A stretch of 34,537 nt of DNA from Alphaproteobacteria bacterium (GTDB lineage Bacteria > Pseudomonadota > Alphaproteobacteria > Micropepsales > Micropepsaceae): positions 1 through 34,537 of the forward strand of contig JAHFQC010000059.1 in NCBI GenBank assembly GCA_023259375.1. The letters are read 5' to 3'. Within the stretch, counting starts at the first letter, position 1; each line of letters begins with the position of its first letter. Positions 1-34,537 of the stretch are shown here, piece after piece. The notes beneath the pieces are model-generated. The model worked only from the letters and a program-made list of their open reading frames with translations. It was not told where the DNA came from and did not search any database. Position numbers and translations under genes: made by a program.

Positions 1-532
1 TCATCTCGAGATGGACATAGAACAGCGGCGACAGCACAGCGCCCGCCTTGAGGCCGAAGAAATGCCCGGCGATCAGCGTGCCGGTGATGCCGCCTTCTTC
101 GAACACCGGAAGATCTTCATAGTGGGCGAACGAGGGTTCGGTTTCTTCCAACTCGGCGGGCAACGCCACCCAGGCCTGGATACCGTCCATGGTGCGAGCG
201 CGGGCCCGTATTTCGGGGCGCGTGCGTTCGGAATGGACGATGCCGCGTCCAGCCGTCATCCAGTTCACTTCGCCCGGCAGGATCGGCTGCACCGTGCCGA
301 GACTGTCGTGATGCAACAACTCGCCGTCGAACAGGTAGGTCACAGTGGCAAGGCCGATGTGGGGATGAGGGCGCACGTCGACGCCCTCGCCCGGCTTAAA
401 ACCGGCCGGCCCCATATGATCGAGGAAGACGAACGGTCCCACCATCCGCCGTTTGGCGAACGGCAGGACGCGTCCGACTTCCAACCCGCCGCCAAGGTCT
501 TTCTTACGCGCGGCGATGACGATCTCGATCAT
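1..532 (-). CDS. Pirin family protein (3' end beyond the window)
   Basis: A bicupin of the pirin/YhhW family; members are non-haem iron proteins, some with quercetin dioxygenase activity and some acting as redox sensors. The first 177 codons are present. The N-terminal cupin carries the expected metal ligands: His56 and His58 in the motif PHPHIG, then His100 and Glu102 in [10 protein letters not shown]. Human pirin uses the same four-residue set (His56, His58, His101, Glu103). The ATG at 532 is chosen because the family motif starts directly after it, although its Shine-Dalgarno is weak (GAGAACGC). The gene lies downstream of dps on the same strand, and a 76-bp palindromic element ends only 11 nt before the start codon. 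Family assignment is firm; substrate is unknown. Confidence 0.93.
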
Positions 533-543
533 GCGTTCTCGCT

Positions 544-619
544 TAAAGCGTCGGACCTTAAATGCGACCCAGTGGTGGGATCAGGTTCAGCGTCGCATTT
601 AAGGTCCTAAGACGCTTTA
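544..619. repeat. 76-bp palindromic element, copy A
   Basis: Left arm 544-568 and right arm 592-619 are reverse complements except for a 3-nt insertion (TAA, 608-610) in the right arm, giving a 9-bp outer stem and a 16-bp inner stem around a 23-nt loop (569-591). A nested hairpin, TCCTAA/TTAGGA at 605-622, sits in the right arm. It has the same architecture as copy B (635-710) but in the opposite orientation, and the arms share the words TAAAGC, GGAC and TTAAAT. It ends 11 nt upstream of the pirin start codon, so a transcript reading from dps into pirin would carry it in the leader. No T-tract follows on either strand. Confidence 0.8.
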
Positions 620-634
620 GGATTCAATATGATG

Positions 635-710
635 CTAAAGCAACTTTGGACTTTAAATTCGCTCGGTGCCTGCCATCAGCATGAGGCGAATTTAAAGTCC
701 GTTGCTTTAG
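635..710. repeat. 76-bp palindromic element, copy B
   Basis: Left arm 635-662 and right arm 686-710 pair as a 10-bp outer and a 15-bp inner stem, with a 3-nt bulge (TTT, 645-647) in the left arm and a 23-nt loop (663-685). The right arm covers the dps stop codon at 707-709. Total length, loop length and bulge size equal those of copy A read on the other strand, so the two look like inverted copies of one element. It could act as the dps 3' hairpin, but no poly-U tract follows it. Confidence 0.8.
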
Positions 711-1216
711 GCGTTCTCGGTACGGCGCGAGCTTTCGAACAGGAACCAGACGCGCTTTTCAGTTTCGTCGATCCACACTTCGAGCAGGCTCGCGGTGGCG
801 ACGTCACCGGCTTCGTCGCAGATGCCGTGGGTCTCGCGCATTGCCGTGGCAAGGCGCTGATTGTCGTCGCGCAACTCGGCCAGCATGTCGAGCGGGGTGA
901 CGAACCCGGCGTCGTTGTCGTCGATGCGCTGCAGGCGCGCGATGTGGCCGATCGATTTCAGCGTCGCGCCGCCGACCTTGCGCACCCGCTCGGCGATCGG
1001 ATCGGTCATGGCAAAGATCTGGTCCGACTGTTCGTCGAGCAGCAAATGATAATCGCGGAAATGGGCGCCCGACATGTGCCAGTGGAAATTCTTGGTTTTG
1101 AGATAAAGCGTGAAGACGTCGGCCAGAAGCGCGTTGAGCGCAGCGGTGACGTCGCGGGTGGCATTGGAGCCGAGCCCGGTGGGCGTCTGCAATGCCGGAT
1201 GATGGTTCGAATCCAT
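707..1216 (-). CDS. dps: DNA starvation/stationary-phase protection protein Dps
   Basis: A 169-aa ferritin-like protein that forms dodecamers, oxidises and stores iron using hydrogen peroxide, and protects DNA in the cytoplasm. The intersubunit ferroxidase residues are present with the spacing of E. coli Dps: His45 in NFHWH, His57 and Asp61 in YHLLLDE, then Asp72 and Glu76 in DPIAER. The ATG at 1216 has a good Shine-Dalgarno (AAGGAC); a TTG five codons upstream was rejected because it would swallow that site. A TTCGCA-N9-TGCGAA inverted repeat overlaps the ribosome-binding region. Neighbours are a TetR regulator 101 nt upstream and pirin downstream, both on the same strand, which suits an oxidative-stress group, though co-regulation is inferred. 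Confidence 0.96.
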   Translation of the reverse strand: MDSNHHPALQTPTGLGSNATRDVTAALNALLADVFTLYLKTKNFHWHMSGAHFRDYHLLLDEQSDQIFAMTDPIAERVRKVGGATLKSIGHIARLQRIDDNDAGFVTPLDMLAELRDDNQRLATAMRETHGICDEAGDVATASLLEVWIDETEKRVWFLFESSRRTENA

Positions 1217-1224
1217 GTCGGTCC

Positions 1225-1245
1225 TTCGCAAAATGAATGTGCGAA
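1225..1245. promoter_or_regulatory. Inverted repeat at the dps leader (candidate operator)
   Basis: TTCGCA (1225-1230) and TGCGAA (1240-1245) form a perfect 6-bp inverted repeat with a 9-bp spacer, starting 9 bp upstream of the dps ATG and overlapping the Shine-Dalgarno. It could be a repressor operator or an RNA hairpin hiding the ribosome site. The binding protein is unknown; the adjacent TetR regulator is one candidate, although its own upstream operator has a different sequence. Confidence 0.4.
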
Positions 1246-1317
1246 ACCGATATCAGCTACTTTTGCCGCTGCTGCCTAGCATATCGTACAGGAAGGATAC
1301 TTCTTTTTCGCTTGCCG

Positions 1318-1926
1318 CTACGAGAAGCGCGCTTCGAGGCGCGCCAACACTTCATCGATTGAGAAGCCGAGCACATCGAGCCGTCCGGCGCGGGACAACA
1401 GCGCCAGACCACTGAGCGCGGCGCCGATCAACAGCACGTCGCACTGGGCGTCACGGCTGTCGGAACTCTGGCCGGAGATATCCGACAAAACCTTCAGCGC
1501 GGCAATCATGCGGCCGTTGAACAAACGTTCGGCTTCGCCCGATCCCGCCGAGGCCGGCAGCGCCGCCGAGCCCGCCGCAATCGTCTCAGTGGTGCGCAAG
1601 AGATCGAGCGCAGCGGATGCCGCTGCCGCCAGCTTGCCCTTGCCTTCGTGGCCGGCCGCGGCGCCGCGCATGGCGCGGGCAATGGAACTCAAATCCTCGG
1701 CCGCGAGCGCCAGCAGCAGTTCGTCCTTGCCGGAGAAATAACTGTAGAGCGCCGCCGGCGCGAAGCCGGCTTCCGCCGCGACTCCGCGCAAGGAAAGATC
1801 GCGGGCACCATCGCGGGCGGCCACCCGCCGCGCCGCTTCGAGAATCGCAGCCCGCGTAGCCAAGTGCTCGCGCGCGCGCCGCTCCGACCGTCTGGTCGCC
1901 ATGTCCGGCTCAATCATGGCGGGCAT
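1318..1926 (-). CDS. TetR/AcrR family transcriptional regulator
   Basis: A 202-aa one-component repressor. The N-terminal helix-turn-helix is clear: TRAAILEAARRVAARDG, then LSLRGVAAEAGFAPAALYSYF and a following KDELLLAL helix. The C-terminal ligand domain is Ala-rich and not assignable to a ligand class. Start is uncertain: in-frame ATGs lie at 1926, 1917 and 1902, none with a strong Shine-Dalgarno; the longest is given and the 1902 start would also keep the whole DNA-binding domain. A 21-bp palindrome (1941-1961) lies directly upstream and suggests autoregulation. Targets might include dps and pirin downstream on the same strand, but nothing in the sequence proves this. Confidence 0.9.
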   Translation of the reverse strand: MPAMIEPDMATRRSERRAREHLATRAAILEAARRVAARDGARDLSLRGVAAEAGFAPAALYSYFSGKDELLLALAAEDLSSIARAMRGAAAGHEGKGKLAAAASAALDLLRTTETIAAGSAALPASAGSGEAERLFNGRMIAALKVLSDISGQSSDSRDAQCDVLLIGAALSGLALLSRAGRLDVLGFSIDEVLARLEARFS

Positions 1927-1940
1927 GATAGGTGATTCGA

Positions 1941-1961
1941 AGGCGTCCGTCTCAGACGCCT
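1941..1961. promoter_or_regulatory. Candidate TetR autoregulatory operator
   Basis: AGGCGTC (1941-1947) and GACGCCT (1955-1961) are a perfect 7-bp inverted repeat with a 7-bp spacer, and an overlapping 11-bp palindrome CGTCTCAGACG fills 1948-1958. Size, symmetry and position, 14 bp before the regulator's longest start, fit a TetR-family operator. On the minus strand TATAGG just before it could be the -10 element. Confidence 0.5.
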
Positions 1962-1965
1962 ATAC

Positions 1966-2003
1966 ATCAAAGCCCCGGCCGGGAAACCCGACCGGGGCTT
2001 GAT
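1966..2003 (-). terminator. Strong hairpin downstream of the small exported protein gene
   Basis: AAGCCCCGG (1970-1978) pairs with CCGGGGCTT (1992-2000), extended inside by CGGG/CCCG around an AAA loop and outside by ATC/GAT. It lies 71 nt past the stop of the minus-strand gene at 2075, with a short TTTGATGTAT after the stem on the minus strand. The weak T-tract makes it an imperfect intrinsic terminator. Confidence 0.6.
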
Positions 2004-2074
2004 ATCATCGCGCATTCCATTGGGAAACGGGTTCCCGGAACGCACTCAAAACCGGATCCGTTGGGGACGCCGGC

Positions 2075-2485
2075 TTACTTCTTCGGCGTGCAGTCGATGA
2101 TCTTGCAGACGGCGGTCTGCAGGGCGACGTAGTCCTGGACGGTCTTGGTCTCGTCATCCACGGTCTTGTCGTAGGCCTTCTGCATGTCGCCCATCTTGGA
2201 CTGCGCGGCCTTCTTGGCAGCGTCGTCCTTGGCGGCTTCGGTTTCGGCCTTCACGTCGGCGGTCTGCTTCATCAGGCATTCGCGGAACGGCTTCAGCGTT
2301 CCCTGGTAGGCCTTCACCTGCACAAATGCATCGTGCTTGATTTTGGTGGCTTCTTCGCCGGGCTTGCCAGCGACCGAACTCGCAGTCGGAATCGCGGGCG
2401 CAATCGGGGCCGAACCGCAGGTCTCGGCCAGTGCGGGACTCGCCAACATCAGAACGGCACCAACCAGACAAACGCTCTTCAACAT
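2075..2485 (-). CDS. Small exported protein, unknown function
   Basis: A 136-aa protein that I do not recognise. The first 20 residues are a classical signal peptide (MLKSVCLVGAVLMLASPALA, cleavage before ETC), so the mature protein should be periplasmic. The mature part starts with a Pro/Ala-rich linker and continues as a Lys/Ala/Asp-rich helix (VKAETEAAKDDAAKKAAQ) likely to form a coiled coil; it has four Cys after cleavage (ETCGS, RECL, AVCK, IDCT) that could pair as disulfides. The ATG at 2485 is chosen over longer starts because it begins the signal peptide and has a GGGGAG Shine-Dalgarno. It appears monocistronic, with a strong hairpin downstream. Confidence 0.8.
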   Translation of the reverse strand: MLKSVCLVGAVLMLASPALAETCGSAPIAPAIPTASSVAGKPGEEATKIKHDAFVQVKAYQGTLKPFRECLMKQTADVKAETEAAKDDAAKKAAQSKMGDMQKAYDKTVDDETKTVQDYVALQTAVCKIIDCTPKK

Positions 2486-2579
2486 GTTCCTGAAACTCCC
2501 CTGGATGTGAGTACGTCCCCAACCGGGCCCGAGATAAGCACAGAATGACCGCACGAACAAAGCGGTCGCCCGCGGCACG

Positions 2580-3179
2580 TTACACCGGCGGGGCGGGGTC
2601 ATATTCCATCCCGCGGCGAACCCCTCGGGCGACATCGGGTCCGTACAGAACGCTCGTCAACCACAAGCTCATATCGATTCCGGCAGAAATCCCGGCCGAG
2701 GTAACCAAGTTACCGTCGCGAACATACCGGCAATCCGCCACCACCTCGGCGGCTTCGCCGCGGGCTCGCAGGGATTCGATGAAAGCCCAGTGGGTTGTAA
2801 CCCGCTTGCCGCGCGCCGGACCGGCGGCGCACAACAGCAGCGCCCCGGTGCAAACGCTGGTGACCCACTCCGCCGACGCGGAAATTGCCGCAATCCACGC
2901 CAGCAACGCCGGATTGAGAACCTCGCGCCGGGTGCCCTGCCCGCCCGGCACCAACAGGATGTCCAGTTTGTCGCAGGCCGCCGTGGTCAGCTCGGGCAGC
3001 ACCCTTAGGCCGTGGGCGCAACGAACCGGCGTTTCGCGTTCGGCAATCAGTTTGACGTCGTGGAACGGGTCGCGGCCCATGTGCCCGGCGACTTCGTTGG
3101 CCATGTTGAACACTTCCCATGGACCGACGAAGTCGAGTTCCTCGACGTCGTCGAACACCAGAATGCCAATGCTTTTCAT
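2580..3179 (-). CDS. DJ-1/PfpI family protein (isonitrile hydratase-like)
   Basis: A 199-aa single-domain member of the DJ-1/PfpI superfamily, most like cyclohexyl-isocyanide hydratase (InhA) and the ligand domain of GlxA regulators. The nucleophile elbow is VTSVCTGALLL with Cys110; LDFVGPWEVF near residue 20 and LLVPGGQGTR near residue 80 are family motifs, and KRVTTHW near residue 125 matches the Thr-Thr-His-Trp block. No AraC helix-turn-helix follows, so it is not a GlxA regulator. The start at 3179 has a strong Shine-Dalgarno (GGAGGACG) that is partly enclosed in a hairpin containing the upstream gene's stop codon. It is 12 nt downstream of the methyltransferase gene. Substrate is unknown. 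Confidence 0.88.
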   Translation of the reverse strand: MKSIGILVFDDVEELDFVGPWEVFNMANEVAGHMGRDPFHDVKLIAERETPVRCAHGLRVLPELTTAACDKLDILLVPGGQGTRREVLNPALLAWIAAISASAEWVTSVCTGALLLCAAGPARGKRVTTHWAFIESLRARGEAAEVVADCRYVRDGNLVTSAGISAGIDMSLWLTSVLYGPDVARGVRRGMEYDPAPPV

Positions 3180-3184
3180 AACGT

Positions 3185-3199
3185 CCTCCGTTCAGGAGG
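3185..3199 (-). promoter_or_regulatory. Hairpin over stop codon and Shine-Dalgarno (translational coupling)
   Basis: On the minus strand CCTCC (3199-3195) can pair with GGAGG (3189-3185). The loop is TGAAC and contains the TGA stop of the methyltransferase gene; the 3' arm is the Shine-Dalgarno of the DJ-1/PfpI gene. A ribosome terminating here would open the stem and expose the site. Confidence 0.5.
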
Positions 3200-4298
3200 G
3201 TTGTAACGGACCGGACTTCGTCAGCGCTACGGCATAGCCGTTCACAGCTACGTGCGCTTCCTGGCGCGGCACGCACGCCATCAAACCAGTGACGGAAAAT
3301 CCGTGCGCTGCGGCGAGGGCACGCAAATAAGTCTCAGAATGGCGCCAGCGACGCTTGGGACCGAGTTCGAAACTGTCGCCTTCCTTCGACTCCACGGTGA
3401 ACAGAAAGGTGCCGCCGGGCTTCAGCGCTGTGACGACTGTGGCGAAGGTGGATTCGAGATCGCCGAGATAGACCAGCGTATCGGCGGCAACGACGAGATC
3501 GTACGCATCAGTGCCCAAACCGGTTTCGATATCGGCAACGAGAAGCTCGTCATAGACGCCCCGCTCCTGCGCCTTGGCGATCATGGCCGGACTCAAATCG
3601 ATGCCGACGAGACGAACGGCACGATCGCGGAACGCCGCGCCTGAAAGCCCGGTGCCGCAACCGAGATCAAGTACCGTCAATCCGGTCTCGCCTGGCAGCA
3701 CCAGCGCCGCCAGTTCGCGCAAGATCCCCGGCGCCTGATACGATAGTTGGCCCAGCATGCGATCGTCGTAATCGATCGAAAACTGATCGAACAGGTGACG
3801 GACATAACCGGCGTCGGAGCGCGGCCGCGTTTTCATCGCTTCGGCTTCGGCGATGCGCTCGGCCAGACCCGGCAATCCTTCCAAAGCTTCGAACGCCGCC
3901 AGCGCCGGCTCGGGTTCGCCGGCTTCGAGCCAGGCACAACCCAAGAGATACCTCGCCTCGGCATTGGCGGGATCGATCCGCAGCGCGCGCTGGAATTCGG
4001 CGATCGCCAGCGGCAACGCCTCGGCCGCCAGCATGGCCGCACCCAATCCCAGCGCCGCTTCGGCGACATCGGGATGGAGCGACGCGGTTTCGCGCGCCAC
4101 CGCCACTGCTTTGTCAGCCTCGCCCGCCGCCGTCAGCGCCCGCGCCAAGGTCAGCCGCGCCAGAAGTCCGCCATGGCCTTCGCCGATCAGGCTTTCGAGG
4201 CGAACCACCGCCTCGGCCGCATTCCCCTCCTCCAACAGGCGAAGGGCGGCTTCGAGCGGGGTTTCAGGGAAAGAATCGAAAGGTTCCATTGGCGTCAT
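3192..4298 (-). CDS. TPR-containing class I SAM-dependent methyltransferase
   Basis: About 368 aa. Residues up to about 160 are tetratricopeptide-like helical repeats (for example LPLAIAEFQRALRIDPANAEARYLLG), which usually bind proteins. The C-terminal half is a Rossmann methyltransferase: motif I VLDLGCGTGLSG, motif II-like VGIDLSPAMIAKA, motif IV DLVVAADTLVYL and post-motif ALKPGGTFLFTVE. FDQFSIDYDDRM before the fold is typical of this TPR-methyltransferase group. The start is uncertain: ATG at 4298 is given, ATG 4289 and GTG 4331 are possible and none has a clear Shine-Dalgarno; the GTG would come within about 40 bp of the divergent gene. The substrate is unknown. Confidence 0.85.
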   Translation of the reverse strand: MTPMEPFDSFPETPLEAALRLLEEGNAAEAVVRLESLIGEGHGGLLARLTLARALTAAGEADKAVAVARETASLHPDVAEAALGLGAAMLAAEALPLAIAEFQRALRIDPANAEARYLLGCAWLEAGEPEPALAAFEALEGLPGLAERIAEAEAMKTRPRSDAGYVRHLFDQFSIDYDDRMLGQLSYQAPGILRELAALVLPGETGLTVLDLGCGTGLSGAAFRDRAVRLVGIDLSPAMIAKAQERGVYDELLVADIETGLGTDAYDLVVAADTLVYLGDLESTFATVVTALKPGGTFLFTVESKEGDSFELGPKRRWRHSETYLRALAAAHGFSVTGLMACVPRQEAHVAVNGYAVALTKSGPLQPS

Positions 4299-4372
4299 CG
4301 ACAAGCTAAATATCAGGAACTGGCGTGCCACAGTCGCCGTGTCGCCGCAACGCTATCGTGATGAGGATCGTC

Positions 4373-4834
4373 ATGGACCCGACGGCCGAACAACAGAATC
4401 TCCCGCCGCCGCGGCCGCGTCACGGCTGCTTGTACGGATGCCTCGGCGCCCTGGTCGCCGTCGTGGTGGTGATCGCGGCGGTCTACACCTTCAGCGCCCG
4501 CTATTTCTTCAAGGTTCTGGACAACGACGCCCAGATCAAAATCATCGTCGCCACCCTCAACCAAAGCCCCGAAGCCGTCAGCGTGCTCGGCCGCAACATC
4601 GCCGTGATGTCGCGCGAACGCGTGTCGTTCCATTCCGAGACCGGCGTCGGCAGCAGCGCGAGCTATACCTTGAAAGTGGTGGGCTCGAACGGCGACGGCG
4701 AAGCCAAGGCCGATCTCGATGTGGCAGGCGGCAAGCCGAAAATCACTTCGCTGATACTGATCGACGCCCAAGGCCGCGACCACTATATCGTCGGCGCTGC
4801 GCCGCCCAGTCCGATGATGCAGAACAGTATCTGA
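4373..4834 (+). CDS. Single-pass membrane protein, Coa1-like
   Basis: A 153-aa protein with a proline-rich cytoplasmic head, one transmembrane helix at about residues 22-42 (LGALVAVVVVIAAVYTF) and a soluble C-terminal domain. That domain, from VLGRNIAVMSRERVSF through SASYTLKVVGSNGDGEAKADLDVAG to ITSLILIDAQG, resembles the Coa1/Tim21 fold of cytochrome oxidase assembly factors: a polar loop, then a Gly-rich strand, then a strand ending in a charged turn. This is pattern recall and not an alignment. The ATG at 4373 is chosen over 4325 and 4361 because GAGGATC precedes it at Shine-Dalgarno distance. It starts a two-gene unit, with the next ORF 1 nt after its stop. Confidence 0.72.
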   Translation: MDPTAEQQNLPPPRPRHGCLYGCLGALVAVVVVIAAVYTFSARYFFKVLDNDAQIKIIVATLNQSPEAVSVLGRNIAVMSRERVSFHSETGVGSSASYTLKVVGSNGDGEAKADLDVAGGKPKITSLILIDAQGRDHYIVGAAPPSPMMQNSI

Positions 4835-4835
4835 C

Positions 4836-5081
4836 ATGAGGCGCGTGATTGGTCTGGTCCTGATGCCGGTGGGACTGGCTCTGATGTTCGCATCGGGCTG
4901 CGGCTACTGGCTGGCGCTCGGCGACTATTTCGGCATCACTGAAACCTGGGGCATGACCTGTCCCGACGCCTTCCGCACCAAAGCGCTTTTGATCGGCGGC
5001 GTCATGATCGCGGTCTTGGGACAGCGCCTTTTCAGCGGGCGCAATTTAAAAACAGGCGCCAAGCCGGACGCCGATATCTGA
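4836..5081 (+). CDS. Small two-helix membrane protein, unknown
   Basis: An 81-aa hypothetical protein. Two hydrophobic helices are visible, residues 4-32 (IGLVLMPVGLALMFASGCGYWLAL) and 50-64 (ALLIGGVMIAVLG), with a basic tail SGRNLKTGAK. GC-rich third positions support coding. The start codon follows the upstream stop by one base (TGAcATG), so it is probably translated by re-initiation with the Coa1-like gene. No family is recognised. Confidence 0.7.
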   Translation: MRRVIGLVLMPVGLALMFASGCGYWLALGDYFGITETWGMTCPDAFRTKALLIGGVMIAVLGQRLFSGRNLKTGAKPDADI

Positions 5082-5266
5082 CCGATTAAAGTCTTTGATT
5101 GTCGCGCTTTCGGGCGGAAAACCGGCTTCCGTCGAATACGTTGACACTATCGGCTCCTGAATGCGCTCCGGTTTCCGCTGGGAGATGTGTTGCCGGCAAG
5201 CCGCGCACCTCCTGCGACGTTCCGGTCTGCCATTGAAATGGCCAAAATCAGCATTAGCTTTGTCTC

Positions 5267-5437
5267 ATGAGCAACCTGATGGAAGATCTGTTGGACTTTG
5301 TCGGAAGCCTCGCAACCAGGATTTCCGGCCGGGACGGTTATATCAAGGGCAAGTCGAGCCGGATGATCGCCAGCCTGCCGCCGTTGCCCAAGCCGCCGGT
5401 CATGGCGAAAGCAATGTCCAACAGCAAGGGCAACTGA
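5267..5437 (+). CDS. Possible 56-aa leaderless ORF
   Basis: ATG to TGA with 56 codons and GC-rich third positions. It reads MSNLMEDLLDFVGSLATRIS, then a basic middle (GRDGYIKGKSSRM) and a Pro-rich end (SLPPLPKPPVMAKA). No Shine-Dalgarno precedes it, but TTGAAA (5233-5238) with a 16-bp spacer and TAGCTT (5255-5260) would place transcription start at the ATG, which would make it leaderless. The -10 match is poor (3 of 6). It lies between the small membrane protein and the convergent MFS gene and fills most of an otherwise empty 366-bp stretch; 5082-5266 holds nothing else that I can support. Confidence 0.4.
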   Translation: MSNLMEDLLDFVGSLATRISGRDGYIKGKSSRMIASLPPLPKPPVMAKAMSNSKGN

Positions 5438-5447
5438 GCGCCGGATA

Positions 5448-6680
5448 TTAGGCCGGTGTTGCGACGCGCGCTCGCCGCCGTGCGAAAACAAGGACGAGCG
5501 CAAAGCACGGCACGGCCGCCAGCATGACGTAACGCGCCGGCATGACGTCGCGCAAAAGATAGACGAGAACGAGTTCGCTCGCCGATCCGATCCCCGCCGC
5601 CGTCACCAACAGGCCTGACGCCGTTTTCTTCAGCGGGCCGAGATCCACAATCACCGAACCGAAGATCGTCGGATAGGCGATCGCCATGAACACGCTGGTG
5701 CCCACCAGCAGTCCCAGCCCGATCTCGCCACGGACAACCGCCGACGACGCCAGCAGAACGATGGCACAGGCCATCGCGATGCCGAGAAGGGCGCGCGGTT
5801 CGATCCAGCGCATCAGAGCGGTCCCGCCGAAACGGCCGACGCCTGCCAGAATGCAGCAGATGAAGAAAGCCGTGGCCGCCGTATCGGCCTTGGCGCCCGG
5901 GAGTTCTTGCGGGACGTAGCCATACACCACGCCCCAAATCGTCGCCTGCGCCAACTGACAGGCGAAAATCGCCGCCAATCCGATCCGAATATCTTGGCGC
6001 GACAACAGCGCGCGAAGCTCGTCGCGCATCCGGCCGTGCCCCTTATCCGAGGCAAGGGACGGAAGCCGGATTTTGTCGATGCCCAGCGCGAAAAGCAGAA
6101 CGGCGATGCCGATCACCACGAACGGCCGCGCCGTCGCGTCGGCCCAACCCGTCCCCGCCCCGTGCAAGTCGAAGCGCAACAGCCATAGCGCGACGAAATT
6201 CCCGATCACCAAACCGACCGGAAAAAAGGCCTGCACGAAATTGAGCCGGCGCACCGCGGAGTCGCGAGACCCCAGTTCGGTCGCGAGAGGATTGAGGCTG
6301 GTCTCGATGAACGGCCAGCCGATGGTCATCACGATCCCGGCCATCACGAACGCGGGATAGGAATGTTCGGCGATGGTCGGATAGATCAGGAACGGTCCGA
6401 ACGCCGAAAGGCTCAGCCCGATCAGGATGCCGAGCTTGTAGCCGAAACGGCGATGGAACATCGCGGCCGGAAGCGCGACCAGGAAATAGGTGATGCCCTG
6501 GACAATCGGAATCCAGTCGCCTTGCTGCATCGGGAAAAGAGCCGTCAGCTTGTACATCAGGGATGAGAAATCCCACTGCGCAAGCCCCCATATCGCCGTC
6601 AGCGCGACGAGCGCAGCCAATGCCGGAACGTGCGTCCGCATGGCGGTCGGCTGAGCGACTGGCGCATCGTGCCGGTTCAT
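5448..6680 (-). CDS. MFS transporter, FucP-like sugar:proton symporter family
   Basis: A 410-aa, 12-helix carrier. The N-terminal half matches the FucP/GluP sugar symporter group: FLVALPAAMFHRRFGYKLGILIG spans helices 2-3 with the FGYK loop, and IGWPFIETSLNPLATELG followed by RRLNFVQAFFPVGLVIG has the family's E-x(4)-P...LN..QAF pattern. Proton-coupled uptake of a hexose-type sugar through the inner membrane is the family role; the substrate cannot be read here. The start at 6680 begins a hydrophilic leader MNRHDAP. It lies 78 nt after the patatin gene on the same strand, separated by a CAATT-N4-AATTG repeat, so it may have its own promoter. Confidence 0.88.
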   Translation of the reverse strand: MNRHDAPVAQPTAMRTHVPALAALVALTAIWGLAQWDFSSLMYKLTALFPMQQGDWIPIVQGITYFLVALPAAMFHRRFGYKLGILIGLSLSAFGPFLIYPTIAEHSYPAFVMAGIVMTIGWPFIETSLNPLATELGSRDSAVRRLNFVQAFFPVGLVIGNFVALWLLRFDLHGAGTGWADATARPFVVIGIAVLLFALGIDKIRLPSLASDKGHGRMRDELRALLSRQDIRIGLAAIFACQLAQATIWGVVYGYVPQELPGAKADTAATAFFICCILAGVGRFGGTALMRWIEPRALLGIAMACAIVLLASSAVVRGEIGLGLLVGTSVFMAIAYPTIFGSVIVDLGPLKKTASGLLVTAAGIGSASELVLVYLLRDVMPARYVMLAAVPCFALVLVFARRRARVATPA

Positions 6681-6721
6681 ACCCGCGATGGCTCCTAAAC
6701 TGCGCCCGGGATCCTAAGAGA

Positions 6722-6735
6722 CAATTCGTTAATTG
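6722..6735. promoter_or_regulatory. CAATT-N4-AATTG inverted repeat before the MFS gene
   Basis: A perfect 5-bp inverted repeat (6722-6726 and 6731-6735) in the only AT-rich part of the 78-nt gap upstream of the transporter start. It may be an operator or part of the promoter; no cognate regulator is nearby. Confidence 0.25.
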
Positions 6736-6758
6736 CGCTCCAACGGCCGGTCTGCCGG

Positions 6759-8561
6759 TTACCTCTGCGGTACTGCCACAGCCGGGCCTTCGCACCACAG
6801 CGTCGTCAGCGGCACGCCGTGCTTGTCGATCATACGGGCGGCGTGGTCGTAGCCTTCCTGGACGGCGCGGTCGAAGCTTTTGAAATCGAGCGGGTCGACG
6901 CCTTCGAGCGCCGGTTCGAACAGGAAATCCGCCTCGTCACGGACCAAGCGGCGCTGCGCTTCCGATCCCACCGTGCCGGAGCGCATCAAGACATCGAAGA
7001 TCGACGGCGTGCCGCGCATGCGCTGCCAGATAAGGCGCCAGACCGGACGTTCGCCATAGCGGCTGTCGCGCACCGAAAAATCGATCTCGCCAGTGACGTC
7101 GGAGGCGATCAAGGGACCGATGCGGCGGGAGCGCATCAGATCCACGGGAAGATTGTTCATCACCCCGCCGTCGACCAGCAAATGCCCATGCGCATTGACC
7201 GGCGGCACGATGCCCGGCAGCGCCGCACTCGCCCGGAGCGCCCGCCACAAATACCCCGAGCAATGCTCGTGGATGCGGCCGGTGGTCAAATCGGAGGAAA
7301 TGCAGAAATACGGCCGCGCCAAGTCCTCAATGCGCAAACTGCCGAAATGCGTGCGCAACAGATCGGTCATCTTGCTGCCGCGCACCAGCGCGATCAGCGG
7401 CAGCGTGTAGTCGGACAGAGGCTTGGCGGTGACGAACGCGGCTTTCAGCCGGTCGGCGAGTTCTTCGCGGCTCCATTCGGCGGCCAGACCGGCAGCGACG
7501 ATGGCTCCCATCGAGACGCCGCCGAGATAATCGAACGGCACGCCCGCCTCTTCGAGCGCCTTGACGACGCCGATATGGGCAAAGCCGCGCGCCCCGCCGC
7601 CGCCGAGCACCAGCCCTACCGCACGGCCCGCAACGCAGCGCGCCAAGCGGCCGATGTCGCCGGAACGGCCTTGACGGATGTGATGATGGGTCTCGAACTG
7701 ATCGCTCTTGAGCGCGAAATGCTCCGGCAGTGCACCACCGCTGCCGTGGGTGTGCAAAAGCAGAAGCTCGGGACGGCCGCAGATGCGTTCCTTGGCAGTG
7801 CGGATCACGCCCGGCGGCAACGCCCGGTCGGCGCGGGCGAACAAATAGACGCGGTCGGCCTGACGGATGCACGCCTCGCTCCACGCCGAACCCGGCGCAT
7901 CGCCGCGATAGAAGACGACGTCATGCGCGGCTTCGAAGGTGTGAAACCATTCCGCCGACTGTCCCGCCGCGGAGACATCGAGCACGGCCGCCTTGGCGCC
8001 CATTTCGACCAGCGCGGCGGCAATGCGGTGCGCCACCGGTTCGCCCGCAAGCCCCTCCTGCAGCGGCACGATGGCGAAGGTTTTGGGACGGGTATGCTCG
8101 CGCGGAGCGCGGGTGGTTTCGATGAGGCGGCGGGCCATCACCCGCATCATGTCGATCATGATCCGCGGATGCTTGGCCACCAGTGCCTCAAATACCTTGG
8201 GGCCGATACGCAACAGTTCGCTGTCGCGCAAAGCGATGATCTCGGCGGAATGTTCTTCGGTGAAAAGGCTGACCTCGCCGACGGTCTCGCCGGGCGGCAC
8301 TTGCGCGATCAGGCGGCGGCTGCCGTCATGGTCGACCATCACCCCGAGCGAGCCGGTGACGACCAGAAACAGGGCCGTTTCGTTTTCGCTGTCGCGTTTC
8401 AATCGCGCCCCGCCCGGCAATCCGAACCAGCGCGCCTCGGCGACCAGACGGCGGATGGCGCCATCGGAAAGACCGGCCAGCAGCGCAAAGCGCTTCAGCC
8501 GTTCAACGAGATAGCGGGCGTGGTCCTGACCGGGGATCAGCGAGGACAGAAAAGGCAGCAT
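6759..8561 (-). CDS. Patatin-like phospholipase with cyclic-nucleotide-binding domain
   Basis: A 600-aa bacterial relative of neuropathy target esterase (NTE). Residues about 20-150 are a cyclic-nucleotide-binding domain (ALFLVVTGSLGVMVDHDG, then PPGETVGEVSLFTEEHSAEI), followed by a linker domain and a patatin domain from about residue 315. The patatin domain has the oxyanion loop GGGGARGFAHIG, the nucleophile elbow GGVSMGA with Ser350, and the dyad Asp464 in VDGGVMNNLP. The family hydrolyses phospholipid or lysophospholipid esters at the membrane. No transmembrane helix is evident. The ATG at 8561 has a clear Shine-Dalgarno (GAAGGACGG). It sits 24 nt after the SDR gene, so AKR, SDR and this gene look like one operon. 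Confidence 0.94.
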   Translation of the reverse strand: MLPFLSSLIPGQDHARYLVERLKRFALLAGLSDGAIRRLVAEARWFGLPGGARLKRDSENETALFLVVTGSLGVMVDHDGSRRLIAQVPPGETVGEVSLFTEEHSAEIIALRDSELLRIGPKVFEALVAKHPRIMIDMMRVMARRLIETTRAPREHTRPKTFAIVPLQEGLAGEPVAHRIAAALVEMGAKAAVLDVSAAGQSAEWFHTFEAAHDVVFYRGDAPGSAWSEACIRQADRVYLFARADRALPPGVIRTAKERICGRPELLLLHTHGSGGALPEHFALKSDQFETHHHIRQGRSGDIGRLARCVAGRAVGLVLGGGGARGFAHIGVVKALEEAGVPFDYLGGVSMGAIVAAGLAAEWSREELADRLKAAFVTAKPLSDYTLPLIALVRGSKMTDLLRTHFGSLRIEDLARPYFCISSDLTTGRIHEHCSGYLWRALRASAALPGIVPPVNAHGHLLVDGGVMNNLPVDLMRSRRIGPLIASDVTGEIDFSVRDSRYGERPVWRLIWQRMRGTPSIFDVLMRSGTVGSEAQRRLVRDEADFLFEPALEGVDPLDFKSFDRAVQEGYDHAARMIDKHGVPLTTLWCEGPAVAVPQR

Positions 8562-8585
8562 CCGTCCTTCTCTCGAGATGCCCCG

Positions 8586-9371
8586 CTACCATGCCGTCCA
8601 GCCGCCATCGACCGCAAGAGCGGCGCCGGTTACAAAACTGGATGCCTTGGTGGCAAGAAACAGCAACGGACCGGCAATCTCGTCGGCGCGGCCGAAACGG
8701 TTGAGCATGGTCTTGCCCGCCAATCGCGCCGCGAAGGCGGGATCGTCGTCGGAAACTTGCGGCCGCGGAAACGGCCCCGGCACCAGCGCGTTGACGCGGA
8801 TGCTGTCGGCCGCGAATTCCGCAGCGAGATGGCGGGTTAGCTGCAACAGCGCCGCCTTGGCCGGACCGTAATGGAAGGGACTGGACTGCTCCGGCTTGGC
8901 GTAGATCCGCTTGTCGGGCGACACCACGCCGTACATGGAGGCGATGTTGACGATCCGTGCTTCGCCCGCCACGGCGGCCGCCTTCTTCAACGCCGGAAGC
9001 GCAGCCCGGGCAGCCTCGAACACGGCGGTCACGCCGGAAGCATAGGTGACGGCAAAATCGGCCGGCTCCAGCGCCGCGAACGGCTTGCCCTGCATCAGGA
9101 TGGCGTTGTTGACCAGCACATCGAGACGCGCGCGCGAGGTGAAGAAGGCGCGCACCGCTTGGGTGTCGGCAACATCGAACGGCGCCACTTCGGACGAAAT
9201 GCCATCGGCCTTGAGCTCGGCGGCATAGGCTTCGAGTTTTTCGCGGCTGCGGCCGTTGAGGATCACATGCGCTCCGGCCTCGCCGAGAATACGGGCCATC
9301 GGACGGCCGAGATGGCCGGCGGCTCCGGAAACGAATGCAACGGCGCCATCGAGGCGGAACAGGTCTTTCAT
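8586..9371 (-). CDS. SDR family oxidoreductase, PtmA-like
   Basis: A 261-aa short-chain dehydrogenase/reductase. The cofactor loop is VSGAAGHLGRP, the NNA motif is LVNNAIL, and the active site is Ser in VNIASMYG with the YGPAK (Tyr-x3-Lys) motif; the C-terminus ends in VTGAALAVDGGWTAW. It resembles the PtmA-type reductases of nonulosonic-acid and glycan-modification loci (FRLDGAVAFVSGAAGHLG, IRVNALVPGPFP), but no NeuB- or CMP-transferase-like gene lies in the window. ATG 9371 overlaps the AKR stop as ATGA, so the two are translationally coupled; longer starts (9383, 9443) would run into the AKR gene. Substrate is unknown. Confidence 0.9.
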   Translation of the reverse strand: MKDLFRLDGAVAFVSGAAGHLGRPMARILGEAGAHVILNGRSREKLEAYAAELKADGISSEVAPFDVADTQAVRAFFTSRARLDVLVNNAILMQGKPFAALEPADFAVTYASGVTAVFEAARAALPALKKAAAVAGEARIVNIASMYGVVSPDKRIYAKPEQSSPFHYGPAKAALLQLTRHLAAEFAADSIRVNALVPGPFPRPQVSDDDPAFAARLAGKTMLNRFGRADEIAGPLLFLATKASSFVTGAALAVDGGWTAW

Positions 9372-10276
9372 TTCTTCGGCCATAACGCAGGATTGAGAAG
9401 CTGTTCGGGACAATGCGGCAGACGCTTTTCGACCAGACGGCATTCCGCCGGGGTCAGCGGCGGATTGCGCATCAGGCGCAGGTTTTCTTCAAGCTGGGTT
9501 TCGGTTTCGAGCCCGATCACCACACCGTTGATGAACGCCTGACCGCGGGCGTAGGCCATGCAAAGATCGGCGGCACTGTCGCGGCCAAGCTCGCGCACCA
9601 GAGCGTCGATACCGGCAAGCACCGCCGCCGGATCGACACCATCGATTACCGGCCACACCGACGGATCGCCGGCGGCGAGCAGACCTTGAAGGAGTACCGA
9701 ACGGACATGCACCGTCACGTCGGGACGGGCGGTCAGCGCATCGACAATCCCGGCCCAGCGCCAATCGAGAAGGTTGAACGGCAACTGGATGTGCTGCACG
9801 TCGGGGCATTCGAGCGCCGCGGCCGCTTCCGCGGGCGACTGCACCGACACGCCCAATTTTCCGATCACGCCGGTAGCCTTGTAAGCGAGTAGCCGCTGCC
9901 AGAGAACGCCGCCGAATTGGGTCCGGTGCACCGCCCGGTGCAGCAACAGGCAATCGAGCCGGCCGGTCCGCAAAGCGACACAAGATTGCGCCACCGACGC
10001 CTCGACCGCCGCCACCACGTCGGCCGGCGCGGCAATTTCAGCCAAGTCATTCAGCGGGCTCAGCTTTGTCACAATGAACACGGGCTGGCCGGAGAGCGCC
10101 TCCCCCAGCCTTTCCTCGGCATCGCCATAAGCATGGGCGGTATCGAAGCAGCGGATTCCGGCTGCCACGGCCCGGCGGACCAGTGCGACAGCGGCTTCCC
10201 GGCTGGGTTTTCCGGTGCGATTTGCCGCGCCGTAGGGCAAGCCAAGCTGGACGGTGCCCAGGACAAATTCGGCCAT
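9368..10276 (-). CDS. Aldo/keto reductase
   Basis: A 302-aa TIM-barrel NADPH oxidoreductase. The opening FVLGTVQLGLPYGAANRTGKPS is characteristic of AKRs often found in nucleotide-sugar and sialic-acid-type clusters. The catalytic tetrad is visible: Asp and Tyr in CFDTAHAYGDAE, Lys in FIVTKLSP and His in DCLLLHRAVH. It is first in the minus-strand run AKR-SDR-patatin, with an ATGA overlap to the SDR. The start at 10276 has GGAAG upstream, set in a perfect CTTCCGGAAG palindrome (10284-10293). The pairing with a PtmA-like SDR suggests a two-step redox conversion of a sugar or polyol, but that is inference. Confidence 0.92.
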   Translation of the reverse strand: MAEFVLGTVQLGLPYGAANRTGKPSREAAVALVRRAVAAGIRCFDTAHAYGDAEERLGEALSGQPVFIVTKLSPLNDLAEIAAPADVVAAVEASVAQSCVALRTGRLDCLLLHRAVHRTQFGGVLWQRLLAYKATGVIGKLGVSVQSPAEAAAALECPDVQHIQLPFNLLDWRWAGIVDALTARPDVTVHVRSVLLQGLLAAGDPSVWPVIDGVDPAAVLAGIDALVRELGRDSAADLCMAYARGQAFINGVVIGLETETQLEENLRLMRNPPLTPAECRLVEKRLPHCPEQLLNPALWPKK

Positions 10277-10491
10277 GACGGAGCTTCCGGAAGGGCGTCG
10301 TCACGCTGGCACCACATGGTTAAGAAGAGCTTACGGATGGGTTGCAACCAGTGGCAGCGATGCGGCACCGTAATCGTCGTATTTTTGGCAGATTCGACGC
10401 AGGTCTCCGCCATAATAAAGTTGCATAGTAGATCAAGATGCGCGATGCGGGCGCCGCGCGGTGCTTCGCGCTACAGCTAGGTGAGGAATCC

Positions 10492-11775
10492 ATGAGCAAA
10501 AGTTTGTTGCGGGCTGCGCTGGTCGCCTGCCTTCCGTTCTATGCGATGGCACTGACCGTTGCCACGATGCCGGCGCAAGCCGCGGATAAGGAAAAGGCCG
10601 ATACGCCGCGGCCGAGTAAGTCGATCGCGAAGCCCATCAGCGAATGCAAGAAGGCGCTTGATGCGAAGGACTATCCCACCGCCATCGCCCAGTGCAGCGA
10701 CGCGAAGAGCAAGCCCGACCTGACGGACTACGACAACTATCTGATCAACCGCTTCCTGGGCGTGGCCTATTATCAGACCAACGATCGCGTGAAGGCCGGC
10801 GAAGCCTTTACCGCCGTGGTCAAGAATCCCGCGACGCCGGCCGAAGACCGTTCGGGCATGCTCGCGGCCGCGATCCAGCTCGCTGCCGACGCCAACAAGG
10901 GAGACGAGGTCGCCGAACTGGCCAAGATTGCGATCGACTCCAAGACGACCAATCCCGACCTCTTCGCTCCCATCGCGCAGTTCTATTACGGGAAGAACGA
11001 CACCGCGAACACGATCCTCTACGCGCAGAAGGGCATCGATCTGGCCACGGCGGAAGGCAAAGTCCCGCAGTACGGCCTCTATCAGCTCCTGACCTTCTCC
11101 TATGACAAGGCCAAGGACCGCGCCAACGAGATCAAAGGCCTGACGCTGATGGCCCGCGATTACGGCAAGGCGGAAGACTGGAAGTATCTGCTCGACTTCT
11201 CGCTCGAATTCCTGCCGAAGGGCAACAAAAACGCCGCCGCCATCGCCGCGCTCGACATCTATCGCCTGCGCCTTCTGGTCGGCGCCGATTGGTCGTCGTC
11301 GAACTTCCTCGAAGCCGCCGATGCCGCCGACTCCGTCAAAGTCTTCGGTGACGAACGCACCTTCCTGCAGATGGGCATCCAGAAGGGCGTGTTCAATCAA
11401 GCCAAGGTCGGCGCGCTGGTCGCCAAGAACAACGCCGATGCCAAGAAGGACGAGCCGGTCCTGCCGCAGATCGAAAAGATGGCCAAGGACGGCAAAGCCC
11501 TGACCAGCGTCGCGGAAGCCTATTATGGCTATGCCCGCTATGCCGACGCCATCCGCGCCGCCCAGAACGCTATCAAGGCCGGTGGTCCGTATGTTGCGGA
11601 AGCCAAGCTGGTTCTCGCCATGTCGCAGACCCGCCAGGGTGACGAGGCCGGCGCCAAGCAGACGCTGACCGGCTTCACCGGCGATCCGGCCCTGGTTCGC
11701 GTGTCCGAGTTGTGGATGACCTACCTCACTCGCCGCCCGGCTGCTCCGGCCACTCCGGCCGCACCGGCGAAGTAA
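10492..11775 (+). CDS. Exported TPR-like helical repeat protein
   Basis: A 427-aa periplasmic protein. It begins with a signal peptide (basic SKSLLR, hydrophobic core to residue 32, cleavage at AQA-ADKEK). The rest is an all-helical repeat solenoid: CKKALDAKDYPTAIAQCSDA, RFLGVAYYQTNDRVKAGEAF and YYGYARYADAIRAAQNAI are TPR-like pairs, so it likely scaffolds envelope proteins. It ends in an Ala/Pro tail (RRPAAPATPAAPAK). ATG 10492 has an AGGTGAGG Shine-Dalgarno; an earlier in-frame ATG at 10438 was rejected. It is divergent from AKR across a 215-bp gap and is followed by a strong terminator. A partial sigma-54-like element (TGGCA at 10386, GC at 10399-10400) lies upstream, but its -12 half is poor. 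Confidence 0.85.
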   Translation: MSKSLLRAALVACLPFYAMALTVATMPAQAADKEKADTPRPSKSIAKPISECKKALDAKDYPTAIAQCSDAKSKPDLTDYDNYLINRFLGVAYYQTNDRVKAGEAFTAVVKNPATPAEDRSGMLAAAIQLAADANKGDEVAELAKIAIDSKTTNPDLFAPIAQFYYGKNDTANTILYAQKGIDLATAEGKVPQYGLYQLLTFSYDKAKDRANEIKGLTLMARDYGKAEDWKYLLDFSLEFLPKGNKNAAAIAALDIYRLRLLVGADWSSSNFLEAADAADSVKVFGDERTFLQMGIQKGVFNQAKVGALVAKNNADAKKDEPVLPQIEKMAKDGKALTSVAEAYYGYARYADAIRAAQNAIKAGGPYVAEAKLVLAMSQTRQGDEAGAKQTLTGFTGDPALVRVSELWMTYLTRRPAAPATPAAPAK

Positions 11776-11788
11776 TTATTTGAATCAA

Positions 11789-11826
11789 CCGGGTGCCTCC
11801 ACCTCAGGGGCACCCGGCTTTTTTTT
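11789..11826 (+). terminator. Intrinsic terminator
   Basis: CCGGGTGCC (11789-11797) pairs with GGCACCCGG (11809-11817) around an 11-nt loop and is followed by an uninterrupted T8 run (11819-11826). It ends the TPR-protein transcript 13 nt after its stop codon, so the membrane-protein genes downstream need a separate promoter. Confidence 0.95.
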
Positions 11827-11897
11827 GCCTGCATACTCTACTTCTGGTTTTCCTCACGCGCTTCCGCCCGACTACCGGACCAGCGCTCCTCGGGCCG

Positions 11898-12446
11898 ATG
11901 TTCGCTTTCCTGCCCTCGCTCATTTTCTTCGCGCTGGCGCCGATGTCGGTCAGCCTCGCATTGTGGCTGGCGTTCGCAGCGGCCTTCGCGGTCGGCATCC
12001 GCGCTTTCGGCGCCACCCGGAAAATCCGCCTGTTCGATGCCGCCGGTCTGGTCCTGTTCGGCCCTTTGGCGCTCTACACCGGCTTTGTTGCATCCGATTT
12101 CGGCGCCGCCGGCGCCGCTCTGGTGCTGGAGGTCGGATTTCTGGCTGCCATTCTGTGGTCGATGGCAACGCGCCGCCCCTTCACCAGCCAGTATAGCTGG
12201 CTTAGGGGACAGCATCCGCCCGAACTCGCCGCTCGCGCGCACCTCTTGCTGACGGCCATCTGGGCCACGGTTTACGCCGCTTTGGCCGGTCTCAGCGCCT
12301 TTTCCGTGGTGCTGCACCAGATGTCGCCCGGGTGGGCCGCCCTATTAGGGCTATTGCTGTTCGTGGCGACACTTACCTTTACTTGGCAATTCGGCGCATA
12401 TATCGACAAGCACGGCGGCATGATCCCGCTGATCCGGCGGAAATAA
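11898..12446 (+). CDS. Polytopic membrane protein, unknown
   Basis: A 182-aa protein with about five or six hydrophobic helices (FLPSLIFFALAPMSVSLALWL, AGLVLFGPLALYTGFV, ALVLEVGFLAAILWS, AHLLLTAIWATVYAALAGL, WAALLGLLLFVATLTF) and a basic end PLIRRK. ATRRPFTSQYSWL between helices is the only motif-like loop. I do not recognise the family; the neighbouring YciB-like gene 10 nt downstream suggests an envelope or septation-related job, which is only guilt by association. A start at 11793 is possible in frame but lies inside the terminator stem; ATG 11898 is chosen, though it has no clear Shine-Dalgarno. Confidence 0.75.
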   Translation: MFAFLPSLIFFALAPMSVSLALWLAFAAAFAVGIRAFGATRKIRLFDAAGLVLFGPLALYTGFVASDFGAAGAALVLEVGFLAAILWSMATRRPFTSQYSWLRGQHPPELAARAHLLLTAIWATVYAALAGLSAFSVVLHQMSPGWAALLGLLLFVATLTFTWQFGAYIDKHGGMIPLIRRK

Positions 12447-12456
12447 AGGAATTGTC

Positions 12457-13050
12457 ATGATTGTCCTCAGGGCCCTCGTACCGATCGCGCGGGACCTGGC
12501 GGGGACATTCCTCTTCGTCGCCCTGTTTTTCCTCACCGATATCTATATCGCCACGGCCTGCGGCATCTCGCTGGTGGTCATCCAGACGATCTGGTCGCTC
12601 GTGCGCAAGAAGCCGATCGGCGCGCTGCAATGGCTGAGCCTCGTCCTAATCAGCTGCTTTGGCGGCGCCACCATCCTTTTCCACTGGCCCTATTTCATCA
12701 TGGTCAAGCCGTCGATCCTGTGGCTGGCGCTTGGCGCGGTGATGCTGCGGCGGGACTGGATGGCGCCTTACCTGCCGGCGATCGTCACCGAAAATCTTGA
12801 CGACCGTCTCATCGTGCGCGCCGGGTACGCCTATGCGGCATTGATGTTCGCTCTCGCGATCGTCAATTTGCTTGTGGTTGGACTGGCCGTCGTCGAGATC
12901 GTCTCCCAGAAGTTCTGGGCCGTCTACGCGCTGCTAGGCCCGACGGCCGCGCAAGGCGTGCTGCTCGTCATGTTTTACTTCCGCTTCCGCAAACGCATTC
13001 TGGTGCGCATACGCCAGCGCAAAGCCGCTGCCGCCCAGTCGGCGGCGTGA
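12457..13050 (+). CDS. YciB/IspZ-like inner membrane septation protein
   Basis: A 197-aa protein with about five transmembrane helices. The block ALQWLSLVLISCFGGATILFH followed by YFIMVKPSILWLALG matches the YciB (intracellular septation protein A) family, as does DIYIATACGISLVVIQTI in the second helix. YciB family proteins sit in the inner membrane and help link envelope synthesis and division. The C-terminus is basic (RKRILVRIRQRKAA). ATG 12457 follows an AAAGGA Shine-Dalgarno and is 10 nt from the upstream gene, so the two are cotranscribed. The C-terminal half is less typical than the N-terminal half. Confidence 0.82.
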   Translation: MIVLRALVPIARDLAGTFLFVALFFLTDIYIATACGISLVVIQTIWSLVRKKPIGALQWLSLVLISCFGGATILFHWPYFIMVKPSILWLALGAVMLRRDWMAPYLPAIVTENLDDRLIVRAGYAYAALMFALAIVNLLVVGLAVVEIVSQKFWAVYALLGPTAAQGVLLVMFYFRFRKRILVRIRQRKAAAAQSAA

Positions 13051-13291
13051 TCCGGCGCCGGAATGGTTGCGTGAACGCCACGGTTCCAAATCTTCCGACA
13101 TTGGCAACCCGCGCTTAATCAGACCTTCGTCCCAGCCATCTATATTTGTCCCGGCGCCGTGCTATGTGGTGCGCGTGGATGACCGGTCACATGGATTCGG
13201 CAGACCGCCAGCGTAAACTGAAATCGAACGTCGTTACGGGTTGGTATCGGCAGCGGAATGGGAGCAGCGGGCTTACGGTTCCTGCAATGAG

Positions 13292-13954
13292 GTGCATTCA
13301 ACACGCTTGATCGCTCGCGCCGCGGTGTGCGCGTTTCTCGGACTGGCCGTCGCCGGATGCGCCGGACTGTTCGGACCTTCCCATCCCGATCCGGCGGCTC
13401 GCATGCCGGCCCTGGAAAAGCGCATCTTCGCTTTGGTGGCCGAGACCCGTCACAAGACCGATTCTCATGCCCGCACACTGGCGCTCGACCCGGCGCTCAC
13501 CGATGTCGCCCGCAAGCGCAGCGCCGAGATGGCCAAGGCCGACTCGTTCATCATCGGCGGCGATCCGCATGTCGCAGCAAGCCTGTTGATGGCCGCCGAC
13601 GCCAAGTTCCAGGGCCTAGTCGGCGAGAACGTCGCCGCGCAGCATTTCACGCCCGGCCAGGATATCGACGTCGAAGCCTTCGCCAAGCGCTTTGTCGACA
13701 GTTGGGCTGCCTCCAAACCGCATCTCGAAAACCTTTCGTTCGCCGATTACGACCGAACCGGTGTCGGCGCGGCGTTGAACGCCGATACGATCTACGTCGC
13801 CCAGATCTTCACCACCAATCTCGGTATGGGCGGGCGGAGCGAACAGGCGTCGCCGAACGTTCAAACCGTGCCCTCTCCGCGCGAAGGCAAGGAGAAGACC
13901 AAAGCTGACCCCGATCTTCGGGGGGCCATCGTGCCGGGGCCGACGACCAAGTAG
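13292..13954 (+). CDS. CAP/SCP-domain lipoprotein
   Basis: About 220 aa. The N-terminus is a lipoprotein signal with lipobox LAVAGCAG, so it should be lipid-anchored in the periplasm. Residues about 40-185 form a CAP (SCP/PR-1) domain: LDPALTDVARKRSAEMAKAD is helix 1, followed by a His in GDPHVAA, Glu in LVGENVAAQ and His in WAASKPHLENL, the usual His-Glu-His cleft. The tail is Pro/Lys-rich. The start is uncertain: GTG 13292, TTG 13307 (with GAGGTG 12 nt upstream) and TTG 13241 are possible, and no in-frame ATG precedes the signal peptide. It is 7 nt upstream of the DUF962 gene. Role in bacteria is poorly known. Confidence 0.82.
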   Translation: MHSTRLIARAAVCAFLGLAVAGCAGLFGPSHPDPAARMPALEKRIFALVAETRHKTDSHARTLALDPALTDVARKRSAEMAKADSFIIGGDPHVAASLLMAADAKFQGLVGENVAAQHFTPGQDIDVEAFAKRFVDSWAASKPHLENLSFADYDRTGVGAALNADTIYVAQIFTTNLGMGGRSEQASPNVQTVPSPREGKEKTKADPDLRGAIVPGPTTK

Positions 13955-13961
13955 GTGGAAG

Positions 13962-14321
13962 ATGACAGACAAGACACGCATCACCGACTACGAGGCGTTC
14001 TGGCTGTTTTATCTTCGCGAACACGCGGACCCGCGTACCCGCGCCCTGCACTATTTCGGCACTTTCGTCGCCGTGTTCGGCCTGGTGGTCGGCAGCGTGC
14101 TCGGCCAGCCCTGGTTCCTGATCGGCGTGCCGATCGCCGGGTACGGGCCGGCCTGGATCGCCCACTTCTTCATCGAGAAGAACCGCCCCGCCACCTTCCA
14201 GTATCCGCTGTGGTCGCTGGCGTCGGATTTCCGCATGTCCTGGACTTGGGCGACCGGCCAGCTCGACGACGATCTCAAGCGCGCCGGTGTCATTGCGGGT
14301 CAAATCCCCCATCAGCGCTAA
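13962..14321 (+). CDS. DUF962/Mpo1-like membrane protein
   Basis: A 119-aa small membrane protein. YEAFWLFYLREHADPRTRALHYFGTFVAVFGL, then GYGPAWIAHFFIEKNRPATFQYPLWSLASDFRMSW, is the signature of the DUF962 family related to yeast Mpo1, an iron-dependent dioxygenase of 2-hydroxy fatty acids. The conserved His residues (HYFG, AHFF) needed for metal binding are present. Two hydrophobic helices flank the loop. The ATG at 13962 has an AGGTGGAAG Shine-Dalgarno overlapping the preceding stop region; cotranscription with the CAP lipoprotein is likely. Enzymatic activity of the bacterial form is inferred from the yeast protein. Confidence 0.88.
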   Translation: MTDKTRITDYEAFWLFYLREHADPRTRALHYFGTFVAVFGLVVGSVLGQPWFLIGVPIAGYGPAWIAHFFIEKNRPATFQYPLWSLASDFRMSWTWATGQLDDDLKRAGVIAGQIPHQR

Positions 14322-14406
14322 CGGACTCTTAAATCCTCTGAGCGGATTCTAACCAGGAGGACCGCGGAGATTGCCGCGTACACTCCATTGCATCCCTTCC
14401 TTTACA

Positions 14407-14435
14407 CCACATGTGGGTACATTTACCTTATGTGG
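14407..14435. promoter_or_regulatory. CCACATGTGG palindrome with ATGTGG repeat upstream of podJ-like gene
   Basis: A perfect 10-bp palindrome CCACATGTGG (14407-14416) is followed by a second ATGTGG half-site at 14430-14435, 27-55 bp before the chosen start at 14462. This is operator-like spacing. No CtrA box (TTAA-N7-TTAA) is seen in the gap. Confidence 0.3.
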
Positions 14436-14461
14436 GGGGAAGAACCGCTACGAGAGACGAA

Positions 14462-16942
14462 ATGCGGCCCGATTTGCCATGGAGTGTCGCGGGAATTGCT
14501 ACCGAGGCTCGTGAAGCCGCGAGAGCGGCTGCGCGTCGGGAAGGTCTTTCTGTGGGCGAATGGCTCACGCGTCGCATAGTTTCGGAACTCTCGGATATGA
14601 GTGAACCTCGCAGCCAGTGGACCTACCGAATCGAGCCCCGGCCACAGCCGGAACGGCAGCGAATTCAATCGGATGAGATGCTGGAGCGGGTCTCTCGCAG
14701 CGAAATCGAAACCGCCGAAGTCTATCGCCGCATCGAAGACCAACTGCGCGGCATGGCCCGCCGCCTTGACGCCTCGGAACGCTCCCAGAGCGAAAGCAAC
14801 CGGGTGATGAGCAAGGCCGCGGTCGAGATGAACATCGCCGCCCGCGAACAGTCCCAGGCTTTCGAACAACTCGGCGCCCATGTCTCCGACATCGCCGACC
14901 GGCTCGATCGAGTCGAAGGCCGCGAAGCGGGCGACGGCCTCCGGGAGGCCGTCAAAGCGCTGCACCAGGGTCTTTCCCGCCTCGCCGACCAGATCACCGA
15001 AACGGCGAACCAGTCGGCCAACCAGATTTCCAGCCTCGCCGACAACCTCGAAACCGTCGCCGGCCGCGTCGGGCAGGCACGCCAGGACGCCATGGCGGTC
15101 AACCAGGCGCTGGAAAGCCGCCTCAACGCCATCGACGAGCGCGTCCGCGGCGTCGAAACCGCCAGCCAAGCCCAAGCCGGATCGATCGACCGCGCCCTTA
15201 ATGCCGTCGAGGACCTGAAACAGGCGCCGTCGCCGATGGAAGCCATCCATCAGCTCGAAGGGCGCCTCGAAGACAGCGTGCGCCGGCTCGAAGAACACAA
15301 GCCCGATCCCGCTCTCGACCGCCGCCTCAGCGGCATCGAGCGTAACGTGGCGGACCTTGCCGACCGCGTCGACAACCGCGACGACACCGCCAAGACGCTC
15401 GGCGACGCACTGCACCAACTGATGGCCCGGATGGAAGGGCTGGAAACCGCCCAGCGCGATGCTGCGGCCGAACTGCGCCGCGCCGTCATCGCGGCCGCCA
15501 AACACGTGGAACCGCCACCTGCTGTGGTGCCGCCGCCAGCGCCCGAGCCGCCGCCGGTCGTAACTCCGCCGGTCGCGCCACCGCCTGCCGCCACGCCGCC
15601 ATTGGCTGCCGCTTTCGAGCCGCCGCCGTTTGCCGTCGAAGCGCCGCCGTTCGTCGAGCCTGCCGCCGCGGCCGTCCCGCCGTTTGCTGCGCCGTCGTCC
15701 GTCGCGCCGTTTGCAGCGCCGCCCGCCGAGGCATTCGAGCTGCCGCCCGATCCCGGCCTTGCTCCGGTACCCGGTCTGACGGATGAGACTCCGGCCGCGG
15801 AATCCTATCTTGCAGCAGCCCGCCGTTCAGCGCGCGAAGCCGCCGAGCAGGAAAACGAGCGCAGCGCGACCCTCGGGGCTCTGCGCTGGGGTTCGGCCAA
15901 GAGCGACGAGACTGACGCGCCCAAGAAGAAGTCGAACCCGCTGCTGGTCGGCCTTTTGGGACTGATCATCATCGTCGTGGCAGCTGCTGCATTCCTGCAT
16001 TGGCGCGCGGGGAACAACGCCGCACAGCCGGCTGTCGCCACGACAACCGCCGTCGCACCGAAAGCCACGCCGAAACCGGCCCTGCACCAGAGCGCCGTCG
16101 ACGAACCGCTGCCGCCGACGCCAGAAACGGCCGCCAAAGCGCCGGCCACTAACGTTCCTGCAGCGAACGCGCCCGCAGTCAAAACGGCAGCGGCACCGGC
16201 CGCCAATACTCCAGCCAATGCGCAGCGCCCTGCCGGTGTGCAAATTGCCGCCGTGCCGCCGAAAGCCTCGCAAGCCGCCGCTCCGCAGCAGCAGCCGGCT
16301 GCGGCCCGTCCGGTCGCGCCGCTCGATCGCCTGACCCAGGCCGCCAACAGCGGCAATGCCCGCGCCCAGCTCATCGTCGGCCTCAAATACGTCGATGGCG
16401 ACGGCGTTCCGTCCAACCCGACCGAAGCCGCCAAATGGCTGATCAAGGCCGCCGATGCCGGCGAGCCGGTGGCGCAATACCGTCTCGGCGGGCTCTATGA
16501 ACGCGGCACTGGCGTCGCCGCCGATCCGGTCAAGGCCGTCCGTCTTTATCTCGCTGCCGCCAATCAGGGCAGCCGCAAGGCGATGCACAATCTCGCCGTC
16601 GCCTATGCCGAAGGCACCGGCGTGAAGAAGGATTATGCCGAAGCTTCGCGCTGGTTCCTCAAGGCCGCCAATCTCGGCCTCAAGGACAGCCAGTTCAATC
16701 TCGCCGTGCTGTACGAACGCGGACTTGGCGTGCCCCAGAACCTCGTCGATGCCTACAAATGGTATGCGATCGCAGCATCCCAGGGCGACAACGAATCCAG
16801 AAACCGCATGAACGCCATCGTCGGTCAGCTCGACAACGAGGCCCGCGCCGCGGCTCAGCATGCCGCCGATAGTTTCCGCGCAGCCCCGCTCAACGCCCGG
16901 GCCAATGTTCCCCCGACGCTGGGTGACGTGACGCGCGGCTGA
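14462..16942 (+). CDS. PodJ-like polar organizer: coiled coil, TM helix, Sel1 repeats
   Basis: An 826-aa protein with the layout of alphaproteobacterial PodJ/PodJL localization factors. The start MRPDLPWSVAGIATEAREAARAAARREGLSVGEWLTRRI is the PodJL N-terminal signature. Residues about 65-330 are coiled coil with heptad-like Ala/Leu/Arg, about 340-440 are a Pro/Ala-rich linker with repeated PPF units, residues 492-514 are one transmembrane helix (VGLLGLIIIVVAAAAF) and about 620-800 contain four Sel1-type repeats in the periplasm (for example YRLGGLYERGTGV). PodJ marks the new pole and recruits polar proteins. It stops after the Sel1 array, without the C-terminal peptidoglycan-binding domain found in Caulobacter PodJ. 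ATG 14462 is chosen over 14411 because it begins the conserved motif. Confidence 0.85.
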   Translation: MRPDLPWSVAGIATEAREAARAAARREGLSVGEWLTRRIVSELSDMSEPRSQWTYRIEPRPQPERQRIQSDEMLERVSRSEIETAEVYRRIEDQLRGMARRLDASERSQSESNRVMSKAAVEMNIAAREQSQAFEQLGAHVSDIADRLDRVEGREAGDGLREAVKALHQGLSRLADQITETANQSANQISSLADNLETVAGRVGQARQDAMAVNQALESRLNAIDERVRGVETASQAQAGSIDRALNAVEDLKQAPSPMEAIHQLEGRLEDSVRRLEEHKPDPALDRRLSGIERNVADLADRVDNRDDTAKTLGDALHQLMARMEGLETAQRDAAAELRRAVIAAAKHVEPPPAVVPPPAPEPPPVVTPPVAPPPAATPPLAAAFEPPPFAVEAPPFVEPAAAAVPPFAAPSSVAPFAAPPAEAFELPPDPGLAPVPGLTDETPAAESYLAAARRSAREAAEQENERSATLGALRWGSAKSDETDAPKKKSNPLLVGLLGLIIIVVAAAAFLHWRAGNNAAQPAVATTTAVAPKATPKPALHQSAVDEPLPPTPETAAKAPATNVPAANAPAVKTAAAPAANTPANAQRPAGVQIAAVPPKASQAAAPQQQPAAARPVAPLDRLTQAANSGNARAQLIVGLKYVDGDGVPSNPTEAAKWLIKAADAGEPVAQYRLGGLYERGTGVAADPVKAVRLYLAAANQGSRKAMHNLAVAYAEGTGVKKDYAEASRWFLKAANLGLKDSQFNLAVLYERGLGVPQNLVDAYKWYAIAASQGDNESRNRMNAIVGQLDNEARAAAQHAADSFRAAPLNARANVPPTLGDVTRG

Positions 16943-17088
16943 CGCATCGTTGGCGCCCAAGGCCGTGTTCTCGTCGCCGCGGTCACGTTAAAGGCGCAGC
17001 CCGGCGGGACGCTTTGGGTTGACCACCGCGTGTCACCCGCGCACAGTCGGTTCATTCCGCGTCACCCGCCCGCAAGAAAACCCATTCG

Positions 17089-18009
17089 ATGGAAATTTAT
17101 CTGCCCATCGCCCAGATGTCGGTCCAATGGCCGGTCGTACTGGGTCTTGGGTTCGCGATCGGCTTCCTGTCGGGCGTGTTCGGGGTCGGCGGCGGCTTCC
17201 TGTTGACCCCGCTCTTGATCTTCTACGGCATTCCGCCGGGTGTGGCTGTGGCCACGACTGCCAACCAGATCGCCGGCGTCACCTTCTCCGGCGTGCTGGT
17301 GCACTGGAAGCGGCAGACCGTCGATTTCAAGATGGGCGGGGTGATGGTGGCCTCGGGCCTGGTCGGCTCGGCGGCAGGCGTGTGGCTGTTCGCCGTGCTG
17401 CGCCGCATGGGCCAAGCCGAATTCGCGGTCTCCGCCTCCTACGTGCTGCTGCTCGGCTGGGTCGGCGCCATCATGCTGCAGGAATCGCTGCGCACCTGGC
17501 GGGCACGGCAGGACGGCACATCGCCGACCGGCAAGCGCGTCGGCCAGCACAATTGGGTCCACGGCCTGCCGTTCAAGATGCGCTTCCGCCAGTCGCGGCT
17601 CTATATCAGCGTGATCCCGCCGGTGGTGCTAGGCTTCGTTGTCGGCATCCTGTCGGCGGTGCTCGGCGTCGGCGGCGCCTTCCTGTCGGTCCCGGCGATG
17701 ATCTACATCTTGAGGATGCCGACCAATGTCGTGGTCGGAACCTCGATGTTCCAGGTGCTGTTCGTCACCGCCTCGACCACCATCCTGCATGCCGCCGACA
17801 ACTACACGGTCGACACTTTGCTCGCGCTGATCCTGGTCATCGGCGGGGTCTTCGGGGTGCAATACGGCGTGCGCGCCGGGGCCAAACTGCGCGGCGAACA
17901 ACTGCGCTTCCTGATGGCGATCCTGGTGCTGGTGGTGGCGCTCGGCCTTCTGTGGCAGCTCGTGGTGCGTCCGGCCGATGTTTATTCGCTGACGGCAGGC
18001 ACGCCATGA
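17089..18009 (+). CDS. TauE/SafE (TSUP) family membrane transporter
   Basis: A 306-aa permease with seven or eight helices. The two family repeats each carry a glycine-rich motif: SGVFGVGGGFLLTPLLIFYGIPP near residue 30 and SAVLGVGGAFLSVPAMIYILRMP near residue 205; ATTANQIAGVTFSG follows the first. TSUP proteins export sulfite, sulfoacetate or related organosulfur anions, or take up small organic acids. Start ATG 17089 has a weak Shine-Dalgarno. The gene overlaps the next by four bases (ATGA), a pairing I recall from other alphaproteobacteria. The 145-bp gap upstream holds a direct repeat of GTCACCCGC and no clear promoter. Confidence 0.93.
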   Translation: MEIYLPIAQMSVQWPVVLGLGFAIGFLSGVFGVGGGFLLTPLLIFYGIPPGVAVATTANQIAGVTFSGVLVHWKRQTVDFKMGGVMVASGLVGSAAGVWLFAVLRRMGQAEFAVSASYVLLLGWVGAIMLQESLRTWRARQDGTSPTGKRVGQHNWVHGLPFKMRFRQSRLYISVIPPVVLGFVVGILSAVLGVGGAFLSVPAMIYILRMPTNVVVGTSMFQVLFVTASTTILHAADNYTVDTLLALILVIGGVFGVQYGVRAGAKLRGEQLRFLMAILVLVVALGLLWQLVVRPADVYSLTAGTP

Positions 18010-18743
18010 GAGCGCTGCTCATCGCCCTCCTTTTCATGACCGCACCCGCGCTGGCGGAAGAAGGCCTGACCTCGGGGCTGTCGCAGGATTACCTGCAGAT
18101 CACCTCGACCTTCGCCGGATCGGAACTGACGGTGTTCGGCGACATCGAAAATCCGACCGGCACGGATCCGCGCGACATCGTGGTGGTGGTGCGCGGCCCC
18201 GATACGCTGATGACGGTGCGCCGCAAGGATCGCATTGCCGGACTGTGGATCAACAATGCCCGCGCCAAGATGTGGCTGCCGGCCTATTACTTCGTCACCG
18301 CGACGCGGCCGCTGAATGATATCGCCGAAGCCGACACGCTGGCGCGCTACGAACTCGGGCTCTACGATTTGCGCGCCGAGATCCTTGCCAGCGACGGCGA
18401 CGAGCGGCCCTATATTGCATCGCTGGTACGGGCGCAGAAACGCGCCGGTCTCTACATCCAGACCGACAGCGGCGTCGAAATGCAGAGCGCGACCCTTTTC
18501 CGCGTGCATGTGCCGATCCCGGCTGCGGTGCCGCGCGGCTCCTATACGGTGGAAGTCTATCTGTTCCGCGGCGGCGACGTGGTGGCCGCGCAATCGACGC
18601 CGTTCTATGTCGACCAGGCCGGCTTGGAGCGACGCGTGTTCGAATTCGCCCACACCAGGCCGCTGACTTACGGCGTGTTCACCGTGCTGATGGCGGTGGC
18701 GCTCGGCTGGGCCTCCATGTTCCTGTTCCGCAACAGGGCGTGA
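18006..18743 (+). CDS. TIGR02186 family membrane-anchored protein (TauE partner)
   Basis: A 245-aa conserved alphaproteobacterial protein. It has an N-terminal signal peptide (MRALLIALLFMTAPALA), a periplasmic beta-rich domain (LQITSTFAGSELTVFGDIENP, then VVVVRGPDTLMTVRRKDRIAGLWIN) and one C-terminal transmembrane helix near residue 230 (GVFTVLMAVALGWASMFLF) with a short basic tail. This matches TIGR02186. The start overlaps the TauE stop as ATGA, so the two are coupled and probably form one transport unit. Its last 76 bases run antisense to the 3' end of pdeM. Molecular function is not known. Confidence 0.88.
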   Translation: MRALLIALLFMTAPALAEEGLTSGLSQDYLQITSTFAGSELTVFGDIENPTGTDPRDIVVVVRGPDTLMTVRRKDRIAGLWINNARAKMWLPAYYFVTATRPLNDIAEADTLARYELGLYDLRAEILASDGDERPYIASLVRAQKRAGLYIQTDSGVEMQSATLFRVHVPIPAAVPRGSYTVEVYLFRGGDVVAAQSTPFYVDQAGLERRVFEFAHTRPLTYGVFTVLMAVALGWASMFLFRNRA

Positions 18744-19414
18744 CAGGGACCGCGGACGCCGTAGACCCGCTCGCGTCCCATCGCAAACACCGCCAGCTCG
18801 CGCCCGAACAATGAGGTTACCGCCTCTTCGCGCACATCGAAGCCGCCGGTATAGGCGCCGAACGCAGGCAGCAAGAGGCGCAAGCCGTCGGAGACGAAAC
18901 AACGCCGGCGCAGCGACAGACCGTTGCGGTTGACCCGCACCACCGGATGAACGTGACCGGCAACCTCGCCGGCGCAAGGCTCCGTACACGGAATATGGCG
19001 GAACATCAGACCGCGGGCTTGGTAATAGGGTTGGACCGTACCGCCCATCCAAGCGGGCGGATTGGGATCGTGATTACCCTCGACCCAAACCCAATGGACG
19101 ACGCGGGTTAGGGTGGAGAGGCGTGCGATCTCTTCGGTATCGAAGCGGTCGCTGGCGCCGTCGTCATGAAACGAATCCCCTAACGCAATGACGCGCTCGG
19201 GCATCAGCCGCGCGATCAGCGCCGCGATACGTTTCAAGGTGGCGCGGGTATCGTAGGGCGGCAGGAACTGGCCGCTGCGGGCGTAAGACGAGCCTTTCTC
19301 GAAATGCAGATCGGCGAGCACCAGCGTCTTCTCGTCCGGCCACCACACCGCGCCGGAAGCTTCCAGGCACAGCGTTTCGCCGTTGACGGTGATGATGCAA
19401 TCGTCCCGATTCAT
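18668..19414 (-). CDS. pdeM: Ligase-associated DNA-damage-response endonuclease PdeM
   Basis: A 248-aa metallophosphoesterase of the PdeM family (TIGR04123), part of a bacterial repair set with an Lhr-type helicase, an exonuclease and an ATP-dependent ligase. The metal-binding blocks are visible: LADLHFEKGSSYA, then ALGDSFHDDGASDRF, EGNHDPNPP and AGHVHPVVR. PPYDTRATLKRI is also typical. ATG 19414 is chosen because the family sequence begins there; the longer start at 19477 has no support. The 3' end overlaps the convergent TIGR02186 gene by 76 bp. The helicase is 1056 bp away on the same strand, separated by a PEP-CTERM gene on the opposite strand. Confidence 0.93.
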   Translation of the reverse strand: MNRDDCIITVNGETLCLEASGAVWWPDEKTLVLADLHFEKGSSYARSGQFLPPYDTRATLKRIAALIARLMPERVIALGDSFHDDGASDRFDTEEIARLSTLTRVVHWVWVEGNHDPNPPAWMGGTVQPYYQARGLMFRHIPCTEPCAGEVAGHVHPVVRVNRNGLSLRRRCFVSDGLRLLLPAFGAYTGGFDVREEAVTSLFGRELAVFAMGRERVYGVRGPCHALLRNRNMEAQPSATAISTVNTP

Positions 19415-19556
19415 GGACAGCACTGTGCATCGTTCACCGGAGCGAGGCAAACCGGGTGCAACAAAACGCGCGCCCAATCACCCGAAGTTGACAACGTCAT
19501 TTACAGCTCGTTTTGCGTCCTCGCGAAAACGCCAACAAATCCGCACATCCGGCGAC

Positions 19557-19571
19557 TGGCACAACGGTTGC
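19557..19571 (+). promoter_or_regulatory. Sigma-54 promoter (-24/-12) for the PEP-CTERM gene
   Basis: TGGCAC (19557-19562), a 5-bp spacer and TTGC (19568-19571) match the RpoN consensus TGGCAC-N5-TTGC, and GG and GC are separated by exactly 10 bases. Transcription would start near 19583, giving a leader of about 44 nt to the ATG at 19627. PEP-CTERM genes are known in other bacteria to be driven by sigma-54 with the PrsK/PrsR two-component system. Confidence 0.7.
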
Positions 19572-19626
19572 TGGTGGGCGCCCAACGTGGGTGGGCGCGT
19601 GGCGCCCTTTGGAGCTGGAGTACCGC

Positions 19627-20439
19627 ATGAAACTTTCCTTGTTTTCTTTGATTGCCGCCGCGGCCTTCGTCACGGCCTCACAGGCCAGTATCGTCACCGG
19701 ATCGAGCGGGACGTTGAACGGCGGATCGGTGTCGTCGTATGCCGACGTCAGCGGCAGCCATCTCAACGCCGTCGGCTATAAGGTCAGCGGCGCCGTGGTG
19801 CGCGATCCCGGCAGCAGCGGCGGCGAACTGTTCCTGACGCTGCCTTCACAAGCCTCGGCCACCGGCTTCACCGTGCTGGGCCTCGAATGGAATCCGCACG
19901 GCCACGAGCCGCCCGGTGTTTACGATCGGCCGCATTTCGATCTGCATTTTTATTACATCCCGGATTCCAAGCGCATGACGATTCCAGGCGGCGTGGTTGG
20001 CGCGGTCGATCCGAAGCTGTTGCCGGCCGGCTATAGCCAGCCGGGTCCGACGGTGCCGATGATGGGCGGCCACTCCGTCGATCTCACCAACGCCGAATGG
20101 AACGGCGGCATCTTCACCCAGACCTTTATCTATGGCTTTTTCGAAGGCAAAGAGATTTTCCTCGAACCGATGGTGACCCAGGCCTATCTCGCAAGCCTGA
20201 TCGGCGAAGAAGGCTTCAAGATCCGTCAGCCGGGCGTCTATGGCCAGGATGTGGTGCCGGATCTGGTGCCGACCACAGTCACGTATGCCTATGATCGCGA
20301 CAGCGATCTCTACACCATCAGCCTCGGCGATTTCATCAGCACCGCGGTGCCCGAACCGAGCAGCCTGGCGCTGTTGGGCTTCGCCATTCCTGCGATGGGA
20401 TTTGCGCTGCGGCGGGCACGGCGGAAGGCGTCTGCTTGA
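19627..20439 (+). CDS. PEP-CTERM sorted exported protein, DUF5602-like
   Basis: A 270-aa secreted protein. Signal peptide MKLSLFSLIAAAAFVTASQA is followed by a soluble domain with HGHEPPGVYDRPHFDLHFYYI, a His-rich motif I associate with DUF5602/TTHB210-like proteins, and it ends with a PEP-CTERM tripartite signal: VPEPSSLALLGFAIPAMGFALRRARRK (Pro-Glu-Pro, hydrophobic helix, basic cluster). Exosortase cleaves such signals and attaches the protein to the surface or exopolysaccharide. ATG 19627 has a GGAG Shine-Dalgarno. A sigma-54 promoter lies 56-70 bp upstream. It sits alone, opposite in orientation to pdeM and the helicase gene on either side. Confidence 0.9.
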   Translation: MKLSLFSLIAAAAFVTASQASIVTGSSGTLNGGSVSSYADVSGSHLNAVGYKVSGAVVRDPGSSGGELFLTLPSQASATGFTVLGLEWNPHGHEPPGVYDRPHFDLHFYYIPDSKRMTIPGGVVGAVDPKLLPAGYSQPGPTVPMMGGHSVDLTNAEWNGGIFTQTFIYGFFEGKEIFLEPMVTQAYLASLIGEEGFKIRQPGVYGQDVVPDLVPTTVTYAYDRDSDLYTISLGDFISTAVPEPSSLALLGFAIPAMGFALRRARRKASA

Positions 20440-20447
20440 CGCGAATG

Positions 20448-20470
20448 GGGCGGGGGCAGCGCTTCCGCCC
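20448..20470. terminator. Candidate bidirectional hairpin between convergent genes
   Basis: GGGCGG (20448-20453) pairs with CCGCCC (20465-20470) around an 11-nt loop, in the 30-bp gap between the PEP-CTERM stop and the helicase stop. There is no T-tract, so termination is only possible. Confidence 0.3.
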
Positions 20471-22947
20471 TACTCCATCCGCATCGCATCGGCGATGAGG
20501 GATTCTTCGGTTTCGCGCAGGGCTTCTTCGGCAGCCTCGCCGGCGACCATTTCCTTGGAAATTTCCAAGAGCGCCGGAACCGCGAGCGGCGACACACGAT
20601 CCAAATGGCGCGAGACGATGCGGCCTTTGACGCGCGCCAGCATGTCGCCGAGGCGGGCGACGTCGAGCAGTCCAGTGGCGGCATCCTGATAGGTGGCGCG
20701 CAGGAGAATGTGGTCGGGCTCGTGCTCGCGCAAGACGTCGTAGATGAGATCGGTCGAGAACGTCACTTGGCGGCCGGTCTTTTCCTTGAGCGGCGAACGA
20801 CGCTCGATCAGTCCGGCGATCACGGCGCAATTCTTGAACGTGCGCTTGTAGAGATTGGATTCGGCGAGCCAGGCATCGAGATCATCGCCCAGCATATCCT
20901 CGTCGAACAGCGCCGGAAGAGCGACGCCGGAAAGATCGCGGCGGCCCCAGACGGCGAGCGCGTATTCGTTGGCGGAAAAGCCGGTCGGCTGCAAATGCAG
21001 GCGTTCGAGGCGGCGCGTCACCAGCATACCGAGGGTCTGGTGCGCGAGGCGGCCCTCGAAAGGATAACAGACGAGATAGAAGCGTTTGCCGCGCGGGAAC
21101 GTCTCGACCAGCAACTGGCCGGGCTGCGGAACGAGGCTGCGCCATTCCTGAATCCGCAGCCATTCCTGAACGGGATCGGGCAATAACTGCCAGCGATCGG
21201 GCTCGGACACAATTTCGCGCACGCGCTGGGCAAGGAAGGTGGAGAGCGGAAACTTGCCGCCGTTGTACGACGGCACTTCGGCTTCGGTATCGTTGGTGCG
21301 GATGACGAAGGCAGCGTCTTCGTGAATGCCTTGGAACGCCAGCACCTCGCCGGCAAAAACGAATGTGTCGCCGGGCGCGAGCTGCTCGATGAAGTATTCC
21401 TCCATCTGCCCCAGCACCCGCCCACCGGCGCCGATGGGACGTCCTTTCGATTGCAGGCGGATGTCGATCATTGGATCTTCGACGATCGTGCCGGCATTGA
21501 GGCGATAGTTCTGCGCCAGACGCGGATGCGCCAAGCGCCATAGGCCGTCGGGCGTTTTGCGCAGCTTGGCGTAACGGTCGTAGCGCTTCAGGGCATAGCC
21601 GCCGGTGGCGACGAAATCGACCACGCGGGCGAAGTCGTCCCGCGCCAGGGCACGATAGGGCGCGGCGGAAATCACTTCGGCGTAGAGATCGTCTTCGAAG
21701 AAATTGGCGGCACAGGCCACGCAGAGAACATGCTGGGCGAGAACATCAAGACTGCCGGTCTTGAGGCGGTCGCCATCGAGTTCGCCCGCGATCACCGCTT
21801 CGCGCGCGGCTTCGCATTCCAGCACCTCGAAACGGTTGGCGGGCACCAGCATGGCTTGCGACGGCTCATCGAGACGGTGATTGGCACGGCCGATGCGCTG
21901 CACCAGACGCGCGGCGCCCTTCGGGGCACCGATACAAACGACATTGTCGACGGCACCCCAGTCGATGCCGAGATCGAGGGTAGAGGTGCAGACGACCGCT
22001 TTCAGCCGCCCCGCCGCCATCGCCGCTTCCACCTTGCGCCGCTGCTCGGGCGCCAGTGAGCCGTGATGCAGCGCGATGGCGAGATTGTCGTCGTTGATGC
22101 GCCACAAATCCTGGAACGTCAGTTCGGCTTGGCGCCGCGTGTTGACAAACACTAGCGTGGTTTTCGCTTTTTTGATCGCCGCCATCACGTCCATCATGGC
22201 GTGACGGGCCAGATGCCCGGCCCACGGCACATATTCTTCCGACGCCAGAATGGAGATTTTCGGCACCGCGCCGCCCTTGGCCCGCACCAGTTCCGACAGC
22301 GCTTCGCCGGATGGGGGTTGCGGCATCAGATAGCGCTGCAACGGTTTGGGATCGGCGACCGTCGCCGACAATCCGACGCGGCGATGGCCGGGCGCGAGTT
22401 TGCTGAGACGCGCCAGCGCCAGCGCCAGCAGATCGCCGCGCTTGGAATTGTGGATGGCGTGCAGTTCGTCGAGCACCACGGCGCGCAAATGGCCGAACAT
22501 CCGCGGCGCATCGCTATGCGAGAGAAGAAGCGCCAACTGCTCGGGCGTGGTGAGGAGAATGTCGGGCGGCGAATAGCGCTGACGCTGGCGGCGGCCCGCC
22601 GGGGTGTCGCCGGTCCGGGTTTCGATCTTCACGTCGAGGCCCATCTCGGCGACCGGCAGTTCGAGGTTGCGCGCGACGTCGACGGCGAGCGCCTTCAACG
22701 GCGAGATGTAAAGGGTGTCGAGCACGCGGGTGCGGCGCGCGGGCAGCGTCGAGAGTTCGATCAGGCTGGGCAGAAAGCCCGCCAAGGTCTTGCCGCCGCC
22801 GGTCGGCGCCACCAGAAGCACGGAAGCGCCGCGAACGGCATGTTCGACCAGCTGCAACTGATGCGGCCGCGGGCTCCAGCCGCGGGCGGCGAACCAGCGG
22901 GCGAAGCGATCGGGCAGAAGCGAGGGGGTTAAGGCGGACGAACTCAT
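20470..22947 (-). CDS. Ligase-associated DEXH-box helicase (Lhr-type)
   Basis: An 825-aa superfamily-2 helicase of the ligase-associated group (TIGR04121), a DNA-repair translocase. Motifs in order: Q-like WSPRPHQLQLVEH, Walker A APTGGGKT near residue 50, SPLKALAVD (Ia), TTPEQLALLL, DELH (II), GLSATVAD (III), then FVNTRRQAEL (IV), STLDLGIDW (V) and RIGRANHR (VI). A long C-terminal domain follows, typical of Lhr core proteins and without a metal-binding cluster. ATG 22947 is chosen; it lacks a clear Shine-Dalgarno. In other genomes this gene normally lies next to pdeM, an exonuclease and an ATP-dependent ligase; only pdeM is in this window. Confidence 0.94.
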   Translation of the reverse strand: MSSSALTPSLLPDRFARWFAARGWSPRPHQLQLVEHAVRGASVLLVAPTGGGKTLAGFLPSLIELSTLPARRTRVLDTLYISPLKALAVDVARNLELPVAEMGLDVKIETRTGDTPAGRRQRQRYSPPDILLTTPEQLALLLSHSDAPRMFGHLRAVVLDELHAIHNSKRGDLLALALARLSKLAPGHRRVGLSATVADPKPLQRYLMPQPPSGEALSELVRAKGGAVPKISILASEEYVPWAGHLARHAMMDVMAAIKKAKTTLVFVNTRRQAELTFQDLWRINDDNLAIALHHGSLAPEQRRKVEAAMAAGRLKAVVCTSTLDLGIDWGAVDNVVCIGAPKGAARLVQRIGRANHRLDEPSQAMLVPANRFEVLECEAAREAVIAGELDGDRLKTGSLDVLAQHVLCVACAANFFEDDLYAEVISAAPYRALARDDFARVVDFVATGGYALKRYDRYAKLRKTPDGLWRLAHPRLAQNYRLNAGTIVEDPMIDIRLQSKGRPIGAGGRVLGQMEEYFIEQLAPGDTFVFAGEVLAFQGIHEDAAFVIRTNDTEAEVPSYNGGKFPLSTFLAQRVREIVSEPDRWQLLPDPVQEWLRIQEWRSLVPQPGQLLVETFPRGKRFYLVCYPFEGRLAHQTLGMLVTRRLERLHLQPTGFSANEYALAVWGRRDLSGVALPALFDEDMLGDDLDAWLAESNLYKRTFKNCAVIAGLIERRSPLKEKTGRQVTFSTDLIYDVLREHEPDHILLRATYQDAATGLLDVARLGDMLARVKGRIVSRHLDRVSPLAVPALLEISKEMVAGEAAEEALRETEESLIADAMRME

Positions 22948-22981
22948 GCGTTGGACGTTAGCATAAAGAAATCCCCTCACC

Positions 22982-23059
22982 CGGTTTGCCTAAGCACTTA
23001 CTCCGCGAAGAGCTGCGTAAGTGCAAGGCAAACCGCCCTCTCCCACAAGGGGGAGAGGG
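22982..23059. repeat. Composite palindromic intergenic element
   Basis: Two tandem inverted repeats. The first pairs CGGTTTGCCT with AGGCAAACCG and GCACTTAC with GTAAGTGC (22982-23001 with 23017-23035; small bulge, 15-nt loop). The second pairs CCCTCTCCC (23036-23044) with GGGAGAGGG (23051-23059). CCCCTCACCCGG upstream belongs to the same kind of mosaic, which I recall from alphaproteobacterial intergenic repeats. The second stem begins 5 bases after the DUF1810 stop and could end its transcript. Confidence 0.7.
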
Positions 23060-23063
23060 AAAT

Positions 23064-23474
23064 TCAAATCCTCTTCACCGTTTCCGGGTCTTCTTCGCCG
23101 GCGAAGTATTTTTCCAGGGCTTGGCGGAACAGCGGCTCGGGCGTGGCGCGCGCGAACAACGTCATCGACGAGCGGAATTTGAGATCGTCGGGATAGGCGA
23201 AGATTTCGCCGATGGATTTCTTGTTCACGGCCAGCACCAGCCGGGTGCATTCCTTTAGCCGCGAGCCGAGCACCGGGTGGGCATAGAAGGCACGCGCCTC
23301 GTCAAGCGAGTGCAGCGCATAGCGGCGGGCGGTTTCGCTGTGGCCGAGTCCTTTGACCTGTGGGAAGATGAACCACATCCAATGGCTCTTCTTCACGCCA
23401 GCCTTAAGCTCGGCCCGGACACGGTCGATCACCCGCGCCTGCGCATCGACAAACCGCTGCAGATCCTCGTTCAT
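23064..23474 (-). CDS. DUF1810 family protein
   Basis: A 136-aa cytoplasmic protein of the DUF1810 family. The signature is complete: LQRFVDAQARVIDRVRAELKAG, then KSHWMWFIFPQVKGLGHSETARRYAL, LDEARAFYAHPVLGSRLKECTRLVL and FGYPDDLKFRSSMTLF-type core (here FAYPDDLKFRSSMTLF). ATG 23474 gives a typical family start; a GTG at 23486 adds four residues without support. It is transcribed away from the GH1 gene 103 nt off, and the composite palindrome lies just past its stop. The biochemical function is not known. Confidence 0.9.
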   Translation of the reverse strand: MNEDLQRFVDAQARVIDRVRAELKAGVKKSHWMWFIFPQVKGLGHSETARRYALHSLDEARAFYAHPVLGSRLKECTRLVLAVNKKSIGEIFAYPDDLKFRSSMTLFARATPEPLFRQALEKYFAGEEDPETVKRI

Positions 23475-23577
23475 TCCGTTCACCACGATGTGTTGGTCAC
23501 TTGGTGGTTACGCGGCACGCTTCAGGCTAGCTTGGCACACTCTGGAGTGGCGATCGATTCAAGGTAGGGAGGGCGGC

Positions 23578-25032
23578 GTGACAAATCGACGGGATTTTCT
23601 CACAAGTTCGGTGGGAATCATGGGAGCCGGACTGATGGCCGCAACCGGAGCAGAAGCGGGAAAAGCGAAGCATTCCACGGGATTGGCCGCAAAACCTGCC
23701 ACCACCGGGGCGTCGTTTCCGAAGGATTTCTTGTGGGGAACTGCCACCGCCTCCTACCAGATCGAAGGCGTCTGGAAGGAAGACGGCAAAGGCGAGTCGA
23801 TCTGGGACCGCTTTACCCATACGGCCGGCAAGATCCGCGGCGGCGACACCGGCGACGTTGCTTGTGATTCGTACCATCGTTACGCCGAAGACATCGCGAT
23901 CATGAAGCGGCTGCATATGAAGAGCTGCCGCTTCTCGGTCGCGTGGCCGCGTATTCTTCCCGACGGCACCGGCACGGTGAACCAGAAAGGGCTCGATTTC
24001 TACAAGCGGTATGTCGACACCATGCTGGCCGCCGGCATCCGCCCGTCCTGCACGCTCTATCATTGGGACCTGCCGCAAACCCTGCAGGACAAAGGCGGCT
24101 GGCCCAATCGCGACATGGCCGGCTGGTTCTCCGATTATGCCACCATCGTCACCAAAGCGCTCGGCGACCGCGTCAAGACGTTCGCGATCTTCAACGAACC
24201 CTACGTCTTCTGTTTGTGCGGCTACGGCGTCGGTGTACATGCGCCCGGCATCGCCGACTTCGGCCAATACCTGAAGGCCGCGCACGTCGCCAATCTTGCC
24301 CAGGGCGATGCCTACCGCGCCATGCGAGCGATCTCACCCAAGGCCGAGATCGGCGGCGCTTACAATATGTCTCCCGCGGTGCCCGCCACGGATTCGCCCG
24401 AGGACCGCGCGGCGGCGGATAAGATGCACGCGGCCAACAACATCTTCTTCATCGCGCCGGCCCTGACCGGGGCCTACCCGAAGGAATTCGCCCCGCTCGA
24501 CGCCATGGACTTCCGCCCCGGAGACGAAACCCGCGTCCGCGCCGCGCTCGACTGGATCGGCATCAATTACTATTTCCGCATGAAGGTCCGCGCCGACGCG
24601 ACCGAAAAGAACATGGGCTATCGCGCCGACATTCCCCACGAAGCGCCGCTGACCCATCTCGGCTGGGAAGTCTGGCCGCAGGGCCTCTACGACATCGTCA
24701 CCCGCATCGGCCGCGACTGGCATCTGCCGATCGAGATCACCGAGAACGGATGTTCTTATGCCGATCCTCCAGGCGTGGACGGCACCGTTAAGGACGACCG
24801 GCGGACCGCCTACTTCCGCGGGCATCTGACCGCCCTTTCCCGCGCCATCCAGGACGGGGCACCCGTGCGCGGCTATCATGCCTGGAGCCTTTTGGACAAT
24901 TTCGAGTGGGGCGAGGGCTATAGCCAGCGGTTCGGCCTCGTCTGGGTCGATTTCCGTAGCGGGAAGCGGATCATCAAGGATTCCGGGCATTGGTACGGCC
25001 AAGTCGCCGCTGCTAACGCCGTGATCGACTGA
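23578..25032 (+). CDS. Tat-exported GH1 beta-glucosidase
   Basis: A 484-aa glycoside hydrolase family 1 enzyme that hydrolyses beta-glucosides by a retaining mechanism. The acid/base is Glu207 in FAIFNEP and the nucleophile is Glu389 in IEITENG; FLWGTATASYQIEG near the start and SLLDNFEW near the end are family signatures. The N-terminus has a twin-arginine signal (TNRRDFLTSSVGIMGAG, then ATGAEA) so it is exported folded to the periplasm. The start is GTG 23578, preceded by a strong GGGAGG Shine-Dalgarno; the earlier in-frame ATG at 23353 is antisense to DUF1810 and was rejected. It appears monocistronic; a GCCGCCCGGGCGGC palindrome follows the stop. Confidence 0.95.
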   Translation: MTNRRDFLTSSVGIMGAGLMAATGAEAGKAKHSTGLAAKPATTGASFPKDFLWGTATASYQIEGVWKEDGKGESIWDRFTHTAGKIRGGDTGDVACDSYHRYAEDIAIMKRLHMKSCRFSVAWPRILPDGTGTVNQKGLDFYKRYVDTMLAAGIRPSCTLYHWDLPQTLQDKGGWPNRDMAGWFSDYATIVTKALGDRVKTFAIFNEPYVFCLCGYGVGVHAPGIADFGQYLKAAHVANLAQGDAYRAMRAISPKAEIGGAYNMSPAVPATDSPEDRAAADKMHAANNIFFIAPALTGAYPKEFAPLDAMDFRPGDETRVRAALDWIGINYYFRMKVRADATEKNMGYRADIPHEAPLTHLGWEVWPQGLYDIVTRIGRDWHLPIEITENGCSYADPPGVDGTVKDDRRTAYFRGHLTALSRAIQDGAPVRGYHAWSLLDNFEWGEGYSQRFGLVWVDFRSGKRIIKDSGHWYGQVAAANAVID

Positions 25033-25048
25033 CGGAGCGGTGGAAAAC

Positions 25049-25116
25049 GCCGCCCGGGCGGCAAAGTCCAGGGTTTGCGCGAGTTTGGTGAGCCGAATCG
25101 CACTATTGCGGTTCGG
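25049..25116. promoter_or_regulatory. Palindromes between the GH1 gene and the phosphate operon
   Basis: A loop-free palindrome GCCGCCCGGGCGGC (25049-25062) sits 16 bases after the GH1 stop and may mark the end of its transcript. CCGAATCGCA (25093-25102) pairs with TGCGGTTCGG (25107-25116) with one T-G wobble and a 4-nt loop, 90 bp before the DUF47 start. No Pho box is apparent in this 173-bp gap. Confidence 0.35.
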
Positions 25117-25205
25117 CCGCGGGGGACTATGACGGTTCCGCGACCAAACGCGCTTTTGCCCGGCCGGGCCAATCTGGCAGGTGTACGGGCGACATTACGG
25201 GATGA

Positions 25206-25856
25206 ATGAGCATGTTCAGCTGGTTCCAGAACCTGATGCCGCAGGAGAACCGTTTCTTCGACCTGTTCAATCACCACGCCCACACCATCGTCGACGGCGC
25301 CGAGGCGCTCCGCTCCCTCTTGCACAGCGACACGGAAGTGAAGGCCGCCTGCAAGAAGGTGTTCGAGTTCGAAACCCAGGCCGACGTGATCACCCAGGAC
25401 GTGCTGCTTCTGACCCGCCGCTCCTTCATCACCCCGTTCGACCGCAGCGACATCAAATCCCTGATCACCTCGCTCGACGACTCCATCGACCAGATGAAGA
25501 AGACGGCGAAGTCGATCCTTCTGTTTGAAGTGGAAACGTTCGAGCCGCACATGGCCCAGATGGGCGACGTCATCGTCGATGCCGCCAAGCTGACGGTCGA
25601 GGCGGTCGCCCAGCTCCAGACGCTGCGCCAGAACTCGGTGAAGGTGAACGGCGTCACCGAAGCGATCATCCGGCTCGAGGAAAGCGCCGACGAGCTCAAC
25701 AATCAGGGCGTCAAGGCGCTGTTCGCCAAGTACCGGAACGGCAACGCCATGGACTACATCATCGGCAACGACATTTATAACCACCTCGAGCGGGTGATGG
25801 ACCGTTTCGAGGATGTCGCCAACGGCATTTCGGGCATCGCCATCGAACAATCCTAA
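25206..25856 (+). CDS. DUF47 (PhoU-like) phosphate-transport regulator
   Basis: A 216-aa all-helical protein of the DUF47 family, relatives of PhoU that work with Pit-type phosphate carriers. FFDLFNHHAHTIVDGAEAL near the start and ETQADVITQDVLLLTRRSFITPFDRSDIKSLITSLDD in the middle are the family signature; DEVMDRFEDVANGI-type helix near the end is here LERVMDRFEDVANGI. It is 12 nt upstream of the Pit gene, the usual arrangement, and probably controls that transporter from the cytoplasmic side. ATG 25206 is used; ATG 25212 is an alternative in the same frame. Confidence 0.94.
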   Translation: MSMFSWFQNLMPQENRFFDLFNHHAHTIVDGAEALRSLLHSDTEVKAACKKVFEFETQADVITQDVLLLTRRSFITPFDRSDIKSLITSLDDSIDQMKKTAKSILLFEVETFEPHMAQMGDVIVDAAKLTVEAVAQLQTLRQNSVKVNGVTEAIIRLEESADELNNQGVKALFAKYRNGNAMDYIIGNDIYNHLERVMDRFEDVANGISGIAIEQS

Positions 25857-25868
25857 CGGAGCCCGCTG

Positions 25869-26861
25869 GTGCCCGACTTAACTATTCTCATCGCCCTCGT
25901 CGCGGTCGCGCTGCTGTTCGACTTCATGAACGGTATGAACGACGCCGCCAATTCGATCGCCACCATCGTCTCCACCCGCGTGCTGTCGCCGCGCTATGCG
26001 GTGTTCTGGGCGGCGTTCTTCAACTTCATCGCCTTCATGGTGTTCGGTCAGGCGGTCGCCAAGACCATGGGCTCGGGCATCGTCGATGCCTCGGTCATCA
26101 CCGACCAGGTGATTTTCGGCGCTCTGGTCGGCGCCATCACCTGGCAGGTCTTCACCTGGTGGGCCGGCATTCCGTCGTCCTCGACCCATGCCATGGTCGG
26201 CGGTCTGGTCGGCTCAGCCGTCACCCATGCCGGCTCCGGCGTCATTCTCTGGCACGGACTGGGCCGCACCATCCTCGCCATTTTCCTGTCGCCGACCATC
26301 GGCATGGTGCTGGCGATCCTGTTGATGCTGGGCGCCGCCTGGATCTTCCGCAAGGCCTTGCCGACGCGGGTGGATTCGCTGTTTCGCAAACTGCAGTTCG
26401 TATCCGCCTCGCTCTATTCGCTGGGCCACGGCGGCAATGACGCCCAGAAAACCATGGGCATCATCGCAGTCCTTCTTTACGCCCACGGACAGGTCCAGGG
26501 CGGTTTCCACATCCCGCTTTGGGTGGTCCTGGCCTGCCAAACCGCAATGGCCGCTGGAACCCTGAGCGGCGGCTGGCGTATCGTGAAGACCATGGGATCG
26601 CGAATTACGCACCTTTCGCCCTACCAGGGCGTCTGCGCCGAAACCGCCGGCTCGATGATGCTGTTCCTGGCGACCAGCCTCGGCATCCCGGTTTCGACCA
26701 CCCACACCATAACCGGTGCCATCGTCGGCGTCGGCGCCGCCAAGCGGGCGTCCGCAGTGCGCTGGAACGTGGCCAAGGACATCGTGACGGCCTGGATCAT
26801 CACCATTCCCGCCGCGGCCTGCGTCGGGGCGCTGGCCTACAAGCTGTTCGGACTGTTCTGA
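25869..26861 (+). CDS. Low-affinity inorganic phosphate transporter, Pit family
   Basis: A 330-aa inner-membrane carrier with about ten helices. The two Pit signatures are present: FDFMNGMNDAANSIATIVSTRVLSP near residue 20 and YSLGHGGNDAQKTMGI near residue 185, plus the repeat elements PSSSTHAMVGGLVG and PVSTTHTITGAIVG. Pit imports phosphate with protons, as neutral complexes with divalent metals such as Mg, Zn or Co. The start is GTG 25869 with an AACGGAG Shine-Dalgarno. It overlaps the Nudix gene by one base (TGATG) and lies between the regulator and two further genes in what looks like one transcript. Confidence 0.95.
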   Translation: MPDLTILIALVAVALLFDFMNGMNDAANSIATIVSTRVLSPRYAVFWAAFFNFIAFMVFGQAVAKTMGSGIVDASVITDQVIFGALVGAITWQVFTWWAGIPSSSTHAMVGGLVGSAVTHAGSGVILWHGLGRTILAIFLSPTIGMVLAILLMLGAAWIFRKALPTRVDSLFRKLQFVSASLYSLGHGGNDAQKTMGIIAVLLYAHGQVQGGFHIPLWVVLACQTAMAAGTLSGGWRIVKTMGSRITHLSPYQGVCAETAGSMMLFLATSLGIPVSTTHTITGAIVGVGAAKRASAVRWNVAKDIVTAWIITIPAAACVGALAYKLFGLF

Positions 26862-27355
26862 TGGCCCGCGGCCAGGGCACCCGCAAGCTCACCGGCACGC
26901 AGTACGGAGCCCTTCCCTGGCGGCTCAGGAACGACGAAGTCCAGGTTCTGCTCGTCACCTCGCGGCAATCGCGGCGCTGGATCCTGCCCAAGGGCTGGCC
27001 CATGGACGGTCTCAAACCGGCGCAAGTCGCCGCCCGCGAAGCCGAAGAGGAAGCCGGCGTCACCGGGACCATCGACAAGACCGCCATCGGCCGCTACCGC
27101 TACATGAAGATGCTGCGCGACGGCGTCGAACTGCCGTGCCGGGTGGAAGTGTTCGCCCTCAAGGTGACCGACGAAAGCCCGGACTGGGACGAAATGGACG
27201 CCCGTACGCGGCGCTGGTGTTCGGTGGCGGACGCGGCCGGGGCGGTGGTGGAACCCGAGCTCAAACTCGTGATCCGCCGGTTCGCGGTTCGGGTGGCGCA
27301 GCTCAAGCGGCGCAAGCAGGCAATGGTGGTGAGTCATGGTCGCCGTACGGCTTGA
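26861..27355 (+). CDS. Nudix hydrolase
   Basis: A 164-aa enzyme that cleaves nucleoside diphosphates linked to other moieties. The fold starts YGALPWRLRNDEVQVLLVTSR, then WILPKGWPM and the Nudix box near residues 45-67: GWPMDGLKPAQVAAREAEEEAGV. The catalytic REAEEEAG part is intact, but the first Glu of the consensus box is Leu here, as in a group of alphaproteobacterial relatives with LPKGWP. The group resembles diphosphoinositol-polyphosphate and Ap4A-type hydrolases, so a link to phosphate metabolism fits its place after pit, but the substrate is inferred. ATG 26861 overlaps the Pit stop by one base; the 3' end overlaps the next gene by 20 bases. Confidence 0.92.
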   Translation: MARGQGTRKLTGTQYGALPWRLRNDEVQVLLVTSRQSRRWILPKGWPMDGLKPAQVAAREAEEEAGVTGTIDKTAIGRYRYMKMLRDGVELPCRVEVFALKVTDESPDWDEMDARTRRWCSVADAAGAVVEPELKLVIRRFAVRVAQLKRRKQAMVVSHGRRTA

Positions 27356-28034
27356 GGATGAAGCATTGGCGTTCGCGGCCGCGCAGCTCGATGCGGCGGG
27401 CGGCGGCATTGCGGGCGAACTGCACCAGGAAGCGTTGTGGGAGCCGGTGGTGTTCGTGCCGGACTTCATCGATCCCCTGGCCTTGCCGGATCTCGAGGCC
27501 GGTCATGTCGCATCGCCCGAGGGCTCGGCCGCAGAACTGGCGGGCTATCTGTTGTTTCTCCAGAAGCGCAATCCCGCCCTCAAAAGCGTGATCTTCGACG
27601 ATCCCTGGGCCAGCCCCGGCGACCTCGATTACGCCGGACCGCCGCCCGACGAACTGCTCACCCTGCAAGGACATGTATCCTACCTCTACGATCTCGCCGC
27701 AATGTCGCCCGATCTGGTGTTGGACTACCGCTCGATCGCCGTGAGCTTCCTCAAGATCGTATATGTCAGCGAACTGTCGCCGGCCGAGATTCGTGCGTTG
27801 GCCGAAGAGGAGCCGGACGATGTGTTTCATCGCCTCGCCCACAGCGTGCGCTATGTCGCCATCAACGCCTATGACGACGAATCCTGGCTAATTCTGCGCC
27901 ACGAACAGAGCGAACACGACAAAAAACACTGCCAGTGCGGTCACGACGACTGCGATTGCGACGGGGATTGCGACTGCGACGGAGAGTGTGACGGCGAGTG
28001 TGACGGGCCCGAGCACCACGCCAACGACGACTGA
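27336..28034 (+). CDS. Unknown protein with Cys/Asp-rich repeat tail
   Basis: A 232-aa protein with no family I recognise. Residues 1-188 are an ordinary acidic, Leu/Ala/Pro-rich globular region without any Cys (motifs such as FVPDFIDPLALPDLEAG and HVSYLYDLAAMSPDLVLDYRSIA). Residues 189-232 are a metal-ligand tail: 8 Cys (199, 201, 206, 208, 212, 214, 218, 222), 12 Asp, 5 Glu and 6 His, arranged as CDCDG, DCDCDG, ECDG, ECDG. Synonymous variation between units argues for selection on the protein and not for recent slippage. The ATG at 27336 lies inside the Nudix gene (20-nt overlap, GGTGGTGAG upstream), so translation is coupled. It sits between Nudix and a cation antiporter in the phosphate operon. 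A divalent-metal-binding role is inference. Confidence 0.85.
   Translation: MVAVRLEDEALAFAAAQLDAAGGGIAGELHQEALWEPVVFVPDFIDPLALPDLEAGHVASPEGSAAELAGYLLFLQKRNPALKSVIFDDPWASPGDLDYAGPPPDELLTLQGHVSYLYDLAAMSPDLVLDYRSIAVSFLKIVYVSELSPAEIRALAEEEPDDVFHRLAHSVRYVAINAYDDESWLILRHEQSEHDKKHCQCGHDDCDCDGDCDCDGECDGECDGPEHHANDD
27948..28010 (+). repeat. Short degenerate coding repeats encoding C-D-x units
   Basis: Inside the unknown gene, units of the form tgcgaytgcgac and gagtgtgacgg recur through 27948-28010 with mixed third bases (gat/gac, tgc/tgt, ggg/gga/ggc). The variation is mostly synonymous. Confidence 0.6.
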
Positions 28035-28087
28035 TTCGACACCTTCGGGTTGCTTCTTGCCGCCGCGGACCGCATGCTGCGGACCAG

Positions 28088-29884
28088 ATGGCAGCCACGT
28101 TCGATATCTCCGGCTATAGCGACGCCCTGGTGCTGCTCGGCACCGCGGCGGTGATCGTGCCGCTGGTGCGCAAGGCGGGCATCAGCCCCGTTCTCGGCTA
28201 TCTCGGCGCCGGAGCGATCCTCGGACCGCTGGCGCTCGGCTCGTTCATCAAGGACTTCCCGATCCTTTACTGGTTCACGGTGGTGGACGAGAGCCATGTG
28301 TCCGGCTTTGCCGAACTCGGCATCGTGTTCCTTCTCTTCATGATCGGCCTCGAGCTGAGTTTCGCCCGCCTCAAGGCGATGCGCCGGCTGGTGCTGGGGC
28401 TCGGCGGATTGCAGGTGCTGGTGACCTCGACGGTCATTGCGGCCATCGCGTCGCTGGCCGGACTTTCCTCCAACGCCGCCATCGTGATCGGCGCGAGCGT
28501 CTCGCTGTCTTCGACCGCGATCGTGCTCGAACTTCTGTCGCAGCAGAACCGGCTGTCTTCCACCATCGGCCGCGCCAGCTTCGCGGTCTTGCTGGCGCAA
28601 GACATCGCCGTGGTGCCGATCCTGATGTTCGTATCGATCACCGGCGGGCAATCCGACGGATCGGTGCTTGTCAGCCTGGTGCGCGCCCTGTTTCAGGCCG
28701 CCGCTGCCATTGCCCTCATCATCCTGATCGGCCGCCTCGCCATGCGCCGCCTGTTCCGCCTGGTCGGCTCGGCGCGGTCGAGCGAACTCTTCATCGCCGC
28801 CGTGCTGCTGGTCATTTTCGCGGCCGGTGTGATCGCCCATCAGGCCGGACTGTCGATGGCCCTCGGCGCCTTCGTCGCCGGCATCATGCTGGCGGAAACC
28901 GAATACGGCAAAGCCATCGAAGCCACCGTCGATCCGTTCAAGGGCCTCTTGCTCGGCATCTTCTTTTTCACCGTCGGCATGGCGATCGATTTCCGCGAAG
29001 TCTTCCGCGAGCCGCTCCTGCTGATCGCCTGCGTGGTGGGATTGATCGTCGTCAAGGCGGGGATTCTGACCCTGCTCGGACGGCTGTTTCATCTGCCCTG
29101 GTTCGCCGCGATCGAAACCGGTCTCCTCCTTGGTCCCGGCGGCGAATTCGCGTTCGTCGGCCTGGGGCTGGCCGCCAGCCTGCATATCGTCGATGCGCGC
29201 TTCTCCGGCTTCATTCTCGCCGCCATCGCCCTCACCATGGCGTTGACGCCGCTGCTGTCGGTCTTGGGGCGGCGCATCACGCGCAAACTGCGCGAGCAGG
29301 GCATCGGCGATCCCGCCCTGACCGCCAAGCCCCCCGGCGGCGAAGCGCATGCCATCCTGGTCGGCTACGGCCGCGTCGGACGGGTGGTCAGTTCGCTGTT
29401 CAAGGACTTGGGCGTTCCCTACATCGCCACCGATATCGATCCCGCGGTGGTGACACGCGCGCGCCGCGAAAACGATGAAGTCTATTTCGGCAATGCCGCC
29501 GATCCCGAATTCCTCCGCGTCTGCGGCGTGATGGAGGCGACCGGCATCGTCATCACCATCAATGCCCGCGAAACCATCGATGCCATCGTCGAGCAGGTGC
29601 GGGCGATGCGGCCCGACCTCCTGATCGTGTCGCGCGCCAAGGATGCAGTCCACGCCAGCCATCTCTACCAGATGGGCGCGACCGACGCGGTACCGGAGAC
29701 CATCGAATCCTCGCTGCAATTATCGGAAGCGGCGCTGGTCGGCCTCGGCGTTCCGGTCGGGCTTGCCATCGCCAAGATCCATGGCCAGCGCGACGAGTTC
29801 CGCAGCGCCTTGCAGCAGGCCGCCCGCGAAGCTGGCCGCGCCGAAAGCTACGCCATCCGCCGCAAGCCTCGTACCGCCACGTAA
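28088..29884 (+). CDS. CPA2 cation:proton antiporter, KefB-type
   Basis: A 598-aa inner-membrane antiporter of the CPA2 family with 12-13 helices and a C-terminal RCK/TrkA-N domain. LLAQDIAVVPILMFVSI is the conserved ion-path helix with its Asp; ELGIVFLLFMIGLELSFARL and GPGGEFAFVGLGLA are further family signatures. The cytoplasmic nucleotide-binding domain starts at about residue 418 with ILVGYGRVGRVVSSL (GxGxxG). Such proteins exchange K+ (or another cation) for H+. It follows the Cys-rich-tail gene by 53 nt; cotranscription with the phosphate genes is plausible but not certain. No KefF- or KefG-like partner is adjacent. Confidence 0.93.
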   Translation: MAATFDISGYSDALVLLGTAAVIVPLVRKAGISPVLGYLGAGAILGPLALGSFIKDFPILYWFTVVDESHVSGFAELGIVFLLFMIGLELSFARLKAMRRLVLGLGGLQVLVTSTVIAAIASLAGLSSNAAIVIGASVSLSSTAIVLELLSQQNRLSSTIGRASFAVLLAQDIAVVPILMFVSITGGQSDGSVLVSLVRALFQAAAAIALIILIGRLAMRRLFRLVGSARSSELFIAAVLLVIFAAGVIAHQAGLSMALGAFVAGIMLAETEYGKAIEATVDPFKGLLLGIFFFTVGMAIDFREVFREPLLLIACVVGLIVVKAGILTLLGRLFHLPWFAAIETGLLLGPGGEFAFVGLGLAASLHIVDARFSGFILAAIALTMALTPLLSVLGRRITRKLREQGIGDPALTAKPPGGEAHAILVGYGRVGRVVSSLFKDLGVPYIATDIDPAVVTRARRENDEVYFGNAADPEFLRVCGVMEATGIVITINARETIDAIVEQVRAMRPDLLIVSRAKDAVHASHLYQMGATDAVPETIESSLQLSEAALVGLGVPVGLAIAKIHGQRDEFRSALQQAAREAGRAESYAIRRKPRTAT

Positions 29885-29932
29885 CGGAACACGCTTGAGG
29901 TCCCGCGCGTTCACCGCCCAACGGAGAACGCC

Positions 29933-30481
29933 ATGAAAGCCATTGCCCCACTTCTTTGCTTGACGCTGCTGGCCGGCGCTGCGCTGGCGCAGAGCGACGA
30001 GCAACGCACCGATCAGCTCAATCAGGCGCAAAGCGCGCAAGGCACGGATGCCGATCAGCGCGATGTGCAATACCGGCAGCAACAGCAGCTCTATCAACAA
30101 CAGCAACTGCAATACCAGGCGCAGAAGCAGGCTTACGACGCGCAGGCTTCACGCTATCTGGCCGCGCGCGACCGCTACGCGGCGGAACGGGCGCGCTACC
30201 GTCGCGGCGATTGGCCAAAACGCTACGAGAAGCTTGCTTTTGTCGACAGCGACCAGTTGATGGGCGCCAAGGTAGAAACCTATGCCGGTACGCCGGTCGG
30301 TCATGTGATCGAGCTGGCGCGCGTCGGCGGCCGCATCACCGCAGTGCGGGTCGCCTTCGACGATACGCCGCGTCAGGTTTGGATCGACCGCGGCGATCTC
30401 AAATTCGATACCGAGGATTCCATCCTGGTGACGGACCTCGCCCATCACGACCTCGTTTCGATGGCCGCCGAACAATATTGA
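29933..30481 (+). CDS. Exported Gln-rich protein with PRC-barrel-like C-terminus
   Basis: A 182-aa protein. Signal peptide MKAIAPLLCLTLLAGAALA is followed by an acidic, Gln-rich stretch (QYRQQQQLYQQQQLQYQAQK) and an Arg/Ala helix (YLAARDRYAAERARYRRGDW), then a beta-rich end, LMGAKVETYAGTPVGHVIELARVGGRITAVRVAFDD, which looks like a PRC-barrel domain. The mature protein should be periplasmic. A CGGAGA Shine-Dalgarno precedes the ATG. The function is unknown. Confidence 0.8.
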   Translation: MKAIAPLLCLTLLAGAALAQSDEQRTDQLNQAQSAQGTDADQRDVQYRQQQQLYQQQQLQYQAQKQAYDAQASRYLAARDRYAAERARYRRGDWPKRYEKLAFVDSDQLMGAKVETYAGTPVGHVIELARVGGRITAVRVAFDDTPRQVWIDRGDLKFDTEDSILVTDLAHHDLVSMAAEQY

Positions 30482-30616
30482 TCAACCGAGGCTCGCACGA
30501 TGGCGCCGCACCACCGCCGCGGTGTGTTCGAATATGAAGAACTGTTCGTCGCAAACCGTCGTTCCGCCCGTCATCTGGACACGGCATTGTTTGACTCTCA
30601 AAGGGGGGACTACACC

Positions 30617-30889
30617 ATGAATGACATCGACAATGGCGGCCGCAAAGGCCTCGCCGGCTTGCAGGACTATCGCCGCTATCTCAGAGACATCACGTCGATT
30701 CAGGCGGAGACGGTTCGCCGTCTGGTCGAAAACGACGCCACGCCGCCGATGGAAATGGCGGCCGTGCTCGAGGATATCGCCAACAAGTTCCTCGACATGT
30801 CCGACGAGATCAGGGATTTCGCCTTGACGATCCCAGAAGGCGAGCCAAAAGCGGAATCATGGTCTCGCGGGGGAGATGCTCAAGCTTGA
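30617..30889 (+). CDS. Small acidic cytoplasmic protein, unknown
   Basis: A 90-aa helical protein (LQDYRRYLRDITSIQAETVRRLVENDATPP, then AAVLEDIANKFLDMSDEIRDFAL) with no signal peptide. ATG 30617 has a very strong Shine-Dalgarno (GGGGGGA); a longer reading from 30500 lacks such a site. The 3' end overlaps the LysR gene on the opposite strand by 80 bp. The family is not recognised. Confidence 0.65.
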   Translation: MNDIDNGGRKGLAGLQDYRRYLRDITSIQAETVRRLVENDATPPMEMAAVLEDIANKFLDMSDEIRDFALTIPEGEPKAESWSRGGDAQA

Positions 30890-31826
30890 GATCGGGACTG
30901 AACCACGGCACGGTTGCGCCGAACAGTTCCGACATCCAGTCGAAGACGACTTGAACCGCCTTGGTTCCGATCCTTTCGGCGGCTGCAACGGCGAACAACG
31001 GCGCCCGGATGTGGACACCAAGTTCCAGCGGCAGCGCGATCGGATCGGCCAGGGCGGTTGTTGCCACCAGGCCGATCCCCAGTCCGTTCTTCACCATCAG
31101 CGCGTAATTCAGGAGATTGTTGGTGGTGTGCGTCACCACACCTTGCTGGATCAACGCATTCCAGGAATTCCACGGCTCCGCAATTTCCGTGTAGGTCGTG
31201 CATTGCACGAAGCAATGGGACGACAAATTGCTGTTGGTCGGCACGCCGTAGCGGGCGATGTAGTCCTGGGTGGCGACCGGCAGCATGTGCAGGAAACCGA
31301 GCGGCCGCGAAACGATATCCGGCCCCTGCTGCGGCATCACGCTGATCATCACGTCGGCACGATTGGCGCGCAGATTGACGTGATCGGTCGGAGAGCACAG
31401 TTCCAGCCGGATCTTGGGATAGAGCTCGCTGAACGCAACCAGCGCCGGCACCACGGAGAGGCCTGCCAAAACCTCACTCACGACTAAACGAACGGTTCCT
31501 TCGGCGGTACGCGCCTCGGCATTGATGTCGGTTGAAATCTCGAACAGCTTCTGATCGAGGTCGTGCAGCGAGCGCGCCAGCTCCTCGCCCTGGCGCGTCA
31601 GGGTGATGCCGGTCTGCGTCGGCACCACGAGCTGCGCTCCCATCACGTCCTGCAGCCGCCGCACCTGACGGCTCACCGTCGGCTGGCTCATGTTCAGCGC
31701 TTCGGCGGCGCGGTTGTACGATCTGGCTTTGGCCACCGCCAGAAAGACGCGCAACTCGCCCCAGAACGGTCCGGAGAGAATCTTGGTTTCATCGAGACCC
31801 CGTCTCGACGCTAACGGCTTGGTCAT
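30810..31826 (-). CDS. LysR family transcriptional regulator
   Basis: A 338-aa regulator. The winged helix-turn-helix near residues 20-75 is typical: FLAVAKARSYNRAAEALNMSQPTVSRQVRRLQDVMGAQLVV, followed by TLTRQGEEL. The C-terminal domain is a LysR-substrate fold (VRLVVSEVLAGLSVVPALVAF and DVMISVMPQQGPDIVSRPLG). ATG 31826 is chosen; ATG 31841 and a longer start are possible. A 33-bp dyad symmetry is centred about 35 bp upstream and likely mediates autoregulation. The ligand and targets are unknown; no divergent partner gene is adjacent, the next upstream gene being a hydrolase on the same strand. Confidence 0.92.
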   Translation of the reverse strand: MTKPLASRRGLDETKILSGPFWGELRVFLAVAKARSYNRAAEALNMSQPTVSRQVRRLQDVMGAQLVVPTQTGITLTRQGEELARSLHDLDQKLFEISTDINAEARTAEGTVRLVVSEVLAGLSVVPALVAFSELYPKIRLELCSPTDHVNLRANRADVMISVMPQQGPDIVSRPLGFLHMLPVATQDYIARYGVPTNSNLSSHCFVQCTTYTEIAEPWNSWNALIQQGVVTHTTNNLLNYALMVKNGLGIGLVATTALADPIALPLELGVHIRAPLFAVAAAERIGTKAVQVVFDWMSELFGATVPWFSPDLKLEHLPRETMIPLLARLLGSSRRNP

Positions 31827-31845
31827 CGAAGGTCCCCACATTCGA

Positions 31846-31878
31846 TCGGTAAAGTGTGCGGACAAAACACGCGACCGA
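31846..31878. promoter_or_regulatory. 33-bp dyad upstream of the LysR gene
   Basis: TCGGT (31846-31850), 3 bp, GTGT, 9 bp, ACAC, 3 bp, ACCGA (31874-31878): all nine outer pairs are symmetric about one centre. The position, 20-52 bp before the LysR start, and the dyad form fit a LysR-family binding region. Confidence 0.5.
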
Positions 31879-32040
31879 CAAGCCGCAAAACGCGCCACGC
31901 CTGCGTTATTCACGACAGGACGTTAACGCGCGCTCTCGTTTGCCGTGTGCCAAACAATTCTTCGACCGGAGCGTCCATGCGCGGCCGCATGTCGCTTGAG
32001 GACTCGCGGCGGCCACGCCGTCTTATTGATGAGGCGGGTT

Positions 32041-32805
32041 TCAGCTCGCCGCAGCGAAGAAATCCAGCACCGCCCGCTTGTAGGCCGGATCGCCGACCGC
32101 CGTCATGTGATCCTTGCCCGGCAGCACCACCGCACGCCCGTTGGCAAACGCCGCCGCAAGCGCGAGAGGCGATCCCACCAACGTGTCGCGTTCGCCGGCA
32201 ACCACCAGCACCGGCCGTTGCGACGCTTTCAATTCGGCCGCGGAATAGGTGTAGCGCGACGCCCGCATGCAGGCCGCCAGGGCGACACGGTCCTTGCCTT
32301 TCTGGCCGCCGAAAATGCGAAAGCGACGGGCTTCGTCATCTTCGATCGCGGATGGATCTTCCGTCAGCACGGCAGCGGCGACCTTCTCGCGCCAGGGCTC
32401 CTGCTCCGCGAAGTAATTGTCGCCGACACCCGCCGCCACGACGCGCCGCACGCGCTCGGGATGCAGCATCAAAAAGCGGATCGCCAGCATCGCTCCCATC
32501 GAATAGCCCATGATGAAGGCATCCTGGAGATCGCTCGCCTGCATCACGGCGAGGACGTCGTCGATCATGCGGTCGCCATAGGCGTCCGGGGTGTGGAGCT
32601 TGTCGCTGTGACCATGGCCGCGCAGATCGAAGCTGACGACGCGGTAATTCTCGCGCACCAGCCGGTCGATCCAGCCCGTCGACTTCCAGTTCTGCTCCCG
32701 GCTGGAGGCAAAACCGTGAATTAACAGCACGGGCTTTCCCTTGCCCGTTACGTCATAAGCAATGTACGCGCCGTCCTTGGAGACGACGATACGATCCGAA
32801 TCCAT
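32041..32805 (-). CDS. Alpha/beta hydrolase
   Basis: A 254-aa alpha/beta-hydrolase fold enzyme. The oxyanion motif is LLIHGFASS, the nucleophile Ser is in GYSMGA, the Asp is in VAGERDTLV and the His in GKDHMTAV. SFDLRGHGHSDK is a family motif. It probably hydrolyses an ester, lactone or thioester in the cytoplasm; the substrate is not readable. The start at 32805 begins MDSDRIVVSKDG; longer in-frame readings cross the divergent M20 gene. It is divergent from M20 across 67 bp. Confidence 0.92.
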   Translation of the reverse strand: MDSDRIVVSKDGAYIAYDVTGKGKPVLLIHGFASSREQNWKSTGWIDRLVRENYRVVSFDLRGHGHSDKLHTPDAYGDRMIDDVLAVMQASDLQDAFIMGYSMGAMLAIRFLMLHPERVRRVVAAGVGDNYFAEQEPWREKVAAAVLTEDPSAIEDDEARRFRIFGGQKGKDRVALAACMRASRYTYSAAELKASQRPVLVVAGERDTLVGSPLALAAAFANGRAVVLPGKDHMTAVGDPAYKRAVLDFFAAAS

Positions 32806-32872
32806 GGGGGCACCATCGCAAAGCGGCGCTCTCGCGTCTATGATGGCGTGCGTTTCATTCTTGAGACCGTGA

Positions 32873-34117
32873 ATGTCCCTTGAAGCTATGCGGAAAGACG
32901 TCGTCGCAGCGGTCGATGCGCTCAGCGGCGAGCTGATCCAACTGAGCCACGCCATCCACGCCGAACCCGAACTGTCGCTCCAGGAGTTCAAGGCGTCGGC
33001 GCGGCTGGCGGATGCCGTCGAGCGCCATAGCCTGCCGGTGACGCGCGAAGCCTTCGGCATGAAGACCGGCTTCGTTGCGGAATTCGGTGAAGGCCCGGCG
33101 GTCGCAATCCTCTCGGAATACGACGCTCTGCCCGGCATCGGTCACGCCTGCGGCCACAATGTCATTGCCGCGATCGGCTACGGCGCCGCCATCGCCTTGT
33201 CGAAGCTCAGTGCGGATCTGCCGGGCCGCGTGCGCTATGTCGGAACGCCGGCCGAAGAAGCCCATGGCGGCAAGGAAGTGATGGCGCGGTTCGGCGCCTT
33301 CGACGGCGTCGATGCGGCGATGATGATCCATCCCTCCAACATGAATCTCATCACCATGCCGACGATTGCCGTCGCCGACGTGGAAGCGGTCTACCACGGC
33401 AAGGCGGCGCATGCCTCGGCGATGCCGTTTCGCGGTGTCAACGCGCTCGACGCTGTGGTGACGGCCTATTCGGCAATTGCCCAATTGCGCCAGCATATCC
33501 GCAATACCGAGCGCATCCACGGCATCATCACCGACGGCGGCATGGCGCCCAATATCGTGCCCGAACGCGCGGCCAGCCGCTTCTTCATCCGGGCCGCCGA
33601 CATTCATGATCTGCACAAACTGAAGAAGCGCGTGCTGGCTTGCTTCGAAGCGGGCGCGATCGCGACCGGCTGTCGCCTCGAACTTAACTGGACCGGCGCC
33701 GATTACCTCGATCTCAAGACCAACTGGCCGCTGGCGGAAAATTTCAAGCGCCACGCCGAAGGCCTGGGCCGCAGCTTTTTCCCGGTCGAACAGATCCCGG
33801 TCGGCTTTGCCGGTTCGACCGATATGGGCAATGTCAGCCACCGGGTGCCGTCGATCCATCCGATGCTCGCCGTGGCGCCGCCCGACATCATCATCCACAA
33901 TCCCGAATTCACCCGCTGGGCGGCTTCGGACAGCGGTGACGCCGCGGTGCTCGACGGCGCTAAGGCGCTGGCGCTGACGGCACTCGACCTGATGGCGGAT
34001 GGCACCACGCTTGCCCGCGTGCATTCCGACTTCCAAGCTACCGCAGAGTTGTCACGCCTCGCCGTCAGTGCCGTCGAAGGCGAGCATCACCACCATACCG
34101 GGTGCGGTTGCCGATGA
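32873..34117 (+). CDS. M20 family amidohydrolase/peptidase
   Basis: A 414-aa metallohydrolase of the M20 (PM20D2/AbgB-like) group. Metal ligands appear in order: His and Asp-like positions in DALPGIGHACGHN, then Glu-Glu in GTPAEEAHGGK, and His in MMIHPSN; the dimerisation domain follows around AVYHGKAAHASAMPF. These enzymes cleave acyl-amino acids, dipeptides or p-aminobenzoyl-glutamate. The sequence ends in an unusual GEHHHHTGCGC-type tail of His and Cys past the domain. ATG 32873 has a weak Shine-Dalgarno. Its stop overlaps the DUF423 start (ATGA). Confidence 0.92.
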   Translation: MSLEAMRKDVVAAVDALSGELIQLSHAIHAEPELSLQEFKASARLADAVERHSLPVTREAFGMKTGFVAEFGEGPAVAILSEYDALPGIGHACGHNVIAAIGYGAAIALSKLSADLPGRVRYVGTPAEEAHGGKEVMARFGAFDGVDAAMMIHPSNMNLITMPTIAVADVEAVYHGKAAHASAMPFRGVNALDAVVTAYSAIAQLRQHIRNTERIHGIITDGGMAPNIVPERAASRFFIRAADIHDLHKLKKRVLACFEAGAIATGCRLELNWTGADYLDLKTNWPLAENFKRHAEGLGRSFFPVEQIPVGFAGSTDMGNVSHRVPSIHPMLAVAPPDIIIHNPEFTRWAASDSGDAAVLDGAKALALTALDLMADGTTLARVHSDFQATAELSRLAVSAVEGEHHHHTGCGCR

Positions 34118-34482
34118 GACGCTGGTTTGCCTTCGGCGCCCTCAACGGCGCGCTGGCCGTGGCTGCCGGCGCGTTCGCTGCGCACGGACTGAAAGCGCAG
34201 CTTTCGCCCGACATGCTGGCGGTGTTTGACACCGGCGCGCGCTATCACCTCATCCATGCCCTGGCGTTGTGCGCCGCGGCTCTGGCGGCGGATCGCTTCG
34301 CGCCGCGACCGGCCAAGGCGGCGGCGGTGCTGTTCGCGGTCGGAATCTTCCTCTTTTCCGGCTCGCTCTATCTGTTGGCGTTGACAGGGGTGCGCGGCTT
34401 TGGCTTCGTGACTCCGTTCGGTGGTGTTGCATTCATCGCTGGCTGGCTCACACTGGCCTGGAGCGGTTTGCGGAAGGGGTGA
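34114..34482 (+). CDS. DUF423 membrane protein
   Basis: A 122-aa inner-membrane protein with four hydrophobic helices. The DUF423 (YgdD) signature is present: ALNGALAVAAGAFAAHGLK at the start, then GARYHLIHALALCAAAL and LFSGSLYLLALTG followed by TPFGGVAFIAGWLTL. ATG 34114 overlaps the M20 stop as ATGA, so translation is coupled; ATG 34102 in the same frame would only add four residues. The function of the family is unknown. Confidence 0.92.
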   Translation: MRRWFAFGALNGALAVAAGAFAAHGLKAQLSPDMLAVFDTGARYHLIHALALCAAALAADRFAPRPAKAAAVLFAVGIFLFSGSLYLLALTGVRGFGFVTPFGGVAFIAGWLTLAWSGLRKG

Positions 34483-34486
34483 CGAG

Positions 34487-34537
34487 ATGGGACATGAGGT
34501 CGGAGCCGACGAGTTCTCGTACGCCGATCCCCATGAC
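34487..34537 (+). CDS. Start of an unidentified gene (cut by the window edge)
   Basis: ATG 34487, with AAGGGG at Shine-Dalgarno distance, opens 17 codons to the window end without a stop (MGHEVGADEFSYADPHD). It begins 4 nt after the DUF423 stop, so it is probably in the same operon. Too little is present for a family call. Confidence 0.5.
   Translation, partial: MGHEVGADEFSYADPHD

Follow-up and report, generated by a model that had tools for sequence, protein, structure and literature searches.

An orphan gene at the end of a DUF47-Pit-Nudix operon in a relative of Rhizomicrobium electricum and its lineage-specific Cys-rich tail

The window, that is the whole stretch of DNA that was analysed, is 34,537 nucleotides long and is one contig of the 4.67 Mb assembly of a relative of Rhizomicrobium electricum, a member of a soil-dwelling genus. 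On its plus strand a gene for a DUF47/PhoU_div protein (25206-25856; Pfam PF01865, E 4.9e-43) is followed by a gene for a Pit/PHO4 phosphate transporter with a GTG start (25869-26861; PF01384, E 1.6e-95) and by a Nudix hydrolase gene (26861-27355; PF00293, E 8e-10), the ATG of which shares one base with the stop codon of Pit (TGATG). The gene under study is the next open reading frame on the same strand (27336-28034). It encodes 232 amino acids from an ATG start codon that lies inside the Nudix gene, the overlap being 20 nt. A gene for a KefB-type monovalent cation:proton antiporter, also on the plus strand, begins 53 nt downstream (28088-29884; Pfam Na_H_Exchanger E 1.8e-52, TrkA_N E 8e-20). 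An earlier note on this DNA had described the gene as coupled to a Nudix gene that follows DUF47 and Pit; the identities and order of these neighbours are borne out by the Pfam assignments.

A scan of 25000-30000 for promoters and terminators gave no promoter-like site and two terminator-like sites, which are on the opposite strand and show no excess over shuffled sequences. The Nudix box consensus has Glu as the first residue after G-x5; the box encoded in 26861-27355 (GWPMDGLKPAQVAAREAEEEAGV) has Leu at this position and the relative in genome G042 has Arg. After KefB there is a gene for a Gln-rich protein of 182 amino acids (29933-30481), probably secreted as judged by reading and matching no Pfam family at E <= 1e-5, which has counterparts in R. 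electricum (L010) and in genome G053 (L014). Elsewhere in the window, a frame of 843 amino acids (14411-16942) contains Sel1 repeats (PF08238, E 3.2e-37), the best of them near the C-terminus.

The 232-amino-acid protein can be divided into a body, residues 1-191 (27336-27908, plus strand), and a tail, residues 192-232 (27909-28031, plus strand). All Cys residues of the protein, at positions 199, 201, 206, 208, 212, 214, 218 and 222, are found in a block within the tail (residues 199-222; 27930-28001, plus strand). In this block two adjacent DCDCDG units (205-210 and 211-216) are followed by ECDG ECDG (to 224), and the underlying DNA contains short repeats. Residue counts confirmed the eight Cys in 199-222 and the 12 Asp in the final 44 residues that had been reported for the protein; the Cys-free stretch, previously given as 1-188, is slightly longer and covers 1-198. 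The tail has eight Cys in CxC and CxxxC spacing, 12 Asp and five His per 42 residues. His is present ahead of the Cys block or in its first few residues (189, 194, 198 and 203) and after it (227 and 228), which agrees with the earlier description of flanks with His on both sides, for which "His-rich" is a generous term.

The window has 174 stop-to-stop frames that reach 100 amino acids or more, and no other of these has seven or more Cys within 24 residues. If Cys is assumed to make up 0.9% of residues, the binomial probability is about 3e-11. The Cys cluster is therefore not explained by chance composition. The pI of the protein is 4.2. Its highest 19-residue hydropathy mean is 1.31, the usual threshold for membrane segments being 1.6, and no signal peptide is apparent when the sequence is judged by eye.

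Models were built by AlphaFold2 with six sequences. The full protein was predicted with moderate confidence (mean pLDDT 73) to have a domain of mixed alpha/beta type, made up of seven helices and seven strands, and the body alone gave a mean pLDDT of 69. The pLDDT is below 50 over residues 194-232, with values of 36-48 in the Cys block, and the tail is predicted to be disordered from residue 194 onward. With these query models of moderate confidence, Foldseek found no credible relative in the PDB for the full model (best E 0.29, query TM-score 0.17) or for the body model (best E 0.57, query TM-score 0.16), nor among viral models (best E 0.024, query TM-score 0.14). Searches of the body for known domains in Pfam, NCBIfam, PHROGs and PADLOC gave only noise, as did sequence searches of the PDB with the single sequence and with a profile (best profile match E 0.066). 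When the bodies of all six known copies were compared with Pfam at E <= 1, the best matches had E values of 0.11 to 0.22, occurred in one copy each and did not include FKBP.

Relatives of the body are restricted to a few genomes. A search with the body sequence matched six of 100 genomes, the window's own included. A profile built from these six copies matched six of 96 genomes of the order, all six belonging to one genus, of which 69 genomes were sampled. The same profile matched only the window's own genome among 385 genomes of the class, an even draw with few members of the genus. In the phylum three of 398 genomes were matched, the window's own and two borderline cases (G522 and G662); the latter two matches (E 0.003 and 0.006) cover 43-44 residues within long frames and were dropped as chance. 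No relatives of the body were found in viral contigs or in plasmids. A profile search for hidden copies in G042, G027, G048 and G019, a set without a positive genome, gave nothing at E <= 10, and the profile does find the six copies. The closest homologue is that of R. electricum with 89% identity to the window's body, while the body in genome G007 is 83% identical. Between the window and R. electricum the 191 codons of the body differ by 54 silent and 24 replacement changes, corresponding to a dS of 0.547 and a dN of 0.057. Judged by these substitutions the body is under purifying selection, and the same values show that the frame 27336-28034 is coding. The body thus represents an orphan family of one small group within one genus.

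The position of the gene is highly conserved. DUF47, Pit and Nudix are directly upstream in all six copies, as would be expected of an operon component, and the 20-nt overlap with Nudix is present in five of them including the window, the exception being a 3-nt gap in G053. Since all six copies are found behind DUF47-Pit-Nudix, the operon link is real and the membership of the body in the operon is well supported; the association is stronger than the earlier note could know. The operon itself is far more common than the gene. A Nudix relative at E <= 1e-20 is present in 52 of the 69 genomes of the genus. Thirty Nudix loci, not every match of the genus search, were fetched, and 27 of them have Pit beside Nudix. 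DUF47 is also present in 26 of these 27 and the remaining one is cut by a contig end. The gene does not occur wherever DUF47-Pit-Nudix occurs, as 21 of the 27 Pit-Nudix loci examined in the genus are without it, a few of these being cut downstream by contig ends. In a small group, therefore, a common operon has been extended at its end by the orphan gene.

The gene is also followed by KefB in five of the six copies, and it could be this K+/H+ antiporter, not Pit, that the protein serves; the Cys tail would then gate the antiporter by sensing thiols, redox state or electrophiles. In the window 53 nt separate the gene from KefB, and the gene was never seen in a genome without this KefB. A close KefB orthologue (E <= 1e-150) is present in seven of the 69 genomes of the genus, namely the six gene carriers and G019; the G019 contig ends inside KefB and the region upstream of it, where the gene would lie, is outside view. 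This match in presence is tighter than that with Nudix, although co-occurrence may also be the result of common descent. In G007, however, the gene stays behind Nudix while KefB is on another contig. The overlap is moreover with the Nudix gene and not with KefB, and neither Pfam nor Foldseek gave a credible flavodoxin-type match of the KefF/KefG kind. A role as partner of KefB is considered unlikely.

Unlike the body, the tail is lineage-specific and not a trait of the family. It was found only in the window and in R. electricum, with lengths of 41 and 37 residues, whereas the other four copies stop two residues past a conserved RHE. The R. electricum tail has seven Cys, and its repeat number and linker differ from those of the window. 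The difference between the two tails amounts to one six-residue unit and two residues close to the C-terminus, and the HHANDD end is identical. It had been suggested that homologues of the N-terminal part be checked for both the Pit neighbourhood and the Cys tail, and that tailless homologues in unrelated contexts would speak against a metal-handling role. The neighbourhood is kept in six of six copies and the tail in only two; the four tailless homologues do exist, and none of the six is found in an unrelated context.

Searches for the tail as a shared motif gave no further cases. CDG[DE]CDG was matched in three of the 69 genomes of the genus, by the two tailed genes and by a frame in G117 that is opposite another open frame and was taken as chance. 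CDCDG[DE]CD was matched in one of 385 genomes of the class, the window's own, R. electricum being outside this draw.

The closest tailless relative is G007. In the window the gene is followed by a stretch (approximately 28040-28080) that in G007 precedes KefB, with a score of 60 against a shuffled maximum of 27. A rearrangement breakpoint therefore lies downstream of the G007 body and ahead of this stretch, at the site that a tail would occupy. The absence of the tail in G007 is thus perhaps due to rearrangement. The tail may have been gained before the G007 split and then lost in the rearrangement, or it may have been gained later. A tail remnant was looked for on either side of the G007 break, but the scores of tail DNA did not exceed those of shuffled sequence. 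The KefB gene of G007 (L062, G007:C12, 109739-111526) is separated from the operon, the old intergenic stretch having moved along with it, and its place behind the orphan gene is taken by a frame on the other strand which by reading resembles an aldo/keto reductase.

An unrooted tree of 26 Pit sequences groups the six gene carriers with G042 (support 0.775), and places the gene-less G042 beside G007 and the tailed pair (support 0.957). G042 (L027, G042:C130) has no KefB match at E <= 1e-150 and no copy of the gene was found in it. Because the Pit tree nests G042 among the gene carriers, the gene was probably lost in G042, unless the tree misplaces this genome.

The DNA of the tail contains short tandem repeats with units of 6, 12 and 18 nt. 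The first seven tail codons look unconstrained from a comparison of the window with R. electricum (pN 0.67, pS 0.64). In the Cys segment, over 28 aligned codons, pN is 0.057 and pS 0.375. The only replacements in this segment are Q/H, H/N and, twice, E/D, four in all, and in the preferred alignment Cys is kept at each aligned Cys position. The repeats were aligned by hand, and with three such alignments and two transition biases random substitution gave P values of 0.0005 to 0.23 for the tail; retention of the aligned Cys alone gave 0.07 to 0.18. Selection was rejected as proven, the outcome being dependent on the alignment, and the pattern of substitutions is suggestive of selection on the tail.

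These data bear on the possibility of a near-neutral origin, in which a DNA repeat of the GAC-TGC-GAY-GG type has recently expanded at the 3' end, in frame after the last codon of the body, to give a tail with no selected metal function. Such an expansion would agree with the presence of the tail in only two of six copies, the detectable repeats, the unequal copy number of repeats in the window and R. electricum, the unconstrained look of the first seven codons and the lack of robustness in the selection tests. On the other hand, the repeat units vary at silent sites (GAC/GAT, TGC/TGT, GGG/GGA/GGC) while the residues are kept. The changes in the preferred alignment are mild and spare all aligned Cys, and the HHANDD end is the same in both tailed species. 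An origin of this kind, with no selected metal function, is possible, if doubtful.

Two other functions of the tail were considered. The two DxDxDG units in the window tail (205-210 and 211-216), of which one is present in R. electricum, have the form of the start of the calcium loops of EF-hands and thrombospondin type 3 repeats, and the tail might use these loops to bind Ca2+ or another hard ion, instead of using Cys to bind soft metals. It might in this way sense calcium imported as calcium phosphate. The Glu at position 12 of the EF-hand is absent, however, and Cys between the Asp residues points to a softer metal. The tail alone has no EF-hand, dockerin or TSP3 match in Pfam at E 10, a search in which the HMMER filters drop most weak matches. 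Calcium binding is regarded as very unlikely. A redox switch like that of Hsp33, with oxidation sensed by a region that holds Zn through Cys or forms disulfides, would be in line with the clustering of Cys towards the C-terminus and with a probable cytosolic location of the protein. There is, however, no Cys pair conserved in the family, four of six copies lacking the block altogether, and the two Hsp33 chains obtained with Foldseek (E 0.89 and 1.7) are noise. We give this explanation very little credence.

The preferred reading, with a probability of about 0.4, is that the protein is a cytosolic, lineage-restricted accessory of the operon which in one sublineage carries a SlyD-like disordered metal-binding tail, acting as a local buffer for Pit-borne metal. 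The 232-amino-acid protein belongs to the DUF47-Pit-Nudix phosphate operon by its place, and its translation would be coupled to that of the Nudix gene. The ancestral operon function of the family would reside in the folded body (1-191), which at a guess may interact with Pit/DUF47 or the Nudix enzyme as a partner or regulate one of them. In the sublineage of the two tailed species the reduced Cys thiolates of the tail, together with Asp carboxylates and His, could act as ligands for divalent ions of soft or borderline character (Zn, Cd, Cu, Ni) and so buffer metal that enters with phosphate through Pit. Its composition and the parallel with SlyD make it plausible that the tail binds metal in the two copies that have it.

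Pit carriers import phosphate jointly with divalent metal, and we know of nothing established on a cytosolic receiver of the metal that they import. PitA is described as a metal-phosphate importer in an excerpt of PMC11112998, and a Deinococcus radiodurans mutant in a pitA homologue contained less manganese and phosphate according to PMC13188870; a cytosolic metal buffer next to Pit is sensible for these reasons. Four of the six copies occupy the same operon position without a tail, so that metal binding by Cys is not a requirement of the family. The proposal of the earlier note, a metal-handling add-on to phosphate uptake, is accordingly upheld in its operon position (six of six copies) and weakened as a purpose for the whole protein, which is not supported in view of the four relatives without the Cys block. 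Points against the preferred reading are the P values that are not robust, the 21 of 27 Pit-Nudix loci without the gene and the lack of a family or fold match for the body. A more far-reaching version, in which the body is a new Pit-associated cytosolic family that encounters incoming metal, either in complex with phosphate or after its release, and the tail makes it a dedicated metallochaperone or buffer for co-imported metal, appears quite unlikely.

In the literature searched, by titles and the openings of abstracts, no work was found on the 232-amino-acid protein, on a Cys-tailed partner of Pit or on a metal-handling module of Pit. The locus presents a tail of a known kind on a narrowly distributed orphan protein. 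If the tail binds metal, the tailed and tailless close relatives form a natural comparison with and without it at a Pit operon. If it is neutral, it is an example of metallothionein-like tails arising by short in-frame repeats.

Among known systems, the S. meliloti orfA-pit operon is a case of the alphaproteobacterial DUF47(OrfA)-Pit arrangement. The present operon resembles it in having DUF47 directly before Pit, and differs in having Nudix after Pit, as in 27 of the 30 Nudix loci fetched from the genus, six of which also carry the orphan gene. The flavodoxin-like quinone reductase fold of KefF/KefG accessory proteins was not found in the protein with Pfam, or with Foldseek on models of moderate confidence. 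With the calcium-loop proteins of the EF-hand and TSP3 types the tail shares only the DxDxDG string, with no model match. Bacterial metallothioneins have CxC spacing and a high density of Cys, as has the tail, but the Cys-rich part is here limited to the last 34 residues of the protein. No metallothionein model was matched in Pfam by the whole protein (E <= 1) or by the tail alone (E <= 10), the only weak match being TrAA12 at 0.021 and 0.88, respectively, far below its cut-off.

UreE likewise has a C-terminal extension that some homologues do without, and in K. aerogenes the His tail of UreE is dispensable for urease maturation (excerpt of PMC7055735). The UreE tail differs in being rich in His, and the body has no UreE domain in Pfam. 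The protein differs from SlyD in lacking the FKBP/PPIase domain, since no Pfam family matches the body, in a tail that is rich in Asp and Cys with few His, and in its genomic setting of phosphate import. As presented in the excerpt of PMC7055735, as many as seven Ni(II) are bound by the unstructured tail of E. coli SlyD, which contains His, Cys, Asp and Glu, and the tail varies among SlyDs and is missing in that of T. thermophilus. A disordered C-terminal tail with Cys, His and acidic residues on a folded domain, variable or missing in homologues, is also what the 232-amino-acid protein has, as judged by composition and by a pLDDT below 50 over 194-232, in two of its six copies.
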